NCBI RefSeq assembly: GCF_026968045.1
Contig: NZ_JAPVBQ010000001.1
Span: 1,191,238-1,255,237, forward strand
DNA: 64,000 nt
Source: Modestobacter sp. VKM Ac-2977
GTDB taxonomy: Bacteria; Actinomycetota; Actinomycetes; Mycobacteriales; Geodermatophilaceae
Direction: 5' to 3'
Positions 1 to 64,000 of the stretch are shown here, one piece after another. Position 1 is the stretch's first letter; each line of letters begins with the position of its first letter. The notes under the pieces are model-generated. The model saw only the letters and a list, made by a program, of their open reading frames with translations. It was not told the origin of the DNA and searched no databases. Made by a program: the position numbers and the translations under genes.

Positions 1-166
1 TCATCTCCGGGAACACCACGAGGTGGGCATCGCGGCCGGCCGCCCGCCGGGTCCACTCGACGACCAGCTCCGCGTTGCCCGCGAGGTCGCCGACCCGGGT
101 GTCGACCTGGGCCAGGGCCACCCGCAACTGCCGCGCCGACTCCGCCGTCCGTTGCTGATCACTCAC
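1..166 (-). CDS. nadE: NAD+ synthase (glutamine-hydrolysing), N-terminal fragment
   Basis: Only the first 55 codons lie in the window; the gene runs off its left edge. Reading the minus strand from a GTG at 166 gives a short polar start followed by LRVALAQVDTRVGDLAGN and then HLVVFPEM, the beginning of the nitrilase-type glutaminase domain that opens glutamine-dependent NAD+ synthases; the Glu in FPEM is the expected catalytic glutamate of the nitrilase triad. The family hydrolyses glutamine and uses the ammonia to amidate deamido-NAD+ in the cytoplasm. It is divergent from glnA2. The start is chosen because homology begins a few residues later; no clear ribosome binding site is seen. Other nitrilase-fold enzymes cannot be fully excluded from this fragment. 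Confidence 0.75.
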   Translation of the reverse strand, partial: MSDQQRTAESARQLRVALAQVDTRVGDLAGNAELVVEWTRRAAGRDAHLVVFPEM

Positions 167-343
167 ACCGGAGAGTGTGGTCGCCGCGCCGCCCGGTCGC
201 CCAGGTGGGGACTCCCCGGGCCGGTGTGGTTCACGCCACATGCGCGGCAGCGTGTGACCGGTCCGGGGTGCCAGTTCCGCCCGGCCCCTCCGAGGGGGCA
301 GGCTGGGGCCCACGTAACACCGCTGTCACGACGGGAGTGGAGC

Positions 344-1693
344 ATGGCGAGCATGGACCGCCAGCAGGAGTTCGTCCTGCGCACCCTGGAGGAGCGCGAC
401 ATCCGCTTCGTGCGGCTGTGGTTCACCGACGTCTCCGGCTACCTCAAGGCCGTCGCGGTGGCCCCGGCCGAGATCGAGGCTGCGTTCGCGGAGGGCATCG
501 GCTTCGACGGCTCGGCGATCGAGGGCTTCGCCCGGGTCTACGAGTCCGACATGCTGGCCAAGCCCGACCCGGGCACCTTCCAGGTCATGCCGGGCTCGCG
601 CGGGCAGGCCAGCGAGACCGCGCGGATGTTCTGCGACATCACGCTGCCCGACGGTTCGCCTGCCTGGGCCGACCCGCGGCACGTGCTGCGGCGGGCGCTG
701 AGCAAGGCCGCCGACATGGGGTTCACCTTCTACACCCACCCCGAGATCGAGTTCTTCCTGCTCAAGGACCTGCCCAGCGACGGCACGCCCCCCGAGCCGG
801 CCGACGTCGGCGGCTACTTCGACCTCTCCACGCACAACGTGGCGCACGACTTCCGTCGGGAGGCGGTCTTCGCGCTGGAGGCGATGGGCATCTCGGTGGA
901 GTTCAGCCACCACGAGGTCGCCCCCGGCCAGCAGGAGATCGACCTGCGGTACGCCGACGCGCTGTCGATGGCCGACAACATCATGACGCTGCGGCACGTC
1001 GTCCGGGAGGTGGCGCTGGCCCAGGGCGTGCACGCGACCTTCATGCCCAAGCCCTTCACCGAGCTGGCCGGCTCGGCGATGCACACCCACCTGTCGCTGT
1101 TCGAGGGCGACCGCAACGCCTTCCACGACCCGGCCGACCCGATGCGGCTGTCGACCACCGGCAAGCAGTTCATCGCCGGGCTGCTCACCCACGCCCGGGA
1201 GATGACCGCAATCACCAACCAGACGGTCAACTCCTACCGGCGGCTGCTGGCCGGCACCGAGGCACCCACGGCGGCGACCTGGGGCCGGGCCAACCGGTCG
1301 GCGCTGGTGCGGCTGCCCTCCTACAAGCCGAACAAGGGCAACTCCGCCCGGGTCGAGGTCCGCTCGCCGGACTCGGCGTGCAACCCCTACCTCACCTTCG
1401 CGGTGCTGCTGGCCGCCGGCCTGCGCGGCATCGAGAAGGGCTACGAGCTGCCGCCCGAAGCCGAGGACGACGTCTGGTCGCTCACCGACACCGAGCGGCG
1501 GGCGGCCGGGTACGAGGACCTGCCGGTCTCCCTCGGTGAGGCGCTCACCGCGATGCAGGGCAGCGAGCTCGTCGCCGAGACCCTGGGGGAGCACGTCTTC
1601 GACTTCTTCCTGCGCAACAAGTGGGAGGAGTTCAACTCCTACCGGCAGAACGTCACCCCCTTCGAGCTCAAGCGCTACCTCCCCGGCTTGTAG
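344..1693 (+). CDS. glnA2: GlnA2-type glutamine synthetase family protein
   Basis: A 449-residue glutamine synthetase-fold ligase, close in length and sequence to M. tuberculosis GlnA2 (start MDRQ.EFVLRTLEERDIRF). N-terminal beta-grasp about residues 15-105, then the ATP-guanido catalytic domain; metal and substrate motifs include HPEIEFFL, FSHHEVAPGQQEID, MPKPF, GSAMHTHLSLF and RVEVRSPDSACNPYL. In the position equivalent to the adenylylated tyrosine of GlnA1 (DLYELP) it has Trp378 (DVWSLT), so it should escape GlnE control. The Streptomyces GlnA2 homologue has been described as a gamma-glutamylpolyamine synthetase, so the substrate need not be ammonia. The start at 344 has GGAG seven bases upstream; ATG 353 is an alternative. 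A palindromic repeat begins on the stop codon. Confidence 0.93.
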   Translation: MASMDRQQEFVLRTLEERDIRFVRLWFTDVSGYLKAVAVAPAEIEAAFAEGIGFDGSAIEGFARVYESDMLAKPDPGTFQVMPGSRGQASETARMFCDITLPDGSPAWADPRHVLRRALSKAADMGFTFYTHPEIEFFLLKDLPSDGTPPEPADVGGYFDLSTHNVAHDFRREAVFALEAMGISVEFSHHEVAPGQQEIDLRYADALSMADNIMTLRHVVREVALAQGVHATFMPKPFTELAGSAMHTHLSLFEGDRNAFHDPADPMRLSTTGKQFIAGLLTHAREMTAITNQTVNSYRRLLAGTEAPTAATWGRANRSALVRLPSYKPNKGNSARVEVRSPDSACNPYLTFAVLLAAGLRGIEKGYELPPEAEDDVWSLTDTERRAAGYEDLPVSLGEALTAMQGSELVAETLGEHVFDFFLRNKWEEFNSYRQNVTPFELKRYLPGL

Positions 1694-1750
1694 AAGGACC
1701 CCCTCGCCCCCCAGGCCTCGCAAGCTCGGCCGGGTCCCTGCGAGGGGGCC
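1693..1750 (+). repeat. 3'-end palindromic repeat, copy 1
   Basis: A 58-bp element that starts on the last base of the glnA2 stop codon. It opens with GAAGGACCCC, has a run of six C, a centre CCTCGCAAGCTCG and closes with GCGAGGGGGCC. The outer arms CCCCCTCGC and GCGAGGGGG pair. Related copies lie at 37520-37576 and 41535-41593 (minus); the outer stem differs in sequence in each copy but stays paired. Probable transcription terminator or mRNA 3'-end structure. Confidence 0.8.
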
Positions 1751-1778
1751 GTTCCAGTCCAGACCTGACGGCGCTCAC

Positions 1779-1784
1779 TACGCT
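1779..1784 (+). promoter_or_regulatory. -10 box TACGCT, predicted leaderless
   Basis: TACGCT ends six bases before the ATG at 1791, so transcription would begin at the start codon of the amidotransferase gene. No ribosome binding site is present between box and start. Confidence 0.55.
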
Positions 1785-1790
1785 GCGAAC

Positions 1791-2522
1791 ATGGCCCGTC
1801 TGCTCGTCGTCGTCCCCTCTGACACCGACCCGCCGACCCGGCTGGGGGAGTGGTTGCGGGAGGCCGGGCTGGAGCTCGACGAGCGGCGGCTGTCCGGCGG
1901 TGAGCCGCTGCCGGCGGACCTGACCGGGTTCGACGGGCTGCTGGTGATGGGCGGCCCGCAGTCGTCGCTGGACGACGAGCAGACCTCCCCGGAGCTGGTC
2001 GGCGTGCGGCACCTGCTGGCCCAGGCGGTCGCGGCCGACGTGCCGACCCTGGCGATCTGCCTGGGTGCCCAGCTGCTGGCCCAGGTCGGCGGCGGCAGCA
2101 CCCAGGTCGGCGCCGACGGTCCGGAGGTGGGGGCGACGCTGGTGGCCAAGCGGGACGCCGCGGACGCCGACCCGCTGTTCGCGCCGCTGCCGCTGTCGCC
2201 GGATGTGCTCCAGTGGCACCACGACGAGATCGACCGGCTGCCGGCCGGCGCGACCCTGCTGGCCAGCAACCCGCGGTACCAGCACCAGGCCTACCGGGTC
2301 GGTGAGCACGTCTACGGCCTGCAGTTCCACATCGAGACCGACCCGGCGCTGGTGCGGCAGTGGGCCGACGGCGATGCGGTCGGGGTGGCCAGCAGCGGCC
2401 TGGACGTCGAGACCATCTGCGCCCGCGCGACCGCCGTGCACCCGGACCTCGCCGAGGTCTGGGCGCCCTTCGCGGCCCGGTTCGCCGACCTGGTGCGCGC
2501 TCGCGCCACCACCGGGGGCTGA
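1791..2522 (+). CDS. Class I glutamine amidotransferase (GMP synthase-like GATase domain)
   Basis: A single-domain class I glutamine amidotransferase of 243 residues. The nucleophile elbow AICLGAQLLA puts the catalytic Cys at residue 90, and LQFHIETDP supplies His180 and Glu182, so the triad is complete. GLLVMGGPQSS near residues 45-55 is the expected oxyanion-hole region. Such stand-alone proteins, often annotated as GMP synthase-like, hydrolyse glutamine and pass ammonia to an unknown partner or cleave gamma-glutamyl compounds. Its place between glnA2 and glnE, with a stop codon two bases before the glnE start, suggests a link to glutamine or gamma-glutamylamine metabolism, for example hydrolysis of gamma-glutamylpolyamines made by GlnA2; that is inference. 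Confidence 0.85.
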   Translation: MARLLVVVPSDTDPPTRLGEWLREAGLELDERRLSGGEPLPADLTGFDGLLVMGGPQSSLDDEQTSPELVGVRHLLAQAVAADVPTLAICLGAQLLAQVGGGSTQVGADGPEVGATLVAKRDAADADPLFAPLPLSPDVLQWHHDEIDRLPAGATLLASNPRYQHQAYRVGEHVYGLQFHIETDPALVRQWADGDAVGVASSGLDVETICARATAVHPDLAEVWAPFAARFADLVRARATTGG

Positions 2523-2524
2523 CG

Positions 2525-5500
2525 GTGGCGGCCGCTCCGCAGCTCGACGACGAGGTGCCCCGCCGCGCCGTCGTCCGGCTGGTGCGCTTCGGCTTCGACG
2601 ACGGCGCCCGGGTGGCCCGGCTGCTGGCCTCCCCGGAGCTGGGCCTGTGGGACCTGGAGCGCAACGAGCCGGCCGACCCCGAGGCCGCGCCGGTGGTCTC
2701 TGCGCTGGCCCGCGCCGGGGACCCGGACCTCGCCGTCCGCTCGCTGGCCCGGCTGGTGGAGGCCCTCGACGCCGCCGACTCCGACGGCGAGCTCGCCGCC
2801 GCCCTGCTGGCCCGGCTGCGCGGCTCGTCGACGGTCCGCTCCCGGCTGCTCGCCGTGCTGGGTGCCTCTGCCGGTCTCGCCGACCACCTGGCCGCCCACC
2901 CGACGGACTGGGTGGTGCTGGACACCGAGGACCGCACCGCCCGCCCCAGCCCGCAGGAGCTCGAGCAGCAGCTGCTCTTCGCCGTCGGGGCCGACCCGCA
3001 CGACCCGCCGTGGGGAGTGCGGCTGGGCACCGCCGCGCCCGACGCCGACCCCGCCCGGGTCCGCGACCTCCGGCACGCCCACCTGCGCGCCGTCCTCTCG
3101 CTGGCCGGCCGCGACCTCGGCGACGGGCTGCCCGCCGACGAGGTGGCCGCCGAGCTGTCGGACATCGCCGGAGCCGTGCTCACCGCCGGCCTCGCCCTGG
3201 CCCTCGCCGAGCAGCCGGCCGACGCCACCCCGTGCCGGCTGGCCGTCATCGCGCTGGGCAAGTGCGGTGGCCGGGAGCTGAACTACGTGAGCGACGTCGA
3301 CGTGGTCTTCGTGGCCGAGCCCGTCGAGGGGGAGGACGACGCCGCGGCGACGGCCAGCGCGGCGCGGGTGGCCAGTGCGCTGATGCGGATCTGCGGGCAG
3401 GCCGCCTGGGAGGTGGACGCGGCGCTGCGCCCGGACGGCAAGGCCGGTGCGCTGGTGCGCACGGTGGCCGGGCACCGCGCCTACTACGACCAGTGGGCCA
3501 GCACCTGGGAGTTCCAGGCCCTGCTCAAGATGCGGCCGGTGGCCGGGGACCCCGACCTGGGCCGGGAGTACGTGGACGAGATCTGGCCACTGGTCTGGAA
3601 GGCCGGGGACCGCCCCGGCTTCGTCGCGGAGATCCAGGCGATGCGCCGCCGGGTGGAGCAGAACATCCCGGCCGCCCAGGCCGAGCGGCAGCTCAAGCTC
3701 GGCCGCGGTGGGCTCCGCGACGTCGAGTTCAGCGTCCAGCTGCTGCAGCTGGTGCACGGCCGCGCCGACGTCTCGCTGCGCGCCGGCGGCACGATCCCCG
3801 CGCTGACCGTCCTCGGTGCCGGTGGGTACATCGGGCGGGAGGACGCCGCCACGCTGATCGCCTCCTACCGCTTCCTGCGCACCGTCGAGCACCGGCTGCA
3901 GCTGCTGCGGCTGCGGCGCACCCACCTGCTCCCGGTCGCCGGTGACCAGCTGCGCTGGCTGGCCCGCTCGCTGGGCTACAAGCCCGACGACCGCGGCGAC
4001 TCGGTCGCCGTCCTGCAGGCGGAGCTGGGGCTGCACACCCGGGTGGTGCGCCGGCTGCACGAGAAGCTCTTCTACCGGCCGCTGCTGTCCTCGGTCGCCC
4101 GGGTGCCGGGTGAGCAGCTGCAGCTGGGCCCGAAGGCAGCGGGGGAGTGGCTGCGCGCGCTCGGCTTCGCGGACTCCGACGGCGCGCTGCGGCACCTCAC
4201 CGCGCTCACCGGTGGACTGAGCCGGTCGGCATCGATGCAGCGCTACCTGCTGCCGGTGCTGCTGCAGACCTTCGCCTCCTGCGCCGACCCCGACGCCGGG
4301 CTGCTCGCCTACCGCAAGGTCAGCGAGGCGCTGGGCAACGACCAGTGGTTCTTGCGGCTGCTGCGGGACGAGGGGCAGGCCGCCGAGCGGCTGGCCGTGC
4401 TGCTGGGCTCCAGCCAGTACGTCGCCGGCCTGCTGACCCGGACGCCGGAGGCGATGCGGATCCTCGCCGACGACGCCCAGCTGGAGCCCCGCAGCGCCGA
4501 CGCGCTCACCTCGGCGTGGCGGCAGGCGGTGGCCCGGGCCGACAACCCGAGCGCCGGCGTACAGGTGCTGCGGTCGCTGCGCCGCCAGGAGCTGCTGCGG
4601 ATCGCCTGCGCCGACCTGCTCGGCCGGCTGGACGTGCTCCGGGTCGGCCAGGCCCTGTACGACGTCGCGGTGGCCACGCTGCGCGCCGGCCTGGACGCCG
4701 CCGTGCGCAGCTGGGCCGCCGAGACCGGGCTGGCGGTCGCCGACGTCCCGGTCGACGTCGCGGTCATCGGGATGGGCCGGCTGGGCGGCGGCGAGCTGGG
4801 CTACGGCTCGGACGCCGACGTCCTCTTCGTGCACCGCGTCCGCCCGGGTGCGGACGAGGGCCGGGCCACGTCGGCGGCCACCGCCATCGCGCACGCCCTG
4901 CGCCGGCTGCTGAGCGAACCCGCGCCCGACCCGGCCTTCGAGGTGGACGCCAACCTGCGTCCCGAGGGCCGCCAGGGCGCGATGTCGCGGAGCCTGAGCG
5001 CATTCGCCGAGTACTACGAGCGCTGGGTCTCCACCTGGGAGGTGCAGGCGCTGCTGCGCGCGGAGCCGGTGGCCGGGGACGAGGCGCTGGGCCGGGAGTT
5101 CGTGGCGCTGATCGACCCGCTGCGCTACCCGGCCGCTGGGCTGTCCATCGAGCAGGTGGCCGAGATCCGCCGGATCAAGGCCCGGGTGGACAGCGAGCGG
5201 CTGCCCCGTGGCGCCGACCCGGCCACGCACACCAAGCTCGGCCGGGGCGGGCTGGCCGACGTGGAGTGGACCGCGCAGCTGCTCCAGCTGCAGCACGCCG
5301 CGACGCACCCGGCGCTGCGGGTCACCGGCACGGTGGCGGCCCTGGAGGCGCTGGGGGAGGCCGGTCTGCTGGACGCCGAGCAGCGGGACGCGCTGCGGTC
5401 GGCGTGGGAGCTGGCCAGCCGGGCGCGCAACGCCGTCTTCCTGGTCCGTGGTCGGCCGGGGGACCAGCTGCCCCGGCAGGGGCTGGAGCTGAGCGGGGTG

Positions 5501-5626
5501 GCCCGGGCGTGCGGCTACGGGCCGGAGACCGACGCCGGTCAGTTCCTCGACGAGTACCGGCGGGTCACCCGGCACGCGCGCACGGTCGTGGAGCGCGTCT
5601 TCTACGGCCACACCGACGAGGGGTGA
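2525..5626 (+). CDS. glnE: Bifunctional glutamine synthetase adenylyltransferase/deadenylylase
   Basis: A 1033-residue GlnE. It has the two expected nucleotidyltransferase halves: an N-terminal deadenylylase domain with LGKCGGRELNYVSDVD (Asp257, Asp259) and a C-terminal adenylylase domain with MGRLGGGELGYGSDAD (Asp763, Asp765), each followed by a helical GlnE bundle with the repeated LGRGGLRDVEF / LGRGGLADVEW motif. The enzyme adds AMP to, or removes it from, the regulatory tyrosine of GlnA1, here Tyr405 of the protein encoded at 13547-14980. The GTG start at 2525 lies two bases after the stop of the preceding amidotransferase, so translation is probably coupled and the two genes share a transcript. 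A small hairpin follows the stop codon. The family is usually about 950-1050 residues long. Confidence 0.95.
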   Translation: MAAAPQLDDEVPRRAVVRLVRFGFDDGARVARLLASPELGLWDLERNEPADPEAAPVVSALARAGDPDLAVRSLARLVEALDAADSDGELAAALLARLRGSSTVRSRLLAVLGASAGLADHLAAHPTDWVVLDTEDRTARPSPQELEQQLLFAVGADPHDPPWGVRLGTAAPDADPARVRDLRHAHLRAVLSLAGRDLGDGLPADEVAAELSDIAGAVLTAGLALALAEQPADATPCRLAVIALGKCGGRELNYVSDVDVVFVAEPVEGEDDAAATASAARVASALMRICGQAAWEVDAALRPDGKAGALVRTVAGHRAYYDQWASTWEFQALLKMRPVAGDPDLGREYVDEIWPLVWKAGDRPGFVAEIQAMRRRVEQNIPAAQAERQLKLGRGGLRDVEFSVQLLQLVHGRADVSLRAGGTIPALTVLGAGGYIGREDAATLIASYRFLRTVEHRLQLLRLRRTHLLPVAGDQLRWLARSLGYKPDDRGDSVAVLQAELGLHTRVVRRLHEKLFYRPLLSSVARVPGEQLQLGPKAAGEWLRALGFADSDGALRHLTALTGGLSRSASMQRYLLPVLLQTFASCADPDAGLLAYRKVSEALGNDQWFLRLLRDEGQAAERLAVLLGSSQYVAGLLTRTPEAMRILADDAQLEPRSADALTSAWRQAVARADNPSAGVQVLRSLRRQELLRIACADLLGRLDVLRVGQALYDVAVATLRAGLDAAVRSWAAETGLAVADVPVDVAVIGMGRLGGGELGYGSDADVLFVHRVRPGADEGRATSAATAIAHALRRLLSEPAPDPAFEVDANLRPEGRQGAMSRSLSAFAEYYERWVSTWEVQALLRAEPVAGDEALGREFVALIDPLRYPAAGLSIEQVAEIRRIKARVDSERLPRGADPATHTKLGRGGLADVEWTAQLLQLQHAATHPALRVTGTVAALEALGEAGLLDAEQRDALRSAWELASRARNAVFLVRGRPGDQLPRQGLELSGVARACGYGPETDAGQFLDEYRRVTRHARTVVERVFYGHTDEG

Positions 5627-5642
5627 GCGGGCGGAAGCCCGC
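5627..5642 (+). terminator. Short hairpin after glnE
   Basis: GCGGGC-GGAA-GCCCGC starts on the base after the glnE stop codon: six perfect G/C pairs closed by a GNRA-type loop, without a T run. Confidence 0.45.
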
Positions 5643-5688
5643 GCCCGCGGCCGACGGGGCCGGTCGGTTGAGCACGGCCGGTCCCGGG

Positions 5689-5694
5689 CACCAT
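5689..5694 (+). promoter_or_regulatory. -10-like box CACCAT, predicted leaderless
   Basis: CACCAT ends six bases before the GTG at 5701. It keeps the A at position 2 and T at position 6 of the TANNNT pattern used elsewhere in the window, but position 1 is C, so support is weaker. Confidence 0.35.
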
Positions 5695-5700
5695 CGAGCG

Positions 5701-6063
5701 GTGCCCACCCAGGAGAGCCCGGTCCCCGCGCCCGACGACCCCGCCGACGTGACCGACGCCCGGGTGCGTGACGAGCCACCGGCCGACGAGCCGACGGCGA
5801 CGATCACGCCGTACCGGGACGGGCCGCTGATCGTGCGCGGGAACTTCCAGCTCGTGGACACCGACGGCCAGGAGATCGATCCCGGCCGCAAGACGGTGGC
5901 GCTGTGCCGCTGCGGGAAGTCCGGGATCAAGCCCTTCTGCGACGGCACCCACAAGCGGGCCGGGTTCCACTCCGGCAGCGCCCCGTCCCGCCCCCGGCCG
6001 GCGGCCCGGCTGTTCCAGGAGGCCGGTCGCGAGTCCGACGACGGGCAGCGCCCGCCGACCTGA
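5701..6063 (+). CDS. CDGSH-type [2Fe-2S] cluster protein
   Basis: A 120-residue protein with one CDGSH zinc-finger-like motif, CRCGKSGIKPFCDGTH. Cys69, Cys71, Cys80 and His84 match the C-X-C-X2-(S/T)-X3-P-X-C-D-G-X-H signature that binds a redox-active, labile [2Fe-2S] cluster through three Cys and one His. The first 40 residues are acidic and proline-rich and look disordered; residues 40-95 form the mitoNEET-like core with the GPLIVRGNFQLVD strand pair before the cluster. Bacterial single-motif members are soluble and are thought to act in iron-sulfur or redox homeostasis. It stands alone between glnE and a secreted protein. The GTG start rests on the upstream -10-like box; GTG codons downstream at 5749 or 5764 are possible but would not affect the core. 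Confidence 0.88.
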   Translation: MPTQESPVPAPDDPADVTDARVRDEPPADEPTATITPYRDGPLIVRGNFQLVDTDGQEIDPGRKTVALCRCGKSGIKPFCDGTHKRAGFHSGSAPSRPRPAARLFQEAGRESDDGQRPPT

Positions 6064-6170
6064 GCGGACGTCGGTCCCGGTCCACCGCGTGTTCGCCGGT
6101 GGGCCACCTGCTGGCCGTGCGGGCGTACCAGGGTCGGCGGCGACCCTGACCCGAACTCCCGAGGTGACCC

Positions 6171-7445
6171 GTGCTCCGTCGTCCGCTCCGCCCCGTCACC
6201 GCCGTGCTCTCGCTCAGCGTGCTCGCCCTGCTCGCCGCCGCCGGCCCGGCCGCAGCGGCACCGGCACGCACCTTCACGCCGCTGTCGACCTTCCCCGTGG
6301 ACGGGGAGGTCGCCGAGATCCTCTCGGCCACCCCGGACGGGCGGACGGTCGTCTACACCGACTCCGAGCTCGGCCGGATCGGGCTGGTCGACCTGAGCGA
6401 CCCCAGCGCGCCGCGGGACCGGGGGAGCATCGACGTGGGCGGATCCCCGACCTCGGTCACCGTCACGTCCAGCGCCCGGTACGCCCTGGTCGCGGTCGAC
6501 ACCACCACCGACCTGACCCGGCCCTCGGGCCACCTGGCGGTCGTCGACCTGCCGCGCCGGGCGATCGTGCGCACCATCGACCTGGGCGGTCAGCCCGACT
6601 CGATCGACGTCGGCCCCAGCGGCGTCTTCGCGGCCATCGCGATCGAGAACCAGCGCAACGAGGACATCGAGGTCGGGGACGTGGAGGGCGGCCTGCCGCA
6701 GCTGCCGGCCGGCTTCCTCTCGGTGGTGGACCTGCGCGGCCCGGTGAGCGCGTGGACGGTGGGCCGGGTGGAGCTGACCGGGCTGCCGGGTGCGGTCTTC
6801 GCCGACGACCCCGAGCCGGAGTTCGTCGACGTCGACGGCCGGGACATCGCCGCCGTCACCCTCCAGGAGAACAACGCGATCGCGCTGGTCGACCTGGCCC
6901 GCCGCACGGTGGTCAGCTCGTTCTCGGCCGGCACGGTCACCCGCACCGACGCCGACACCGTCGACGACGACGTCGTGGCCTTCGACGACCCGCTGGTCGC
7001 CCCGCGCGAGCCGGACACGGTGCAGTGGACCCTGCGCGGCAACCTGGTCACCGCCGACGAGGGCGACCTGGCCGAGGAGCCCGCCGGCGGCCGCGGCTGG
7101 ACGGTGTTCGCCCAGGACGGCACGGTGCTGCACAGCAGCGGTGGCTCCGCCGAGCAGGCGCTCGCGGCCGTCGGCGCGTACCCGGACGGGCGCAGCGACG
7201 ACAAGGGCGCGGAGTTCGAGGGGGCCGAGGTCGCCCGTATGCGCGGGGTCGACTACACGTTCATCGGTGCCGAGCGCGGTGACGCCGTCCTCGTCTACGA
7301 CACCGACCGCGATGCCGCGCCGGAGCTGCTCCAGGTGCTGCCCGTCGGCGACGCCCCCGAGGGGCTGCTGGCCATCCCGTCCCGTGGGCTGTTCGTCACG
7401 AGCAACGAGGACGACGGCTCGCTGTCGGTCTTCGGCCTCCGTTGA
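6171..7445 (+). CDS. Secreted beta-propeller protein, phytase-like N-terminal half only
   Basis: A 424-residue exported protein. Residues 1-30 are a Sec signal peptide (RRPLRP, a hydrophobic stretch, then PAAAAPA). The rest has YVTN/phytase-like propeller blades: DGRTVVYTDSELGRIGLVDL, ARYALVAVD, RTIDLGGQPDSIDVGPSG, IAIENQRNED, AVTLQENNAIALVDL, WTVFAQDGTV, TFIGAERGDAVLVYD and GLFVTSNEDDGSLSVFG. These match the first half of actinobacterial proteins annotated as esterase-like activity of phytase family or choice-of-anchor I, which commonly have about 700 residues. Here the chain stops where the second propeller would begin, and the next gene is convergent, so it is either truncated or a short family member. 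GAGGTGA four bases before the GTG supports the start. Enzymatic activity is unknown. Confidence 0.75.
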   Translation: MLRRPLRPVTAVLSLSVLALLAAAGPAAAAPARTFTPLSTFPVDGEVAEILSATPDGRTVVYTDSELGRIGLVDLSDPSAPRDRGSIDVGGSPTSVTVTSSARYALVAVDTTTDLTRPSGHLAVVDLPRRAIVRTIDLGGQPDSIDVGPSGVFAAIAIENQRNEDIEVGDVEGGLPQLPAGFLSVVDLRGPVSAWTVGRVELTGLPGAVFADDPEPEFVDVDGRDIAAVTLQENNAIALVDLARRTVVSSFSAGTVTRTDADTVDDDVVAFDDPLVAPREPDTVQWTLRGNLVTADEGDLAEEPAGGRGWTVFAQDGTVLHSSGGSAEQALAAVGAYPDGRSDDKGAEFEGAEVARMRGVDYTFIGAERGDAVLVYDTDRDAAPELLQVLPVGDAPEGLLAIPSRGLFVTSNEDDGSLSVFGLR

Positions 7446-7451
7446 GGCTGG

Positions 7452-7483
7452 GCAGCCGGTCGCCTCAGGCGGCGACCGGCTGC
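7452..7483. terminator. Bidirectional terminator between convergent genes
   Basis: Perfect 13-bp arms GCAGCCGGTCGCC and GGCGACCGGCTGC enclose the loop TCAGGC. The loop holds the stop codon of the minus-strand oxidase gene, so the hairpin overlaps its last codons and can serve both converging genes. Confidence 0.75.
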
Positions 7484-8478
7484 TCCTGACGCAGACCGGA
7501 ACGCCCGGCCTCCCAGGCGCCCAGCAGGTGCTCGGCGGTGAGGCCGTCCAGCGCCAGCGAGCACTGCGCACCGAACAGGACGTCGGCGGCCAGCGACGGG
7601 TCCTCGGCCACCAGCGACCCGCACATGTCGACCGAGGCGATCTGCTCGTGGACGGCGTCGGCCTCCACGTGCTCGTCGTAGAAGACGCTGGTCTGCTCGC
7701 CGAACCCGAGGCGCCGCAACCCGGAGGAGTAGCGGCGGCTGGGCTCCGAGGAGGTCATCTCCACCGCCGTCAGGTGGCCCAGGCACGCGCCCCGGAACCG
7801 GCGGTGCAGTCCGAACAGCGACATGGTGTTGACCGAGGTGAAGGCCACCGCGGGGGCGTCCTCCCAGAGCGCGCCGTACCCGGTGTCCAGGCCGAGGTCG
7901 GCCATCATCCCGGCGAACAGCTGGCTGTGCATGCGCTCGGCCGACCCGCCGCCGTACTCGTCGGCCTGGATCTCCACCATCGCCGCCTTGGCCCGCCCGC
8001 TGATCCGCGGGATGGCCCAGGTGTGCGGGTCGCCCTCCTTGAGGTGGTAGACCGACCGCAGTGTGAGGTACTCCTGCCACTGCTCGCGGGTGCCGTGCTT
8101 GGCCAGGTACTTCGACAGCGAGGGGCCGTCGTCCGCGGCGATCACGGCGGTGAGCTGCTGGTCGACCGGCTCGTCGGTGACCTCCACCGGGGTGACCAGG
8201 GCCCGCAGCGCTGCGAGGTGCCGCTGCTCCAGCAGGGCGCGCAGCCGCAGCAGCTCCGGGTCCCACTCCCAGGCGTCGTCCACCCCGTCGAAGCCCCGGT
8301 AGTGCAGCTCGTAGCAGATGGCCAGGGTCAGCTGCAGGTCCTCGTCGGTCAGCGGGTCGGTGGCCGAGGCGGCCAGCCCCTCGGCGGCGGCGAGCGTGCG
8401 GGAGCTGAGGGTCGACCCGGCGGTGAGGTCCGCGCTCAGCGCTTCGCTGACGGGGCCCCGTGACTTCGGAAGGCGCAT
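7465..8478 (-). CDS. Iron-containing redox enzyme family protein (haem-oxygenase-like diiron fold)
   Basis: About 337 residues. The second half looks like a haem-oxygenase-like helical domain of the iron-containing redox enzyme type: candidate metal ligands lie in AMVEIQADEYGGG, in the glutamate-rich TAVEMTSSEPSRRY helix and in FYDEHVEADAVHEQ, which has the acidic-X3-His pattern of HDO enzymes. Residues 1-110 form an extra N-terminal helical region with CYELHYRGFDG. HDO relatives include oxygenases that cleave fatty acids, amines or amino-acid derivatives; the substrate here cannot be told and no biosynthetic partners lie nearby. I place the start at the ATG at 8478 because a -10-like CATGAT ends seven bases before it; an in-frame ATG at 8490 lies inside that box. 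Confidence 0.8.
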   Translation of the reverse strand: MRLPKSRGPVSEALSADLTAGSTLSSRTLAAAEGLAASATDPLTDEDLQLTLAICYELHYRGFDGVDDAWEWDPELLRLRALLEQRHLAALRALVTPVEVTDEPVDQQLTAVIAADDGPSLSKYLAKHGTREQWQEYLTLRSVYHLKEGDPHTWAIPRISGRAKAAMVEIQADEYGGGSAERMHSQLFAGMMADLGLDTGYGALWEDAPAVAFTSVNTMSLFGLHRRFRGACLGHLTAVEMTSSEPSRRYSSGLRRLGFGEQTSVFYDEHVEADAVHEQIASVDMCGSLVAEDPSLAADVLFGAQCSLALDGLTAEHLLGAWEAGRSGLRQEQPVAA

Positions 8479-8485
8479 GGGTCCG

Positions 8486-8491
8486 ATCATG
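8486..8491 (-). promoter_or_regulatory. -10-like box CATGAT, predicted leaderless
   Basis: On the minus strand CATGAT ends seven bases before the ATG at 8478. It overlaps the first possible ATG at 8490, which favours the second one as the true start. Confidence 0.4.
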
Positions 8492-8595
8492 CCCAGTCCG
8501 CCGCCGTCCGGAACCTCCCCGGACCGATCGGTCGTGCGCCACTCGCTGCCGGACCCCGCATCTCGGGGGAGGGACGGGGCCGGCGCGTCGTGCGG

Positions 8596-10155
8596 TCAGA
8601 TGTCCCGGTCGAAGGCCGAGGCCATCCGGGCCTGCTCCTCCAGCACCTCACCGATCCGGGCCTGGACGGCGTCCAGCTGACCGATGATCTCCCCGGTGGT
8701 GTGGATGCCGTCGGCCACCGCCTTGCTGCTCGCCTGGATCCCGGCGATCTGGTCGGACACCTTCTGCGTGGCGTTGGCGGTCTCCCGGGCGAGGTCCTTG
8801 ACCTCGCTGGCCACGACCGCGAAGCCCTTGCCCAGCTCGCCGGCGCGCGCCGCCTCGATGGTGGCGTTCAGCGCCAGCAGGTTGGTCTGGTCGGCGATCC
8901 CGGAGATGATCCGGATGACCTCGCCGACGGCGGCCGAGGCCTCGTCCAGCGCCTCGACCTCGGTGGTCATCGTGGACGCCTGGCTGACCGCGCTCTCCGC
9001 CACCCGGCCGGCGTCCCCGGCGGCCTCGCGGAGCCGGGAGACGGTGTCCAGCAGCTCGCGGGCGTTCTCCGCCGACTCCTCCGTGCGGCGCAGCACGTCC
9101 AGCCGCTGGGAGACCAGCTGCTGCACGTTGCGCAGTGCCGAGCGGCGGGAGTCCGACAGCTCGATGGTCGCGGTGACGAAGAAGTCCATCGTGCCGACGA
9201 CGCGGCCACCGACCATCAGCGGGAAGCACACACCGGACTTGACCCCGGCGCGCTGGGCCGCCGGGGCACGGACGCAGTCGGTCATCTCGCCGATGTCGCG
9301 GACGAAGAACAGGTCCCGGGACCGCCAGGTGCGCCCGGACAGACCGACCCCCTCGGCGAAGCTCGCCGCCAGGGTGACCTTGCGGAACTCCTCGCCGGCC
9401 GAGCCCGACTCCTGCTGGAAGCGCAGCACGTTCGAGCTCGCGTCGAGTGCCCAGTAGGAGCCGTACGCCCAGCCGAACGCCTCCCGCACGGTGTCCAGCG
9501 CGATCCGCAGGGCGGACTGCTGATCGCGGGCCGCGCTCAGCTCGGTGACGACCGTGGTGACCGCGACCCGGTCGTCGAGGGTCTCCTGCAGCTCGGCCCT
9601 GCCCAAGGCGGACCGGCGGGCATGGGTGAGCAGGCGGCTCAGGGAGTCCCACTTGCCCTGGCGGGCGCCGTAGAAGGGGAGCTCGCCGGCGTTGTAGTAC
9701 TCGTAGAGCGCGATGACCCGGCCGTTCTCCACCAGCGGCACGATGCACCCGGCGGTGGCGCCGGCGGCGAGGGCCGCCGCCCAGCGCAGGCACTTCCGGG
9801 GATCGCTGCTGGAGTCGGTCACCAGCGTCTTCTTGTTCCGGATCGCCTCACCGCCGTAGCCGTCGGAGGCGGTCATCTGCAGTGCCTGGCTCCCGAAGCC
9901 CGCGGCGATGGTCGGTGCCAGGGGGCCGGACTCGTGGGTCAGGTGGAAGGTGCCGCCGTCACCGGTCAGCCACACGGCACCGTAGGCGATGCCGAGCTCC
10001 TGGACGAGCGTCTCGATGATCAGCCGATGGGCGTGGGGCTCGTCGGTGACGCCCTGTTCGAGCCGTGCGATCACGGCCTCCACGGCCTCGACGTCCCGGG
10101 GCATCTGCCCCACCTCGATCGCATTCGTGACCGGGGTGCTGGTGCGCCGCCTCAT
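8596..10155 (-). CDS. Soluble GAF-GAF methyl-accepting chemotaxis-type signal transducer
   Basis: A 519-residue protein with no transmembrane segment. Residues about 20-190 and 205-360 look like two GAF-type sensor domains ([10 protein letters not shown] and [11 protein letters not shown] strands; [18 protein letters not shown] and [17 protein letters not shown] cores). The C-terminal third is a coiled coil with the conserved hairpin of chemoreceptor signalling domains, [20 protein letters not shown], at about residues 420-453, which contacts CheA and CheW. It should therefore be a cytoplasmic chemoreceptor sensing an intracellular ligand, redox state or light; no chromophore Cys can be assigned with confidence. 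The start has GGAGGA with five-base spacing. No che or flagellar genes are in the window. Motile members of this family of actinobacteria are known, so chemotaxis is plausible. Confidence 0.88.
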
Positions 10156-10391
10156 CCATGTCCTCCATCGCAGACTCGGCGCCGGCCCGCGGGGCTCGCG
10201 GCGGCGTGCTGAGCTGCCCGGACCCCCAGCAGCGGTCGGCCCAGCTCGTCATGGACATCGGCAGGTCGCGGCGGCAGTTGAGCCGGGGGACAACCCGGTC
10301 GTGTGCCGCCCAGTCCGTGGTCGCGCGGCCTCGGTCGAGAAGGTGCCGGATCCGTGTTTGCGGGGGTGCGGAGTGGCAAGGGCGAGAGGAC

Positions 10392-10433
10392 ATGAACGAC
10401 ACAACCACGATCGAATCGGGGTCTGTCTCATGA
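10392..10433 (+). CDS. 13-residue upstream ORF, coupled to the next gene
   Basis: ATG at 10392 follows a strong ribosome binding site GAGAGGA (10384-10390). It encodes MNDTTTIESGSVS and its TGA stop overlaps the ATG of the following gene as ATGA at 10430-10433. The downstream gene has only a poor binding site of its own, so this short ORF probably delivers ribosomes to it by termination-reinitiation. Whether the peptide has a function is unknown; the four Ser/Thr-rich codon pairs do not suggest an attenuator, and no terminator hairpin follows. Confidence 0.55.
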   Translation: MNDTTTIESGSVS

Positions 10434-11980
10434 ACACCTTCCTCGCTCTCTCCTCCGCTGTGCTGCTGTCGGCCAGCGGGCTGGTGGGCGGTGCCACCAC
10501 CGCACCGCCGGCCGCACCACCCACCCCGGCGCCGTCCACCGGTGAACAGGCGCCGCCGACCGGGCTGCAACCCGTGGGCACGCCGGGCACGGACCCGGTG
10601 CAGGCGGGCGGCTTCCCGGCCGTGACCGGGCCGACGGCCCACCTGACCGACGTGCGGACCGCTGGGCACGACGGCTTCGACCGCGTGGTCCTGGAGTTCG
10701 CCGCCGAGGAGACCCCCGGGTACCGGGTGTCCTACGTCGAGCCCCCGATCACCCAGGACGGCTCCGGCGCCGAGATCGCGGTGCCCGGTCAGGCGTTCCT
10801 CGAGGTGCGGGTCGCGCCCGCCAGCGGCGTGGACCTGTCCGGCCCCGAGCCGCGGGAGACCTACACCGGTCCCGACCGGGTGGCCCCGTCCGACGGCGGC
10901 GTCGTCACCGAGGTGGTCGAGACCGGCGACTTCGAGGGCCAGTTGGCCTGGACGATCGGGCTGGAGCAGCGCGTCCCCTTCGGCGTCGCGGTGCTGGAGG
11001 ACCCGACCCGGCTGGTCGTGGACCTGTACCACGAGCCGGCGGAGTCGATCGAGCCGATCGGGGCCGGGGACGTCGCGGACTCCGTGGTCGCCGGGACCGG
11101 GGAACCGGTGGTGGTCACCGACGTCCGGCTGGGGGCACACCCCGGTTTCGACCGGATGGTCTTCGAGGTCGCCGGTGAGGGCGACGCCGGCTGGCGGGTC
11201 GGGTACACCGACGACCCGCGGGCACAGGGCTCCGGTGCGCCCATCGACGTGCCGGGGGACGCCGTCCTGGGCATCACCCTGACCAACATCGCACTCCCCG
11301 CCGACGCCCCGGAGGGCGTGCAGCCCTGGGACGGTCCGGATCGTCAGCAGGTGCCCGGGGCATCGGTGCTGCAGACCCTGGTGGAGGACACCCTCTTCGA
11401 GGGGCAGTACACGTTCTTCGCCGGGCTCGACGCGGAGCGGCCGTTCGCGGTGTCCCGGCTCTCCTCGCCGGAGCGCATCGTCGTCGACGTGCTGGCCCAG
11501 GACGGGCTGCCGCCGGTCGACCTCGGCAGCCGGTGCGAGCACCCCGACGGCTTCGCGCTCAGCTACCCCGGGTCGTGGTCGACCAACACCGGTGACGTGC
11601 TGCCGCCCTGCTCGCGGTTCGCGCCGGAGCCGTTCACGCTGACCTCGGGGACCGACGCGCGGACGGCCCCGATCGCCGCGTCGGTGGAGCCGGTGCCGTA
11701 CGCCCGGGTGAGCGCACCCGAGGAGGGCGTCGAGGAGAGCCGGAGCGGCACCGTCGTCGACGGGCGGCAGGGCGTGCGGATCCAGCGCACCTGGGACGGC
11801 GAGGGCCTGTGGCCGGAGGGCACCCGGACCACCACCTACGCCATCGACCTGGGTGCGGACGGGCCGGACGGTCCGGCCACGCTCGTGGTGAACACGGTGG
11901 GGCTGCCGGAGTTCGACTACGAGCGGAACGTCCGCGTCCTCGACCACATGGTGCACACGCTGGACATCACGGCCGGCTGA
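10430..11980 (+). CDS. Exported protein with two AMIN-like domains
   Basis: A 516-residue exported protein. Residues 1-22 form a short Sec-type signal ending GGATTAPP and are followed by a Pro/Thr-rich linker to about residue 60. Two homologous domains follow, at about 65-205 and 225-362, each opening with a TDVR..GHDGFDRVV.EF-like strand pair (AHLTDVRTAGHDGFDRVVLE and VVVTDVRLGAHPGFDRMVFE) and ending with PFGVAVLEDPTRLVVDLY or PFAVSRLSSPERIVVDVL; these are the AMIN-like beta-sandwiches of actinobacterial secreted proteins, thought to bind cell-wall material. Residues 364-516 form a separate domain of unknown fold with a possible disulfide (CEHPDGFALSYPGSW, DVLPPCSRF). Start chosen by the ATGA overlap with the upstream short ORF. 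A terminator follows. Confidence 0.8.
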   Translation: MNTFLALSSAVLLSASGLVGGATTAPPAAPPTPAPSTGEQAPPTGLQPVGTPGTDPVQAGGFPAVTGPTAHLTDVRTAGHDGFDRVVLEFAAEETPGYRVSYVEPPITQDGSGAEIAVPGQAFLEVRVAPASGVDLSGPEPRETYTGPDRVAPSDGGVVTEVVETGDFEGQLAWTIGLEQRVPFGVAVLEDPTRLVVDLYHEPAESIEPIGAGDVADSVVAGTGEPVVVTDVRLGAHPGFDRMVFEVAGEGDAGWRVGYTDDPRAQGSGAPIDVPGDAVLGITLTNIALPADAPEGVQPWDGPDRQQVPGASVLQTLVEDTLFEGQYTFFAGLDAERPFAVSRLSSPERIVVDVLAQDGLPPVDLGSRCEHPDGFALSYPGSWSTNTGDVLPPCSRFAPEPFTLTSGTDARTAPIAASVEPVPYARVSAPEEGVEESRSGTVVDGRQGVRIQRTWDGEGLWPEGTRTTTYAIDLGADGPDGPATLVVNTVGLPEFDYERNVRVLDHMVHTLDITAG

Positions 11981-11991
11981 CCCGGTCGTGG

Positions 11992-12022
11992 CGCGGCCCG
12001 CCTCCGCTGGAGGCGGGCCGCG
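11992..12022. terminator. Strong bidirectional terminator
   Basis: Perfect 14-bp arms CGCGGCCCGCCTCC and GGAGGCGGGCCGCG with a three-base loop, between the convergent AMIN-like and hydrolase genes. Confidence 0.75.
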
Positions 12023-12055
12023 CGGTGTGCCCGTGCGCCCTCGATCGACCGGAGA

Positions 12056-12889
12056 TCAGACCCGCTCGACCAGCCGGAGCACGGCCTCCGCGACCACGTC
12101 GGGGCGGTCGGCGGGGACGAAGTGGCTGGCGTCGTCGACCCAGGTCAGCCGCGCACCGGGCAGGTCGTCGGCCAGTCGCTGACCGTGCTCGGGCTTCATC
12201 TGGTGGTCCTGCCGACCCCAGACCACCTCTGCCGGGACGGTCAGCCGCGGCAGGAACGGAGCCACCGTCTGGGTGTAGACGGAGTCGAGCGAGCGGAGGT
12301 GCCGGCTCAGCAGGCGGGGGCCGTCCGGCCGTTCCCACGGCTCGACGAACCGGTCCAGGAAGGGCTCCGCGCGCTCCTGGTGGGCGAACAGCGTGCGCAG
12401 CGCCGGCCGCAGGGCCGTGCCCAGGACCGCGGGGGGCAGCTGCCGGACCAGCGGCCAGCCGGCCTTCATCGCGCGCACCAACGGGACCGGCCACGCGTCG
12501 TAGCAGACGCCGTCGACCACCCCCAGGCCGGCGACCCGTTCGCTCGCCGTCGTCGCGAGGATCTGCGCCACCCCGCCACCGAGGTCATGCCCCACCACGA
12601 CGACCCGCTCCAGGTCGAGGGCGTCGAGCAGCCCGAGCAGGCGGGCGGCCTGGGCGGCGAGGTCCACCGGCTGGCCGTCGGGTGCGGGGGAGTCGCCGTA
12701 GCCGGCCATGTCCACGGCCAGCACCCGGGCCCGCTCGGCCACGGTCGGGACGACGTCCCACCACAGCCGGTGGTTGGTCGGGATGCCGTGGACGAGCAGG
12801 ACGGTGGGTCCGTCGGCCCCGGCCGTCCAGACGTTCATCGGGCTGTCGCCCACGGGGACGAGCTGGGTCTCTCCGATCGGCAGGTCCAT
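12056..12889 (-). CDS. Alpha/beta hydrolase with aspartate nucleophile (epoxide hydrolase/dehalogenase type)
   Basis: About 277 residues with the canonical alpha/beta hydrolase core. LLVHGIPTNHRLWW carries the HGxP oxyanion motif; the nucleophile elbow is VVVGHDLGGG, with Asp102 where lipases have Ser. Asp nucleophiles mark the epoxide hydrolase, haloalkane and fluoroacetate dehalogenase branch. WGRQDHQMKP supplies the likely acid and DDASHFVPAD the catalytic His256. A helical cap lies about residues 130-205. The cap tyrosines that would separate epoxide hydrolase from dehalogenase cannot be assigned with confidence. M. tuberculosis has ephD in this part of the conserved block, but orthology is not shown. 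The ATG at 12889 fits the start of homology; a GTG at 12928 would add 13 residues. Confidence 0.8.
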   Translation of the reverse strand: MDLPIGETQLVPVGDSPMNVWTAGADGPTVLLVHGIPTNHRLWWDVVPTVAERARVLAVDMAGYGDSPAPDGQPVDLAAQAARLLGLLDALDLERVVVVGHDLGGGVAQILATTASERVAGLGVVDGVCYDAWPVPLVRAMKAGWPLVRQLPPAVLGTALRPALRTLFAHQERAEPFLDRFVEPWERPDGPRLLSRHLRSLDSVYTQTVAPFLPRLTVPAEVVWGRQDHQMKPEHGQRLADDLPGARLTWVDDASHFVPADRPDVVAEAVLRLVERV

Positions 12890-12956
12890 GGCAGCACCAG
12901 TGCCCGCGACGGCCGGGTCGGCATGCACGGTTCGACGAATTCGGGTGGAGGGGGAC

Positions 12957-13400
12957 CAGCAGCGACAGGAGACGTCCCTCCGTCAGGCGAGCTCCCAGCG
13001 GTGATCCCCGACCTCCGCCGGCACCCGGCGGCGATGGCGCTGCCCGGCGGCCCGTCTGCCGAGGATCCGCAGCTACGTCTCGGCGCCCGTCGTGCTCAGC
13101 GACGGCGCGCTCTACGGCACCTTCTGCGCCGCCGGCCTCACCACGGACAAGGGGCTGACCGAGCGGGACCAGTCCTCGATGACCGTCCTCGCCTCGGCCG
13201 CGGTGCTGCTCGAGCTCTCCGAACACGACCAGGTGGCGACTACGCCGCCCTGGCGGCGGTGCTGAGCCCGCTGCCGGCCCGCGGTATGCGGCTGGCCATC
13301 GACGACGTCGGCGTGGACCTCGGTCAGGGGTGGCACTTCCGGCGCCCGGAGCTGCCCGGTGCGACGGTCGCCCTGCCGGCCGTGCAGGTGCCGGCCGCCC
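12957..13400 (+). pseudogene. Decayed GAF-EAL (c-di-GMP type) gene fragment
   Basis: Three blocks of homology lie in order but in two frames. From 12989 the reading GELPAVIPDLRRHPA is the middle of a GAF domain. From about 13059 the +1 frame continues it as PRIRSYVSAPVVLSDG, ALYGTFCAAGLTTDKG and LASAAVLLELSEHDQV. At about 13235 the reading returns to the first frame with DYAALAAVLSPLPARG and MRLAIDDVG, the typical core of an EAL phosphodiesterase domain (usually VTEH..V.DYA.L...L..LR..G.RLA.DDVG). So one base appears gained near 13055 and one lost near 13235, and the LELSEHDQV segment suggests that an internal deletion joined GAF directly to EAL. There is no start, no complete domain and no catalytic EAL motif. 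The remnant abuts the glnA1 terminator. Confidence 0.7.
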
Positions 13401-13469
13401 GGACCCCGGTGGCGCCCCGCCAGTGCCAGCGGTCGCCGGCTGAACGGTGCCCGCAGCGCGGGCCGCCCA

Positions 13470-13515
13470 CGACAGCGCAGCCCCCGCCGGGAGACCGGTG
13501 GGGGCTGCGCTGTCG
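13470..13515 (-). terminator. glnA1 terminator
   Basis: Arms CGACAGCGCAGCCCCC and GGGGGCTGCGCTGTCG (16 bp, perfect) lie about 30 bases beyond the glnA1 stop codon. Confidence 0.75.
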
Positions 13516-13546
13516 AACGCGTCAGGGCCGGTGAGGACCCCGTCGA

Positions 13547-14980
13547 TCAGATGTCGTAGTACATCGCGAACTCGTGCGGGTGCGGGCGGAGCCGGATCGG
13601 GTCGATCTCGTTCTCCCGCTTGTACTCGATCCACGTCTCGATCAGGTCGGAGGTGAACACGCCACCGTCGAGCAGGTAGTCGTGGTCGACCTCGAGCCGG
13701 TCGAGCACCGCGTCGAGCGACGCCGGCACCTTCTCGATGCCGAGGGCCTCCTCGGGCGGCAGCTCGTAGAGGTCCTTGTCGATCGGTGCCGGGGGCTCGA
13801 TCTTGTTCTTGACGCCGTCGAGGCCGGCCATCAGCATCGCCGAGAAGGCGAGGTAGGGGTTGGCCGACGGGTCGGGCACCCGGAACTCGATGCGCTTGGC
13901 CTTCGGGCTGTCGCCGGAGATCGGGATGCGCGTGCACGCCGACCGGTTGCGCGCGGAGTAGACCAGGTTGATCGGCGCCTCGTAGCCGGGGACCAGGCGG
14001 TGGTAGCTGTTCACCGTCGGGTTGGTGAAGGCCAGCAGCGACGGGGCGTGGGCCAGCAGGCCGCCGATGTAGTGGCGAGCCATGTCGGACAGCCCCGCGT
14101 AGCCGGTCTCGGCGTGGAAGAGCGGCTCGCCGTCCTTCCAGAGGCTCTGGTGGCAGTGCATGCCGGAGCCGTTGTCGCCGTAGAGCGGCTTGGGCATGAA
14201 GGTGGCGGACTTGCCGTGCGCCCAGGCGGTGTTCTTCACGATGTACTTGAAGAGCATCAGGCTGTCGGCCGAGCGCAGCAGCGTGTCGAACTTGTAGTTG
14301 ATCTCGGCCTGGCCGCCGGTGCCCACCTCGTGGTGCCCGCGCTCGAGCTCCAGCCCGGCGTTGGCGAGGTTGACCATCATCGTGGCCCGCAGGTCGCTCT
14401 GGTGGTCGTACGGCTCGACCGGGAAGTACCCGCCCTTGGGCCGGGTCTTGTAGCCCAGGTTGGGGCCGCCGTTCTCACCGGTGAGCGCCCCGGTGTTCCA
14501 GGAGCCCTCGACCGCGTCGATGTGGTAGTAGCCCTCGTTGATCGAGGTGTTGTGCCGCACCGAGTCGAACACGTAGAACTCGGCCTCGGGGCCGAAGTAC
14601 GCGGTGTCGGCGATGCCGCTGGCCGCGAGGTAGGCCTCGGCCTTCTTCGCCACGTTGCGCGGGTCGCGGCTGTAGGCCTCGCGCGTGATCGGGTCGTGGA
14701 TGAAGAAGTTGATGTTCAGCGTCTTGTGGATGCGGAACGGGTCGACGTAGGCGCTGCTCGCGTCGGGCAGCAGCAGCATGTCGGACTCGTTGATCGCCTG
14801 GAACCCGCGGATGGACGAGCCGTCGAAGCCCAGGCCGTCGGCGAAGGTGTCAGGCCCGAACGTCTCCGCGGGGATGGTGAAGTGCTGCATGACGCCAGGC
14901 AGGTCGCAGAACCGGACGTCGACGAACTTCACGTCGTTGTCGCGGATGTAGGCGGTGACCTCTTCGGGACTGTTGAACAT
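13547..14980 (-). CDS. glnA: Type I glutamine synthetase
   Basis: A 477-residue GSI-beta glutamine synthetase, the main ammonia-assimilating enzyme (glutamate + NH3 + ATP to glutamine). Recognised motifs are [54 protein letters not shown] and [18 protein letters not shown], which cover the metal, glutamate and ATP sites. Tyr405 in [10 protein letters not shown] is the adenylylation site acted on by GlnE, encoded at 2525-5626. The ATG is preceded by GGAGG. Upstream at 15030-15067 lies a four-element GlnR-type operator next to a -10 box TAACTT, so transcription should respond to nitrogen supply. Divergent from the RDD gene, as in mycobacteria. Confidence 0.97.
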
Positions 14981-15013
14981 CGATCCTCCGGGAGTGGACG
15001 GAAAGCCACCCGC

Positions 15014-15019
15014 AAGTTA
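15014..15019 (-). promoter_or_regulatory. glnA1 -10 box TAACTT
   Basis: TAACTT on the minus strand, about 33 bases before the glnA1 ATG and immediately downstream of the GlnR-type operator, the usual layout for a GlnR-activated promoter. The remaining leader carries the GGAGG ribosome binding site. Confidence 0.5.
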
Positions 15020-15029
15020 CGAGCGCGGG

Positions 15030-15067
15030 GTTGCTCCGGGGTGTCTCTGGTGTTTCGTCGCTGTAAC
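15030..15067 (-). promoter_or_regulatory. GlnR operator of glnA1
   Basis: On the minus strand the sequence reads GTTAC-N6-GAAAC-N6-GACAC-N6-GCAAC with exact six-base spacers. This matches the GlnR consensus gTnAc-n6-GaAAc-n6-gTnAc-n6-GaAAc: the first pair is perfect, the second pair degenerate. GlnR is the global nitrogen regulator of most actinobacteria and binds such sites at glnA, amt and nir promoters. Confidence 0.75.
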
Positions 15068-15156
15068 AACGTCCTCCGGCGTGTCGCGGAGGTGGCGGCC
15101 GAGCCGCTGCTCACCCCACCGGACGGCTCCCGACCGGAACGGCGTCGGGCAGGACA

Positions 15157-15162
15157 TACGCT
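15157..15162 (+). promoter_or_regulatory. -10 box TACGCT, predicted leaderless
   Basis: TACGCT ends six bases before the GTG start of the RDD gene at 15169, the same arrangement as at 1779-1791. Confidence 0.55.
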
Positions 15163-15168
15163 GGTGGA

Positions 15169-15588
15169 GTGGCCAGGGACGACGCTCAACCCTCTCAGGA
15201 GCGCGCCCGCGGCGCCGCACTGGGGCTGCCCGGGACCGGGCCCGGCTCGCTGGCGTCCTTCGGGCAGCGGGTCGTCGCCTTCCTCGTCGATGCCCTGGCC
15301 GCGGCGCTGATCGCCGGCCTGGTCACCGCGCCGGAGCTGCCCCGCAACTGGAGCCTGCTGGCCTTCGTGTTGATCACCGTGGTCTTCCTGGTGCTGGCCG
15401 GTCAGACACCCGGCATGCGAGTGCTCGGCCTGCGGCTGGCCCACCCGGAGCCGGAGCGGCGGATCGCCCTCTGGCGTGCGCTCGTGCGCACCGGGCTGCT
15501 CGTGCTGCTGGTGCCGGCGCTGGTCGTCGACATCGACGGCCGTGGCCTGCACGACCGGTGGACCAGCACCGCGGTCATCCGCGACTGA
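15169..15588 (+). CDS. RDD family membrane protein
   Basis: A 139-residue inner-membrane protein. The RDD-family arginine and aspartate sit in FGQRVVAFLVDAL (first membrane helix, about residues 33-52), followed by helices at about 60-80 and 108-125 and the ending GLHDRWTSTAVI with the last conserved Asp. The first 30 residues are polar. Its function is unknown; some RDD proteins have been linked to sodium/proton exchange. The same gene lies between DUF4191 and glnA1 in mycobacteria (Rv2219A position), so this is a conserved neighbour rather than a passenger. The GTG start is supported by the leaderless promoter. Confidence 0.85.
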   Translation: MARDDAQPSQERARGAALGLPGTGPGSLASFGQRVVAFLVDALAAALIAGLVTAPELPRNWSLLAFVLITVVFLVLAGQTPGMRVLGLRLAHPEPERRIALWRALVRTGLLVLLVPALVVDIDGRGLHDRWTSTAVIRD

Positions 15589-15653
15589 GCACCCCGCGGT
15601 CCGCCGGATCAGATCGGCCGGCGGGCCACCGCTCCGTGCGTGGAGCGCCCGAC

Positions 15654-15677
15654 CCGGGGCACCGTCGGGTGCCCCGG
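15654..15677 (+). terminator. RDD gene terminator
   Basis: Arms CCGGGGCACC and GGTGCCCCGG around the loop GTCG, about 65 bases after the stop codon. Confidence 0.6.
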
Positions 15678-15717
15678 AGCCGGGGGAGCCCGCGGCGGAG
15701 CTGCCCGGAGACGCAGG

Positions 15718-15747
15718 ACGCCCCCGAGCCGGGCGGCTCGGGGGCGT
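15718..15747 (-). terminator. DUF4191 gene terminator
   Basis: Arms ACGCCCCCGAGCC and GGCTCGGGGGCGT around the loop GGGC, about 20 bases beyond the stop of the minus-strand DUF4191 gene. Confidence 0.65.
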
Positions 15748-15767
15748 TGCGGGGAGCGGGGGTGCGA

Positions 15768-16640
15768 TCAGCGGCGGCGGACCTGGCGCTGGCTGACCGA
15801 CATCTGCCGGCCGCCGGGGAGCGGCCCCCCGGGCACCGGCGGGCGTGGGCCGCCCAGCGCCGACATCCGCTTGCCCAGCGCGTTGACCTCGCCGCCGGAG
15901 AGGTTGCGCGGCAGCTTCATCACGTGGGCGCTCAGCTTCTTCAGCGGCACCTGGCCCTCCCCGTCGCCGACGGTGACGTCGTAGATCGGGGTCTCGCCGA
16001 CGACCTTGGCGATCCGGCGCTTCTCGGCCGCGATCAGGCTGCGGACCCGCTGCGGGTCGCCCTCGCCCACCAGCACGATGCCCGGCCGCCCGAGCACCCG
16101 GTGGACGGAGTCCAGTTCACGGTTGCCCGCGACGCCGGAGCTGACCCGCCAGTCGCCGCGCATGCCCTCCAGGACCCAGGACGCCGCACCCGGCCGGCCC
16201 TCGACCTGCCGGTAGGCCGAGCCCTGTGCCCGGCGGCCGAAGACGATCAGCGCCGCCAGCAGACCGAGCAGGACGGCGAAGGGCAGGAAGAGGAACGGTG
16301 AGCTGAGCAGGATGCCGACCAGCTCGACCACCCCGGCCACCGCCACGAAGGCGATGAGCATCACCCAGGGCAGCTTGGGGTCGTTCTTGTAGGTCATCGA
16401 GTAGGCCTGCCGGATCATCCCGGCCTGGCCCTTCAGCTTGGTCAGCCGCGAGACCTTCGGCTGGCCGTCCTTGCCCAGCTTGGGAGCCTTCGGTGCCTTG
16501 CTGCGCCGGCCCTTGCCCGCTGCGGCGGGCGCGCCGACCGCGGTCGAGCCCTTGCTGCCGCGCCCGGGTGGGGCGCCGGCCGGGCCGCGGCCCGCGGCGC
16601 CGGCGGGGGCGGAGGTGTCGGTGGACCTGCTGCGTGCCAT
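15768..16640 (-). CDS. DUF4191 membrane protein
   Basis: A 290-residue protein of the DUF4191 family. Residues 1-75 are Ala/Gly/Lys-rich and basic. Two membrane helices follow (PWVMLIAFVAVAGVVELVGI and SPFLFLPFAVLLGLLAALIV, about residues 92-140), then a cytoplasmic domain with the family signature QVEGRPGAASWVLEGMRGDW, a nuclease-like SLIAAEKRRIAKVVGETPIYD stretch and a C-terminal Pro/Gly-rich tail. Function is unknown. It adjoins lipA as Rv2219 does in M. tuberculosis, but a -10 box just before its ATG argues for its own promoter. It is probably not directly involved in lipoylation. Confidence 0.88.
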   Translation of the reverse strand: MARSRSTDTSAPAGAAGRGPAGAPPGRGSKGSTAVGAPAAAGKGRRSKAPKAPKLGKDGQPKVSRLTKLKGQAGMIRQAYSMTYKNDPKLPWVMLIAFVAVAGVVELVGILLSSPFLFLPFAVLLGLLAALIVFGRRAQGSAYRQVEGRPGAASWVLEGMRGDWRVSSGVAGNRELDSVHRVLGRPGIVLVGEGDPQRVRSLIAAEKRRIAKVVGETPIYDVTVGDGEGQVPLKKLSAHVMKLPRNLSGGEVNALGKRMSALGGPRPPVPGGPLPGGRQMSVSQRQVRRR

Positions 16641-16646
16641 GCGCCC

Positions 16647-16652
16647 ACGATA
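16647..16652 (-). promoter_or_regulatory. -10 box TATCGT, predicted leaderless
   Basis: TATCGT on the minus strand ends six bases before the DUF4191 ATG at 16640. Confidence 0.5.
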
Positions 16653-16726
16653 GTCGCCAGGACCTGCCGCCCTCCCGCCACGCGCGGGTTCGCGGCGGGC
16701 CGCCTGTAGCGGGCCGGGGGAGGAGC

Positions 16727-17725
16727 TCAGCGGGTGACGGTGAGCCCGCGGGCCTCGGCGGCCTGCTGGTAGAGCCGGCCGGCGCGGTAGGAGCTGCGCA
16801 CCAACGGCCCGGCCAGGACCCCCGGGAACCCGATCCGCTCTGCCTCGGCGGCGAAGCCGACGAACTCGTCGGGCTTGACCCACCGGACCACCGGGTGGTG
16901 CCGGACGCTGGGCCGCAGGTACTGGGTGATGGTGAGGAGGTCGCAGCCGGCGTCGTGCAGCGCCTGCATGGTCTCCACGACCTCGTGCGGCTCCTCGCCC
17001 ATGCCCAGGATCAGGTTGGACTTGGTGACCAGGCCGGCCTCGCGGGCGGCGGTGATCACCGACAGCGAGCGCTCGAAGCGGAAGCCGGGGCGGATCCGCT
17101 TGAAGATGCGCGGCACCGTCTCGACGTTGTGCGCCAGCACCTCCGGCCGGGAGGAGAACACCTCGGCCAACTGGTCGGGCTCGGCGTTGAAGTCGGGGAT
17201 GAGCAGTTCGACGCCGCAGCCGGGGATCTGCTCGTGGATCTGGCGCACCGTCTCGGCGTACAGCCAGGCGCCGCCGTCGGGCAGGTCGTCGCGGGCGACG
17301 CCGGTGATGGTGGCGTAGCGCAGGCCCATCGTGGCCACGCTCTCGGCGACCCGGCGGGGCTCGTCGGCGTCGAAGTCGGCCGGCTTGCCGGTGTCGATCT
17401 GGCAGAAGTCGCAGCGCCGGGTGCACTGGTCACCGCCGATGAGGAAGGTGGCCTCGCGGTCCTCCCAGCACTCGTAGATGTTGGGGCAGCCGGCCTCCTC
17501 GCACACCGTGTGCAGGCCCTCGCGCTTGACCAGCGACTTGAGCTCGGTGTACTCCGGCCCCGTCTTGAGCTTGGTCTTGATCCACTCGGGCTTGCGCTCG
17601 ATCGGCGTCTGGCTGTTGCGGACCTCCAGGCGCAGCAGCTTGCGGCCGGCCGGCTCGATCGGCGAGGACGTCGTGGACGTCTCCGGCGCTGCAGTCGTGG
17701 CTGCCTCCTCCATGCCCAGGCTCAT
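16727..17725 (-). CDS. lipA: Lipoyl synthase
   Basis: A 332-residue radical-SAM enzyme that inserts two sulfur atoms into protein-bound octanoyl groups. The auxiliary cluster motif C-X4-C-X5-C is [12 protein letters not shown] (Cys75, Cys80, Cys86) and the radical-SAM cluster motif C-X3-C-X2-C is CTRRCDFC (Cys101, Cys105, Cys108); RSSYRAG near the C-terminus supplies the serine ligand of the auxiliary cluster. The N-terminal 25 residues are a Thr/Ser/Ala-rich extension. The start is set at the ATG at 17725 because TACCGT ends seven bases before it; an in-frame GTG at 17734 lies within that spacer. Substrates would be the SucB lipoyl domains and GcvH, with octanoyl groups supplied by LipB (26216-26857). 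Confidence 0.96.
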
Positions 17726-17732
17726 GTCCAGC

Positions 17733-17738
17733 ACGGTA
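17733..17738 (-). promoter_or_regulatory. -10 box TACCGT, predicted leaderless
   Basis: TACCGT on the minus strand ends seven bases before the lipA ATG at 17725. Confidence 0.5.
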
Positions 17739-17775
17739 CTCCCGCCGATCGCCCTCGTTCGGGGCCCGCAGACGG

Positions 17776-17810
17776 CTCGAGGGCCCAGCCGGATCGGCTG
17801 GGCCCTCGAG
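17776..17810 (-). terminator. Terminator of the apolipoprotein-like gene
   Basis: Perfect 15-bp arms CTCGAGGGCCCAGCC and GGCTGGGCCCTCGAG with a five-base loop, 20 bases beyond the stop codon at 17830 and upstream of lipA. Confidence 0.7.
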
Positions 17811-17829
17811 TCGGGCTGGTGCGGGGAGG

Positions 17830-19167
17830 TCAGTCCTCGCTGGGCATCTTGCCCAGGCTGGACGGCGTGTCGGACGGCCCTGCCGTCTTCGACGGGGTGT
17901 CGCCGGCGTCCTTCGTGCCGGTGGCGGAGTCCGGGCGGCCCTGGTTGCTGGACTCACCGGGACCGGACGCAGGCTGGGCGGTCTGCGCGCCGAGGTCGTT
18001 GTCGGGCGGGGTCGCGTCACCCACGGCGTTCTCGGCCGTGGAGACGGTCTTGCCCTGGGCCTCGGGGCTCTCGGTTCCGCCTGCGGGAGTGCTCGGGGAC
18101 GTGGGCACGGGGTCCTCTCGGTAACTGGGCACGGGGCCGTCGCCGGTCGGCGCCGGGGTCCAGGGGTCGGTCGCGTTCCTCTTGCGCAACACGACGGCGA
18201 CCGCGGCGAGGACGGCCAGGACGCCGACCACCCACGGCCAGCGCCGGGGCTCGGGCTCGACACCGACGCGCCGCTTGACCGACGTGACGGTCTTCGCCGT
18301 GCGCTTGCCGGCCTCCTTGCGGGCCCGGCCGGCGGCCTTCTCCAGCTCGGTGCGCCGCTTGGCCGCCTTCTTGGACAGCTTGTCGGCCCGCTTGCCCAGC
18401 TTGTCGGCCTTCTTGCCGGCGGCAGCGCGGTTGGTCTCCGCCGCCGCACGCACCGCGGCGACCCGCAGCGCAGCCTGCGCGCGAGCCGCGTCGGCTGCAG
18501 CAGCGGCGTCCTGACGGACCTTGTCGCCCTGCTTCGCGGTGGCCGCACCGAGGGTCGCCGCGGTGGCGGCGAACTCCGCGCTGCGGGCGTCCAGCTGCGC
18601 CCGAGCCGCCTCGACGCTGGTGGCCAGGCCGGCACGGGCGTCGGCCAGCGCGGGGCCGGCTGCGCCGCGAGCGGCCTCGATCCGGGGCGCCGCGGCGGCG
18701 ATCGCCGCCTCCAGGTTGGCCCGGGCGGACTTGGCGGCGGCGTCGAACGCCGGGCCGCTGGCCTCACGGGCGGCCTCGAGCCGCGGGACGGCGGTGGCCA
18801 CCGCGAGCTCCAGGTTGGCCCGCGCAGCCCGGGTGGCCGCGTCGAGACGCGGGACCAGGTCCTTCTCGTAGGCCTTCTGTGCCGCGTCGATGCGCGGTCC
18901 GAGGTTCTTCTGCGCCGACTCCAACCGCGGGACGAGCACCTCGCGGGCGGCGTCCAGCTGGGGGGCGAGTGCGGCCACGGCTGCCCCGACCCGGGGGGCC
19001 ACGTCAGCGGCGTAGGCGGTCTGGGCCGCCTTCGTCGCGGCCGCCACCTGTGGGGCGAGCTGCTCCGCGGTCGCCCGACGGGCCTCGGTGACCGCCGCGC
19101 CGATGTGGGCGAACCCCTCTTGCAACTCGGTCCCGATGACCTCTGTCGAGCTCTTCTTGCGGAACAC
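17830..19167 (-). CDS. Apolipoprotein-like repeat membrane protein, unknown function
   Basis: A 445-residue protein I cannot assign to a named family. Residues about 35-190 are built from a recurring proline-punctuated amphipathic helix whose core reads P-[RQ]-[LIV]-[DEG]-[AS]-A: PQVAAA, PRVGAA, PQLDAA, PRLESA, PRIDAA, PRLDAA, PRLEAA, PAFDAA and PRIEAA, at spacings of 11 or multiples of it. This resembles apolipoprotein A/E-type repeats. Next come a coiled coil, a very basic Lys/Arg/Ala stretch (about 250-305), one membrane helix ([18 protein letters not shown]) and a roughly 110-residue Ser/Thr/Pro/Asp-rich tail. The helical part probably lies along the inner face of the membrane. The GTG start has GGAGG with seven-base spacing. 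A perfect palindrome at 19184-19201 lies just upstream. Confidence 0.7.
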
Positions 19168-19183
19168 TCCAGCACCTCCGAGT

Positions 19184-19201
19184 TGATCGCTTCAGCGATC
19201 A
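19184..19201. promoter_or_regulatory. Perfect palindrome TGATCGCT-TC-AGCGATCA
   Basis: An 18-bp dyad with 8-bp perfect arms, 17 bases before the start codon of the apolipoprotein-like gene. It is AT-richer than its surroundings and sits where a repressor would block transcription. No regulator gene is adjacent. Confidence 0.5.
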
Positions 19202-19285
19202 TCCTGCCCGCTGGCGTCCCCGGGCACACCCCGAACCCCCACCGCAGTCGGTCAGAGGCACGAACCCGAGCGGCCGCGCCGCTGG

Positions 19286-19291
19286 CAGACT
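19286..19291 (+). promoter_or_regulatory. -10-like box CAGACT, predicted leaderless
   Basis: CAGACT ends seven bases before the GTG at 19299. Position 1 deviates from TANNNT. Confidence 0.4.
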
Positions 19292-19298
19292 CGACCGG

Positions 19299-20228
19299 GT
19301 GCAGCTACGGATCTTCACCGAACCCCAGATGGGCGCCACCTACGACGACCTGCTCGCGGTGGCCCGGCGCACGGAGGAGACCGGCTTCGACGCCTTCTTC
19401 CGCTCCGACCACTACCTGACCATGGGCGGGGACGGCCTGCCCGGCCCGACCGACGCCTGGGTGACCCTGGCCGGCCTCGCCCGGGAGACCTCCCGGATCC
19501 GGCTCGGCACCCTGATGACGGCGGCGACCTTCCGGCTGCCCGGGCCGCTGGCCATCGCGGTGGCCCAGGTCGACCAGATGAGCGGCGGGCGGGTGGAGCT
19601 GGGCATCGGCTCGGGGTGGTTCGCCGCGGAGCACCGCGCCTACGGCATCCCCTTCCCCGAGGTGGGGGAGCGGTTCGACCGCTACGAGGAGCAGCTCGCG
19701 GTCATCACCGGGCTGTGGGCCACCCCGCTGGGCGAGACCTTCGACTTCGCCGGTGACCACCACCAGCTCACCGGCTCCCCGGCGCTGCCCAAGCCGGTGC
19801 AGCCCGGCGGCGTCCCGATCCTGATCGGCGGCAGCGGCAAGAAGCGCACCCCGCGGCTGGCGGCGCGGTACGCGGCCGAGTTCAACGTGCCCTTCGCCTC
19901 GGCTGAGGAGAACGCCCGGCTGTTCGCCGGCGTCCGGGACGCGTGCACCGAGGCCGGCCGCGACCCCGGTGAGCTGGTCTACAGCTCCGCGCTGGTGCTG
20001 TGCGTCGGCCGGGACGAGGCCGAGCTGGCCCGCCGGGCCGCCGCCATCGGCCGGGACGTCGACGAGCTGCGCGCCAACGGAGTGGCCGGCACACCCGCCG
20101 AGGCCGTGGACACCCTGGGCCGGTACGCCGAGGCCGGCGCGAGCCGGGTCTACCTGCAGGTGCTCGACCTGGCCGACCTGGACCACCTGGACCTGGTGGC
20201 CGCCGAGGTCGCCCCGCAGCTGGGCTGA
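19299..20228 (+). CDS. LLM class F420-dependent oxidoreductase
   Basis: A 309-residue luciferase-like TIM-barrel protein. Family marks are QLRIFTEPQ at the start, FRSDHYLTMGG, RLGTLMTAATFRLPGPLA, the LGIGSGWFAAEHRAYGIPF loop that binds the deazaflavin, and GGVPILIGGSGKKRTPRLAARYA near residues 170-190. Members of this TIGR subfamily use coenzyme F420 rather than FMN. The substrate is unknown. It stands alone between the apolipoprotein-like gene (divergent) and the LicC-like gene (convergent). With the PPOX protein at 25833-26219 it indicates an F420-using organism. The GTG start is supported by the leaderless box and by homology beginning at residue 2. Confidence 0.9.
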   Translation: MQLRIFTEPQMGATYDDLLAVARRTEETGFDAFFRSDHYLTMGGDGLPGPTDAWVTLAGLARETSRIRLGTLMTAATFRLPGPLAIAVAQVDQMSGGRVELGIGSGWFAAEHRAYGIPFPEVGERFDRYEEQLAVITGLWATPLGETFDFAGDHHQLTGSPALPKPVQPGGVPILIGGSGKKRTPRLAARYAAEFNVPFASAEENARLFAGVRDACTEAGRDPGELVYSSALVLCVGRDEAELARRAAAIGRDVDELRANGVAGTPAEAVDTLGRYAEAGASRVYLQVLDLADLDHLDLVAAEVAPQLG

Positions 20229-20232
20229 ACAG

Positions 20233-20271
20233 CACGGCGCCCCGCCCGCCGGTGGCGGACGGGGCGCCGTG
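20233..20271. terminator. Bidirectional terminator
   Basis: Arms CACGGCGCCCCG and CGGGGCGCCGTG separated by a 15-base G/C-rich loop, between the convergent LLM and LicC-like genes. Confidence 0.65.
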
Positions 20272-20291
20272 ACCTCAGCGCCGTGACCTCA
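20264..20291. repeat. 14-bp tandem duplication on a stop codon
   Basis: GCGCCGTGACCTCA occurs twice without a gap (20264-20277 and 20278-20291). The second copy supplies the TGA stop of the minus-strand LicC-like gene; the first copy belongs to the terminator arm. Confidence 0.8.
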
Positions 20292-21107
20292 GCGCAGCTC
20301 GGAGGCGAGTGGCTCCAGCGCGGCCCGGGAGCCCAGCCAGGTGTTCGCCCGCTGCAGGTCGTCGTCGAAGTCGATCTCCACGGCGGAGAACCGGGAGATG
20401 TCCAGCGGCCGGAAGCGGACGCCCGCCCGCTGGATCGCCAGCTCCATGCCGCGCTCGAAGTAGTCCGAGGCATCGCAGGCGCTGAGGTGCTCGATCAGCG
20501 CGGCCTTGTCCGACCCGGACACGTAGTTGATGCCGACCGCCTCACCGAGGCCACCGGTCACGGTCTTGGACAGCCCACGGACGAACCCGTCGGCGTCGAG
20601 GGTGTACTTGACCTCCTCGTCGGCGACCGTGGAGGTGTCCACGCAGACGAAGCTCTCGTCGGCCTGCACCAGCGGGGCGGCGTGGTCGAGCACCGCCGGG
20701 TCGAACACCACGTCGCCGTTCAGCCAGAGCACACCGCCGGGCTGCGAGGTGCGGAGGGCGCGCAGCAGGCTCTGCGAGGTGTTGGTGACGGCGAAGTCGG
20801 GGTTGAACGCGAACAGCAGGTCGGGCTGGGCGCGCATGACCGCCTTGGCCCGGTAGCCCACCACCGCGGTGACCGGGGTGGCGTCGCCGAAGACGGTGCG
20901 GATGCCGTCCAGCTGCTGCTGCATGATGCTGCGGCCGTCCATCAGCGGGGTGAGCGGCTTGGGCAGCTTGCGGCCCAGCCGGGTGCCCATGCCGGCGGCC
21001 AGCACGACCACCTGGGGCGCGGTGGGGGCTGCGGCGGGGCGGACGGCGACCCGGGGACGCGACCGCTGATCGCGGCCCCCGGTCAGGATCGGGTCAGCAG
21101 TGCGCAT
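20289..21107 (-). CDS. LicC-like phosphocholine cytidylyltransferase family protein
   Basis: A 272-residue nucleotidyltransferase. The signature VVVLAAGMGTRLGRKLPKPL (about residues 32-51) is the nucleotide-binding loop; WLNGDVVFD holds the metal-binding Asp, GEAVGINYVS and AVEIDFDDDLQRAN are the LicC/phosphocholine cytidylyltransferase family marks. The family activates phosphocholine or a sugar phosphate with CTP or UTP for transfer to surface polymers. The first 28 residues are Arg/Pro-rich and probably disordered. Two ATGs compete: one overlaps the stop of the TagF-like gene as ATGA, the other (21107, chosen) has GAGGAG with six-base spacing. It is clearly the second gene of a two-gene operon with the CDP-glycerol transferase homologue. 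The true base and sugar donors are not known. Confidence 0.82.
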   Translation of the reverse strand: MRTADPILTGGRDQRSRPRVAVRPAAAPTAPQVVVLAAGMGTRLGRKLPKPLTPLMDGRSIMQQQLDGIRTVFGDATPVTAVVGYRAKAVMRAQPDLLFAFNPDFAVTNTSQSLLRALRTSQPGGVLWLNGDVVFDPAVLDHAAPLVQADESFVCVDTSTVADEEVKYTLDADGFVRGLSKTVTGGLGEAVGINYVSGSDKAALIEHLSACDASDYFERGMELAIQRAGVRFRPLDISRFSAVEIDFDDDLQRANTWLGSRAALEPLASELR

Positions 21108-21109
21108 GC

Positions 21110-22237
21110 TCATCTCCTCGGTTCGTCGTTCGTGGGCACGGGGGTGGAGCCCGGCCGGCCGGGGTGGCCGTCCGGGGGGAAGAGCAACTGGAGGACCCGT
21201 TCGGTGGCCGAGCCGTCCTCCAGCGAGCAGAAGCGTTCCTGGAACCGGTTGTACCGCGCTGTGGGCACCCATGGACGGTCGCCGAGCCCGGCGATCGCCG
21301 TCAACACCTGCTCGCTGCTGGTGAGCAGGGGGCCGGGTGCGATCTCGGCGAGGTCGAAGTAGAAGCCCCGCAGGTCGTCGCGGTAGTGCTCGAGGTCGTA
21401 GGTGAAGTGGACGATCGGCTTCCCGGTGACGGCGAAGTCGAACATCGTCGAGGAGTAGTCGGTGACCAGGACGTCGGCGGCCAGGTACAGCTCGCTGATG
21501 TCGGGGTACCGGGACACGTCCACGAGCGGCGCCGGGCCCTGGACCACCAGCTGGTCCGACACCATCGCGTGCAGCCGGACCAGGAGCACGGCGTCCGGGC
21601 CGAGGCCGCGTGCCAGGTCGCCCAGGTCGACCGGGAAGGAGTGCCGTGGCCCGTCGTCGCCGAGCACCAGGTCGTCGCGCCAGGTGGGGGCGTAGAGCAC
21701 GACCCGCACGTGGTCGGCGATCCCCAGCGCAGCGCGCACCCGGGCACGGCGGTGGTCCCGGTCGGGCGCGCTCAGCACGTCGTTGCGCGGGTAGCCCGTC
21801 TCGTGGACCGGCCCGTCGAAACCGAAGGCGCTGCGCAGGTGTGGCGTGCTCGCGGCGTTGGGGGAGAGCAGGTGGTCCCAGCGGGAGATGTCCCGCATCA
21901 CCAGCTCCAGGCGACCCTCCGGAGCCCACACCGCGTCCCGGTGCAGTCGCTTGAGCGGCGTCCCGTGCCAGGTCTGCAGGTAGGTCGTCGTGGGCTGCTT
22001 GTCCCACTCGCGGGAGATCCCGTCGTTGGACACGATGACGTCGGCGGACTCCACGGCCGCCCGGGCGTCGGGCCCCCAGGTCTGCACGGTCTGCACCCCG
22101 GCCGGGAAGTCCGCGCGCAGCTCGGGGCGGGCCAGCCAGACGGCGTCCATGTCCGTGCCACGCGCGACGAGGGCCTCGTAGATGGCCCGCGGGTTGTCGT
22201 TGTACCGGCCGCCGAAGCTGTTGAAGACGACCTTCAC
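21110..22237 (-). CDS. CDP-glycerol glycerophosphotransferase (TagB/TagF) family protein
   Basis: A 375-residue GT-B-like polyol-phosphate transferase. Family motifs are VIVSNDGISREW, TYLQTWHGTPLKRL (with the conserved His), SPNAASTPHL, YAPTWRDD, LLVRLHAM and the C-terminal VTDYSSTMFDFAVTGKPIVH plus DLEHYRDDLRGFY. These enzymes move glycerol phosphate, ribitol phosphate or related groups from CDP-linked donors onto wall or capsule polymers at the inner membrane. The adjacent LicC-like cytidylyltransferase suggests that the pair makes and uses a CDP-activated donor. I choose the GTG at 22237, where family homology begins and which overlaps the stop of a 29-codon upstream ORF as GTGA; the frame stays open upstream to a GTG at 22327. 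Confidence 0.82.
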   Translation of the reverse strand: MKVVFNSFGGRYNDNPRAIYEALVARGTDMDAVWLARPELRADFPAGVQTVQTWGPDARAAVESADVIVSNDGISREWDKQPTTTYLQTWHGTPLKRLHRDAVWAPEGRLELVMRDISRWDHLLSPNAASTPHLRSAFGFDGPVHETGYPRNDVLSAPDRDHRRARVRAALGIADHVRVVLYAPTWRDDLVLGDDGPRHSFPVDLGDLARGLGPDAVLLVRLHAMVSDQLVVQGPAPLVDVSRYPDISELYLAADVLVTDYSSTMFDFAVTGKPIVHFTYDLEHYRDDLRGFYFDLAEIAPGPLLTSSEQVLTAIAGLGDRPWVPTARYNRFQERFCSLEDGSATERVLQLLFPPDGHPGRPGSTPVPTNDEPRR

Positions 22238-22323
22238 CGTCGTAGACCCCGGACGGAGGAGAGGGCGGTCACCCGGCATCGGGTGCGCCTCGTGGCCCGC
22301 TGCGGGCCTGGGCGTTCTGTCAT
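22234..22323 (-). CDS. Possible 29-residue upstream ORF coupled to the TagF-like gene
   Basis: On the minus strand an ATG at 22323 lies seven bases after GAGGAG, the best ribosome binding site in this interval, and opens a 29-codon Arg-rich ORF (start MTERPGPQRATRR) whose TGA overlaps the GTG of the TagF-like gene as GTGA. It may deliver ribosomes by reinitiation. The alternative is that the TagF-like protein starts at GTG 22327 in its own frame, but that codon is only three bases from the same site. Confidence 0.35.
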   Translation of the reverse strand: MTERPGPQRATRRTRCRVTALSSVRGLRR

Positions 22324-22714
22324 GCACTCACTCCTCTTCCGTCGGTCCGGCTCGACCAGTGCGTGTGCGCGGCGACCGGCCGGCCACGGGTGCGATCTCT
22401 GCTGGCCGTCAGCGGGGCAGTGCGGTACGTCCAGGTGCGGTTGCGTCCAGGTGCCTTGCCTCCGGGTGCGCCGCTGCACCGGGTCGGGGCGGCGGTGCAC
22501 CCGGCCGGCACCGGGGCTGGTCCTCCGGTCGCGCTGCCGCGTGCCGAGCGGCGCTGCTGAGTTCCGGTGGACCTCGACGTCCCGGTGCGTGCGGGCTGCG
22601 GTCGTCCCGCTGGGGCCGTTCCCCGCTGGAGTTCCTCGCCCGTCCGCAGTCGAGCCAGTGCAGGCTACGGCCTGGAGGGCCCCGCCGTCGAGCCGGGGGG
22701 CTGTGGCGGCGCGC
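22324..22714. other. Gene-free interval upstream of the TagF-like gene and leuS
   Basis: About 390 bases between two divergent transcription units. Open frames here lack family similarity and good starts. I see no strong hairpin with a T run and no AT-rich operator. The left part must contain the promoter of the TagF-like operon, which I could not place; the right end leads into the leuS promoter. Confidence 0.5.
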
Positions 22715-22720
22715 TAGGAT
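22715..22720 (+). promoter_or_regulatory. -10 box TAGGAT of the leuS leader
   Basis: TAGGAT ends seven bases before the GTG at 22728, so the transcript would start at or next to the leader-peptide start codon. Confidence 0.6.
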
Positions 22721-22727
22721 CGGCTGC

Positions 22728-22763
22728 GTGACCGGCGGACTCCTGCTTCCCCAGCCCTGCTGA
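22728..22763 (+). CDS. leuS leader peptide (leucine attenuator)
   Basis: An 11-residue leaderless ORF encoding MTGGLLLPQPC with three consecutive leucine codons (CTC CTG CTT) and a stop at 22761. It lies upstream of a terminator hairpin with four T (22790-22815) and of leuS. Stalling at the Leu codons when charged leucyl-tRNA is short would free the downstream antiterminator. This is the layout of ribosome-mediated attenuation. No ribosome binding site precedes it, consistent with leaderless translation. Confidence 0.7.
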   Translation: MTGGLLLPQPC

Positions 22764-22772
22764 TCTGACCTG

Positions 22773-22815
22773 ACGCAGACCAGCACGGCGACCCCTCCTG
22801 CGTGAGGGGTCTTTT
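22773..22815 (+). terminator. leuS attenuator: antiterminator and terminator
   Basis: Terminator: arms GACCCCTC (22790-22797) and GAGGGGTC (22804-22811), loop CTGCGT, then TTTT. Competing pairing: ACGCAG at 22773-22778 is complementary to the loop CTGCGT at 22798-22803 and would pull it out of the terminator. A third pairing, TGCTG at 22758-22762 with CAGCA at 22781-22785, could occupy the antiterminator region when the leader is not held by a ribosome. These give the mutually exclusive structures expected of an attenuator. Confidence 0.65.
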
Positions 22816-22848
22816 CATGTCCGCCCCTCGTACCCGGGAGCACCGACC

Positions 22849-25758
22849 ATGAGCCAGACGGCCAGCCAGCACACCGAGCCCTCCGCCGACGGGGTGCCGC
22901 CGCACCGGTACACCCCGGCACTGGCGCAGCAGATCGAGCTCGCCTGGCAGGACCGGTGGGAGGCCGAGGGCACGTTCCACACGCCCAACCCGGTCGGCCG
23001 GCTGAGCGAGGGCTTCGACCGGGTGGCCGACCGGCCCAAGGCCTTCCTGATGGACATGTTCCCGTACCCCTCCGGTGCCGGGCTGCACGTCGGGCACCCG
23101 CTGGGCTACCTGGGCACCGACGTCACCAGCCGTTTCCTGCGGATGGACGGGCACAACGTGCTGCACCCGATGGGGTACGACGCCTTCGGCCTGCCCGCCG
23201 AGCAGTTCGCCGTGCAGACCGGCCAGCACCCGCGGGTCACCACCGAGGCGAACATCGCCGCGATCAGTGCCCAGCTGCGCCGGCTGGGCGTCGACCACGA
23301 CACCCGCCGCACCTTCGCCACGATCGACCCGGGCTACTACAGGTGGACCCAGTGGATCTTCCGGCAGGTCTTCGAGGCCTGGTTCGACGAGTCCGCCGAC
23401 GGCGGTCGGGGCAGGGCCCGGCCGATCCCCGAGCTGGTCGCCGAGCTGGACGCCGGCACCCGGGAACCGGTCGCCGGCACGCTGCCCGAGGGGCGCCGCT
23501 GGGCGGAGCTGACCGCCGTCGAGCGCCGTCGGGTCGTCAACGCGCACCGACTGGCCTACCTGCACGAGGCGCCGGTGAACTGGTGTCCGGGGCTGGGCAC
23601 GGTGCTGTCCAACGAGGAGGTCACCGCCGACGGCCGGTCCGAGCGGGGCAACTTCCCGGTGTTCCGCCGTCCGCTGACCCAGTGGATGATGCGGATCACC
23701 TCCTACGCCGAGCGGCTGCTGACCGACCTGGACCGGCTGGACTGGTCGGACTCGCTGAAGCAGATGCAGCGAAACTGGATCGGTCGCTCGACCGGCGCCC
23801 GGGTGCGGTTCGCCACCGGAGCTGAGTCCATCGAGGTGTTCACCACCCGGCCGGACACCCTGTTCGGCGCCACCTACCTGGTGCTGGCGCCCGAGCACCC
23901 GCTGGTCGGCACGCTGACCGCCGGTCAGTGGCCCGAGGGCACCGACCCCCGGTGGACCGCCGGTGCGGCCACCCCGGCCGAGGCCGTCGCGGCCTACCAG
24001 CGGCAGGCCTCCCGCCGTTCGGAGCTGGACCGGCAGGCCGAGGGCCGGGAGAAGACCGGGGTCTGGCTGGGCGCCACCGCCCGCAACCCGTTGACCGGGG
24101 CCGACCTGCCGGTGTTCATCGCCGACTACGTGCTCACCGGCTACGGCACCGGCGCGATCATGGCGGTGCCCGGCGAGGACGCCCGCGACTGGGACTTCGC
24201 GCGGGAGTTCGGGCTGCCCGTCGTCCGCACCGTGCAGCCGCCGGCCGACTTCGACGGCGGTGCGTACACCGGCACCGGCCCGATGATCAACAGCTCGAAC
24301 GAGCACCTGTCGCTGGACGGCCTGGACAAGGCCGCCGCGATCGCCCGGGTGACCGAGTGGCTGGTCGCGAACGGCTCCGGCGAGGCGACCACGACCTACA
24401 AGCTGCGCGACTGGCTGTTCAGCCGGCAGCGGTACTGGGGCGAGCCGTTCCCGGTCGTCTACGCCGTCGACGGGGACGACGCCGACCTGCCGGTCGCCGT
24501 CCCGGAGTCGATGCTGCCGGTGCTGCTGCCCGACGTCGACGACTACTCGCCGAAGACGTTCGCCGACGACGAGGCCGACTCCAAGCCCGAGCCGCCGCTG
24601 TCCCGGGCCACCGAGTGGACGACGGTCACGCTGGACCTGGGCGACGGGCCGCGGAGCTACCGGCGTGAGACCAACACGATGCCCAACTGGGCCGGTTCGT
24701 GCTGGTACCACCTGCGCTACCTGGACCCGGGGGACGACGAGCGCTTCGTCGACCCGGAGCTGGAGGCCTACTGGATGGGCCCGCGGGAGCCCGGTGACGT
24801 CGGCGGCGTCGACCTGTACGTCGGCGGGGTCGAGCACGCGGTGCTGCACCTGCTGTACGCCCGGTTCTGGCACAAGGTGCTGTTCGACCTGGGCCATGTC
24901 TCCAGCGAGGAGCCGTTCCGCCGGCTGGTCAACCAGGGCTACATCTCCGCCTTCGCCTACACCGACGCCCGGGGGTTCTACGTGCCCGCTACCGAGGTGG
25001 TGGAGGAGGACGGCCAGTTCCGCTACCAGGGGGAGCCGGTCACCCGGGAGTACGGGAAGATGGGCAAGAGCCTGAAGAACGTGGTCACGCCGGACGAGAT
25101 GATCGCCATGTTCGGCGCGGACACCTTCCGGGTGTACGAGATGTCGACCGGGCCGCTGGACCAGTCCCGGCCGTGGGAGACCAAGGCGGCGGTCGGTTCG
25201 CAGCGGCTGCTGCAGCGGATCTGGCGGGTCGTCGTCGACGAGGAGTCCGGTGCGGTCCGTGCCGGCGACGTCGAGCCGGACGACGAGACCTCGCGCGCCC
25301 TGCACCGGGCGATCGAGGCCGTGCGCGACGGCATGACGACCCTGCGGTTCAACATCGCCATCGCCCGGATCACCGAGCTGACCAACCACCTGACCTCGGC
25401 CTGCCCGCCGGGGACACCGGTGCCCCGCTCGGTCGCCGAGTCGCTGGTGCTGCTGGTCGCGCCGCTGGCCCCGCACCTGGCCGAAGAGCTGTGGGCCCGG
25501 CTGGGGCACTCCGGCTCCGTGGCCTGGGCGTCGTTCCCGGTGGCCGACCCGCAGTGGCTGGTCGACGAGACGGTGCAGGTCGCCGTCCAGGTCAACGGCA
25601 AGGTGCGGGCCCAGGTGGCCGTGCCGGCCGACGCGGACGCCGCCGCGCTGGAGGCGGCGGCCCGGGCGGACGAGCGGATCGCCGGCTACCTGGACGGCGC
25701 CACCGTGCGCCGGGTGATCGCGGTGCCGGGCCGGCTGGTCAACTTCGTCCTGGGCTGA
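22849..25758 (+). CDS. leuS: Leucyl-tRNA synthetase
   Basis: A 969-residue class Ia aminoacyl-tRNA synthetase that charges tRNA-Leu. The HIGH motif is HVGHPLGY (His80-His83) after PYPSGAGL, the KMSKS motif is GKMGKSLKN (Lys737), and the CP1 editing domain lies between ([39 protein letters not shown] holds its conserved threonine-rich/Asp region). The anticodon-binding helical domain and the small C-terminal domain ending GRLVNFVLG are complete. GGGAG lies nine bases before the ATG. An 11-codon ORF starting at ATG 22817, just after the attenuator T run, ends in ATGA overlapping the leuS start. Expression should be set by the leader described above. A terminator hairpin follows at 25798. Confidence 0.97.
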
Positions 25759-25797
25759 GGGTGGACCCCGCCCCGCCCGGATGAGGCCATGGGCTCG

Positions 25798-25829
25798 CGG
25801 TGGTCCCGGCACGGGTGCCGGGACCACCG
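25798..25829. terminator. leuS / PPOX bidirectional terminator
   Basis: Arms CGGTGGTCCCGGCA and TGCCGGGACCACCG around a four-base loop, between convergent leuS and the PPOX gene. Confidence 0.7.
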
Positions 25830-25832
25830 GGG

Positions 25833-26219
25833 TCAGGCGGCGGGGGTGATGCGGATCATCGTCTGGCGTTCCCGGCCGCGGTGCGTGATCCGCGCCGCGA
25901 TGCGGGAGGTGCCGTAGGTGATCCACCACTGCCAGCCGTAGCGCCGGGCGAGGGCAGCTCGCGCACGCGGCCACTCGGACGGCTCGGGGAACTCGGCGAC
26001 ACCGTCGACCGCCGGACCCTCGAACCGGCCCCGCATGTCGCAGGGGGCGACGGTGACCCGGCTGGTGTGCCGCAGCCGCTTCACCTTGCCGGAGTCCGCC
26101 CGGGTCCAGACCAGCAGGGCGTCGCCGTCCGGCGCCGCCCAGACCGGGGTGGGCACGGCCTCGCCGGTGCGCCGGAACGTGGTCAGGCTGACGTACCGGC
26201 TGGTGGGGAGCCCGGTCAT
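25833..26219 (-). CDS. PPOX class F420-dependent oxidoreductase family protein
   Basis: A 128-residue split-barrel flavin or deazaflavin protein. Typical features are [20 protein letters not shown] at the start, [20 protein letters not shown] with the Lys-Arg pair that binds phosphate, [12 protein letters not shown] and a C-terminal Tyr/Trp-rich stretch. Small members of this family bind F420 and reduce quinones or other acceptors; a few bind FMN or haem. The substrate is unknown. Its ATG overlaps the lipB stop as ATGA, so it is translated from the lipB mRNA, although no role in lipoylation is known or implied. The organism's use of F420 is supported by the LLM gene at 19299. Confidence 0.85.
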
Positions 26220-26857
26220 GCGACGGGGGTGCGGGTCAGCGCGCGGCGCATCGCGGCCTCGACCGGTTCGATGACCTCGGCGACGGTCACGTCCCGGTCG
26301 AGCTCGACGCTCAGTGAGGTGGCCCCGGCGTCGGGGATCCCGCACGGCACCATGTTCGTGAAGGCGGCCATGTCCGGGTCGCAGTTGAGTGCGAAGCCGT
26401 GCATCGTCACGCCCCGGGCGACCCGCACGCCGATCGCGGCGATCTTCCGGTCGGGGCCGCGCTCGTCTGCCCGGACCCACACGCCGCTGCGCCCCTCGAC
26501 CTGTTCGGTGGCCAGGCCGAAGCTCCCGCAGACCTCCATCAGGGCCCGCTCCAGCCGGCGCACGTGGGCCACCACGTCGACCGGGTCGGGGAGCGCGATG
26601 ATCGGGTACCCGACCAGCTGGCCGGGCCCGTGCCAGGTGATCTTGCCGCCGCGGTCGACGTCGACCACCGGGGTGCCGTCGAACGGTCGCTCGTGCGGTT
26701 CGGTCCGTTTGCCCGCGGTGTAGACCGGCGGGTGCTCGAGCAGCAGCATCGTGTCCGGAGCGGTGCCGGCGACGCGCCGCTCGTGCAGGTCGCGCTGCTG
26801 CGCCCAGGCCTGCTCGTAGGGGACCAGACCCGCCCGGACGACCACCAGCTCGCTCAT
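26216..26857 (-). CDS. lipB: Lipoyl(octanoyl) transferase
   Basis: A 213-residue LipB, which moves octanoate from acyl-carrier protein to the lipoyl domain lysine as an acyl-enzyme intermediate. Motifs are [51 protein letters not shown] with the catalytic Lys, NCDPDM and [14 protein letters not shown] with the catalytic Cys. Together with lipA (16727-17725) it completes de novo lipoate synthesis. It shares a transcript with the PPOX gene downstream by a four-base overlap. TAGGCT ends seven bases before its ATG, so the mRNA is probably leaderless. Confidence 0.96.
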
Positions 26858-26864
26858 GCCGCCG

Positions 26865-26870
26865 AGCCTA
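26865..26870 (-). promoter_or_regulatory. -10 box TAGGCT, predicted leaderless
   Basis: TAGGCT on the minus strand ends seven bases before the lipB ATG at 26857. Confidence 0.6.
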
Positions 26871-26905
26871 TGCCGCCGACGTGCCGAGGTGTTGCCGGCC
26901 GCCGA

Positions 26906-28141
26906 TCAGGACGGCGGCGCCCCGAGCCGCCGGAGCACGGCACGCGCGGTGCGGGACCCGCTGGCCATCGCACCCTGGATGGACGGGGTGTCCCGGTGGT
27001 CTCCGCAGACGAAGAGCCCACCGCCCAGGTCGACCGGGCGACGGTGCTGCAGCGGGGGAGTGGCGGCCGGCTGCGCTCCGGTCACGGTGACGGTGGTGAG
27101 GTGGGTCAGGTCGGTGGTGGCGACACCGTGCAGGCGCGCCACCTCCTCCCGGACATCGGGTTCCCGGGTCGGCGCCAGGGTCGAGCTGGCGACCAGCGCC
27201 CGGCCGTCGGGGCTGTACGCCGGCTGCGCGTCCGAGACCACCGCGCTGTTCACCAGCTGCCCACCGGGCTGTCCCAGCACGATCAGCGGCGCGGACCAGG
27301 GCGACTCCGGCAGCACGTGCAGGTGCGTGGTCACCTGCCGGGGCGCCGATGCCCCGAGCCCGGGGAGCAGGACCGCGGCGGTGCCGGGGTCGGTCGCCAC
27401 CACGACGGCGTCGGCGGTCGTGGTCCCGGCGTCGGTGTGCACGGCCCCGCCCTCGACCCCCGTGGCGCGGACGCCGAGGTGCACGCGGTCGGCGGGCAGC
27501 CGGCCGGCGAGCTGTTCGCCGATGGCCTGCATCCCGCCGGCGGGAAGGCCGACCCGGCCCCGGACGAAGCTGCGCCAGACCAGGTCGAGGTAGCGGCTGG
27601 AGGTCTCCAGGCCGTCCTCCAGCAGGACGCCGGCGAGGAACGGCCGCAGGAACACCTCGAGCGCCTGTTCGCCGAGCCCCGCGGCGCGGAGCGCCTCGGC
27701 GGCCGTGCGCTCGCGCGCCGCCAGCAGTCGGGACACCGGTGCATAGCCGGCCCGCGCCGAGAAGGCGGCGAGCGCAGCCTGCCGGACCGGCCCGCCCAGC
27801 GGTGCCCGCAGCGTGTCCACGACGGTGCCCGGGTGCTGGCGGGGGTCGACGACCCGGTGGGCGCGCCCGTCCACACGGACCACCGCACCGGTCCAGAACC
27901 AGCCCAGGTCGAGCGCCGGCAGGTCGAGGTCGGCCGCCCGGGGATAACCCGTGTTGAACACCTGGAAGCCGCGGTCGACCAGGAAGCCGTCGATCCGGGC
28001 CGTCGACAGCCGGCCGCCCGGGTGCTGAGCGGCGTCGATCAGGTGGACGTCCCGGCCGGCCGCCGCCAGCCGGGTGGCTGCGCTGAGCCCGGCCAGCCCT
28101 GCACCCACCACGACGACCTCGGCACGTGGTGGCGGTGGCAT
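26906..28141 (-). CDS. NAD(P)/FAD-dependent oxidoreductase (amine-oxidase/phytoene desaturase-like)
   Basis: A 411-residue flavoprotein. Residues 8-27 form the dinucleotide-binding fold (VVVVGAGLAGLSAATRLAA), followed by IDAAQHPGGRLST, the arginine that contacts FAD in amine oxidases, and DRGFQVFNTGYP. LPAGGMQAIGEQLA is the second family motif and VVVATDPG the third; the C-terminal FAD motif is GLFVCGDHRDTPSIQGAMAS. The family includes protoporphyrinogen oxidase-like, carotenoid desaturase-like and amine oxidase-like enzymes; nothing here fixes the substrate. The gene stands between lipB and a divergent kinase. The ATG has a TAGGTT box six bases upstream. Confidence 0.87.
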   Translation of the reverse strand: MPPPPRAEVVVVGAGLAGLSAATRLAAAGRDVHLIDAAQHPGGRLSTARIDGFLVDRGFQVFNTGYPRAADLDLPALDLGWFWTGAVVRVDGRAHRVVDPRQHPGTVVDTLRAPLGGPVRQAALAAFSARAGYAPVSRLLAARERTAAEALRAAGLGEQALEVFLRPFLAGVLLEDGLETSSRYLDLVWRSFVRGRVGLPAGGMQAIGEQLAGRLPADRVHLGVRATGVEGGAVHTDAGTTTADAVVVATDPGTAAVLLPGLGASAPRQVTTHLHVLPESPWSAPLIVLGQPGGQLVNSAVVSDAQPAYSPDGRALVASSTLAPTREPDVREEVARLHGVATTDLTHLTTVTVTGAQPAATPPLQHRRPVDLGGGLFVCGDHRDTPSIQGAMASGSRTARAVLRRLGAPPS

Positions 28142-28147
28142 GGTCCG

Positions 28148-28153
28148 AACCTA
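28148..28153 (-). promoter_or_regulatory. -10 box TAGGTT, predicted leaderless
   Basis: TAGGTT on the minus strand ends six bases before the ATG at 28141. Confidence 0.6.
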
Positions 28154-28246
28154 AGCGGTCCGGGGTGACCCGTCCTGCTCGGCGCCGCAGCTGTGGACGC
28201 GACCGGGGGCTGTGGACGGGCCCAGCGGGGGACCGGCCGTCGGCCC

Positions 28247-28252
28247 TACCGT
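28247..28252 (+). promoter_or_regulatory. -10 box TACCGT, predicted leaderless
   Basis: TACCGT ends six bases before the kinase ATG at 28259. Confidence 0.5.
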
Positions 28253-28258
28253 CCCGGC

Positions 28259-29923
28259 ATGCCTGCGCAGCCCTCCCCGTCGGCGGCCCCGGTCGTGCCC
28301 GGCTACGTGCTCGAAGAGCTCCTGGGTCGGGGCGGCTCCGGGCAGGTGTGGCGGGCCCGGCCACGGTCGGGCGGGCCGCCGGTGGCGGTCAAGGTGCTGG
28401 TGCGGGGTGACCCGGAGCGGCAGGAGCGCGAGGCGGGGCTGCTCGGTGAGCTCGACCACCCGCACCTGGTGCGGCTGCACCACGTCGTCCGTCGCGAGGT
28501 GCGCGACGGCCCGGCCCAGGTGGCGCTGGTGCTCGACCTGCTCGCCGGCGGCAGTCTGGCGGCCCTGCTCGCCCGGCGGGGACGCTTGCGCCCCGGGGAA
28601 GTGGTCACCACGGTGGCCCCGGTGGCGGCTGCGCTGGCCCACGCTCACGAACGGGGCGTCGTGCACGGCGACCTGTCGCCGGGCAACGTCGTGTTCACGG
28701 CGGAGGGCCGCCCGGTGCTCACCGACCTGGGCACCGCCCGGTTGGTCGGCGACGTCGCGCGGGCCGAGGTGACCCCGGCGTACGTCGACCCGGTGGTGGC
28801 CCGCGGCGGTGCGCCGGGGCCGGCGTCGGACGTCTTCGGTGTCGCTGCGGCGGCCTTCCACGCGCTGACCGGGGTCGCTCCCTGGAACGCCGCCGACCCC
28901 GCGGGCACGCTCTCGGTCGCAGTCGGCGGTGACCTGCCCGATCTCGCCCTCCTCGCCCCCGATGCGCCCGACGAACTGGTGCGCGTGGTCCTCCGCGGGC
29001 TGTCGGCCGAACCGCACCTGCGGGGGTCCGCCGCGGCGTTCGCCCTCGACCTCCGCCACTCCTGCCGGCCGGAGCCGGTCCGGCTCCCGGTGGCCGGCGT
29101 GCCCGACGGCGAGCTCGGGGCCACCGGGCGGGGCCCGCGGACCGAGCTGACCCACCAGGTGCCGGGCCGGCGACCCCGCGCCGCCCATGCCGTGCCGGGT
29201 CCCGAGGGGCGATGGGCGCGGCTCCGCGGGCGACTCGGTGACCGGGTCGCCGCCGCACGAGGAGGCGGCGAGGTGCGCCCCCTGGTCCGTGGTGCGGTCC
29301 GGCGGACGGCGACGGCCGCCCTCGTGCTCGCCGCTCTCGCTGCGGCACTGGCCGGTGCGACCTGGCTCGGGGCGAGCTGGGGTGGGTCGAGTGGTGACCC
29401 GGTGCCCGCTGCGGGCCGGACGGCGGCGAGCAGCGTCCCCCCGCCGGCAGCGACGCCGACGGCCCCGGACGATCCAGTGGGGGACGGGGAGGCCTCGCCG
29501 GCCGACCGGTCGGCGACGCCGGTGGGGGACGCCGAGTGGGCTGCGGTGCTCGCCGACCTCTACGGACGGCGGAGCGCGGCCTTCACCGACGCGGACCCGA
29601 CGGTGCTGACCGAGGTGCACGCGACCGGCAGCGCGTCGCTGTCCCGCGACGCCGAGCAGGTGCAGCAGCTGGTCGCGGCGGGTCAGCGGCTCGACGGCTT
29701 CGCGCCCCGGCTGGTCCGCCTCGTCGAGGTGACGGCCTCGGGGCGGAACCGGTTCGACGTGGAGCTGGTCGACGAGCTGCCGGCCTACCGGGTGGTCCGC
29801 GCCGGCGGGCCCGATGCGGCGGTGGTCGCCGAGATACCCGCCCGCGGTGCGGCGCCCGTGCAGATGGCCGTGGAGCGCACGGCGTCCGGGTGGCGGATCG
29901 CCGATGCCCGGCTGGGCGGGTGA
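28259..29923 (+). CDS. Membrane-anchored serine/threonine protein kinase-like protein
   Basis: A 554-residue PknB-like protein. The kinase domain spans about residues 14-265: glycine loop LLGRGGSGQVW, VAVKVL with Lys45, catalytic loop HGDLSPGN with Asp138 and Asn143, and the metal-binding DLG at Asp156 in place of DFG. The HRD arginine is Gly137, so the enzyme would not need activation-loop phosphorylation in the usual way, or is a weak kinase. A basic juxtamembrane stretch leads to one helix (TAALVLAALAAALAGATWLG, about 352-371). The outer part has a Pro/Ala/Asp linker and a compact domain of about 120 residues (AEWAAVLADLYGRRSAAF to RIADARLGG) of NTF2-like appearance with no recognised ligand. 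It has no PASTA repeats and no adjacent phosphatase or FHA gene. Confidence 0.85.
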   Translation: MPAQPSPSAAPVVPGYVLEELLGRGGSGQVWRARPRSGGPPVAVKVLVRGDPERQEREAGLLGELDHPHLVRLHHVVRREVRDGPAQVALVLDLLAGGSLAALLARRGRLRPGEVVTTVAPVAAALAHAHERGVVHGDLSPGNVVFTAEGRPVLTDLGTARLVGDVARAEVTPAYVDPVVARGGAPGPASDVFGVAAAAFHALTGVAPWNAADPAGTLSVAVGGDLPDLALLAPDAPDELVRVVLRGLSAEPHLRGSAAAFALDLRHSCRPEPVRLPVAGVPDGELGATGRGPRTELTHQVPGRRPRAAHAVPGPEGRWARLRGRLGDRVAAARGGGEVRPLVRGAVRRTATAALVLAALAAALAGATWLGASWGGSSGDPVPAAGRTAASSVPPPAATPTAPDDPVGDGEASPADRSATPVGDAEWAAVLADLYGRRSAAFTDADPTVLTEVHATGSASLSRDAEQVQQLVAAGQRLDGFAPRLVRLVEVTASGRNRFDVELVDELPAYRVVRAGGPDAAVVAEIPARGAAPVQMAVERTASGWRIADARLGG

Positions 29924-29927
29924 GGGG

Positions 29928-30833
29928 TCAGCGGGCGGCGACGGCGGCCCGCAGCGCCGCCCGGAGGTCCTCGTGCGTGAACCGGAACCCGGCCGACCGC
30001 AGGACGTCAGGGACGGCACGCTGCCCGGCCAGCACACCCACGTCGGCGAACTCGCCGAGGGCCAGCCGCAGGGCGAACCCGGGCACGGTGAACACGGCGG
30101 GCCGGTGCACGACCTCGGCGAGCGCGGCGGTGAACTCCGCGTTGGTGGCCGGACTGGGGGCAGTGAGGTTGACCGGGCCGGACACCGGGGCGGTGAGCAG
30201 GAACCGGATCGCGTCGACCTCGTCCTGCAGGCTGATCCAGGGCATGTACTGCCGGCCCGAGGCCAGCTTGCCGCCCAGGCCGAGGCGGAACAGGGGGAGC
30301 AGCCGACCCAGCAGCCCGCCGTGGCCGAGCACCAGCCCGGTGCGCAGGGTCGCCACCCGGACACCGGCGGCGGCAGCCGGTGCGGTCGCCGCCTCCCAGG
30401 CGACGCAGACCCGGGCCAGGAAGTCCTCGCCCGCCGGCACGGTCTCGTCGACCACCCGCTCGCCGGTGTCGCCGTACCAGCCGACTGCGGACGCCGAGAG
30501 CAGCACCCGGTCACGACCGGGCTCGGCTTCGGCCGCCTCGACGAGGGCCTGGCTCACCGTGGTCGTGCTGTCGACCCGGCTGGCCAGCACCTGCTGCTTG
30601 TGCTTCTCCGTCCAGCGCCGGTCTCCGACCCCGACGCCGGCGAGGTTGACCACGGCGTCCACGTCATGGAGAAGACCGTCGGGGAGGCGGTGGTGTGCCG
30701 GTTCCCAACGGTGCTCGTCCGCGGTGCGCGGGGTGCGTCGCACCAGGCGCAGCACCTCGTGCCCGTCGGCCACCAGCGACCGGACGAGCGCAGAACCGAT
30801 CAGCCCGGAGGAACCGGTGACCGCCACCTTCAT
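29928..30833 (-). CDS. TIGR01777 family NAD(P)-binding protein (SDR epimerase-like)
   Basis: A 301-residue short-chain dehydrogenase/reductase of the YfcH/SDR39U1 type. VAVTGSSGLIGSALVRSL is the NAD(P)-binding loop, AVVNLAGVGVGDRRW and the KHKQQVLASRV stretch are family marks, SASAVGWYGDTGE is the catalytic Ser/Tyr region, and the C-terminal DUF1731 domain ends with VPDVLRSAGFRFTHEDLRAA. Substrate unknown. The same gene lies between lipB and dlaT/sucB in mycobacteria (Rv2216 position), so it is a conserved neighbour of the lipoate genes. AAGGAG precedes the ATG. It is convergent with the kinase; only four bases separate the two stops, without room for a terminator. Confidence 0.9.
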   Translation of the reverse strand: MKVAVTGSSGLIGSALVRSLVADGHEVLRLVRRTPRTADEHRWEPAHHRLPDGLLHDVDAVVNLAGVGVGDRRWTEKHKQQVLASRVDSTTTVSQALVEAAEAEPGRDRVLLSASAVGWYGDTGERVVDETVPAGEDFLARVCVAWEAATAPAAAAGVRVATLRTGLVLGHGGLLGRLLPLFRLGLGGKLASGRQYMPWISLQDEVDAIRFLLTAPVSGPVNLTAPSPATNAEFTAALAEVVHRPAVFTVPGFALRLALGEFADVGVLAGQRAVPDVLRSAGFRFTHEDLRAALRAAVAAR

Positions 30834-30881
30834 CGAGTGCTCCTTCGGGTCGGTGCGGGGACGTTCACCAGGGGAGACGAC

Positions 30882-30911
30882 GAAGGGCCCCGGCCGAAGC
30901 CGGGGCCCTTC
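30882..30911 (-). terminator. sucB terminator with UUCG-type loop
   Basis: Perfect 13-bp arms GAAGGGCCCCGGC and GCCGGGGCCCTTC. On the minus-strand RNA the loop is C(UUCG)G, an especially stable tetraloop. It lies ten bases beyond the sucB stop. Confidence 0.75.
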
Positions 30912-30920
30912 ATCGGTGGA

Positions 30921-32801
30921 TCAGGAGATGCCCAGGTCGCCCTGGAACTGCCCGCCCTCGAGCCGCTCCCGCACCGTGGTGAGGAACCGGGCGGCGTCGG
31001 CGCCGTCGACGATCCGGTGGTCGTAGCTCAGCGCCAGGTAGACCATCGACCGGACGGCGATCACCTCGCCGAGCTCCGGGTCCTGCACCACCACGGGGCG
31101 CTTGACCACCGAGCCGACGCCCAGGATGGCGACCTGGGGCTGGTTGATGATCGGGGTGTCGAACAGCGCGCCCCGGCTGCCGGTGTTGGTCAGCGTGAAC
31201 GTGCCGCCGCCGAGCTCGTCCGGCGTGACCTTGTTGGTGCGGGTCCGCTCGGCCAGGTCGGCGATCTTCCGGGCGATGCCGGGCACGTTCAGGTCGCCGG
31301 CACCGTGGATGACCGGCACCAGCAGGCCGCGCTCGGTGTCCACGGCGATGCCCAGGTTCTCGGCGTCGTGGTAGGTGACCGTCCCGGCCTCCAGGTCGAC
31401 CGAGGAGTTCACCACCGGGTGGGCCTTGAGGGCCTCGACCGCGGCCTTGGCGAAGAACGGCAGGAACGACAGCTTGACGCCCTCCCGGGCGGCGAAGTCG
31501 TTCTTCACCTGGTTGCGCAGGTTCGCGATCCGGGTGACGTCCGCCTCGACCACGGTGGTGAGCTGTGCGCTGATCTGCAGCGACTCGAGCATCCGCTTGG
31601 CGATGACGGTGCGCAGCCGGGAGAGCTTCTCCGTGTTGCCACGCAGCGAGGAGTCCGGGGTCGCGGCCGGCGAGGGGGTGCGGGCACCGCCGGAGGAGGC
31701 GGCAGCGGGCGCGGCGGCCGGCTTCTTGGACTCCTCGGCGGCGGCGAGCACGTCCTGCTTGCGGATCCGGCCGCCGACCCCGGTGCCGGTGACCGAGGAC
31801 AGGTCGACGCCCTGCTCGGCAGCCAGCCGGCGCACCAGCGGGGTGACGTAGGCGCCGCCGCCGTCGGGTGCCGGGGCCGGCGCGGGCTTGTCCGCCGGGG
31901 CGACGGCCTCGGCGGGAGACGGCTGGTCGGTGGGCGACTGGGTCGGCATGGTCCCGCCCGAGCCGTAGTCCGCGCCCGGCTGGCCGCTGTCGGTGTTGGC
32001 CTCGGCCGGGGGCGGCTGCTCGGCCTTCGGAGCCGCCTTGGCCTTCGGCTCCTCCTTCGGAGCCTGCTCCGGCTCCGGGGCGGGCTCTGCCTTCGGCGCC
32101 TCTGTCTTCGGCGCCTCGGCCTCCGGCGCGGACTTCGCGGCACCGCCACCGGAGCCACCGATGACGGCCAGCTCGGCGCCGACCTCCACGGTCTCGTCCT
32201 CGGAGACGACGATCTTGGTGAGCACGCCCGCGACCGGGGAGGGGATCTCGGTGTCGACCTTGTCGGTGGAGACCTCCAGGAGGGGCTCGTCGACCTCGAC
32301 CTGGTCACCCTCCTGCTTCAGCCAGCGGGTGACGGTGCCCTCGGTGACGCTCTCACCCAGTGCCGGCATGGTCACCGAGGTGCCCTCGCCGTCACCGGAA
32401 CCGCCGGAGTCGCCGCCCTGCTCGGCTGCTGCGGGGGCTGGCTCCTCGGCGGGCTCCTCCTGAGTGGGCTCCTCCTGGGCGGGCTCTTCCTGAGCGGGCT
32501 CCTCGTCGGCCGAGGACTCCTGGGCCGGGGCGTCCTCCGCCGGGGCGCCGGCGTCGCCGCCGTCCTCGCCACCGATGACGGCCAGCTCGGCGCCGACCTC
32601 CACGGTCTCGTCCTCGGAGACGACGATCTTGGTGAGCACGCCCGCAGCGGGGGAGGGGATCTCGGTGTCCACCTTGTCGGTGGAGACCTCCAGGAGGGGC
32701 TCGTCGACCTCGACCTGGTCACCCTCCTGCTTCAGCCAGCGGGTGACCGTGCCCTCGGTGACGCTCTCGCCCAGGGCGGGCATGGTGACGGACGTCGGCA
32801 T
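30921..32801 (-). CDS. sucB: Dihydrolipoamide acyltransferase (2-oxo acid dehydrogenase E2) with two lipoyl domains
   Basis: A 626-residue E2 core protein. Two almost identical lipoyl domains (about residues 2-78 and 140-216) carry lysines 43 and 181 in the STDKVDTE turn, the sites filled by LipB and LipA. An acidic EEP-repeat linker and a Lys/Glu/Pro/Ala linker separate them. The E3-binding domain follows ([20 protein letters not shown], about residues 335-375), then the catalytic domain with [12 protein letters not shown] (His595, Asp599). Actinobacterial proteins of this type are labelled SucB or DlaT and may serve pyruvate as well as 2-oxoglutarate complexes; the sequence alone does not decide. 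lpdA, encoding E3, lies directly upstream on the same strand. Confidence 0.93.
32161..32375 (-). repeat. Lipoyl-domain direct repeat, copy 2
   Basis: About 215 bp that are nearly identical at nucleotide level, including third codon positions, to 32575-32789. It encodes the second lipoyl domain of sucB. The offset is 414 bp (138 codons). Confidence 0.85.
32575..32789 (-). repeat. Lipoyl-domain direct repeat, copy 1
   Basis: Encodes the first lipoyl domain of sucB. Only a handful of differences separate it from the copy at 32161-32375, much fewer than expected for an ancient duplication, which suggests gene conversion or recent duplication. Confidence 0.85.
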
Positions 32802-32881
32802 CGAAGGCAGGTCTCCTCAGGTCGTGGGGTGGTGCTGAGCGGGTGGTGCGGATCGAGCGGTCGTGCTGAGCAGGTGATGCG

Positions 32882-34264
32882 TCAGTCGTGCGCGTGCAGC
32901 GGCTTGCCGGCCAGGACCAGCGCCGCCTCGCCGAGGGCCTCGCTCAGCGTCGGGTGCGGGTGGATCAGCTGGGCGACCTCCTCCGGCAGGGCCTCCCAGT
33001 TGTAGACCAGCTGGGCCTCGGCGATCATGTCGCCGACTCGGCTGCCGACCATGTGCACGCCGACGACCGGCCCGTTGCCGGCGACGCGGATCAGCTTGAC
33101 CGCACCCGCCGTCTTCAGGATCGCGGCCCGGCCGTTGCCGGCCAGGTCGTAGGTGGCGACCTCGACCTCGCCGTGCTTCTCCTTGGCCTGGGCCTCGGTC
33201 AGCCCGACGGAGGCGACCTCGGGCTCGGAGTAGGTGACCCGCGGGACACCCGCGTAGTCGATCGGCACGACCGGCAGGCCGGCGAGGCGCTCGGCCACCA
33301 GGATCCCCTCGCCGAAGCCCACGTGCGCGAGCTGCAGGGTCGGGATCAGGTCGCCGACGGCGGAGATGGTCGGCACGTTGGTCTGGCAGTACTCGTCGAC
33401 CAGGACGTAGCCGCGGTCCATGGCGACGCCGGCCTCCTCGTAGCCGAGGCCCTCGCTCACCGGGCCGCGCCCGACGGCCACGAGCACCAGCTCGGCCTCG
33501 TAGTCCTTGCCGTTCTCCAGGGAGACCTTCACGCCGTCGGCGGTGGTCTGCACCTTGGCCACCCGGCTGCCCAGGGAGAAGTCGATCTTCCGGCGGCGGA
33601 AGGCGCGCTCCAGCAGCTTGGAGGACGACTCGTCCTCCAGCGGGACGAGGTGGGGCAGGCCCTCCACGATGGTCACGTCGACGCCGAAGGACTTCCACGC
33701 GCTGGCGAACTCGCAGCCGATGACACCGCCGCCGAGGACGATCGCCGACGTCGGCACCCGGTCGAGCTTCAGCGCGTGGTCGCTGGTGATGACCTTGGTG
33801 CCGTCGATCTCGATGCCGGGCAGGGAGCGGGCGTAGGACCCGGTGGCCAGCAGCACGTGCTTGCCCTCGAAGGTCTCGTCGCCGACCTGGACGGCGGTCG
33901 GGGAGACCAGCCGGCCCTCGCCGCTCACGTACGTGATGCCGCGGCTCTTGATCAGGCCCTGCAGGCCCTTGTGGTTCTTCGAGATGACGCCGTCCTTGTA
34001 GGCGTTCACCCCGTCCATGTCGATGCCCGAGAGGGTCGACTTGACGCCGAACTGCTCGCCCTCGCGGGCGTTGTCGGCGACCTCGGCGGTGTGCAGCAGG
34101 GCCTTGGTGGGGATGCAGCCGCGGTGCAGGCAGGTGCCGCCCACCTTGTCCCGCTCGATCAGGACGACGGACATGCCCAGCTCGGCCGCACGCAGCGCGG
34201 CGGCGTAGCCACCCGAGCCACCACCGAGGATGACCAGGTCAGCGGGGGTGGTCGGTGCGCTCAC
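32882..34264 (-). CDS. lpdA: Dihydrolipoyl dehydrogenase (E3)
   Basis: A 460-residue flavoprotein disulfide reductase that reoxidises dihydrolipoyl groups with NAD+. ILGGGSGGYAAALRA binds FAD; the redox pair is Cys45/Cys50 in GGTCLHRGCIPTKALL; IVLGGGVIGCEFAS is the NAD site; the C-terminal HPHPTLSEAL carries the His-Glu catalytic dyad. It is the E3 of the 2-oxo acid dehydrogenases and of the glycine cleavage system. The GTG start has GAGGAG with five-base spacing. It lies 80 bases upstream of sucB on the same strand and is likely cotranscribed with it. Confidence 0.96.
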   Translation of the reverse strand: MSAPTTPADLVILGGGSGGYAAALRAAELGMSVVLIERDKVGGTCLHRGCIPTKALLHTAEVADNAREGEQFGVKSTLSGIDMDGVNAYKDGVISKNHKGLQGLIKSRGITYVSGEGRLVSPTAVQVGDETFEGKHVLLATGSYARSLPGIEIDGTKVITSDHALKLDRVPTSAIVLGGGVIGCEFASAWKSFGVDVTIVEGLPHLVPLEDESSSKLLERAFRRRKIDFSLGSRVAKVQTTADGVKVSLENGKDYEAELVLVAVGRGPVSEGLGYEEAGVAMDRGYVLVDEYCQTNVPTISAVGDLIPTLQLAHVGFGEGILVAERLAGLPVVPIDYAGVPRVTYSEPEVASVGLTEAQAKEKHGEVEVATYDLAGNGRAAILKTAGAVKLIRVAGNGPVVGVHMVGSRVGDMIAEAQLVYNWEALPEEVAQLIHPHPTLSEALGEAALVLAGKPLHAHD

Positions 34265-34424
34265 GGCTGCTCCTCAGTGCTGGGTGGCCCGGAGCTGCTC
34301 CGGGCACGGCGGTCCTGCGCGTGCCCATCCTGCCACTCCCGGGAACGGCGCGTTCGGATGCTCCGTTGCTCTTCGCAAGAGCGTCGCGGTGCAGTCCGCG
34401 GCCGGCGAGGACGGGGGCAGTGCG

Positions 34425-34787
34425 ATGGGTCTGATCGACCGGCTGCGTGGCCGACGCGGGGCGGGTCGTGCCGCGGGGGACGGCCGTGGCCGACGCGGCA
34501 CGCTCGACCGGGCATCGGGGTCGGCGGACCTCAGCCATCTGGAGAAGTTCGTCGCCACGCGGCGCGGCGTCGAGGGGTACGTCGAGCCCCGTACCGCCGT
34601 GACCGAGACGACGATCCTGCTGGTCGCCGCCGACGGGGAGTGGACGCGGCGACGGATCGACGGCCCGGACACCGCCCGCAAGCTGTCCCGCGACCTCGCC
34701 GTCCCGGTCTACGACGCGCAGATCACCGGCTACCCGCAACGGATGCGTGACTGGTCCGCCCGCCAGCGGGCGGACGACAAGCTGTAG
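34425..34787 (+). CDS. Conserved actinobacterial protein of unknown function
   Basis: A 120-residue protein, not assigned to a named family. The first 30 residues are Arg/Gly-rich (GLIDRLRGRRGAGRA). The remainder has a well-formed core, LSHLEKFVATRRGVEGYVEP, TTILLVAADGEWTRRRIDGP, LAVPVYDAQITGYPQRMRDW, which I recall as a widespread short actinobacterial protein found next to lpd or pepA genes; this is memory, not a search. The conserved ARKLSRDLAVPVYD segment suggests one alpha/beta domain. Start: GGGGG lies a few bases before the ATG, and codon use is consistent. A GC-rich hairpin overlaps its stop codon. It is divergent from lpdA. Confidence 0.7.
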   Translation: MGLIDRLRGRRGAGRAAGDGRGRRGTLDRASGSADLSHLEKFVATRRGVEGYVEPRTAVTETTILLVAADGEWTRRRIDGPDTARKLSRDLAVPVYDAQITGYPQRMRDWSARQRADDKL

Positions 34788-34816
34788 CCCCCCGCCCCGG
34801 GTCGGGGGCAGGGGGC
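34787..34816. terminator. Hairpin between convergent genes
   Basis: Imperfect G/C stem (GCCCCCCGCCCC against GGGGGCAGGGGG) that begins on the last base of the upstream stop codon and lies just beyond the pepA stop. Confidence 0.5.
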
Positions 34817-34823
34817 CGGCAGC

Positions 34824-36338
34824 TCACTGTGCGGCGATGAGGCCCTCGATCGTGGCGAGCAGGGTGCGGACCGGCACACCGGTGCCGCCCTTGGTCGTGT
34901 ACCCCCAGGGCGCCCCGGTGTTGTAGGCCGGGCCGGCGATGTCGATGTGCGCCCAGGGCAGGCCGGCGGGCACGAACTCGGACAGGAAGTGCCCACCGAC
35001 GAGCATCCCGCCCATCCGGTCGGCGTTGGCGTTCACCAGGTCCGCGATCGGGGAGTCCAGCCCGCGTCGCAGCTCCGGCGGCAGCGGCATCGCCCACATC
35101 GGCTCCCCGCTGCGCCGGCTGGCGGCGACGACGGCGTCCCGCAGGTCGTCGCTGCCCATCACGCCGGAGGTGCGGGTGCCCAGCGCGACCAGCTGGGCGC
35201 CGGTCAGCGTGGAGGTCTCCAGCAGGTGGGCGGGGGAGTCCTCGACGGCGCGGCAGATGGCGTCGGCGAGCACGACCCGGCCCTCGGCGTCGGTGTTGGT
35301 GATCTCCGCCTTCTTGCCGTTGCGGAAGGTGACCACGTCGGCCGGGCGGTAGGCGGTGCCGCTGGGCATGTTCTCGGCGATCGGCACGGTGGCGGTCACG
35401 TCGACCGGGAGGCCGAGCTCGGCGACCAGGCAGACGGTGGCGATCACGGCCGCGGCGCCGGCCATGTCGCTCTTCATGTCCTCCATCTTCGCCGCGGGCT
35501 TGATCGAGATGCCGCCGCTGTCGAAGGTGATGCCCTTGCCGACCAGCGCGACGCTGGTCTTGGCCTTCTTGCCCTTGTACTCCATGCGCAGCAGCCGCGG
35601 ACCGCGGCTCGAGCCGCCGCCGACGGCGAGGATGCCCCCGTACCCGCCGGCCGTGAGGGCCTTCTCGTCGAGCACCTCGACCGACAGCCCGGCCTTCTTG
35701 CCCGCGGCGGCACCCCGGGCGGCGAGCTCCGCCGGGTACAGGTCGTTGGGCGGGCTGTTGACCAGGTCACGGACCAGGGCGACGGCGGCGGCCACCGCGC
35801 GCACGCGGGCCAGCGGTGCCTTCGCAGCACCGGCGTCGGGGACGACGAGCTCCACCGAGGACGGCGGGGCGGGACGGTCGGCCGGGAGGTCGGACTTGTA
35901 GGCGGTGAACTCGTATGCGCCCAGCAGGGACCCTTCGCCGACGGCGTGCAGCCGGTCGGCGTCCGGTGCGCCACCCACGGCGGCGAGGAGACTTACCAGG
36001 GAGCTGCGGCCGGTCAGCGCCCGGCTGGCGGCCCCGGCGGCCCGGCGGACCGCCTCCGCCGAGTAGGAGCCGTCGGCCTGCGGGGAGCCCAGCCCCGCCA
36101 CGGCCACGACCGGGAACGGACCCTGGCCGAAGGTGGGCAGCTTGGTGACCTCGTCCTCGGCCCCACGGGCGCCGAGATCGGCCAGCGCGGCGAGGAGCCG
36201 GCCGCCGAGCAGCCGGTCGACCGCATCGGCTCCGGGCGTGGACAGCAGGCCTGCCGGTCCCTGGCCGACGCCGACGACGAGGGCGTCGGCGGTCAGCTTC
36301 TCGAGCGGGCGGTCGGTGGCGGAGATGGTAGGCGGCAC
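34824..36338 (-). CDS. pepA: Leucyl aminopeptidase, M17 family
   Basis: A 504-residue cytosolic metallo-aminopeptidase that removes N-terminal amino acids. The C-terminal catalytic domain has the M17 signature NTDAEGRVVLADA, the metal ligands in VGKGITFDSGGISIKP, EDMKSDMAGAAAV and the two-metal site Asp/Glu residues within these motifs. The N-terminal macro-like domain (about residues 1-170) is present. The GTG at 36338 is chosen because TACGAT ends six bases before it; the frame stays open for 169 more codons upstream but those lack family similarity and overlap the divergent gcvT promoter. Mycobacterial pepB/pepA has the same position in the conserved block. Confidence 0.94.
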   Translation of the reverse strand: MPPTISATDRPLEKLTADALVVGVGQGPAGLLSTPGADAVDRLLGGRLLAALADLGARGAEDEVTKLPTFGQGPFPVVAVAGLGSPQADGSYSAEAVRRAAGAASRALTGRSSLVSLLAAVGGAPDADRLHAVGEGSLLGAYEFTAYKSDLPADRPAPPSSVELVVPDAGAAKAPLARVRAVAAAVALVRDLVNSPPNDLYPAELAARGAAAGKKAGLSVEVLDEKALTAGGYGGILAVGGGSSRGPRLLRMEYKGKKAKTSVALVGKGITFDSGGISIKPAAKMEDMKSDMAGAAAVIATVCLVAELGLPVDVTATVPIAENMPSGTAYRPADVVTFRNGKKAEITNTDAEGRVVLADAICRAVEDSPAHLLETSTLTGAQLVALGTRTSGVMGSDDLRDAVVAASRRSGEPMWAMPLPPELRRGLDSPIADLVNANADRMGGMLVGGHFLSEFVPAGLPWAHIDIAGPAYNTGAPWGYTTKGGTGVPVRTLLATIEGLIAAQ

Positions 36339-36344
36339 CCGACG

Positions 36345-36350
36345 ATCGTA
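36345..36350 (-). promoter_or_regulatory. -10 box TACGAT, predicted leaderless
   Basis: TACGAT on the minus strand ends six bases before the pepA GTG at 36338. Confidence 0.6.
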
Positions 36351-36394
36351 AGGAGGTGGTGAGGACGGCGTACGACCGGCAGGCCGCCGACCAC

Positions 36395-36400
36395 TAGCGT
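36395..36400 (+). promoter_or_regulatory. -10 box TAGCGT, predicted leaderless
   Basis: TAGCGT ends seven bases before the gcvT GTG at 36408. Confidence 0.6.
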
Positions 36401-36407
36401 GCTGGCG

Positions 36408-37568
36408 GTGAGCCCGCTGACCTCCCCCCTGCACGATCGTCACGTCGCCGCCGGTGCGAAGTTCGCCGACTTCGGTGGCTGGTCCATGCCGATCGAGTAC
36501 GCCGGTGGTGGCGTGCTGGCCGAGCACACCGCGGTCCGGGAGGGCGTCGGGCTCTTCGACGTCTCGCACCTGGGCACCGCGACGGTGCGTGGCCCGGGGG
36601 CCGCCGACTTCGTCAACTCGTGCCTGACCAACGACCTGGGCAAGATCGGGCCCGGCCAGGCCCAGTACACGCTGTGCTGCGTCCCCGACGGCGACCCGCA
36701 GGCGGGGGGCGTGGTCGACGACCTGATCGTCTACCTGCACGGCCCGGACGACGTCCTGCTCGTGCCCAACGCGGCCAACGCGGCCGAGGTGCTGGCCCGG
36801 CTCTCGGCCGAGGCGCCGGTGGGGGTCACCGTCACCGACCGGCACACCGAGGTCGCCGTGCTGGCGCTGCAGGGGCCGCGTTCAGCCGAGGTGCTGGCGG
36901 CCGTCGGCCTGCCCGGCGAGCTGACCTACATGTCCTTCGCCGAGACACCCGGCTCCGGCGGGGACGAGGTCACCGTCTGCCGGACCGGCTACACCGGCGA
37001 GCACGGCTACGAGCTGCTGGTCGCCGCCGAACGTGCCGGGACCCTGTGGGACGCGCTGCTGGCTGCCGGCGGGCCCGAGCAGATCCGGCCGTGCGGCCTG
37101 GGAGCCCGGGACACCCTGCGCACGGAGATGGGGTACCCGCTGCACGGCCACGAGCTGTCGCGGGACATCACCCCCAACCAGGCGCGGTCGGGGTGGGCCG
37201 TGGGCTGGGGCAAGGACGCGTTCTGGGGGCGCGAGGCGCTGGTCGCGGAGAAGGCGGCCGGCGCGCCGCGTCAGCTGTGGGGTCTGCAGGCGCCCGGTCG
37301 TGGGATCCCGCGGCCGGGCATGCTCGTGCTCGGCGCCGACGGCTCGCGGATCGGCGAGGTCACCAGCGGCACGTTCTCCCCGACCCTGCGGACCGGGATC
37401 GCCCTGGCACTGCTGGACAGGTCCGCCGGTGTCGCCGAGGGGACGGAGGTTGCCGTCGACGTCCGCGGGCGGCCCCAGGCGGTCGTCGTCCGGCGTCCGC
37501 CGTTCGTGGAGTCGCACACGAAGGACCCCGTTCCCCCCACGCCTCGCAAGCTCGACGCGGGCCCCTGA
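36408..37568 (+). CDS. gcvT: Glycine cleavage system aminomethyltransferase (T protein)
   Basis: A 386-residue GcvT, which takes the aminomethyl group from lipoylated GcvH and makes 5,10-methylenetetrahydrofolate. Motifs are [18 protein letters not shown] (folate-site Asp), [32 protein letters not shown] and [14 protein letters not shown], with the C-terminal [10 protein letters not shown] barrel. GcvH and GcvP are not in the window. The start is the GTG with a TAGCGT box seven bases upstream. Unusually, the last 15 codons ([15 protein letters not shown]) and the stop are formed by a copy of the interspersed palindromic repeat; the normal C-terminus would end near VVVRRPPFV. Confidence 0.94.
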
Positions 37569-37576
37569 ACGGGGCC
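37520..37576 (+). repeat. 3'-end palindromic repeat, copy 2 (inside gcvT 3' end)
   Basis: Starts GAAGGACCCC, has CCCCCC, the centre GCCTCGCAAGCTCG and ends GGGCCCCTGAACGGGGCC. The outer arms CCCCGTTC and GAACGGGG pair; the sequence differs from copy 1 at this stem but pairing is kept. It spans the gcvT stop codon. Confidence 0.8.
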
Positions 37577-37599
37577 GAGGCCCAGCGCTTCGGGTGTGA

Positions 37600-38760
37600 C
37601 TACTTGCTCGGCACTGGCGGGTCGGGCACCTCGTCGGCGACCACGGCGTCCCGCTTCCCCATCGGCTCGGGGTCGCCCTGGGTGGTGTCCTGCGCGGTCT
37701 GGTGCTCGGTCTCGGCGTTGATCTCCGCGCCCAGCAGCACCAGGTAGCAGGTCAGGTACAGCCACAGCATCAACACGATGACGCCGGCGATCGCGCCGTA
37801 GGTCTCGTTGTAGGAACCGAAGTTGTTCACGTAGAAGCTGAACGCGACGCTGACGACCGCCCAGATGAGGGTGACCACGAGCGAGCCGAGGCTGACCCAG
37901 CGGATCTTCGGCGCATCCCGGTCCGGGGCGACCCGGTAGAGGACTGCCAGCGAGCCGATCACCACGCCCAGCAGGAGCACCCAGCGCAGGACCTGCGCGA
38001 GCACCGTGCCGACGCCGCCCAGGGGCAGCGCGTCCAGCACCACCGGGACCACGGCGATGAGGGCGAAGGTGATGAGGATGAAGACGATCGCGCCCAGGGT
38101 GAGCACCAGTGAGAGCGCGCGCAGCTTGAGGAAGTTGCGGGTCTCGACCTCGTCGTAGGCGATGTTCACCGCCTTGACCATGTTGTTGACACCGCCGGAC
38201 GCCGTCCACAGCGCACCGAGCACCGAGGCGATCAACCCGAAGGTGAGCGCCCCGCCGGCGTTGCTGGTGATGTCGGTCAGCTGCTCGGTGAGGATGTCCT
38301 GGGCGGTGTCCGGGAGCTGGTCGGACAGCGACTCGATCTGCTGGGTGACCTGCTCGGGGGAGGCGACCAGGCCGTAGATCGAGATGGTCGCGATCAGCGC
38401 CGGGAAGATCGAGAGGAAGGCGAAGAAGGCCACCCCACCGGCGATGATCGGCATGTTGTCGGCGTTGTTCTCCGCCCAGGACCGCTTGACGATCTGCAGC
38501 CAGCCGCGCGCGGGGATGTCCGTGGGCCGGTCGGCGTGGATGCCCGGCATCTCCTCGGGCTCGGGCACCTCCGGAGCCGGGCGGGCGGCTTCCCGCTGCT
38601 CGCCGCGGACGACGGCCGTGGAGGAGGCTCCGCTGGCCCCGTCGTCGCGTCCGGCAGCACGGGCTTCCGCAGCCCGCATCGCGGCCCGCCGCTCGGCCTT
38701 CTCCTGGACCCGCACGCGGATGTTCTCCACGGCGCTGCCCGGCCGCCCGTTGTCGACCAT
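37600..38760 (-). CDS. YihY/virulence factor BrkB family membrane protein
   Basis: A 386-residue inner-membrane protein. A polar, partly coiled N-terminus (residues 1-90) leads to the YihY domain with about six membrane helices, starting at MPIIAGGVAFFAFLSIFPAL and including the family signature TASGGVNNMVKAVNIAYDE, LVLTLGAIVFILITFALIAV, VLLLGVVIGSLAVLYRVAPD and SYNETYGAIAGVIVLMLWLY. The C-terminus is a 40-residue polar tail. The family is often misannotated as ribonuclease BN; its role is unknown. AGGGGA precedes the ATG by eight bases. It is convergent with gcvT and lies downstream of the holin-X/DUF3618 pair, separated by a terminator. Confidence 0.9.
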   Translation of the reverse strand: MVDNGRPGSAVENIRVRVQEKAERRAAMRAAEARAAGRDDGASGASSTAVVRGEQREAARPAPEVPEPEEMPGIHADRPTDIPARGWLQIVKRSWAENNADNMPIIAGGVAFFAFLSIFPALIATISIYGLVASPEQVTQQIESLSDQLPDTAQDILTEQLTDITSNAGGALTFGLIASVLGALWTASGGVNNMVKAVNIAYDEVETRNFLKLRALSLVLTLGAIVFILITFALIAVVPVVLDALPLGGVGTVLAQVLRWVLLLGVVIGSLAVLYRVAPDRDAPKIRWVSLGSLVVTLIWAVVSVAFSFYVNNFGSYNETYGAIAGVIVLMLWLYLTCYLVLLGAEINAETEHQTAQDTTQGDPEPMGKRDAVVADEVPDPPVPSK

Positions 38761-38823
38761 CGGTCTCGTCCCCTTGTCTCGGGTGTGCAGGTGGATCGGT
38801 GGAACGGCGGCGTCCGCCGACTC

Positions 38824-38852
38824 CCGGCCGGCCCCAGGCGGGGGCCGGCCGG
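38824..38852 (-). terminator. Terminator after the DUF3618 gene
   Basis: Perfect 12-bp arms CCGGCCGGCCCC and GGGGCCGGCCGG with a five-base loop between the DUF3618 stop and the YihY start. Confidence 0.65.
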
Positions 38853-38894
38853 CAGGCGGACCGTGCAGCTCAGGCCGGGGTCACCGGCGGGAGC

Positions 38895-39611
38895 TCAGTG
38901 GTTCAGCCGGGCCAGCGTGCGCCGCCAGCCGGAGCGACGGCGCGGCAGGCGCCGGGCGGCGGCCCGCTGGGTCGCGGCGACCTGCTGCACCGCGACGCGC
39001 TCGCCGGCCCGCACGCGGGCAGTGGCAGCCCGCTGCGCAGCCGACAGCTGCTTCGAGGCGGCCCGCTGCTTGGCGGTCAGCTGCCCGGTGGCGGTGCGCC
39101 TGTGCGCGGTGAGGCTCGTGACGGCGGCCTTCCGGCGAGTGGCCGCGGCCTTCCGGCGGACCTCGGCGCGCTCGGCCGCCTTCTTCCGTGCCGCCACTCG
39201 CTCCTTGCCGGCGCGCTTCGCCCGCTGCTGCGCCGCCTTCCGGGCCGCTGCCTGGCGGCGGGCGGCCTGCTTGGCCGCCGCCCGCTCCTCCGCGGTCCGC
39301 CGGCGCTTGCGACGCCAGGAGAGCAGCCCGATGACCGCGGTGAGGGCGGCCACGCCGCCACCGATGACGGCCGGCGGGTTCTCCCGGTACGTCTCGACCG
39401 CGGTGTCCTTGGTCCGGTTGGCGCTCTCCAGTGCCGAGCTCTTGGCCTGGTCGACGCGCTCCTGGGCCCGGGCCGGGACGTCGAGCCGGTGGCTGAGCTC
39501 GTCGACCGTGCGGCCGAGCTGCTCCCGGGTCTGCTCGATGTCGGCGCGGATCGCGTCGGGGTCGTTCGGGCCGGCAGCGTCGTCCGGCCGGGTGTCGTCG
39601 GCTCCGGTCAT
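38895..39611 (-). CDS. DUF3618 membrane protein with basic tail
   Basis: A 238-residue protein. Residues 18-50 hold the DUF3618 motif (IRADIEQTREQLGRTVDEL then SHRLDVPARA). One membrane helix follows (VIGGGVAALTAVIGLL, about 82-97). The remaining 140 residues are an Arg/Lys/Ala-rich helix with repeated AAARKAAQQRAK-like units and very few acidic residues, resembling histone-like tails; it may bind nucleic acid or lie on acidic lipid. DUF3618 proteins commonly accompany Holin-X proteins, as here: the start overlaps the stop of the upstream gene by four bases. Function unknown. Confidence 0.8.
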   Translation of the reverse strand: MTGADDTRPDDAAGPNDPDAIRADIEQTREQLGRTVDELSHRLDVPARAQERVDQAKSSALESANRTKDTAVETYRENPPAVIGGGVAALTAVIGLLSWRRKRRRTAEERAAAKQAARRQAAARKAAQQRAKRAGKERVAARKKAAERAEVRRKAAATRRKAAVTSLTAHRRTATGQLTAKQRAASKQLSAAQRAATARVRAGERVAVQQVAATQRAAARRLPRRRSGWRRTLARLNH

Positions 39612-40051
39612 CGGGACGCACTCTCCTTCACGGTCGCGACATCGGTCTTGACGCTCGCGATGGCCTCGGTCGGCACCGGCGGGGCGGCCTGCTGGACGTC
39701 CTTCTTGCCGATCAGGGCGAGCACGGCGGCGACCACGAAGAGCACGACGGCGACGATGACCGCGGCCAGCCAGCCGGGGAGGACGAGCGCGAGGGCGAGG
39801 ACGGCGGCCGCGACGAGAACCTGGAGACCGAGGAAGGCGAACAGCCCGGCGCCGCCGAAGAGGCCGGCCCCCAACCCGAACTTCTTGGCCTTGGTGCTGA
39901 CCTCGGCCTGGGCCAGGCGCATCTCGTCCCGGACCAGTCGGGTCAACTGGTCGGAGAGCTGCCCGATCAGCTGGCCGGTGGAGGCGTTCTCGGGGGCGGG
40001 CGGGGGTGTCTCCACCCGGCTGGCACCGGCGCCCGTGGTGGGCTGGCTCAT
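39608..40051 (-). CDS. Actinobacterial Holin-X family protein
   Basis: A 147-residue protein with an N-terminal amphipathic segment (GQLIGQLSDQLTRLVRDEM, RLAQAEVSTKAKKFGLGAG) and two membrane helices (GLFAFLGLQVLVAAAVLALA and WLAAVIVAVVLFVVAAVLAL). This is the phage-holin family 6 / Act_Holin-X pattern. Despite the name, members are chromosomal and no phage genes are nearby; the gene forms an operon with DUF3618. Probably an envelope-stress or membrane-organising pair, which is inference. GGAG precedes the ATG by five bases. Confidence 0.8.
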   Translation of the reverse strand: MSQPTTGAGASRVETPPPAPENASTGQLIGQLSDQLTRLVRDEMRLAQAEVSTKAKKFGLGAGLFGGAGLFAFLGLQVLVAAAVLALALVLPGWLAAVIVAVVLFVVAAVLALIGKKDVQQAAPPVPTEAIASVKTDVATVKESASR

Positions 40052-40182
40052 CTGTACTCCGCGTTGTCGGGCGTGGGTGATCCCTTCACCATGCCCGGGT
40101 GCTTACCGCGTAAACCAAGATCGCCACTGCGTGCCCGGTCGGGCCGGCCCGTTCCGGGGCTGCCCCGAGGGCGGGAGATCGC

Positions 40183-40188
40183 TAGCCT
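40183..40188 (+). promoter_or_regulatory. -10 box TAGCCT, predicted leaderless
   Basis: TAGCCT ends six bases before the ATG at 40195. Confidence 0.6.
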
Positions 40189-40194
40189 GCCGCC

Positions 40195-40407
40195 ATGAGC
40201 TGGACCTGGCAGCTGGAAGACCCTTCGGGTGCGCCGATCGACCCTGCCACGCTCGGGGTGGAGGTGCCCGAGTGTGACAACCAGGGCGACGCCGAGTCCT
40301 GGCTGGGGGAGTCCTGGCGCGACCTGCTGGAACGGGGGGTCGCCACGGTGACGCTCCAGGAGGACGGCGAGCGGGTGTACGGCCCGATGGGCCTGGCGGC
40401 GAACTGA
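40195..40407 (+). CDS. Small conserved hypothetical protein (70 residues)
   Basis: A 70-residue acidic protein starting MSWTWQLED and containing DAESWLGESWRDLLERGVATVT and a Val-Tyr-Gly-Pro ending. I recall similar short Trp-rich proteins in other actinobacteria but know no function. The strong leaderless promoter and the following hairpin mark it as a real single-gene unit. It has no signal peptide, membrane segment or metal motif. (The longest stretch quoted here is given only in part: key residues are Trp3, Trp5, and the SWLGESW pair of tryptophans.). Confidence 0.65.
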   Translation: MSWTWQLEDPSGAPIDPATLGVEVPECDNQGDAESWLGESWRDLLERGVATVTLQEDGERVYGPMGLAAN

Positions 40408-40429
40408 GGCGGCCCGCCCTGTTCCACGG

Positions 40430-40478
40430 CTCGTAGGCCGGCGGCCTTCTGCGACTCGGGCGGCCGCCGGCCTGCGAG
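40430..40478. terminator. Bidirectional hairpin terminator
   Basis: Arms CTCGTAGGCCGGCGGCC and GGCCGCCGGCCTGCGAG pair over 17 positions with one mismatch, between convergent genes. Confidence 0.65.
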
Positions 40479-40502
40479 CGGTTGGTGGAGGGCGCTCCCT
40501 CT

Positions 40503-41486
<984 letters not shown>

Positions 41487-41494
41487 GGCTGTTG

Positions 41495-41500
41495 ACACTA
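41495..41500 (-). promoter_or_regulatory. -10 box TAGTGT
   Basis: TAGTGT on the minus strand ends eight bases before the GTG at 41486 of the aldo/keto reductase gene, slightly longer spacing than at other genes. Confidence 0.4.
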
Positions 41501-41534
41501 CTTAGCAGGGCTCACCAACGTCGGCCCGTCCGGT

Positions 41535-41593
41535 GGCCCTCCCGCAGGGGCCCACCGCGAGCTCTCGAGTGGTGGGGGGCAGGAGGGTCCTTC
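41535..41593 (-). repeat. 3'-end palindromic repeat, copy 3
   Basis: On the minus strand it reads GAAGGACCCTCCTGCCCCCC, then ACCACTCGAGAGCTCGC, then GGTGGGCCCCTGCGGGAGGGCC. It starts one base beyond the DUF3043 stop codon. Outer arms ACCCTCCTGC and GCGGGAGGG pair with one G-U. Third member of the family at 1693 and 37520. Confidence 0.8.
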
Positions 41594-41594
41594 T

Positions 41595-42212
41595 TCAGAC
41601 CTCGGCGCCCAGCGGTACCTGCGGCTTGGGGAAGCGCCAGCGGCGGATCATCGTGGCCCGGCTGACGCCGTACCAGACCAGGCTGCGCATCTTCTGGTCG
41701 GTGTCGGGGAATCGCTCGGTGACCTTCGCCTTGATCTTGCGGCCGAGGAGGAACGAGTCGCCGATGATCACCAGGAAGAAGGCGAACCACACGAACACGG
41801 TGTAGCTCTGAACGGCCGGGACCGGGATGAAGTAGCCGACCAGCACCAGCGCGGCCACCGCCAGGAAGAAGCTGCCGGCGTTGCGGCGGGCGTCGACGAC
41901 GTCGCGGACCAGTCGGCGCACCGGGCCGCGGTCGCGGGCGGGCAGTGCGCTGTCGTCGCCGCGCGCCCCGGCGACCCGGGTGTTGCCACGGCCCGCGGCC
42001 TGCTGCTCGCGCATCCGCTTGTAGGCCTCCTTGCGCGTGGTCGGCGGCGGCGGCACCGGCCCACTGCGCCGTCCCTGCGCCTCGTTGCGGCGCGGGGTGG
42101 GGCGGCCCTTGCCCGTCGTGCCGATCGCCGTCGACCCGTGCGGGGTGACGGTGGTGACGGCGTCCGACGCCGGGTCGGGGGCGGGACGGCGGCCGGGCAG
42201 GCGGAGCTTCAC
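41595..42212 (-). CDS. DUF3043 membrane protein
   Basis: A 205-residue protein of the DUF3043 family, common in actinobacteria. Residues 1-95 are polar and basic, with TRKEAYKRMREQQAAGRG, a family mark. Two membrane helices follow (AGSFFLAVAALVLVGYFIPV and YTVFVWFAFFLVIIGDSFLL), then a conserved cytoplasmic tail with RKIKAKVTERFPDT and MRSLVWYGVSRATMIRRWRF. Function unknown; the Rv2206 gene holds this position in M. tuberculosis. The GTG start has TAGACT seven bases upstream. The mRNA end is marked by repeat copy 3. Confidence 0.87.
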   Translation of the reverse strand: MKLRLPGRRPAPDPASDAVTTVTPHGSTAIGTTGKGRPTPRRNEAQGRRSGPVPPPPTTRKEAYKRMREQQAAGRGNTRVAGARGDDSALPARDRGPVRRLVRDVVDARRNAGSFFLAVAALVLVGYFIPVPAVQSYTVFVWFAFFLVIIGDSFLLGRKIKAKVTERFPDTDQKMRSLVWYGVSRATMIRRWRFPKPQVPLGAEV

Positions 42213-42219
42213 GGCGCCG

Positions 42220-42225
42220 AGTCTA
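42220..42225 (-). promoter_or_regulatory. -10 box TAGACT, predicted leaderless
   Basis: TAGACT on the minus strand ends seven bases before the DUF3043 GTG at 42212. Confidence 0.6.
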
Positions 42226-42417
42226 CGTGGACAGCGCCTCCCGACAGGGGGTGCCACGACAGGGGTGTGCCCCGGGCGAGCGGTGCGGGCACCGCCCCGT
42301 GCGACTTTCGAGCCGTACAGTGGGAAGCAGCTCCGCCACGGCGGTGTTGGCCGTCCTGAGAGCCCGCCCTCCGTGGTGGGCCGAGCAGGACACCCTCGAG
42401 TCTGGGAGGACCACGAC

Positions 42418-42774
42418 ATGACCGTGCAGGACACGCAGGCCCCCGGCGCCACCGGCGTCATCCTCAGCGACCCCGCCGCCCTCAAGGTGAAGACGCTGCT
42501 GGAGCAGGAGGGTCGCGACGACCTGCGGCTGCGGATCGCGGTGCAGCCGGGTGGTTGCTCGGGTCTCCGTTACCAGCTGTTCTTCGACGAGCGCTTCCTC
42601 GACGGCGACGCGACCTTCGAGTTCGGTGGCGTCGAGGTCATCGTCGACCGCATGAGCATCCCGTACCTCAGCGGCGCGACGATCGACTTCGTCGACACCA
42701 TCGAGAAGCAGGGCTTCACCATCGACAACCCGAACGCGGGCGGCTCCTGCGCCTGTGGCGACTCGTTCCACTGA
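42418..42774 (+). CDS. erpA: Iron-sulfur cluster insertion protein ErpA (A-type carrier)
   Basis: A 118-residue A-type Fe-S carrier. The three cluster-binding cysteines are present: Cys47 in QPGGCSGLRY, and Cys111 and Cys113 in GGSCACGDSFH. The fold is the HesB-like barrel. It delivers Fe-S clusters to apo-enzymes; LipA, the Rieske protein and others in this window are plausible clients. GGAGGA lies seven bases before the ATG. A -10-like TACAGT at 42316-42321 would give a leader of about 90 bases, so this mRNA is probably not leaderless, unlike many neighbours. The Rv2204c gene holds this place in M. tuberculosis. Confidence 0.93.
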   Translation: MTVQDTQAPGATGVILSDPAALKVKTLLEQEGRDDLRLRIAVQPGGCSGLRYQLFFDERFLDGDATFEFGGVEVIVDRMSIPYLSGATIDFVDTIEKQGFTIDNPNAGGSCACGDSFH

Positions 42775-42791
42775 TCGCCAGCTAGCCCGAA

Positions 42792-42837
42792 CGCACCGAG
42801 GCCCGGCACCCCGCGAGGGGGGCCGGGCCTCGGTGCG
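42792..42837. terminator. erpA / lipoprotein bidirectional terminator
   Basis: Arms CGCACCGAGGCCCGG and CCGGGCCTCGGTGCG (perfect, 15 bp) with a 15-base loop, between convergent genes. Confidence 0.75.
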
Positions 42838-42857
42838 TCCCGGGGGGAGGGTCGGCC

Positions 42858-43211
42858 TCAGTCGGCCGGCTGCGAGGGGATCGGCATCGGGACGCCGGCC
42901 GAGGGGGAGGGTGCCCTCGGGACCACTGCGCCGGGGTCCGGCGCTGGCGTCGGCTGGGCCGTCGGTGCGGGCGGCGTCGTCCCGGGTCGGGGTGTGTCGG
43001 CGGACGGGTCCGGGCGGGGGGCGATCGGCGGCGGGGTCCGCGGCGAGGGTGCCGCGGACGTGGGCGCCGTGGTCGTGGGGATCGTGGTCGTGGGGACCGG
43101 ATCGCCCGGCTCCTCGCCGTCCGTGCCGGAGCAACCGGCCAGCAGCAGGCCGGTCAGCAGCGGGGCGGCCAGCAGGCCACCGGCCGCGGCGACCCTCCGG
43201 CGGCCGGTCAC
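42858..43211 (-). CDS. Proline-rich lipoprotein
   Basis: A 117-residue predicted lipoprotein. A twin-arginine-like basic start (TGRRRV), a hydrophobic core and the lipobox LLLAGC with the modified Cys at about residue 24 are followed by 90 residues of Pro/Thr/Ala/Ser with repeated TTTIPTTTAPTSAAPSP-like units and no recognisable domain. Such tails are thought to span the cell wall. The GTG overlaps the asnB stop as GTGA, so it is translated after asnB from the same mRNA; no functional link is obvious. Its stop is followed by a shared terminator. Confidence 0.68.
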   Translation of the reverse strand: MTGRRRVAAAGGLLAAPLLTGLLLAGCSGTDGEEPGDPVPTTTIPTTTAPTSAAPSPRTPPPIAPRPDPSADTPRPGTTPPAPTAQPTPAPDPGAVVPRAPSPSAGVPMPIPSQPAD

Positions 43212-45142
43212 ATCCGGACGGGGTAGACCGGCTCGGGGATCTCCGGGGTGATCCGCTCCTCGACGAAGATCCCGTGCCAGATCATGAAGACGAGCACGCC
43301 CCAGAGCTGTCGGGCGATCCGCTTGCTGGGCACCTCCGCCTCGCGCAGCCGGTCGAGCAGGCCGAGCACGTGGTCGCGGTCGAGCCACTCGTCGGTCTGG
43401 CTGGCGGTCACGATGTCCCGGGCCCACCCGTGCAACGGGCCGGCCAGGAACTCCGCCGTCGGCACCGGGAAGCCCAGCTTGCGGCGGTTCATGATCTTCG
43501 GCGGGACGATCTGCCGCATCGCCTGCCGCAGCGCGTACTTCGTCGCGTCACCGCGGCGGGGCACCCGCATCTCCAGCGGCAGGCTGCTGGCCAGGGCGAA
43601 GACCTCCGGGTCCAGGAACGGGACCCGCAGCTCGAGGGAGTTGGCCATCGTCATCTTGTCGGCCTTGACCAGGATGTCCCCGCGCAGCCAGGTGAAGAGG
43701 TCGACGTACTGCATGGCCGTCACGTCGTCGTAGCCGGCTTCCCGGGTCTGCCGGTAGAGGGCCTCGGTGACGGTGACGTGGGAGAGGTCGGGGTCGCGAC
43801 CGGGCAGCAGCTGGGCGAGCTCGACGGCGTTGAGGTTCCGGGCGTTGCCGTAGTACCGCTCCGCCAGCGGCTGCGATGCGCGCTCCAGCAGGCTCTGCCC
43901 GCGCACGCCCTCCGGCACCAGCCTCGACAGCCGGCCGAGCGCCTGCCGCCCGACCGCCGGCAGCTTCGTGGCCCAGGCCAGGCTCAGCGGTTCCCGGTAG
44001 ATCGTGTAGCCGCCGAACAGCTCGTCGGCGCCCTCACCGGAGAGCACCACCTTGACGTGCTTGCGGGCCTCGCGGGCGACGAAGTACAGCGGTACGAGCG
44101 CCGGGTCGGCGACCGGGTCGTCCAGGTACCAGACGACCGCGGGGATCGCGTCGGCGAACTCCTGCGCGGTGATCTCCACCGGTACGTGCTCCACACCCAG
44201 GATCGCCGCGGACTCGGCGGCGATGTCGACCTCCGAGGTGGCCTCCCGCTGGAAGCCGACGGTGAAGGTGACCAGGTCGTCGTTGTACTTGTGGGCCAGT
44301 GCGGCGATCGCCGTGGAGTCGATGCCGCTGGAGAGGAACGACCCGACCGTGACGTCGGCGCGCATGTGCTTGGCGACCGAGTCGTCTAGCACCTCGGCGA
44401 TCCGGTCGAACAGTGCCTGCTCGCCTCCCGGGGCGACCGGCTGCGACCGGAACGACGGGTGGAACCAGCGCTTCGTGTGCAGCTCGCCGTCCACCACGGT
44501 GAAGCTGGTGCCGCTCTCGATCCGCCGGATCCCCCGGTGCAGGGTGGCGGGCTCGGGCACGTACTGCAGGGTCAGGTAGTGCTGCAGCGACGCCGGGTCG
44601 ACGCCGCCGGCGCCGGGGGTGCCGCCCAGCAGCTCCAGCAGGGCCTTCTTCTCCGAGCTGAAGACCAGGCCACCGTCGGCCAGTCGAGCGGTGAACAGCG
44701 GCTTGATGCCGAAGGCGTCCCGGGCGCCGAACGCCGTCCCGGTCCGGGTGTCCCAGATGACGAACGCGAACATGCCGCGCAGTCGCGGGACGATCGCCTC
44801 GCCCCACAGGTGGTAGCCCGCGACGATCGCCTCGGTGTCGCCCTCGGTGGCGAACGTGGCGCCGGCCGCCTTCAGCTCTTCGCGCAGCTCCAGGTAGTTG
44901 TAGATCTCGCCGTTGAAGACGATCCGGTACCGGCCCTCGGCGTAGGGCATCGGCTGGGGGCTGCCCTCGATGTCGATGAACGCCAGCCGGTTGAAGCCGA
45001 GCACCGCGTGCCCGTCCGACCAGACCTCCCGGTCGTCGGGACCCCGGTGCCGCAGGCAGCGCAGCGCGTGTTGCACCCCGGAGACGGTCTGCTCGTCGAC
45101 CCGCTCGGCGTCGGTGGACAGGTAGGCCAGCAGGCCGCACAT
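43208..45142 (-). CDS. asnB: Asparagine synthetase (glutamine-hydrolysing)
   Basis: A 644-residue AsnB. The mature N-terminus would be Cys2 (MCGLLAYLS), the class II glutaminase nucleophile; RHRGPDDREVW, NGEIYNY and GDTEA complete that domain. The synthetase domain has the PP-loop FLSSGIDSTAIA and LSGEGADELFGGY. The enzyme converts aspartate, glutamine and ATP to asparagine. In mycobacteria asnB beside ctaC is linked to cell-wall amidation and antibiotic tolerance, so amidation of other substrates is possible. Preceded on the same strand by DUF3817 with a small hairpin between; followed by an overlapping lipoprotein gene. Confidence 0.93.
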   Translation of the reverse strand: MCGLLAYLSTDAERVDEQTVSGVQHALRCLRHRGPDDREVWSDGHAVLGFNRLAFIDIEGSPQPMPYAEGRYRIVFNGEIYNYLELREELKAAGATFATEGDTEAIVAGYHLWGEAIVPRLRGMFAFVIWDTRTGTAFGARDAFGIKPLFTARLADGGLVFSSEKKALLELLGGTPGAGGVDPASLQHYLTLQYVPEPATLHRGIRRIESGTSFTVVDGELHTKRWFHPSFRSQPVAPGGEQALFDRIAEVLDDSVAKHMRADVTVGSFLSSGIDSTAIAALAHKYNDDLVTFTVGFQREATSEVDIAAESAAILGVEHVPVEITAQEFADAIPAVVWYLDDPVADPALVPLYFVAREARKHVKVVLSGEGADELFGGYTIYREPLSLAWATKLPAVGRQALGRLSRLVPEGVRGQSLLERASQPLAERYYGNARNLNAVELAQLLPGRDPDLSHVTVTEALYRQTREAGYDDVTAMQYVDLFTWLRGDILVKADKMTMANSLELRVPFLDPEVFALASSLPLEMRVPRRGDATKYALRQAMRQIVPPKIMNRRKLGFPVPTAEFLAGPLHGWARDIVTASQTDEWLDRDHVLGLLDRLREAEVPSKRIARQLWGVLVFMIWHGIFVEERITPEIPEPVYPVRM

Positions 45143-45170
45143 GCGGGAGGTCTCCAGGAGGTGGGGGAGG

Positions 45171-45186
45171 GGGGCCGTAAGGCCCC
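45171..45186 (-). terminator. Small hairpin after the DUF3817 gene
   Basis: GGGGCC-GTAA-GGCCCC: six perfect G/C pairs and a four-base loop, 5 bases beyond the DUF3817 stop. Confidence 0.4.
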
Positions 45187-45190
45187 GTGG

Positions 45191-45565
45191 TCAGACGCGC
45201 TCGCCGGCGCGGGTCTTACGGGTGGCGATCCGCTCGGCGACGAAGGACAGGATCGGGACGGTGCCCGCCAGGAGCACGAGCACCGATCCCTTGACCGACC
45301 ACCGGGCGCGCAGCGCGAGGTCGCAGGCGGTCACGAAGAAGATCGCGTAGAGCCAGCCGTGCGCGGTGCCGATCACCGCCACCGGCCCCTCGACACCGGC
45401 GAGGCGCTTCAGCGGGACGGCGACCAGGATCAGGGCGATCAGCAGGACGCCGACGATCCAGGCCATCACCCGGTAGCGGGTCAGCGCGGCCGGCACGTCC
45501 TGCCCGACCCGGCGGGCCAGCGCGCGTGGCAGCCGCGACGACGTCGCGGTGCGGTCAGCGGTCAC
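45191..45565 (-). CDS. DUF3817 integral membrane protein
   Basis: A 124-residue membrane protein of the DUF3817 family. Three to four helices: YRVMAWIVGVLLIALILVAV (about 31-50), HGWLYAIFFVTACDLAL with the conserved GxxHGxLY-like motif (about 69-86), and SVKGSVLVLLAGTVPILSFV (about 91-110). The C-terminus is basic. Function unknown. The GTG lies inside the 3' end of the upstream gene (11-base overlap) and has GGAG five bases upstream, so the two are cotranscribed. Homologues are commonly next to cytochrome oxidase genes. Confidence 0.85.
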   Translation of the reverse strand: MTADRTATSSRLPRALARRVGQDVPAALTRYRVMAWIVGVLLIALILVAVPLKRLAGVEGPVAVIGTAHGWLYAIFFVTACDLALRARWSVKGSVLVLLAGTVPILSFVAERIATRKTRAGERV

Positions 45566-45920
45566 TGTCGCTCCGCGGCCTGAGGGCCTTCTCGTTGAGC
45601 TCGGCGAGGTAGGCGTTGTAGGCAGCCAGCTCCGGGTCGCCGGTCGTGTCGATCCGCGGCCGCTGGTACAGCACCAGGGAGGCGCCGGGCTCGTCGTCCG
45701 CGGGGTCCCGGGCCAGCTCGTCCTTGGCCATCTTGAGGTAGAAGCCCAGGCCCATGAACCCGTAGAGCGGCCACTGCAGCGCATAGCTCCAGTTGACGGC
45801 GCCGCCACCGGCCTCGGCCTTGGTCAACTGCCAGTAGCCGAGGAAGAACGTCATCACGAAGAGCGCCACGACCACCAGGTGCATGAAGAGCCACCCGGGG
45901 CTGAGCAGGCGTCGGTACAC
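45555..45920 (-). CDS. SURF1-like N-terminal membrane protein, possible oxidase-assembly role
   Basis: A 121-residue protein with one or two membrane helices: MYRRLLSPGWLFMHLVVVAL leading into FVMTFFLGYWQLTKAE, and WSYALQWPLYGFMGLGFYLK. The opening (R..L.P.WL..H..V......LG.WQL) is like the N-terminal helix of SURF1 oxidase-assembly proteins, but the periplasmic domain is missing. The soluble tail contains YQRPRIDTTGDPELAAYNAYLAELNEK-like residues seen in related actinobacterial proteins; Tyr-Asn-X-Tyr-Leu is conserved in my memory. It lies divergent from ctaC, which supports a link to oxidase biogenesis (inference). The GTG start has TACAGT seven bases upstream. Confidence 0.65.
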   Translation of the reverse strand: MYRRLLSPGWLFMHLVVVALFVMTFFLGYWQLTKAEAGGGAVNWSYALQWPLYGFMGLGFYLKMAKDELARDPADDEPGASLVLYQRPRIDTTGDPELAAYNAYLAELNEKALRPRSDSDR

Positions 45921-45927
45921 GCCCGCG

Positions 45928-45933
45928 ACTGTA
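45928..45933 (-). promoter_or_regulatory. -10 box TACAGT, predicted leaderless
   Basis: TACAGT on the minus strand ends seven bases before the GTG at 45920. Confidence 0.6.
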
Positions 45934-46229
45934 ACCGCCGGGGCCGGCCGTGGGCCGTCGCCCACGGCGTGGCCCCGAGCACGTCAGCGCCCGCGCTGCC
46001 GGCCGGCAGCGGGCTCGCCGTCACGCCGGTGGACGCCGCCGGTCGTGTCCGACCAGCGGGCCCGGGGCGACCCGCCGGGGCGGTGCTCCCGCCCCCGGGA
46101 CGACGGGCGGGGTCGGCTAGTCTCGGCGAGACTGTGGTCGGGGTGGGCAGAGCCTGTCGGGCAACCGAGGAGCACCCGCCGGTGAGACCGCGTGGCGCCG
46201 CCACGCGGGGGATGAGGAGGCAGCGGGCA
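45934..46229. other. Gene-free interval upstream of ctaC
   Basis: About 300 bases of GC-rich sequence between divergent starts. It contains several G/C hairpins, the probable ctaC -10 box at 46118 and, just before the ctaC ribosome binding site, an 8-bp stem CCGCGTGG/CCACGCGG (about 46187-46207) that could affect access to it. No convincing ORF or operator was seen. Confidence 0.45.
46118..46123 (+). promoter_or_regulatory. Possible ctaC -10 box TAGTCT
   Basis: TAGTCT with a start point near 46130 would give a leader of about 100 bases before the ctaC GTG, which has its own GAGGAGG. Confidence 0.4.
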
Positions 46230-47102
46230 GTGGCTCGACGCAGCAAGCTGGCGAAGGTCGCCGGGCTCGGTCTCCTGGGAGCGCTGACGCTCAGCGGGTG
46301 CGACGTCACGGGCAGTTGGCTCAGTTGGGGATGGCCCGAGGGCATCACCGACCAGGCCGAGCGCATGCACGACCTGTGGATCGGTTCGACGATCGCCGCC
46401 CTGGTGGTCGGCATCGCGGTGTGGGTGCTCATCGCCTACGCGACCATCCGGTACCGGAAGCGCGGGGACGAGCTGCCCCGGCAGACCGCCTACAACCTCC
46501 CGCTCGAGGTCGTCTACACGATCATCCCGTTCCTGATCATCGCGGTGCTCTTCTTCTTCACCGTGAACACCCAGAACGAGGTCCGCGACGTCAGCGACGA
46601 CCCGGACGTCACGGTGGAGGTCAACGCCTTCAAGTGGAACTGGCAGTTCGTCTACCCCGAGACGGAGACCGCGGGCGGTGAGGCCGTGTCGACGGTCGGC
46701 ACCAGCACCGAGATCCCGATCCTGGTGGTCCCCACCGACCAGACGATCCGGTTCGAGCTGGCCTCGGCGGACGTCATCCACTCCTTCTGGGTGCCGGAGT
46801 TCCTCTTCAAGCTCGACATCCTCCCGGGCAACGAGAACGGGCGGGACAACGTCTTCGAGGTCACCGTCCGCGAGGAAGGCGCCTACGTCGGCCGCTGCGC
46901 CGAGCTGTGCGGCACCTACCACGCGTTCATGAACTTCGAGCTCCGTTCGGTGTCACCTGATGCGTACGAGGACTACCTCGCAGCACGCGAGGACGGGCTG
47001 TCGGTCTACGACGCGCTCGTGCTCATCGGCGAGCCGGGCGAGGCGGTCTCCACGGAGCCGTTCCTGCTCCAGCGCGAACAGGCGGTGGCCTCGGATGACT
47101 GA
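46230..47102 (+). CDS. ctaC: Cytochrome c oxidase subunit II
   Basis: A 290-residue CuA-binding subunit of the aa3 oxidase. A lipobox LTLSGC puts the lipidated Cys at residue 24. Two membrane helices follow (LWIGSTIAALVVGIAVWVLI and VVYTIIPFLIIAVLFFFTVN), then the periplasmic cupredoxin domain. CuA ligands are in SADVIHSFWVPEF and in CAELCGTYHAFM (Cys223, Cys227, His231, Met234). It receives electrons from the bcc complex encoded at 48263-51932. The GTG start has GAGGAGG nine bases upstream; ATG 46212 is less likely. ctaF follows after 33 bases and is probably cotranscribed. Confidence 0.95.
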   Translation: MARRSKLAKVAGLGLLGALTLSGCDVTGSWLSWGWPEGITDQAERMHDLWIGSTIAALVVGIAVWVLIAYATIRYRKRGDELPRQTAYNLPLEVVYTIIPFLIIAVLFFFTVNTQNEVRDVSDDPDVTVEVNAFKWNWQFVYPETETAGGEAVSTVGTSTEIPILVVPTDQTIRFELASADVIHSFWVPEFLFKLDILPGNENGRDNVFEVTVREEGAYVGRCAELCGTYHAFMNFELRSVSPDAYEDYLAAREDGLSVYDALVLIGEPGEAVSTEPFLLQREQAVASDD

Positions 47103-47135
47103 CCCGATCACCTCGCACCACCTGGAGGAGCGGCC

Positions 47136-47537
47136 GTGAAGGTCGAAGCGCTCATCTTCAACTTGATCACGGTGTTCTGCCTCGTGACCGCAGTCGTCTA
47201 CGGCTTCTGGTCCCGTGAGCCGATCGGGACGACGGCGCTCGCGCTGTCCGGCGGCCTCACGGCCCTGATCGGTGGCTTCTTCTGGTTCGTGAGCCGGCGC
47301 ATCGACGCCCGTCCCGAGGACCGCAAGGACGCCGAGATCGCCGACGGTGCCGGCGAGCTGGGCTTCTTCAGCCCGGCGAGCTACTGGCCGTTCGGGCTGG
47401 CGTTCTCGGCCGGGATCATGGGGCTCGCGCTTGCGTTCTGGTACCCGTGGCTGGTCATCATCGGTGTCGTCGCGCTCATCGTGACCATCGGTGGGCTGCT
47501 CTTCGAGTACTACGTCGGGCAGAACGCGCACAGCTGA
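47136..47537 (+). CDS. ctaF: Cytochrome c oxidase subunit IV, actinobacterial type
   Basis: A 133-residue membrane subunit specific to actinobacterial aa3 oxidases. Four helices are visible (LIFNLITVFCLVTAVVYGFW, TALALSGGLTALIGGFFWFV, WPFGLAFSAGIMGLALAFWY and LVIIGVVALIVTIGGLLFEY), with the family segment EIADGAGELGFFSPASYWP between helices 2 and 3. It stabilises the bcc-aa3 supercomplex. GGAGGAG lies a few bases before the GTG start. A strong terminator follows. Confidence 0.93.
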   Translation: MKVEALIFNLITVFCLVTAVVYGFWSREPIGTTALALSGGLTALIGGFFWFVSRRIDARPEDRKDAEIADGAGELGFFSPASYWPFGLAFSAGIMGLALAFWYPWLVIIGVVALIVTIGGLLFEYYVGQNAHS

Positions 47538-47560
47538 TCGACACCTGCACGGCACCACTC

Positions 47561-47596
47561 AGCGGGGCCCCTTCCCAGTCGGGAAGGGGCCCCGCT
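47561..47596. terminator. ctaC-ctaF terminator
   Basis: Perfect 16-bp arms AGCGGGGCCCCTTCCC and GGGAAGGGGCCCCGCT with loop AGTC, 23 bases after the ctaF stop. Confidence 0.8.
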
Positions 47597-47639
47597 CGGC
47601 ATGTGCGCCCTGGAGCGGCGGAGGCAGGGCAACAGGCGG

Positions 47640-48131
47640 CAGGGCGGCAGGCGGCGGGCTGGGTCGGGGCTGCAGTCGCTGCTCTCCCGTGAGGCCTGCC
47701 TTCGTCAGGCGCTGGACCAACGCGGCGACGGGCGAGCGGCAGGCGGGGACGACCTCGTGGTCGAACCGCATCACGTCCTCGTGCCGGTCGACGGAGCCGA
47801 TGACGAGCACGCCGGAGGAGCGGAGGAGCCGGGGGAACGCGGCGAGCACACGGACGAGTCACGGCGGCGGCAGGTGGATCGTCGCGTACCAGGAGCGGAT
47901 GCTTGCGACGGACTGCTCGGGGACGTCCAGCTCGGTCATCGAGCCGAGCTCGGACTCCGGGCCGGGATGACTCGTCTGAAGGCGCGCGATGAACTCGCGG
48001 GCCATGCCGACGCCCGCCACCTGGGCGCCCCAGGGGTGCAGCAGGGCGGTCCAGTCACCGGGCCCGCAACTGCGGTCGAGCACCGGACCAGGAAGCCCGG
48101 TCAGGTGCCGCCGCACGAGGGCGGTGTCGTC
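47640..48131 (-). pseudogene. Class I SAM-dependent methyltransferase, broken by an in-frame stop
   Basis: On the minus strand the reading from 48131 gives DTALVRRHLTGLPGPVLD then RSCGPGDWTALLHPWGAQVA, the motif I region (normally DxGCGPGxWT), then ELGSMTELDVPEQSVASI and WYATIHLPPP, the motif II-III region. At 47859-47861 the frame is closed by TGA, and the same frame continues beyond it with LVRVLAAFPRLLRSSGVLVI and DRHEDVMRFDHEVVPA, RSPVAALVQRLTKAGLT, the typical C-terminal half. So one nonsense codon splits the gene. The first motif glycine and acidic residues are also altered (DRSCGPG), and no N-terminal half or good start is present. Together these point to a gene no longer under selection. 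Confidence 0.7.
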
Positions 48132-48206
48132 CCCGTGGTTCCTGCCCGCCGCCGTCGAACAGGCCGAGGTACGGCCATCGACCCCGGGGGAGGCCAGCCG
48201 GAGACG

Positions 48207-48246
48207 CAGCAGGGCCCCGACGGAGGTGTCCGTCGGGGCCCTGCTG
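48207..48246 (-). terminator. qcr operon terminator
   Basis: Perfect 18-bp arms CAGCAGGGCCCCGACGGA and TCCGTCGGGGCCCTGCTG with loop GGTG, 16 bases beyond the qcrB stop. The longest perfect hairpin in the window. Confidence 0.8.
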
Positions 48247-48262
48247 CTGGTGGTGCCTTTGG

Positions 48263-49945
48263 TCAGTCGCGCGGGGCCTGCGGCCGCCCGCCCTCGGAGG
48301 GGCGGCCCCCCTCGGAGGGTCGACCCGAGGTGATGGACTGGCGGTCGGACTGCTCCGACTCCAGCCCGCGGGCCTCGAGCTCCGCCTGCCGCTGGACCTC
48401 GGCCGGCTCCTCGACCGGCTTGAAGAAGCCCTTGATCGCACGGCGTGCGCCGCCGACCTGGTTCATCTTCTTGGGCACCGAGGCGCCGCCGTAGGCCAGC
48501 TGACCGTGGCCGTGCTCGTCCACCGGGCCGAGGGGCTGGTGGACCTCGATGAACTCACCGCTGGGCAGCCGCCGGATGACCCCGGTCTCGATGCCGTGCT
48601 CGAGCACCTCGCGGTCGTGCCGCTGAAGCCCGATGCACAGCCGGTAGGTCATCCAGTAGGCGAACGGCGGGAGCACGAGGCAACCGATCCGGCCGAACCA
48701 GGTCATCGCGTTGAGGCTGATGTCGAACTTGTCGGCGATCAGGTCGTTGCCACCGGAGATCCACAGGATCACGTAGAACGTGAGCGCCATGGCGCCCACC
48801 GACGTCCGGACAGGCACGTCGCGGGGGCGCTGCAGCAGGTGGTGGGCCGCAGTGTCCCCGGTCAGCTTGCGCTCGATCATCGGGTAGAGCGCGAGCACGG
48901 TGAACATCAGGCCGGCGCCGACCACGGTGGGCCAGAACAGGGCCGGGATGGTGTAGTCGCCGGGGAGGTTGATGTCCCAGGCCGGGAAGAGGCGGGTCGA
49001 CCCGTCGAGGAAGCCGATGTACCAGTCCGGCTGCGAACCGGCCGACACCTGCGCCGGGTTGTACGGACCCCACAGCCAGATCGGGTTGATCTGCACCAGA
49101 CCGCCCAGCGCGGCACACAGTCCGAAGACGATGAACAACAGCGCGGTCGCCTTCACGGCGAAGCCGGGGAAGAGCCGGTTCCCGACGACGTTGTGCTCGG
49201 TGCGACCGGCACCGGGGAATTGCGTGTGCTTCTGCTTGACCAGGATCAGCAGGTGCGCCGCGATCAGCGCCAGGATGATCGCCGGGAGGATCAGCACGTG
49301 GACGATGTAGAACCGTCCGATGATCTCCGTGCCGACGTAGTCGCCGTTGAAGACCGCCCAGTGCGCCCAGGTGCCGATGACCGGCAGCGACAGGATGATC
49401 GCGCTGATGATCCGGAGGCCTGTGCCCGACAGCAGGTCGTCGGGAAGGGAGTAGCCGGTGACGCCCATGAGCAGCGCCAGGACCAGCAGCACGACGCCGA
49501 TCAGCCAGTTGGTCTCGCGCGGGCGCCGGAACGCACCGGTGAAGAAGATCCGCAGCAGGTGGATGACGATCGAGGCCACGAACAGCAGGGCGGCCCAGTG
49601 GTGGATCTGCCGGATCAGCAGACCGCCGCGGACGTCGAAGGAGAGCCCGAGCGTCGACTCGTAGGCCGCCGACATCTCCACGCCCCGCAACGGCGCGTAG
49701 GTCCCCTCGTAGACGACCTCCTGCATCGTGGCGTCGTAGAAGAACGTCAGGTACGTGCCGGAGAGCAGCAGGATGACGAAGGAGTAGAGCGCGATCTCCC
49801 CGAGCAGGAACGACCAGTGGTCCGGGAAGACCTTGTTCAGGGTCCGACGCAGCGGGCCGGCGACGATCAGCCGGTCGTCGACCTCGAGGGCCGCTTGCCC
49901 GATCTTGCTCGTCGGCGCACCAGGCGCCGCCGTCGTGGTGGCCAT
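48263..49945 (-). CDS. qcrB: Cytochrome bc1 complex cytochrome b subunit
   Basis: A 560-residue cytochrome b with eight or nine membrane helices. Haem-ligand histidines lie in [20 protein letters not shown] and [20 protein letters not shown]; the quinol-oxidation PDWY loop appears as [13 protein letters not shown]. The first 40 residues and a C-terminal extension of about 120 residues are cytoplasmic, as in other actinobacterial QcrB proteins; the very end contains a short tandem repeat, [14 protein letters not shown]. QcrB is the target of known mycobacterial respiration inhibitors. The ATG overlaps the qcrA stop as TGATG, so the subunits are translated in sequence. Confidence 0.95.
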
Positions 49946-51054
49946 CAGATCCGTTCCCGGTTCCAGTAGGTGGGGCCGACTGCCTCAATGTAGTCGCTCC
50001 GTGCCACGAAGTAGCCCTCGTCGTCGACCGTGATGGGCAGCTGGGGGAGTGCGCGGGTCGCCGGACCGAAGACCGGCTTCGCCCCTTCGGTCACCAGGAA
50101 CTGTGACTGGTGGCAAGGGCAGAGGATGCGGCCCGTCTCCTGCTCGTAGAGCGACACCGGGCAGCCGGCGTGCGTGCAGATCTTCGAGTAGGCCACGTAG
50201 TCGCCGTAGGAGAAGTCGGCCTGGCCCTCCCGAGGCTCATCGCTGAGCTGCTGCTCCGGCCGGAGCCGGATCAGCATGGTGGCTGCGTCGGCCTGCCGGT
50301 TGCCACCCTCGACGGCCGGGAAGACCGTCTCGAGCGAACCGGGCTGCTGGTCACCCGGACGGATCGGGGTGCCGTCGTCGCGGAGGAGGCGGACCCCCTC
50401 GGCCCACGACGTGGTCCCGAGCGGGTTGCCCGTGTTGGGGTTCTTGATCAGACCGCCCAGCGGGGCGATCAGCATGGCGCCGAAGGCGGCACCCATCACG
50501 CCGAGCGTGCCCAGGAGCAGCTTGCGGCGGGGGAGCCCGGACTTGTCCAGGCCGCTCATCAAGGACGCACCGGTGGTGACCCGGTCGAAGTGCGAGCCGT
50601 CGTGCTTGTCCTGTACCGCGGTCTCGTGCGGCAGCAGCTTCTTGACGTACTGCACCAGGCCGATGCCGATGCACAGCAGCGACAGGCCCATCGCCAGCCC
50701 GAGGAGCGGGGTGAACAGTGCGCTCCAGGAGTCGGCGCCCACCTCCCACTCCCAGTCGGGGAGGAACCAGCCGGAGCCGGCGTAGACGACCAGGAAGGCG
50801 ACGGCGAAGACCGCGCCGAGGGCGAACCACATGGTCACCTGGCGGGTGGCCTGCTTCTCCAGTGCCGACCCCGGCACGGGACCGGGCTCGACGTGCAGGA
50901 TCTCCACGCCGTCGTAGCGGGCACCGAGCCGGTCCAGCTGCGTGCGGTCCATCGCCGCCAGCTGGGCCGGGGTGTACTCGTCGTCCGGCCCGCCGTGGGT
51001 GGGGCCGGCGACGTCGCTGCCGTTCGAACCAGGGTGCTTGTCCGTCGTGCTCAC
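49945..51054 (-). CDS. qcrA: Cytochrome bc1 complex Rieske iron-sulfur subunit
   Basis: A 369-residue Rieske protein of the actinobacterial three-helix type. Membrane helices: [40 protein letters not shown] and [20 protein letters not shown], the last preceded by the twin-arginine-like SGLPRRKL typical of Tat-dependent export of the final helix. The [2Fe-2S] site is CTHAGC (Cys293, His295, Cys298) and CPCHQSQF (Cys312, Cys314, His315). The GTG overlaps the qcrC stop as GTGA. Confidence 0.95.
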
Positions 51055-51932
51055 GCCTTCGTCCCCATCCAGAAGATCCCGAACAGCAGGGCACCGACGC
51101 CGGCGACCCAGAGAACCAGGCCCTCGGCGACCGGACCGGCGCGACCGATCGGGGCGCCACCGGGGTCGGCCTGGTCCTGGATCGTCTGCACGTAGTCGAT
51201 GACCGAGCGCTTCTCCTCGGGCGTCAGCTGGTTGTCGCCGAACACCGGCATGTTCTCCGGGCCGGTCAGCATGGCCGCGTAGATCTGCGCGTCGGTGAGG
51301 CCGTCCAACGAGGGTGCCCGCTTCCCGGAGGAGAGCGCGCCGCCCTCACCGACGAAGTTGTGGCAGGAGGCGCAGTTCAGGCGGAACAGCTCGCCGCCCT
51401 CGGCCAGCTCGCCGTCACGCAGGTCGCCCGACGGGACGGTCGGACCACCGCCGTTGGCCTGCACGTAGGCCATCAGCTGCGCGATCTCCGCCTCCGTGAA
51501 CACCACCGGGTGCTCGGGGGCCTGGGCCTCCTGGCGCACCAGCGGCATGCGGCCGGTGGAGACCTGGAAGTAGACCGAGGCCGAGCCGACGCCGATGAGC
51601 GACGGGCCGCGGTCCTCCACACCCTGCAGGTTGGAACCGTGGCAGGTGATGCAGCTCAGCACGTAGAGCTCGCGACCGGCCTCGACGGCGATGGACTCGC
51701 TGTCCGACCGTTCGTCCGCAGCGATGGCCCCAGGGGCGAAGGCCGAATAGCCCACCCCGGTCAGGACCAGGGCGGCCATCAGCCCGGCCACGTTGGCCAG
51801 GCGGCGGCGCTGCTTGGAGCGGCGCCGGTCACGGGCGGCGGCGGCCGGCGTGCCAGCGGCCGGCCGGCGACGCAGCAGCCCGCGACGGCCGCCCTCGAGG
51901 GGGGCTTCGGACGATGCCTTCGTGGTGGACAC
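51051..51932 (-). CDS. qcrC: Cytochrome bc1 complex dihaem cytochrome c subunit
   Basis: A 293-residue membrane-bound dihaem cytochrome c that passes electrons directly to the aa3 oxidase, replacing a soluble cytochrome c. An N-terminal anchor (VAGLMAALVLTGVGYSAFAP, about 48-67) follows a very basic segment; haem sites are CITCH (Cys94, Cys97, His98) and CASCH (Cys187, Cys190, His191); a C-terminal anchor (GLVLWVAGVGALLFGIFWMG) ends the chain. I choose GTG 51932, eight bases after the ctaE stop and with AGGGA just upstream; a longer reading from 51980 would overlap ctaE. Confidence 0.94.
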   Translation of the reverse strand: MSTTKASSEAPLEGGRRGLLRRRPAAGTPAAAARDRRRSKQRRRLANVAGLMAALVLTGVGYSAFAPGAIAADERSDSESIAVEAGRELYVLSCITCHGSNLQGVEDRGPSLIGVGSASVYFQVSTGRMPLVRQEAQAPEHPVVFTEAEIAQLMAYVQANGGGPTVPSGDLRDGELAEGGELFRLNCASCHNFVGEGGALSSGKRAPSLDGLTDAQIYAAMLTGPENMPVFGDNQLTPEEKRSVIDYVQTIQDQADPGGAPIGRAGPVAEGLVLWVAGVGALLFGIFWMGTKA

Positions 51933-51940
51933 CCGGTTCC

Positions 51941-52555
51941 CTACTTGATCAGGTAGATCGTGATGAAGAGGCCCACCCACACGACGTCGACGAAGTGCCA
52001 GTAGTAGGACACCACGATCGCGGAGGTCGCCTGGGCGGGTGTGAAACGGCCCATGGTGGACCGAATGAGCACGAAGACGAAGGCGATGAGGCCGCCGATC
52101 ACGTGCAGGGCGTGGAAGCCCGTGGTCAGGTAGAAGACCGACCCGTAGGTCGACGACGCGATGGTCGTGCCGTGGTCGACCACGAGGGTGCGGTACTCGA
52201 ACATCTGGCCCAGCACGAAGACCAGGCCCATCACGAAGGTGATGGTGAACCAGCGCCGCAGGCCGTACACGTTGCCGATCTCCGCTGCGAAGACGCCGTA
52301 CTGACAGGTCACCGACGAGGCGACCAGGATCAGTGTGAAGAACAACGCATACGGCACGTTGAGCTCGGTCGGCTCCGGCGGCCAGCCGTCCTCTGCGCGG
52401 GCGCGGGCGGTGAAGTACATGGCGAACAGGCCGGCGAAGAACATCAGCTCACTGGCGAGCCAGACGATCGTGCCGACGCTGACCATGTTCGGTCGGGTCA
52501 GGGAGTGCACCCGCGAGGTGTCGAAGGTGCTGCTCGCCACGGGGGCCGTTGTCAC
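51941..52555 (-). CDS. ctaE: Cytochrome c oxidase subunit III
   Basis: A 204-residue haem-copper oxidase subunit III with five membrane helices, from [20 protein letters not shown] to [34 protein letters not shown] and WHFVDVVW are family signatures. It is the first gene of the ctaE-qcrC-qcrA-qcrB operon, the standard actinobacterial order. The GTG at 52555 is chosen because a CATGAT box ends six bases before it and homology starts nearby; the frame remains open for another 494 codons upstream, but that stretch is antisense to the response-regulator-like and trpD genes. Confidence 0.94.
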
Positions 52556-52561
52556 GGGTTC

Positions 52562-52567
52562 ATCATG
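52562..52567 (-). promoter_or_regulatory. -10-like box CATGAT of the ctaE-qcrCAB operon
   Basis: CATGAT on the minus strand ends six bases before the ctaE GTG. The same interval could be read as a four-codon ORF (ATG ATG AAC CCG TGA) overlapping the start as GTGA, so this assignment is tentative. Confidence 0.35.
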
Positions 52568-52677
52568 GCATCGGGACAGCCGCCCCACGACGTGGGGTGC
52601 GTGGGCGTGGCGCGCTCGGTCCGGCCACCAGCGACGGGCCCGACACGTCGCCTCCCCACCCCTCGTACCGGGGGCAC

Positions 52678-52683
52678 TAGGCT
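52678..52683 (+). promoter_or_regulatory. -10 box TAGGCT, predicted leaderless
   Basis: TAGGCT ends seven bases before the GTG at 52691. Confidence 0.6.
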
Positions 52684-52690
52684 CGCGCGG

Positions 52691-53113
52691 GTGAGCCCCG
52701 ACGCCGCACCGGCCACCGTGCTGGTCTTCAGCCAGCGGGCCGAGGTCCGCACCGCCGTCCGGACGGCCCTGGGCAACGCCCCGGCTCCCGATGTGGGGCC
52801 GGTCACCTACCTGGAGTGTGCGACCGCCGACGAGGTGGTGGCCGCCGTCGACCGCGGTGGCGTCGACCTCTGCGTGCTGGACGGTGAGGCGCAGCCGACC
52901 GGCGGCATGGGGATCAGCCGCCAGCTGAAGCACGAGATCGCCGACTGTCCGCAGCTGGTGGTGCTCATCGCCCGGCAGGCGGACCGGTGGCTGGCGCACT
53001 GGTCGATGGCCGACGCCACGTTGGCCTACCCGGTCGACCCGCTGACCGCCCCCGAGGTCGTCGCCGGACTGCTCCGCGACCGGGCAGCACAGCGCCCGGC
53101 CGCCCGTCGCTGA
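52691..53113 (+). CDS. Response-regulator receiver-like protein
   Basis: A 140-residue single-domain protein with a CheY-like pattern: a first strand [20 protein letters not shown], a second [20 protein letters not shown], the strand-three [10 protein letters not shown] with the only Asp in the phospho-acceptor place, [12 protein letters not shown], and a fifth strand [16 protein letters not shown]. The acidic pocket at the end of strand one is missing (Ser-Gln instead of Asp-Asp) and Lys of strand five is Pro, so normal phosphorylation is unlikely. There is no output domain and no histidine kinase nearby. Four bases separate it from trpD, with which it forms an operon. Its role is unknown. 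Confidence 0.75.
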
Positions 53114-53117
53114 CCCG

Positions 53118-54164
53118 ATGACGTCAGCCAGCCCGACCTGGCCCGGCCTCCTCACCCGACTCACCAGGGGTGAGCACCTCGCGGCCGAGGACACCCGCTG
53201 GGCGATGCGCCAGGTGATGACCGGGGAGGCGACCCCGGCCCAGGTCGCCGGGTTCGTGGTGGCCCTGCGGGCCAAGGGTGAGTCCCCGGAGGAGGTGGCC
53301 GGGCTCGCCGCGACGATGCTGGAACAGGCGACCCCGGTGCGGCTGCCGGTGGACTGCGTCGACATCGTCGGCACCGGGGGCGATGGCGCGCAGACGGTGA
53401 ACATCTCCACCATGGCGGCGATCGTCACCGCGGCGGCCGGCGTCCCGGTGGCCAAGCACGGCAACCGGGCCGCGTCGTCGGCCTCGGGCACGGCCGACGT
53501 CCTCGAGGCGCTCGGGGTGGTCATCGACCTGCCTGCCCCCGCGGTGGCGCACTGCGTACGGGAGGCGGGGATCGGCTTCTTCTTCGCTCCTGTCTTCCAC
53601 CCCGGGATGCGGCACGCGGCGGCTCCGCGGCGGGAGCTGGGGATCGGCACGGTCTTCAACTTCCTGGGCCCGTTGACCAACCCGGCCCGCCCGGTGGCGG
53701 CCGCGATCGGCTGTGCGGACACCCGGATGGCCCCGGTGCTGGCCCAGGTGCTCGCCGACCGCGGCACCCGCGCTCTGGTCTTCCGTGGGGACGACGGCCT
53801 CGACGAGCTCACCACCAGCACGACCTCGGCGGTGTGGGTGGTGCGCGACGGTGAGGTGGTGGCCGAGCGGCTGGACCCGACGGCGCTGGGCATCCCGGTG
53901 TCCGGACCGGGGGCCCTGCGCGGTGGCGGTCCCGAGGTCAACGCCGAGGTGGTGCGTCGGCTGGTGGCCGGTGAGCCGGGACCGGTCCGGGACGCGGTCC
54001 TGCTCAACGCGGCCGGGGCCCTCGCCGCGTTCGACACGCGCGGGGTCCGGCTGCACGACGCGCTGGGCGCCGGGCTGGAGCGCGCCGCAGCCGCCGTCGA
54101 CGACGGCAGGGCGGCCGCGAAGCTGGCCGACTGGGTGCGGGTCAGTCGCTCCGCCCGCGGGTGA
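53118..54164 (+). CDS. trpD: Anthranilate phosphoribosyltransferase
   Basis: A 348-residue TrpD, which joins anthranilate to phosphoribosyl pyrophosphate in tryptophan synthesis. The PRPP-binding motif is [17 protein letters not shown], followed by [40 protein letters not shown] is the anthranilate channel, and [14 protein letters not shown] the second metal site. Other trp genes are absent, as in M. tuberculosis where trpD lies beside ctaE away from the trp cluster. Cotranscribed with the receiver-like gene; no attenuator with Trp codons is seen ahead of it. Confidence 0.95.
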
Positions 54165-54236
54165 GGGCCCGGTCGCCGTCAGGTGCCGCAGACGCGGGCT
54201 GAGCCCGCTACGGCGCCACCCGACGTCCGGGTCGAC

Positions 54237-54527
54237 CTACTGGTCCGTCGACTCGAAGCCGATCGAGAACGCGGCCTCCAGGTCGTGCCGGGAGTGGGCA
54301 CGGAAGGCGATGTGCGTGGCGGTGTCGACGACGCCGGGCACCTTGTTGATCCGACCGGCGATGACCTCGGCGATCTCGTCGAACTCGCGCACCCGGACGA
54401 GCGCGACCAGGTCGACGTCGCCGGCGACGGAGTAGACCTCGCTGACCCCGGGCAGCGCGGCGACCGCCTCGGCCACCTCGCCGATCGAGTCGGTGGCGGC
54501 ATCGATCATCACGATGGCGGTGATCAC
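54237..54527 (-). CDS. Stand-alone Lrp/AsnC ligand-binding (RAM) domain protein
   Basis: A 96-residue protein made only of the RAM/ACT-like effector domain of Lrp regulators: ITAIVMIDAATDSIGEVAEA, VSEVYSVAGDVDLVALVRVR and the DTATHIAFRAH strand. It lacks the helix-turn-helix. Such proteins may bind amino acids and heterodimerise with full Lrp proteins. The GTG overlaps the stop of the nuclease gene as GTGA, so it can be translated from that mRNA, but TAGCAT seven bases upstream would also give a leaderless message of its own. trpD next door is convergent; a regulatory link is speculative. Confidence 0.85.
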   Translation of the reverse strand: MITAIVMIDAATDSIGEVAEAVAALPGVSEVYSVAGDVDLVALVRVREFDEIAEVIAGRINKVPGVVDTATHIAFRAHSRHDLEAAFSIGFESTDQ

Positions 54528-56482
54528 GTCCGGGATGCTAGCCCGGTCGCGACCCGGCCGCGCCGTCCGGTCGTGCGCCCACCGGCTGCCGGAGCACCCG
54601 GGGAGACCCGGTCCGGCTGGCTGCGGGTGCCGAGCGACCGGGAGTCGGCGAAGGGGTCCCGCTCGGCGCGGCCGGCCTCCACCTGGGCGAGGAAGCTGCT
54701 GTAGTCACCCGTGCCGGGGGTGCGGCTGGCCAGCGTGCCGGTCAGGTCGACCAAGCGGGTGCCGGGCTTCTCCATCCAGCGCAGCACCAGCTCCGTCTCG
54801 TCGACGGAGGCGGCCAGTTCGTCGTCCGGGCCGGTCGGGGTCTCAGCGGTGGCGCGCAGGTCGGCCAGGTGGCCACGGACCGACCGCCCCCGTTCGGCGA
54901 CGCCGGCCGCGACCAGCCGGCCACGGCGGACCACCGCCAGCTGCCAGCCACCGGCGCCGTCGGGCCGGGCGAGGACCAGTTCGGGCACGGTGGCAAGCGA
55001 CTCCAGGCGCTGCCGACGCCGCACCGCCCGGATCAGCACCGCCACCCGGTCGCGCTGTACGGCCGCCTCCTCGTACCGCCCCTCCTCGGCCAGCCGTTCG
55101 ACCCGGTGCAGCAACGGTGCGACCAGCTCGCGGGGGTCGGACTCGACGGCCGCCCGGAACACCGCGGCGATCGGGGCGTACTCCTCGCGGGTCTGGTCGC
55201 CGGTGCAGGGCGCCCCGCACCGACCCATCCCGGCCAGTGCACAGGCACTGCCCAGCACGGTCAGCGACAGGCGAGAGGTGCACTGCCGCAGCGGCAGGGA
55301 CTCGTGCACGGCGGCGACGGCGGCATCGGCTGCGCGCCGGTCGGGGAAGGGGCCGAGGAACGCGCCGGCACCCGGTCGCACCCGGCGCACCACCGACAGC
55401 CGGGGGAACGGCTCGTCGGTGAGCCGGACCCAGAGTGCGCGCTCGGGGAACCGGGACCGCCGGTTGTACCGGGGCTTGTGCTCGGCGATCAGCCGGAGCT
55501 CCCGGACGGCGGCCTCGAGGTCGTGCGCGCACGGCAGCGCCTCGATCCGCTCGGCGAGGGTGATCATCTCGGTCATCCGGCTGCGCTGCTCCCCGGCGGA
55601 GAAGTAGCTGCGCACCCGGCTGCGGAGATCGCCCGACGTGCCGACGTAGAGCGGTTCGTCGCGCGGGCCGCGGAAGACGTACACCCCGGGGCCGGAGGGG
55701 ACGTGCTCGGCGAGGTGGCGCTTGCGGCGACGCTGCGGGTCGACCTGGCGGGTCAGCCCGGTCAGCTCCTCCAGTGAGGTGATGCCCAGCGGCCCGAGCC
55801 GCTCGAAGAGCCCGTGCAGGACGTCGACGGTCGCGCGGGCGTCGTCCAGCGCGCGGTGACAGGGCTGGGTGGAGGTGGAGAAGTAGGGCGCGAGGGTGGC
55901 CAGCTTGCAGTTGGGCACCTCGTCGCGGGTGAGCAGCCGGCGGGCCAGGACGGCGGTGTCGACCGAGGCGGACACCGGCCAGAGCAGCCCGCTCGCCTCG
56001 CAGGCCGCCCTCAGGAACCCCAGGTCGAAGGGGGCGTTGTGCGCGACGAGGACGGCGCCGCGGGCGAACTCCAGGAAGGCCGGCAGCACCGCGTCGATCC
56101 GCGGTGCCGCGGCCACCATCATCGAGGTGATCCCGGTCAGCACGCTGATGTAGGGCGGGATCTCGTGACCGGGGTCGACCAGGGTCTGGAACTCGCCGAG
56201 CACCTGGCCGCCGCGGACCTTGACCGCCCCGATCTCGGTGATCGCGCTGTCCTTGGGCGAGCCCCCGGTGGTCTCCAGGTCGACGACCACGAAGGTGACC
56301 CCGGCCAGTGGGGTGCCCAGGTCGTCGATCGTCGCCTGCTGGAAGCGCGGCCCCTCCTGCGCCCGGTGGCCGCTCGGCAGCGCCACCTGCCGCCACCGGG
56401 AGGGGGCAGGGCCCGTGCTGGGCGGGGGGACCGGCGACGGTGCTGGTGGCTGCGCTGACGGCGCGGCAGGTACGGACGGCAC
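54524..56482 (-). CDS. DEDDh exonuclease fused to GIY-YIG/UvrC-like nuclease
   Basis: About 652 residues. After a Pro/Ala-rich start comes a DnaQ-type DEDDh 3'-5' exonuclease domain: VVVDLETTGG (first Asp and Glu), VAHNAPFDLGFL and CHRALDDARAT (His and last Asp). Next is a GIY-YIG domain (GPGVYVFRGPRDEPLYVGTS, RSRVRSYF) with the UvrC-like continuation, as in Cho/UvrC N-terminal nucleases. The last third, with paired CGAPCTGDQ and a UVR-like EEGRYEEAAVQRDRV helix, resembles the UvrC middle region. Probably acts in DNA repair. GTG 56482 is chosen because TAGCGT ends seven bases before it; the frame is open to TTG 56659 but that part is low-complexity. The Rv2191 gene has this place and layout. 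Confidence 0.87.
   Translation of the reverse strand: MPSVPAAPSAQPPAPSPVPPPSTGPAPSRWRQVALPSGHRAQEGPRFQQATIDDLGTPLAGVTFVVVDLETTGGSPKDSAITEIGAVKVRGGQVLGEFQTLVDPGHEIPPYISVLTGITSMMVAAAPRIDAVLPAFLEFARGAVLVAHNAPFDLGFLRAACEASGLLWPVSASVDTAVLARRLLTRDEVPNCKLATLAPYFSTSTQPCHRALDDARATVDVLHGLFERLGPLGITSLEELTGLTRQVDPQRRRKRHLAEHVPSGPGVYVFRGPRDEPLYVGTSGDLRSRVRSYFSAGEQRSRMTEMITLAERIEALPCAHDLEAAVRELRLIAEHKPRYNRRSRFPERALWVRLTDEPFPRLSVVRRVRPGAGAFLGPFPDRRAADAAVAAVHESLPLRQCTSRLSLTVLGSACALAGMGRCGAPCTGDQTREEYAPIAAVFRAAVESDPRELVAPLLHRVERLAEEGRYEEAAVQRDRVAVLIRAVRRRQRLESLATVPELVLARPDGAGGWQLAVVRRGRLVAAGVAERGRSVRGHLADLRATAETPTGPDDELAASVDETELVLRWMEKPGTRLVDLTGTLASRTPGTGDYSSFLAQVEAGRAERDPFADSRSLGTRSQPDRVSPGAPAAGGRTTGRRGRVATGLASRT
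54535..54540 (-). promoter_or_regulatory. -10 box TAGCAT, predicted leaderless
   Basis: TAGCAT on the minus strand ends seven bases before the GTG at 54527, inside the last codons of the nuclease gene. Confidence 0.5.
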
Positions 56483-56489
56483 GGCGCGG

Positions 56490-56495
56490 ACGCTA
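56490..56495 (-). promoter_or_regulatory. -10 box TAGCGT, predicted leaderless
   Basis: TAGCGT on the minus strand ends seven bases before the GTG at 56482 and therefore decides the start of the nuclease gene. Confidence 0.55.
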
Positions 56496-56626
56496 GGTCG
56501 CGGGTCCGACAGTCCCCGGGAGGCCACGCCGCGGGAGCCGTCGGCCCGGGGCCGCGGGGCCCGGCCCTCGATGCGTCGTCCGGGCTCCTCGGCCGGGAGC
56601 TGGGCAGAACTGTCGGTGGTCGCTCC

Positions 56627-56632
56627 TACGGT
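56627..56632 (+). promoter_or_regulatory. -10 box TACGGT
   Basis: TACGGT would start transcription near 56639, leaving a leader of about 32 bases that includes AAGGAG before the GTG at 56671. Confidence 0.45.
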
Positions 56633-56670
56633 CCGCGGTGTCTGGACCACAGGAGACAAGGAGAGCCGCC

Positions 56671-57042
56671 GTGCTCATCGACTGCGACACCTGCACCGTC
56701 CGCGGTCACGGCTGCGACGACTGCGTCGTGACCGTCCTGCTGGGCGCCCCGCCGGACTGGCGGGGGAGCGCCCCCACCGTCGTGCCGCTCACGCGGCGCC
56801 GGCCAGGGGTGTCCGCCGGCGTCCCGGCCGGTGAGGGCGTGCGGGTGGCCGGTGCCGCGCCGGGGGAGGCGACGGCCGACAGTGCCAGCGGGCCCGGCCA
56901 GGGCGTGGCCGAGGGGGCGCGCCCGGTCGTCGAGTGGGACGACGTGGAGGAGCAGGCCGTCCGGGCCTTGGCAGACTTCGGGCTGGTTCCGCCGTTGCGT
57001 CATCAGGATGCGTCGTCCCACGGGGACCGTCACGTGAGCTGA
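56671..57042 (+). CDS. Small CxxC-CxxC protein of unknown function
   Basis: A 123-residue protein that starts MLIDCDTCTVRGHGCDDCVV: Cys5, Cys8, Cys15 and Cys18 form a C-X2-C-X6-C-X2-C metal-knuckle pattern, then TVLLGAPPDW. The middle is a Pro/Gly/Ala-rich linker, and residues about 90-110 (VEEQAVRALADFGLVPPLRH) form a conserved helix. I recall short actinobacterial proteins with the same N-terminus next to NlpC/P60 genes; no function is known to me. Zinc or iron-sulfur binding is likely. AAGGAG lies before the GTG. Its stop codon begins an AT-rich inverted repeat, and an NlpC/P60 gene follows. Confidence 0.72.
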   Translation: MLIDCDTCTVRGHGCDDCVVTVLLGAPPDWRGSAPTVVPLTRRRPGVSAGVPAGEGVRVAGAAPGEATADSASGPGQGVAEGARPVVEWDDVEEQAVRALADFGLVPPLRHQDASSHGDRHVS

Positions 57043-57068
57043 CAAATCGCAACCCTGTGATTTGTCAG
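57039..57068. promoter_or_regulatory. AT-rich inverted repeat CTGACAAATC-N10-GATTTGTCAG
   Basis: Ten-bp perfect arms with a ten-base spacer, starting at the stop codon of the CxxC protein gene. The arms are AT-rich in a region of about 70 percent GC. It is either an operator for the NlpC/P60 gene, whose promoter lies about 60 bases further, or an mRNA 3' structure; no T run follows. Confidence 0.5.
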
Positions 57069-57117
57069 GTCCTGGGGTCGGTTCGGGGTTTGACGGGGCT
57101 AGGTCTCGATCCGGTCA

Positions 57118-57140
57118 CGGACATACGTTCGTCATGTCCG
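57118..57140. promoter_or_regulatory. Inverted repeat CGGACAT-N9-ATGTCCG with embedded TACGTT
   Basis: Seven-bp perfect arms around a nine-base centre. The sequence TACGTT at 57124-57129, which fits a -10 box, lies inside it, so a bound protein would cover the NlpC/P60 promoter. The resulting leader would be about 115 bases. Confidence 0.45.
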
Positions 57141-57251
57141 AACGAGACGAAGTCGCCACAGAGGGTGACCTCGGTCGGACACCGCCGGACCACCGACCTG
57201 TTCCTCGGGGGTGTGCCGCGGTCCGAGTGCAAGAAGTGGAGTCCGCCGCCC

Positions 57252-58346
57252 GTGGCGAGCCCTCAGTCCCGCGCCCTGCCCGCATCGTCGCCCCCCATCG
57301 CCGGCACCCCCGTGCACGCGCGCGCCGGTCGTCTCGCCGGTCGGCTGGGGATCGGGATCGTGGCAGCCGTCGCCGCGAGCCTGATGCTGGCGGTCCTGCC
57401 GGGCGACGCCGCCGCGGCTCCGGGCGAGCAGGCCACCGAGGCGACCAGCCCGGAGCAGGCCACCCAGCTGGCCGCCGACGCGACCCACGAGCTGGAGGTC
57501 GTCACCGAGCAGTTCAACGAGGCGCAGGAGGCGCTGGAACAGCAGCGGGCAGCCGCAGCCGCCGCGGCCCAGACGGTCGCCGATGCCCAGGCCCGACTGG
57601 CCGCCCTGGACGAGCAGGTGCGCCGGGTTGCCCGCAGCGCCTTCACCGGCGAGAACCTGTCCCGCTTCAACGCCCTCATGACCAGTGGGTCGCCGGACGA
57701 GTTCCTCTCCCAGGTGACCACCCTGGACAGCATCGCCGGGCACACGAACGACGTCCTCGCCCAGGTCACCGCGGCGGCGACTGCTGCTGCACAGGCGCAG
57801 GCGGAGGCGGAGGGGGCGGCCGCGGCCGCTGAGCAGACGCTGCAGGACGTCGCCACGCGGCAGCGTGACCTCACCTCCCGGGTCGACGAGTACCAGGCGC
57901 AGTACGACGCCCTGACCGTCGTCCAGCAGGAGGAGGTGACCGAGGAGCACGCCGGGCCGGTGCTCGAGGCGCCGGTCGAGGTGGTGGCCACCAGCTCCTC
58001 CGCGCAGGTCGCCGTGGACACCGCCATGGCCCAGCTCGGCGACCCGTACGTGTGGGCCGCCGGCGGCCCGGACGCCTTCGACTGCTCGGGCCTGACGCAG
58101 TACGCCTACGCGGCGGCGGGGGTCACCCTGCCGCACTCCAGCCGCCTCCAGTCCACGATGGGGACGGCGGTCTCACGGAGCGAGCTGCAGCCCGGCGACC
58201 TGGTCTTCTTCCGCAGCCCGGTGAGCCACGTGGGCATGTACATCGGCGGCGGCCAGATGGTGCACGCCGCCACGTTCGGCGTCCCGGTGCAGGTCACCAG
58301 CGTCGACATGGCCGGCTACGCCGGGGCGCGCCGCTTCCTCGGCTGA
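57252..58346 (+). CDS. NlpC/P60 family peptidoglycan endopeptidase with coiled coil
   Basis: A 364-residue exported cell-wall hydrolase. The signal sequence is long (about 55 residues, core GIGIVAAVAASLMLAVLPG, ending DAAAAPGEQ). A coiled coil of roughly 150 residues follows, with ATHELEVVTEQFNEAQEALE and DLTSRVDEYQAQYDAL, as in RipA-like proteins where it controls access to the active site. The C-terminal NlpC/P60 domain has Cys278 (AFDCSGLTQYAY), His326 (SHVGMYI) and His338 (MVHAAT), so the triad is complete. It should cleave D-Glu-mDAP bonds in stem peptides. Rv2190c is the positional homologue. GGAG precedes the GTG. Confidence 0.9.
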   Translation: MASPQSRALPASSPPIAGTPVHARAGRLAGRLGIGIVAAVAASLMLAVLPGDAAAAPGEQATEATSPEQATQLAADATHELEVVTEQFNEAQEALEQQRAAAAAAAQTVADAQARLAALDEQVRRVARSAFTGENLSRFNALMTSGSPDEFLSQVTTLDSIAGHTNDVLAQVTAAATAAAQAQAEAEGAAAAAEQTLQDVATRQRDLTSRVDEYQAQYDALTVVQQEEVTEEHAGPVLEAPVEVVATSSSAQVAVDTAMAQLGDPYVWAAGGPDAFDCSGLTQYAYAAAGVTLPHSSRLQSTMGTAVSRSELQPGDLVFFRSPVSHVGMYIGGGQMVHAATFGVPVQVTSVDMAGYAGARRFLG

Positions 58347-58389
58347 TCCGTCCCGTCCGGCCGTCCAGCCGGGCCACAGGCAGCCTGCC

Positions 58390-58395
58390 TAAGCT
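58390..58395 (+). promoter_or_regulatory. -10 box TAAGCT, predicted leaderless
   Basis: TAAGCT ends seven bases before the GTG at 58403, the start of a short ORF that overlaps the M48 protease gene. Confidence 0.55.
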
Positions 58396-58402
58396 CGGCG
58401 CC

Positions 58403-58438
58403 GTGCCCCTCCCGCCCGGTCCGCGAGCCCACGGATGA
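58403..58438 (+). CDS. 11-residue leaderless upstream ORF, coupled to the M48 gene
   Basis: GTG at 58403 encodes MPLPPGPRAHG and stops with TGA that overlaps the next ATG as ATGA at 58435-58438. A -10 box lies seven bases upstream, so the mRNA would start at this GTG. The four prolines in eleven codons could slow ribosomes. The M48 gene lacks a clear binding site of its own, so it is probably translated by reinitiation. Confidence 0.5.
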   Translation: MPLPPGPRAHG

Positions 58439-59718
58439 GCCGGGGAGGAGCCGCCGGGTCCCGGCGCACGGCGCTGCTGGTGGCGGCGGTGCTCGGTGCC
58501 GCGCTGGTCGCCGTGATCGCCCTGGCCACGCCGTGGGACGTGCTCCCCGTGCCGCCCGGCGGCCGCACCCCGGTCGATCCGGGCGCCGCGTTCGGTCCGG
58601 AGCAGGTGGCCCGGGCGGAGGCCTTCACCGCGGCGCTGCGCCCGGCCTCGCTGACCTCGCTGGTGCTGAGCCTGCTCGTCTCGGCGGTCTTCGGGCTCAC
58701 CCGGGCCGGAGCGGCGACCGCCCGGGCCGTCGCCCGGCCGCTGGGCGGTGGCTGGGCCTGGCAGGTGCTGCTCGGCTCGCTCGCGATCCTGCTCGTCGGT
58801 CGGTTGGTGACCCTGCCGCTGTCGGCATACGGCGAGGTGGTGCGGCGTCGCTACGGCCTGTCCACGCGCGGCTGGGACCTGTGGGCGCGCGACGTCGCGA
58901 CCTCCTACGGCATCTCCGCCGGGTTGACCGCGCTGGGGCTGCTGGCCCTGGTCGCGCTCGCCCGACGGGCCCCGCGCACCTGGTGGGCGTGGGCGGGCAC
59001 GGCGGCCGCGGCCCTCGTCGTCATCGGGTCGTTCCTCTACCCCCTGGTGATCGAGCCGGCCTTCAACCGCTTCGAGTCCATGCCGGCCGGTCCGCTGCGC
59101 ACGGAGCTGATCGCGCTGGCCGAACGCAGCGGCACACCGGTCGACGACGTGCTGGTCGCCGACGCCAGCCGGCGCACCACCGCACTGAACGCCTACGTCT
59201 CCGGCTTCGGCTCCACCCGGCGGATCGTCGTCTACGACACGCTGCTGGACCAACGGCCCGACGAGGAGATCGTCTCGATCACCGCCCACGAGCTGGGGCA
59301 CGTGGCGAACGACGACGTCCTCACCGGCACGCTGATCGGGGCACTGGGGGCCGGTGCGGGCGTCGCGCTCCTGGGCTGGCTGCTCGGCTCGCCCCCGCTG
59401 TTGCGCCGGGCCGGCGCGGAGGGACCCGGGGACGGGGCAGTGGTGGGCCTGCTGCTGCTGTTGCTCTCCCTGGGCACGTTGCTGTCCACGCCGGTGCAGA
59501 ACCTGGTCTCCCGGCACATCGAGGCACGGGCGGACCTGCACGCGCTCGACCTGACCGAGGACCCGGACTCCTTCGTGGCGGTGCAGCAGGCCCTGGGGGG
59601 CGCCAACCTCAACGACCCCGATCCGCCCGCGATCTGGCAGTGGGCCTTCGGGTCGCACCCCACGGTGCCGCAGCGGATCGCCTTCGTCGCCGACTGGGTG
59701 GCGGTGCGCGACCGGTGA
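58435..59718 (+). CDS. M48 family membrane metalloprotease (Ste24/CAAX type)
   Basis: A 427-residue zinc protease with several membrane helices (LLVAAVLGAALVAVIALATP at the start; further helices near 75-95, 105-125, 150-172, 182-202, 300-322 and 335-355). The zinc motif is HELGH (His285, Glu286, His289) in ITAHELGHVANDD, with the third ligand Glu in the HIEARADLHALDL helix. EPAFNRFESMPAGPLR and DASRRTTALNAYVSGFG are family marks of CAAX prenyl protease 1 homologues. Bacteria do not prenylate CAAX proteins, so it probably degrades damaged membrane or envelope proteins. Its stop overlaps the glycosyltransferase start as GTGA. Confidence 0.9.
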   Translation: MSRGGAAGSRRTALLVAAVLGAALVAVIALATPWDVLPVPPGGRTPVDPGAAFGPEQVARAEAFTAALRPASLTSLVLSLLVSAVFGLTRAGAATARAVARPLGGGWAWQVLLGSLAILLVGRLVTLPLSAYGEVVRRRYGLSTRGWDLWARDVATSYGISAGLTALGLLALVALARRAPRTWWAWAGTAAAALVVIGSFLYPLVIEPAFNRFESMPAGPLRTELIALAERSGTPVDDVLVADASRRTTALNAYVSGFGSTRRIVVYDTLLDQRPDEEIVSITAHELGHVANDDVLTGTLIGALGAGAGVALLGWLLGSPPLLRRAGAEGPGDGAVVGLLLLLLSLGTLLSTPVQNLVSRHIEARADLHALDLTEDPDSFVAVQQALGGANLNDPDPPAIWQWAFGSHPTVPQRIAFVADWVAVRDR

Positions 59719-60848
59719 GCGGGGACCGCACCCTGGTCGTCACCAACGACTTCCCGCCCCGGCAGGGGGGCATCCAGACCTTCGTCGCCGCCCTGCTCGC
59801 CACCCGGCCGCCGGAGTCGCTGGTCGTGCTGTCCTCGGACCACCCCGGCTCCGCCGCGCACGACGCCGCACTGCCCTATCCGGTGGTGCGTGCTCCCACC
59901 GGCATGCTGCTGCCGACGCCGCGCGTTGCCCGAACGGCTGCCCGGCTGGCCCGCGAGCACGGCTGCCGGACGGCGTTCTTCGGCGCAGCTGCACCGCTGG
60001 GGTTGCTGGCGCCGGCGCTGCGCCGGGCCGGGGTCGAGCGCCTGGTGGGGGCCACCCACGGCCACGAGACCGGGTGGGTGGCGCTGCCGGCGGCCCGGCA
60101 GCTCCTCCAGCGCATCGCCGGGGGGCTCGACGTCCTCACCTACATCAGCGAGTACACGCACGGGCGGCTGGCCCCGGCCCTCGGGGACCGCACGGAACTG
60201 GCCCAGCTCTCGCCCGGCGTCGACGTCGACCGGTTCACCCCGGACGCCGAGGGGGCGTCGGTGCGGGGGCGGTACGGGCTCGGGGACGACCCGGTCGTGG
60301 TCTGCGTGTCCCGGCTCGTGCCGCGCAAGGGGCAGGACGTGCTGGTCGAGGGCTGGGCTCAGGTGCTGGCCCGGCACCCGCGCGCGAAGCTGCTGCTCGT
60401 GGGCGGCGGCCCGCTGGAGCCGGCGCTGCGGCGGGCCGTCTCCGACCGGGGGCTGACCGGCTCCGTCGTCCTGACCGGGGGAGTGGCACCGGCCGACCTG
60501 CCGGCGCACTACGCGGCCGGGGACGTCTTCGCCATGCCCTGTCGCACCCGCCGCGGTGGGCTGGACGTCGAGGGGCTGGGCATGGTGTTCCTGGAGGCGG
60601 CCGCCTGTGGCCGACCGGTCGTCGCCGGCACCTCGGGCGGGGCGCCGGAGACCGTCCGGGAAGGGGTGACGGGGCACGTGGTGGACCCGCGGTCGCCCGC
60701 AGCGGTCGCGGGCGTGCTCGCCGACCTGCTGGACGACCCGGCGCGCGCCCGGGCGATGGGCGCGGCCGGCCGGGCGTGGGTCGAGCAGCGGTGGTCCTGG
60801 ACGACGATCGCCTCGACCTTCGCCGACCTGCTCGACCCCGCGCGCTGA
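59715..60848 (+). CDS. pimB: GT4 glycosyltransferase, PimB'-like mannosyltransferase
   Basis: A 377-residue GT-B glycosyltransferase. VVTNDFPPRQGGIQTFV is the N-terminal glycine loop, ATHGHETGWVALPAAR the acceptor side, SRLVPRKGQD the nucleotide-sugar Arg-Lys pair and RRGGLDVEGLGMVFLEAAAC the GT4 E-X7-E motif. Closest named relative by features and position is PimB' (Rv2188c), which adds the second mannose to phosphatidylinositol monomannoside on the inner face of the membrane. GTG overlaps the protease stop by four bases, so the two genes form an operon. A 23-bp tandem array lies directly after it. Confidence 0.85.
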   Translation: MSGDRTLVVTNDFPPRQGGIQTFVAALLATRPPESLVVLSSDHPGSAAHDAALPYPVVRAPTGMLLPTPRVARTAARLAREHGCRTAFFGAAAPLGLLAPALRRAGVERLVGATHGHETGWVALPAARQLLQRIAGGLDVLTYISEYTHGRLAPALGDRTELAQLSPGVDVDRFTPDAEGASVRGRYGLGDDPVVVCVSRLVPRKGQDVLVEGWAQVLARHPRAKLLLVGGGPLEPALRRAVSDRGLTGSVVLTGGVAPADLPAHYAAGDVFAMPCRTRRGGLDVEGLGMVFLEAAACGRPVVAGTSGGAPETVREGVTGHVVDPRSPAAVAGVLADLLDDPARARAMGAAGRAWVEQRWSWTTIASTFADLLDPAR

Positions 60849-60869
60849 GCGCGGGGCCGAGCAGCTCAG

Positions 60870-60958
60870 CCGTCAGGCGCTACCGCGCTCGACCGTCAGG
60901 CGCTACCGCGCTCGACCGTCAGGCGCTACCGCGCTCGACCGTCAGGCGCTACCGCGCG
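60870..60958. repeat. 23-bp tandem repeat, four copies
   Basis: The unit CCGTCAGGCGCTACCGCGCTCGA (written here as CCGTCAGGCGCTACC plus GCGCTCGA) starts at 60870, 60893, 60916 and 60939; the last copy is partial. The final unit contains the TAG stop of the minus-strand fadD15 gene, and every unit keeps the CTA trinucleotide, so the fadD15 3' end has been copied outward. VNTR candidate between two convergent genes. Confidence 0.92.
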
Positions 60959-62742
60959 TAGAGCGCCTCGACCTCGGTGCCGAACTGCTTCATCACCACG
61001 GCCCGCTTGAGCTTCAGGCTCGGGGTGAGGGTGCCGTTGTCCTCGGTGAAGTCGTCACCCAGCACCCGGAACTTCTTGATCGCCTCGGCCTGCGAGACGG
61101 CCTTGTTCGCCTCGGCGACCGCGGTGTCCAGCTCGGCCAGCAGGTCCGGGTCGTCGCGCAACTGCTCGGGGGTGAGCGAGGTGTCCTTGCCCTGGGCCTT
61201 CAGCCACGTCGGCAGCGCCTCGACGTCCAGGGTGACGAGCGCGGCGATGAAGGGCTTCTGGTCGCCCACGACCAGGCACTGGCTGACCAGCTTGTGCGCC
61301 CTCAGCCGGTCCTCGAGCACAGCGGGGGCCACGTTCTTGCCGCCCGCGGTCACCAGGATCTCCTTCTTCCGCCCGGTGATGCGCAGGAACCCCTGGGCGT
61401 CGAGCTCACCGATGTCCCCGGTGTGGAACCAGCCGTCGGCGTCGATGGCCTCCGTGGTGGCCTGCTCGTTCTTCCAGTACCCGCGCATGACGATCCCGCC
61501 GCGGAGCAGCACCTCGCCGTCGTCGGCGATCGCCGCATCGACCCCGGGCAGCGGGCGCCCGACGGTGCCGATGCGCAGCGCCGCGTCGTGGTTGACGGCG
61601 GCGGCAGCAGTGGTCTCGGTCAGGCCGTAGCCCTCGAAGATCGTCACGCCGATGCCGCGGAAGAAGTGGCCGAGCCGCTCGCCCAGGGGGGCGCCGCCGG
61701 AGATGGCGCCGGCACAGCGCCCGCCGAGGGCGGCGCGCAGCTTGCCATAGACCAGCTTGTCGAACAGGGCGTGCTGCACCCGCAGCGCCAGCCCGGCGCC
61801 ACCGGTGTCCTGCGCGCGCGACCAGTCGACGGCCACCTCGGCGGCCCGGCCGAAGATCTTGCCCTTGCCGTCGGCCTCCGCCTTGGCCTTGGCGCCGTTG
61901 AACACCTTCTCGAAGACCCGGGGCACGGCCAGCACGAACGTGGGCTGGAACCGGCCCAGGTCTCCCACCAGGTCCTTGATGTCAGGGGTGTGGCCGATGA
62001 CCGTACGGGTGTTGAGCGCCCCCACCTGCAGGACGCGGGCCAGCACGTGGGCCAGCGGGATGAACAGCAGCAGCGAGCCGTCGGGGTTCATGAACCGGCT
62101 CAGCAACGTCATGCCGTTGCGGATCTCGAACAGGAAGTTCGCGTGGGTGAGCTCGCAGCCCTTGGGCCGGCCGGTGGTGCCGCTGGTGTAGATCAGCGTG
62201 GCCAGGCTGCCGGCGGAGAGGCTGGCCCGCCGGGCGGTCAGCTCGCTGTCGGGCACGTCGGCGCCGGCGGTGGTCAGGGTGTCCAGACCGCCGTCGTCGA
62301 TCACCCAGACCGAGCCCAGCTCGGGGGCCTCGGAGCGCACGGACTCCACGGACGCGGCGTGGTCGGCGTTCTCCACCACGACCGCCCGCGCGCCGGAGTC
62401 GGAGAGGATCCAGGCCACCTGGTCGGCGCTGGAGGTCTCGTACATCGGGACGACGACGGCGCCGGCGGTCCAGATGGCGTAGTCGAGGACCGTCCACTCG
62501 TAGCGGGTACGGGCCATCAGCCCGACCCGGTCGCCGGCCTGCACGCCACCGGCGATCAGCCCCTTGGCGACACCGGCGACCTCGGCGGCGAACTCCGCGT
62601 AGGTGACGTCGACCCACTGGCCGGCCTGTTGGCGTCGCAGCCCGACCTCGTCGGGGTGCTCGGCCGCGTTCGTGGCGACCATGTCCGTCAGGGCGTCTTC
62701 GGGCCCCACGCTGGCGGTTGGGGGAACGCTCAGTTCGCGCAC
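60949..62742 (-). CDS. fadD15: Long-chain fatty-acid-CoA ligase
   Basis: A 597-residue adenylate-forming enzyme of the FadD15 type. The P-loop is LIYTSGTTGRPKG, the core motif IFEGYGLTETTAAA, and the hinge/catalytic region GWFHTGDIGELDAQGFLRIT with GRKKEILVTAGGKNVAP; Lys in the last NGTLTPSLKLKR segment is the adenylation lysine. It activates fatty acids to acyl-CoA for lipid synthesis or breakdown. GAGAGGA precedes the GTG start. The gene end is inside the last copy of the 23-bp tandem array. The positional homologue is Rv2187. Confidence 0.94.
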   Translation of the reverse strand: MRELSVPPTASVGPEDALTDMVATNAAEHPDEVGLRRQQAGQWVDVTYAEFAAEVAGVAKGLIAGGVQAGDRVGLMARTRYEWTVLDYAIWTAGAVVVPMYETSSADQVAWILSDSGARAVVVENADHAASVESVRSEAPELGSVWVIDDGGLDTLTTAGADVPDSELTARRASLSAGSLATLIYTSGTTGRPKGCELTHANFLFEIRNGMTLLSRFMNPDGSLLLFIPLAHVLARVLQVGALNTRTVIGHTPDIKDLVGDLGRFQPTFVLAVPRVFEKVFNGAKAKAEADGKGKIFGRAAEVAVDWSRAQDTGGAGLALRVQHALFDKLVYGKLRAALGGRCAGAISGGAPLGERLGHFFRGIGVTIFEGYGLTETTAAAAVNHDAALRIGTVGRPLPGVDAAIADDGEVLLRGGIVMRGYWKNEQATTEAIDADGWFHTGDIGELDAQGFLRITGRKKEILVTAGGKNVAPAVLEDRLRAHKLVSQCLVVGDQKPFIAALVTLDVEALPTWLKAQGKDTSLTPEQLRDDPDLLAELDTAVAEANKAVSQAEAIKKFRVLGDDFTEDNGTLTPSLKLKRAVVMKQFGTEVEALYAR

Positions 62743-62810
62743 GCCGTCCTCTCTGTCCTGCCCGGCCGGGGGCTCCGTCGCCCCGCCGCTCCGGACCAGG
62801 GTCCGGGGCC

Positions 62811-62816
62811 AATCTA
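62811..62816 (-). promoter_or_regulatory. fadD15 -10 box TAGATT
   Basis: TAGATT on the minus strand, with a start point near 62804, gives a leader of about 60 bases that begins with a 7-bp hairpin CCGGACC/GGTCCGG (62791-62806). Confidence 0.45.
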
Positions 62817-62902
62817 GTCCGCGCGGCCACCGTGCAGTAGCCGAGCGGCCCCCTGTGGGGGAGGAGGCCCGGGAGGAGGCCAGGTCGGGGGTGGGCAGCG
62901 AC

Positions 62903-62908
62903 TACCCT
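62903..62908 (+). promoter_or_regulatory. -10 box TACCCT, predicted leaderless
   Basis: TACCCT ends seven bases before the ATG at 62916. Confidence 0.55.
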
Positions 62909-62915
62909 CCGCCCC

Positions 62916-63347
62916 ATGGCTGACCAGTCCACCCAGTCGATCGTCATCGACGCGCCTGCGGCCGAGGTCATGGCCGTGATCGCCGACTTCCCGGCCTACC
63001 CCTCGTGGGTGTCGGCAGCCAAGCAGGTGGAGGTGCTCGAGACCGGGGCGGACGGGCGCGCCCGCCGGGTCCACTTCGTGCTCGACGCCGGTGCGGTCCA
63101 GGACGACTACGTCCTGGCCTACACGTGGGACGACGACCGCCGGGTCGACTGGACGCTGGTGCAGGGCCAGATGCAGAAGCAGCAGGACGGGTCCTACTCC
63201 CTGGCCGAGTCCGGGGGCCGCACCACCGTCACGTACTCCATCACGATCGACCTCTCGATCCCGATGCTCGGGATGATCAAGCGCAAGGCGGAGAAGGTCA
63301 TCCTGGACACCGCGCTCAAGGAGCTCAAGAAGCGCGTCGAGGGCTGA
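62916..63347 (+). CDS. SRPBCC (START/polyketide cyclase-like) family protein
   Basis: A 143-residue helix-grip protein: QSIVIDAPAAEVMAVIADFP and AYPSWVSAAKQVEVLE at the start, a long beta sheet with RVHFVLDAGAVQDDYVLAYT, and a C-terminal helix MIKRKAEKVILDTALKELKK. These proteins bind hydrophobic ligands in a central cavity. It is the homologue by position and pattern of Rv2185c (TB16.3). Its stop overlaps the next start as TGATG, so it is cotranscribed with the ArsA-like gene, a conserved actinobacterial pairing. Ligand unknown. Confidence 0.92.
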   Translation: MADQSTQSIVIDAPAAEVMAVIADFPAYPSWVSAAKQVEVLETGADGRARRVHFVLDAGAVQDDYVLAYTWDDDRRVDWTLVQGQMQKQQDGSYSLAESGGRTTVTYSITIDLSIPMLGMIKRKAEKVILDTALKELKKRVEG

Positions 63348-64000
63348 TGCGCGCCGTGCAGGTCCTCCTCGTGACCGGCCCCGGTGGCGCCGGCAGCTCC
63401 ACCGTCGCCGCGGCCACCGCCGCGCGGCTGGCCGCGGCCGGTTCCCGGTGCGTGCTCCTCACCGGCCAGCCGGCCGGGATCGCCGACCTGACCGACCGGG
63501 TGACCGTCGACGTCGTCGCTCCCCAGCCCGCGCTGGAGGAGCTGTGGGACCGGCACGCCGGTCAGCTGGCCGACGCGCTGCCGTCGCTCACCGTGCCGCC
63601 GGCCTCCTCGGTCGTCCCGCTCCCCGGCGTCGCCGAGTTCGCGCTGCTCACCGCCCTGGCCGGGCACCTCCGTGACGGGGACACCGACGTCGTCGTGCTG
63701 GACCCCGGTCCGACCGCGACGGCGACGGCGCTGCTCGGCCTCCCCGGGGGGCTGCGGTGGTGGCTGGCGCAGGCCGCGCCGACCCGGCTCCGGGTGCTCG
63801 CCACGCTGCGTGCGGCCGCCACCCCGGGCCGCGCCGGGGTCACCGCCGGGCTGCTCGCCGGCGTCGCGGCGACGGAGGAACTGCTGGACGCGGTGGCGCT
63901 GGCCGACCCCGCCCGCACCGCCGTCCACCTGGTGCTGCGCCCCGACGCAGCGGCGGCAGCGCACCTGCGGCACGCGGCCACCGCGCTGGGCGTCCTGGGT
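63347..64000 (+). CDS. ArsA/MinD-like ATPase family protein, N-terminal part
   Basis: 218 codons are open to the right edge of the window; the C-terminus lies outside. The first strand and loop, VLLVTGPGGAGSSTVAAATA, match the deviant Walker A of ArsA/Get3-like P-loop ATPases, but the signature lysines are replaced: GKGGVGKT would be expected and GPGGAGSS is seen. TDVVVLDPGPTATA corresponds to the switch-I/Walker B-like strand (usually D.APTGHT). The loss of both lysines suggests weak or absent ATP hydrolysis. Rv2184c, an ArsA-like gene next to Rv2185c, is the positional homologue. ATG overlaps the SRPBCC stop. Confidence 0.82.
   Translation, partial: MRAVQVLLVTGPGGAGSSTVAAATAARLAAAGSRCVLLTGQPAGIADLTDRVTVDVVAPQPALEELWDRHAGQLADALPSLTVPPASSVVPLPGVAEFALLTALAGHLRDGDTDVVVLDPGPTATATALLGLPGGLRWWLAQAAPTRLRVLATLRAAATPGRAGVTAGLLAGVAATEELLDAVALADPARTAVHLVLRPDAAAAAHLRHAATALGVLG

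Follow-up and report, generated by a model that had tools for sequence, protein, structure and literature searches.

Short palindromes are common in bacterial genomes, and their choice of sites and their role at gene ends are unsettled. Rickettsia palindromic elements (RPEs) insert into genes. The RPEs are named in PMC3733652, which gives a length of 20–40 bp for repetitive extragenic palindromes (REPs) of the GTAG and CGTC superfamilies and describes the CGTC REPs as being without a dedicated transposase. REPs of Escherichia coli that lie within 15 nt of a stop codon are reported to act on translation; the same report places 446 of 4,072 predicted REPs this close to a stop, and cites 260 of 496 for an earlier study (PMC12306157). 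For the Geodermatophilaceae, the use of BOX-PCR fingerprints is reported (PMC2625358), and in the part of PMC9686282 consulted the word 'palindromic' denotes CRISPR. A search of titles and abstract openings, largely in journals outside subscription, found no paper on such repeats in this family. Here we describe a hairpin found in a 64-kb stretch of DNA (the window) from a member of Modestobacter, a genus of soil and stone bacteria. Taken as a whole, the evidence is best explained by a REP-like, non-autonomous mobile DNA palindrome of Geodermatophilaceae, which we consider the probable reading.

Three copies of the palindrome had been claimed in a preliminary description of this DNA, and all three are present. 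Copy 1 (1693–1755, plus strand, 79.7 bits), copy 2 (37520–37581, plus strand, 70.8 bits) and copy 3 (41530–41593, minus strand, 76.4 bits) were the top three covariance-model matches in the window (E 4e-14 to 3e-12, filters off), as scored with a model, R1, built from 31 own-genome copies that include these three. A degenerate fourth copy at 16657–16720 (plus strand, 29.4 bits, E 7e-4) had been overlooked; all window matches beyond these four have E values of at least 0.03. The words said to be common to the copies, GAAGGACCC, a six-C run, CTCGNNAGCTCG and GGGNCCCTG, were given correctly, and GAAGGACCC alone is weak evidence (3 matches versus 0.70 expected; 3 of 100 shuffles reach 3). Copy 1 consists of the outer stem CCCCCTCGC/GCGAGGGGG, an inner stem, the loop CTCGCAAGCTCG and a GTTCC 3' tail, and the outer stem of copy 3 is ACCCTCCTGC/GCGGGAGGG. 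An Rfam search of the window returned no match above the gathering score, and around copy 1 only two lncRNA matches, both far below threshold.

The genes upstream of the copies in the window are those for glutamine synthetase, gcvT and a DUF3043 gene, and the three copies lie at a stop codon or contain one, as claimed. Copy 1 overlaps the TAG stop of the glutamine synthetase gene (1691–1693, plus strand; ORF 23–1693, coordinates as listed), the G of which is its first base. Copy 3 begins one base past the TGA stop of the DUF3043 gene (41595–41597, minus strand), which is the commonest spacing of the element, TGAN directly followed by GAAGG. No stop stands at the beginning of copy 2; the gcvT frame (ORF 36399–37568) enters it and ends at an internal TGA (37566–37568). 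The GcvT terminus therefore lies 16 codons inside copy 2, and the nearest relative without the copy has GTCCGCTGA there, giving a protein end ...ESHVR. Read-in ends like that of gcvT also occur at loci L147, L148 and L150 in other genomes of the genus. Degenerate copy 4 is preceded by a TAG at −6 whose coding score, 6.0, does not reach the threshold of 15, and an antisense gene end (TGA, score 63.6) lies 9 bases from its far end.

Genome-wide, the element proved to be present in more than 100 copies, not in the three of the window only: the covariance model found 111 in the own genome at E ≤ 0.001. These copies, together with strong covariation, uphold the claim of a dispersed, structure-conserving element. 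Twelve genus genomes, the own genome included, carry 83 to at least 155 copies each, with the best 150 candidates scored per genome; the single-contig genus genome G008 holds 145. Across the Geodermatophilaceae, matches at E ≤ 1e-6 occurred in 101 of 112 genomes and 9 of 12 genera, with copy numbers that are lower bounds because the best 47 candidates were scored per genome. When a phylum sample of 296 genomes was searched with stricter filters and the best 17 candidates scored, the own genome alone matched (0 of the 295 others). A pattern scan of named genomes matched at least 116 stretches, and the titles of the 80 among the matches listed are all Modestobacter, Geodermatophilus, Blastococcus, Klenkia, Goekera or Geodermatophilaceae bacterium. 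We take Klenkia and Goekera to be members of Geodermatophilaceae.

The element is about 60–64 nt long and forms 19 pairs in two stacked stems. Its 5' GAA is unpaired in the model, the outer stem of 11 pairs opens with GG-(bulged A)-CCCCC, and the inner stem comprises 8 pairs, two positions of which are usually A·C on the gene-sense strand. The loop CTCGCNNGCTCG and the internal bulge NCCCT are conserved beyond pairing needs. A minority carries the 3' tail GTTCCAGCACGTCACC (GTTCC-type tail in 46 of 281 copies), and only in the tail of this minority does a CGTC-like word occur.

The evidence for this structure is covariation, not the folding energy of single copies, which is unremarkable (z −2.07, −0.84 and −1.61 for copies 1–3). 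Compensatory stem changes, previously read from the window copies, are strongly supported: in 31 own-genome copies, 54 cells had changed on both sides versus 17.5 ± 4.2 in shuffled data, and the covariation score was 0.248 versus 0.095, with 0 of 500 shuffles as high. The alignment of these copies (A1) was made by MAFFT and is model-free, and covariation is present there too. Among 94 distinct own copies we counted 245 both-sided cells versus 76.4 ± 8.6 and a covariation score of 0.358 versus 0.119 ± 0.006 shuffled, with both-sided changes at 16 of the 19 pairs and 91.9% of cells paired versus 36.8–48.7% when the pairing was slid; 120 copies from named genomes gave the same picture (244 both-sided cells versus 75.0 ± 7.8), both alignments having been fitted to the model and hence leaning towards it.

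The mismatches bear on which strand forms the helix. On the sense strand, A·C occupied the two inner-stem positions in 63 and 29 of the 94 own copies and in 74 and 67 of the 120 named-genome copies, alternating there with A-U, G-C and C-G; G·U was found in a single cell in each set. Over all cells, A·C was counted 118 times versus 20 for G·U in the own copies and 165 times versus 16 in the named genomes, and outside the two positions the A·C excess was slight (24 versus 19, and 24 versus 15). Cells that are A·C on the sense strand are G·U on the opposite strand, and the antisense strand has the lower folding energy in 301 of 310 copies, the mean difference being 6.3 kcal/mol. Both the G·U-compatible pairing and the lower energy point to the strand opposite the host mRNA, which would act as RNA or, with greater likelihood for a mobile element, in the form of single-stranded DNA. 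Alternatively, the A·C cells may reflect common descent or a specific recognition of A·C on the sense strand. The same pairing and energy would also be expected of an antisense RNA whose hairpin blocks or terminates transcription entering the gene from downstream, and the 8 nt past the hairpin average 3.2 T on the antisense strand versus 1.1 on the sense strand. However, only 2 of 90 copies reach 5 T in 8, and this T-richness is partly the reverse complement of the stop and GAA, which leaves an antisense RNA a quite improbable explanation.

Far from lying at random relative to genes, the copies occur at gene ends, as the preliminary description had it; that description understated the placement, which is fixed relative to the stop codon to almost a single base. 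Offsets were counted from the first base of GAAGG to the stop codon, and gene ends were called by a home-made codon score trained on 13,381 codons of the window. Own-genome contexts were read for 90 of the 111 copies; the remainder comprises the 19 with the weakest matches and 2 stronger copies, each found at the locus of another copy. Of these 90, 82 had a codon-scored gene end within reach (−150 to +60), 76 had a called stop at −5 to +3, and 50 had TGA at −4. For 159 copies from named genomes, the stop lay at −6 to +3 in 93, the main classes being TGA at −4 (56), −1 (12) and −5 (7) and TAG at −2 (6) and −5 (6); 35 were without a called gene end.

We then pooled 296 canonical copies from the own genome (80), genus relatives (62) and named genomes (154). 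This pool includes orthologues, and its copies are thus not all independent; it skips 58 matches that were partial or too near a locus end, and leaves out 14 non-canonical matches, 6 of which have TGA at −4. A called stop was found at −8 to +3 in 212 of the 296 copies, as expected from the claimed location at gene ends. TGA stood exactly at −4 in 128 (47 of 80 in the own genome, 26 of 62 in genus relatives and 55 of 154 in named genomes), followed by TAG at −2 (24), TGA at −1 (16), TGA at −5 (11) and TAG at −5 (10). None of the 296 canonical copies had a called stop at −3. One exception stands outside the pool: own copy L121, which starts with CGAGG and has the lowest score of the 90, has TGA at −3, and its late-starting profile match kept it out of the 296. 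Copy L024, which has lost one base in GAAGGACC, was counted as −3 in one tally and is −4 by its letters. Among random positions close to these gene ends, no single offset exceeded 21 of 3,362, a control that omitted positions up to 10 nt from the element start and shows only that no other offset is common. The near-empty −3 beside a full −4 argues against mere selection of distance. A function in readthrough or frameshifting was rejected, since the main stop offsets place the element in different frames. We know of no REP mechanism that explains such phase-locking.

No called stop was found near the other 84 of the 296 copies, some of which are likely to be uncalled gene ends. Stop triplets stood at −4 in 8 of these copies, at −5 in 11, at −3 in 1, at −2 in 10 and at −1 in 21; the few at −4 leave a plain DNA target TGAN unsupported. 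A weak sequence preference may exist at the edge of the element, because G or C occupies −3 in 98% of the 84 copies; this preference is broken by A in 12 copies with a stop at −5. The bases flanking the element on its two sides showed no clear pairing with one another; the best mutual information was 0.069, and shuffles gave values up to 0.064. By eye, some copies without a preceding stop follow the apparent truncated start of an older copy that begins at a stop. On the other side of the element, opposing gene ends lay within 150 nt in 117 of 307 copies, with no sharp offset.

The stop codon itself is supplied by the host. Its position was kept in 114 of 128 occupied/empty ortholog pairs (27 of 29 sites), a count that excludes stops displaced by more than 30 nt, and changes of the stop codon were no commoner in these pairs (32 of 128) than in empty/empty pairs (17 of 68). 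That the element brings its own stop was therefore rejected as a general rule. Site L036 departs from it, with TGA in the empty genomes G005 and G009 and TAG in the occupied ones.

To follow occupancy, 29 own gene ends were compared with the orthologous ends in up to five relatives (G012, G009, G001, G005 and G020). A site was called empty if there was no nhmmer match at E ≤ 1e-3 near it, and worn or internally deleted copies were scored in this way, for example at L015 in G001, G005 and G020, L057 in G020 and L012 in G001. In the nearest relative, G012, 15 of the 29 sites were occupied and 14 empty. Copies stood in the same orientation at 7 sites in G009, 12 in G001 and 8 in G005, and in the opposite orientation at 2, 1 and 1; 18, 15 and 17 sites were empty, and 2, 1 and 3 were without data. 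G020 had 2 occupied and 6 empty sites, with 21 lacking data. Only 5 of the 29 ends (L047, L057, L073, L089 and L105) were occupied in all of G012, G009, G001 and G005.

Occupied orthologous ends need not hold the same copy. In 44 same-orientation ortholog pairs, element identity, measured on profile matches, which may lack a few bases, was at least 90% in 15, as for inherited copies, and below 80% in 21, where the 300-nt upstream flanks are 93–99% identical; 300 random own pairs show 77 ± 5% identity, the level of those 21 pairs. The opposite orientation was found at the same gene end for L059 in G001, G005 and G009 and for L049 in G009. Inspection by eye revealed a second copy nested inside the first at the L044 site of G012, and remnants comprising only the first element bases at L066, L042 and L101 in that genome. 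At L060 (G000:C9:627093), the copy appears, by eye, to have replaced about 80 nt of DNA that is intact in five relatives, comprising an intergenic sequence which all five share and the next gene's start codon; none of the compared sites showed an obvious target duplication by eye. The two copies at L045/L096 (G000:C9:157306–157462) start about 92 nt apart and are each followed by the same GC-rich stretch, which is the opposing gene end, so that the arrangement is a tandem duplication of the element and that end. Across close relatives, one gene end can thus carry a similar, quite different, inverted, nested, remnant or absent copy.

From this presence and absence, replacement, inversion and nesting among relatives we infer that the element is mobile, and REP/MITE-like spreading, as earlier suggested, fits the 14 of 29 sites that are empty in G012 and the 21 of 44 ortholog pairs below 80% identity. 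Part of the turnover could be recombination between tandem copies. In another interpretation, the hairpin is a functional 3' UTR structure at translation termination, acting in ribosome stalling or mRNA protection and kept by selection, and its apparent mobility is recombination among copies. The near single-base spacing from the stop and a loop and bulge conserved beyond pairing would be natural for such a structure, but occupancy that varies widely among orthologues, with only the 5 of 29 ends filled in all four relatives, the better helix on the antisense strand and the two orientations at one gene end (L059) make it unlikely.

Other palindromes stand at some of the same ends. A second dispersed palindrome around AAATGGCCATTT was found at 11 own-genome sites (L378–L388, for example C1:67872 and C10:407240; 0 for the reversed control pattern), none of them in the window. 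It occurs at the glutamine synthetase end (L054) in G001, G005, G009 and G020, where copy 1 stands here. At the L039 end in G001, G005 and G009, a long palindrome near GTTGGTCACCCAG...CTGGGTGACCAAC directly follows the stop (z −6.4, −10.4 and −7.9).

The palindrome had also been taken for a probable terminator, a claim that the data do not bear out. If the copies were a family of transcription terminators whose hairpin ends the transcripts of the upstream gene and which spread because they are functional, their position directly behind the stop would be accounted for, as would the opposing genes that end no more than 150 nt from the other side in 117 of 307 copies and the other hairpin (z < −2, 80 nt after) present at 30 of 70 empty sites. 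However, a U tract (at least 5 T in 8 nt) was seen in 0 of 83 sense and 2 of 90 antisense copies, and a consensus terminator scan of positions 1–5000, which covers terminators of the U-tract type only, found 0 sites. For 29 of 90 copies, the following 90 nt contained a second hairpin (z < −2), versus 7 of 90 control stretches 500 nt further on. Moreover, the mismatches sit on the sense strand, the better helix forms opposite the mRNA, and occupancy is not conserved, with 14 of 29 sites empty in the nearest relative. A terminator family is accordingly an explanation to which we assign a low probability. At L012, L015, L043, L101 and L119, a like downstream hairpin was seen by eye in relatives called empty, and for this reason the element seems to have been added at such ends behind the stop and ahead of an older hairpin. 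The element may affect mRNA 3' ends.

If the element is a non-autonomous mobile palindrome, as we favor, it would move in single-stranded form, as the hairpin of the strand that lies opposite the host mRNA, and a putative enzyme would handle this hairpin. No Y1/RAYT gene was found in the genus: Y1_Tnp (PF01797) was absent from all 22 genus genomes, whereas the same search was positive in 5 of 14 control genomes, and a RAYT mobilizer in the genus was rejected on this basis. Transposition of single-stranded DNA on the lagging-strand template might give a stronger strand bias than that in G008, where 85 of 145 copies are co-directional with replication (p 0.046, terminus assumed); with this count, lagging-strand insertion was rejected. 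In a region of G008:C1 chosen after seeing the counts (1.8–3.2 Mb, roughly opposite dnaA), 12 of the 145 copies were found versus 36 expected. The element would enter, or survive, directly behind pre-existing stop codons. In the mRNA form at the −4 offset, a GC-rich hairpin is predicted to begin 8 nt from the stop codon's first base. The E. coli REPs that lie no more than 15 nt from a stop suggest, by analogy, that this hairpin could hold up ribosomes at termination or slow down 3' exonucleases.

Insertion might further be coupled to translation termination, such that the mobilizing reaction recognizes stops while they are read and the insertion point is thereby set to the base; we regard this coupling as speculative and hold it with little confidence. 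Ribosome-paused, transcription-coupled or RNA-templated intermediates may serve as examples of such a route. If true, arrival by this route would make the palindrome a mobile element with translation-guided targeting, directed to pre-existing stops and not by DNA sequence alone. The placement is sharp enough (TGA at −4 in 128 of 296 copies, a stop one base nearer in 0 of 296) to separate targeting from selection experimentally, and because close relatives carry unrelated copies at the same gene ends, events may occur often enough to be observed. The element is thus well suited to studies of how small mobile repeats arrive at gene ends, and it cautions annotators against taking every conserved hairpin at an actinobacterial stop codon for a terminator.

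Rho-independent terminators are likewise GC-rich stem-loops at gene 3' ends, but the element lacks a U tract, has another hairpin behind about a third of its copies, and combines a conserved loop and bulge sequence with occupancy that varies between orthologues. With the RPEs it shares a palindrome that can be read as coding sequence, as where gcvT reads 16 codons into copy 2; such coding use is exceptional in the element.

The closest likeness is to REPs (PMC3733652) and REPINs (Bertels and Rainey 2011, PMC3116915), which are portrayed in these sources as short covarying extragenic palindromes in tens to hundreds of copies, with one unpaired end and a restriction to groups of species. Nested and tandem copies of the element were seen. 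High copy number outside genes is found here too (111 own copies; 76 of 90 with a stop at −5 to +3), and the CGTC REPs are likewise described as being without a dedicated transposase (PMC3733652). A classical REP/RAYT element of the GTAG or CGTC superfamily would indeed show this copy number, the position at gene ends and a covarying hairpin with an unpaired 5' end. Nevertheless, the 5' end of the element is GAAG(G)-like and not an unpaired GTAG or CGTC, its 60–64 nt with two stacked stems differ from the 20–40 bp given for REPs (PMC3733652), and a Y1 (IS200/IS605-type) transposase was found in 0 of 22 genus genomes. Membership of the classical families is therefore extremely improbable, and because tag, size and, within the genus, RAYT all differ, the element is REP-like yet outside the classical REPs. 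It also departs from REPs and REPINs in that most of its copies stand at one of a few exact stop-codon offsets. With E. coli REPs it shares a hairpin just behind the stop codon, but while 446 of 4,072 or 260 of 496 of those are reported near a stop (PMC12306157), 212 of 296 copies of the present element have one at −8 to +3, with a single dominant offset.
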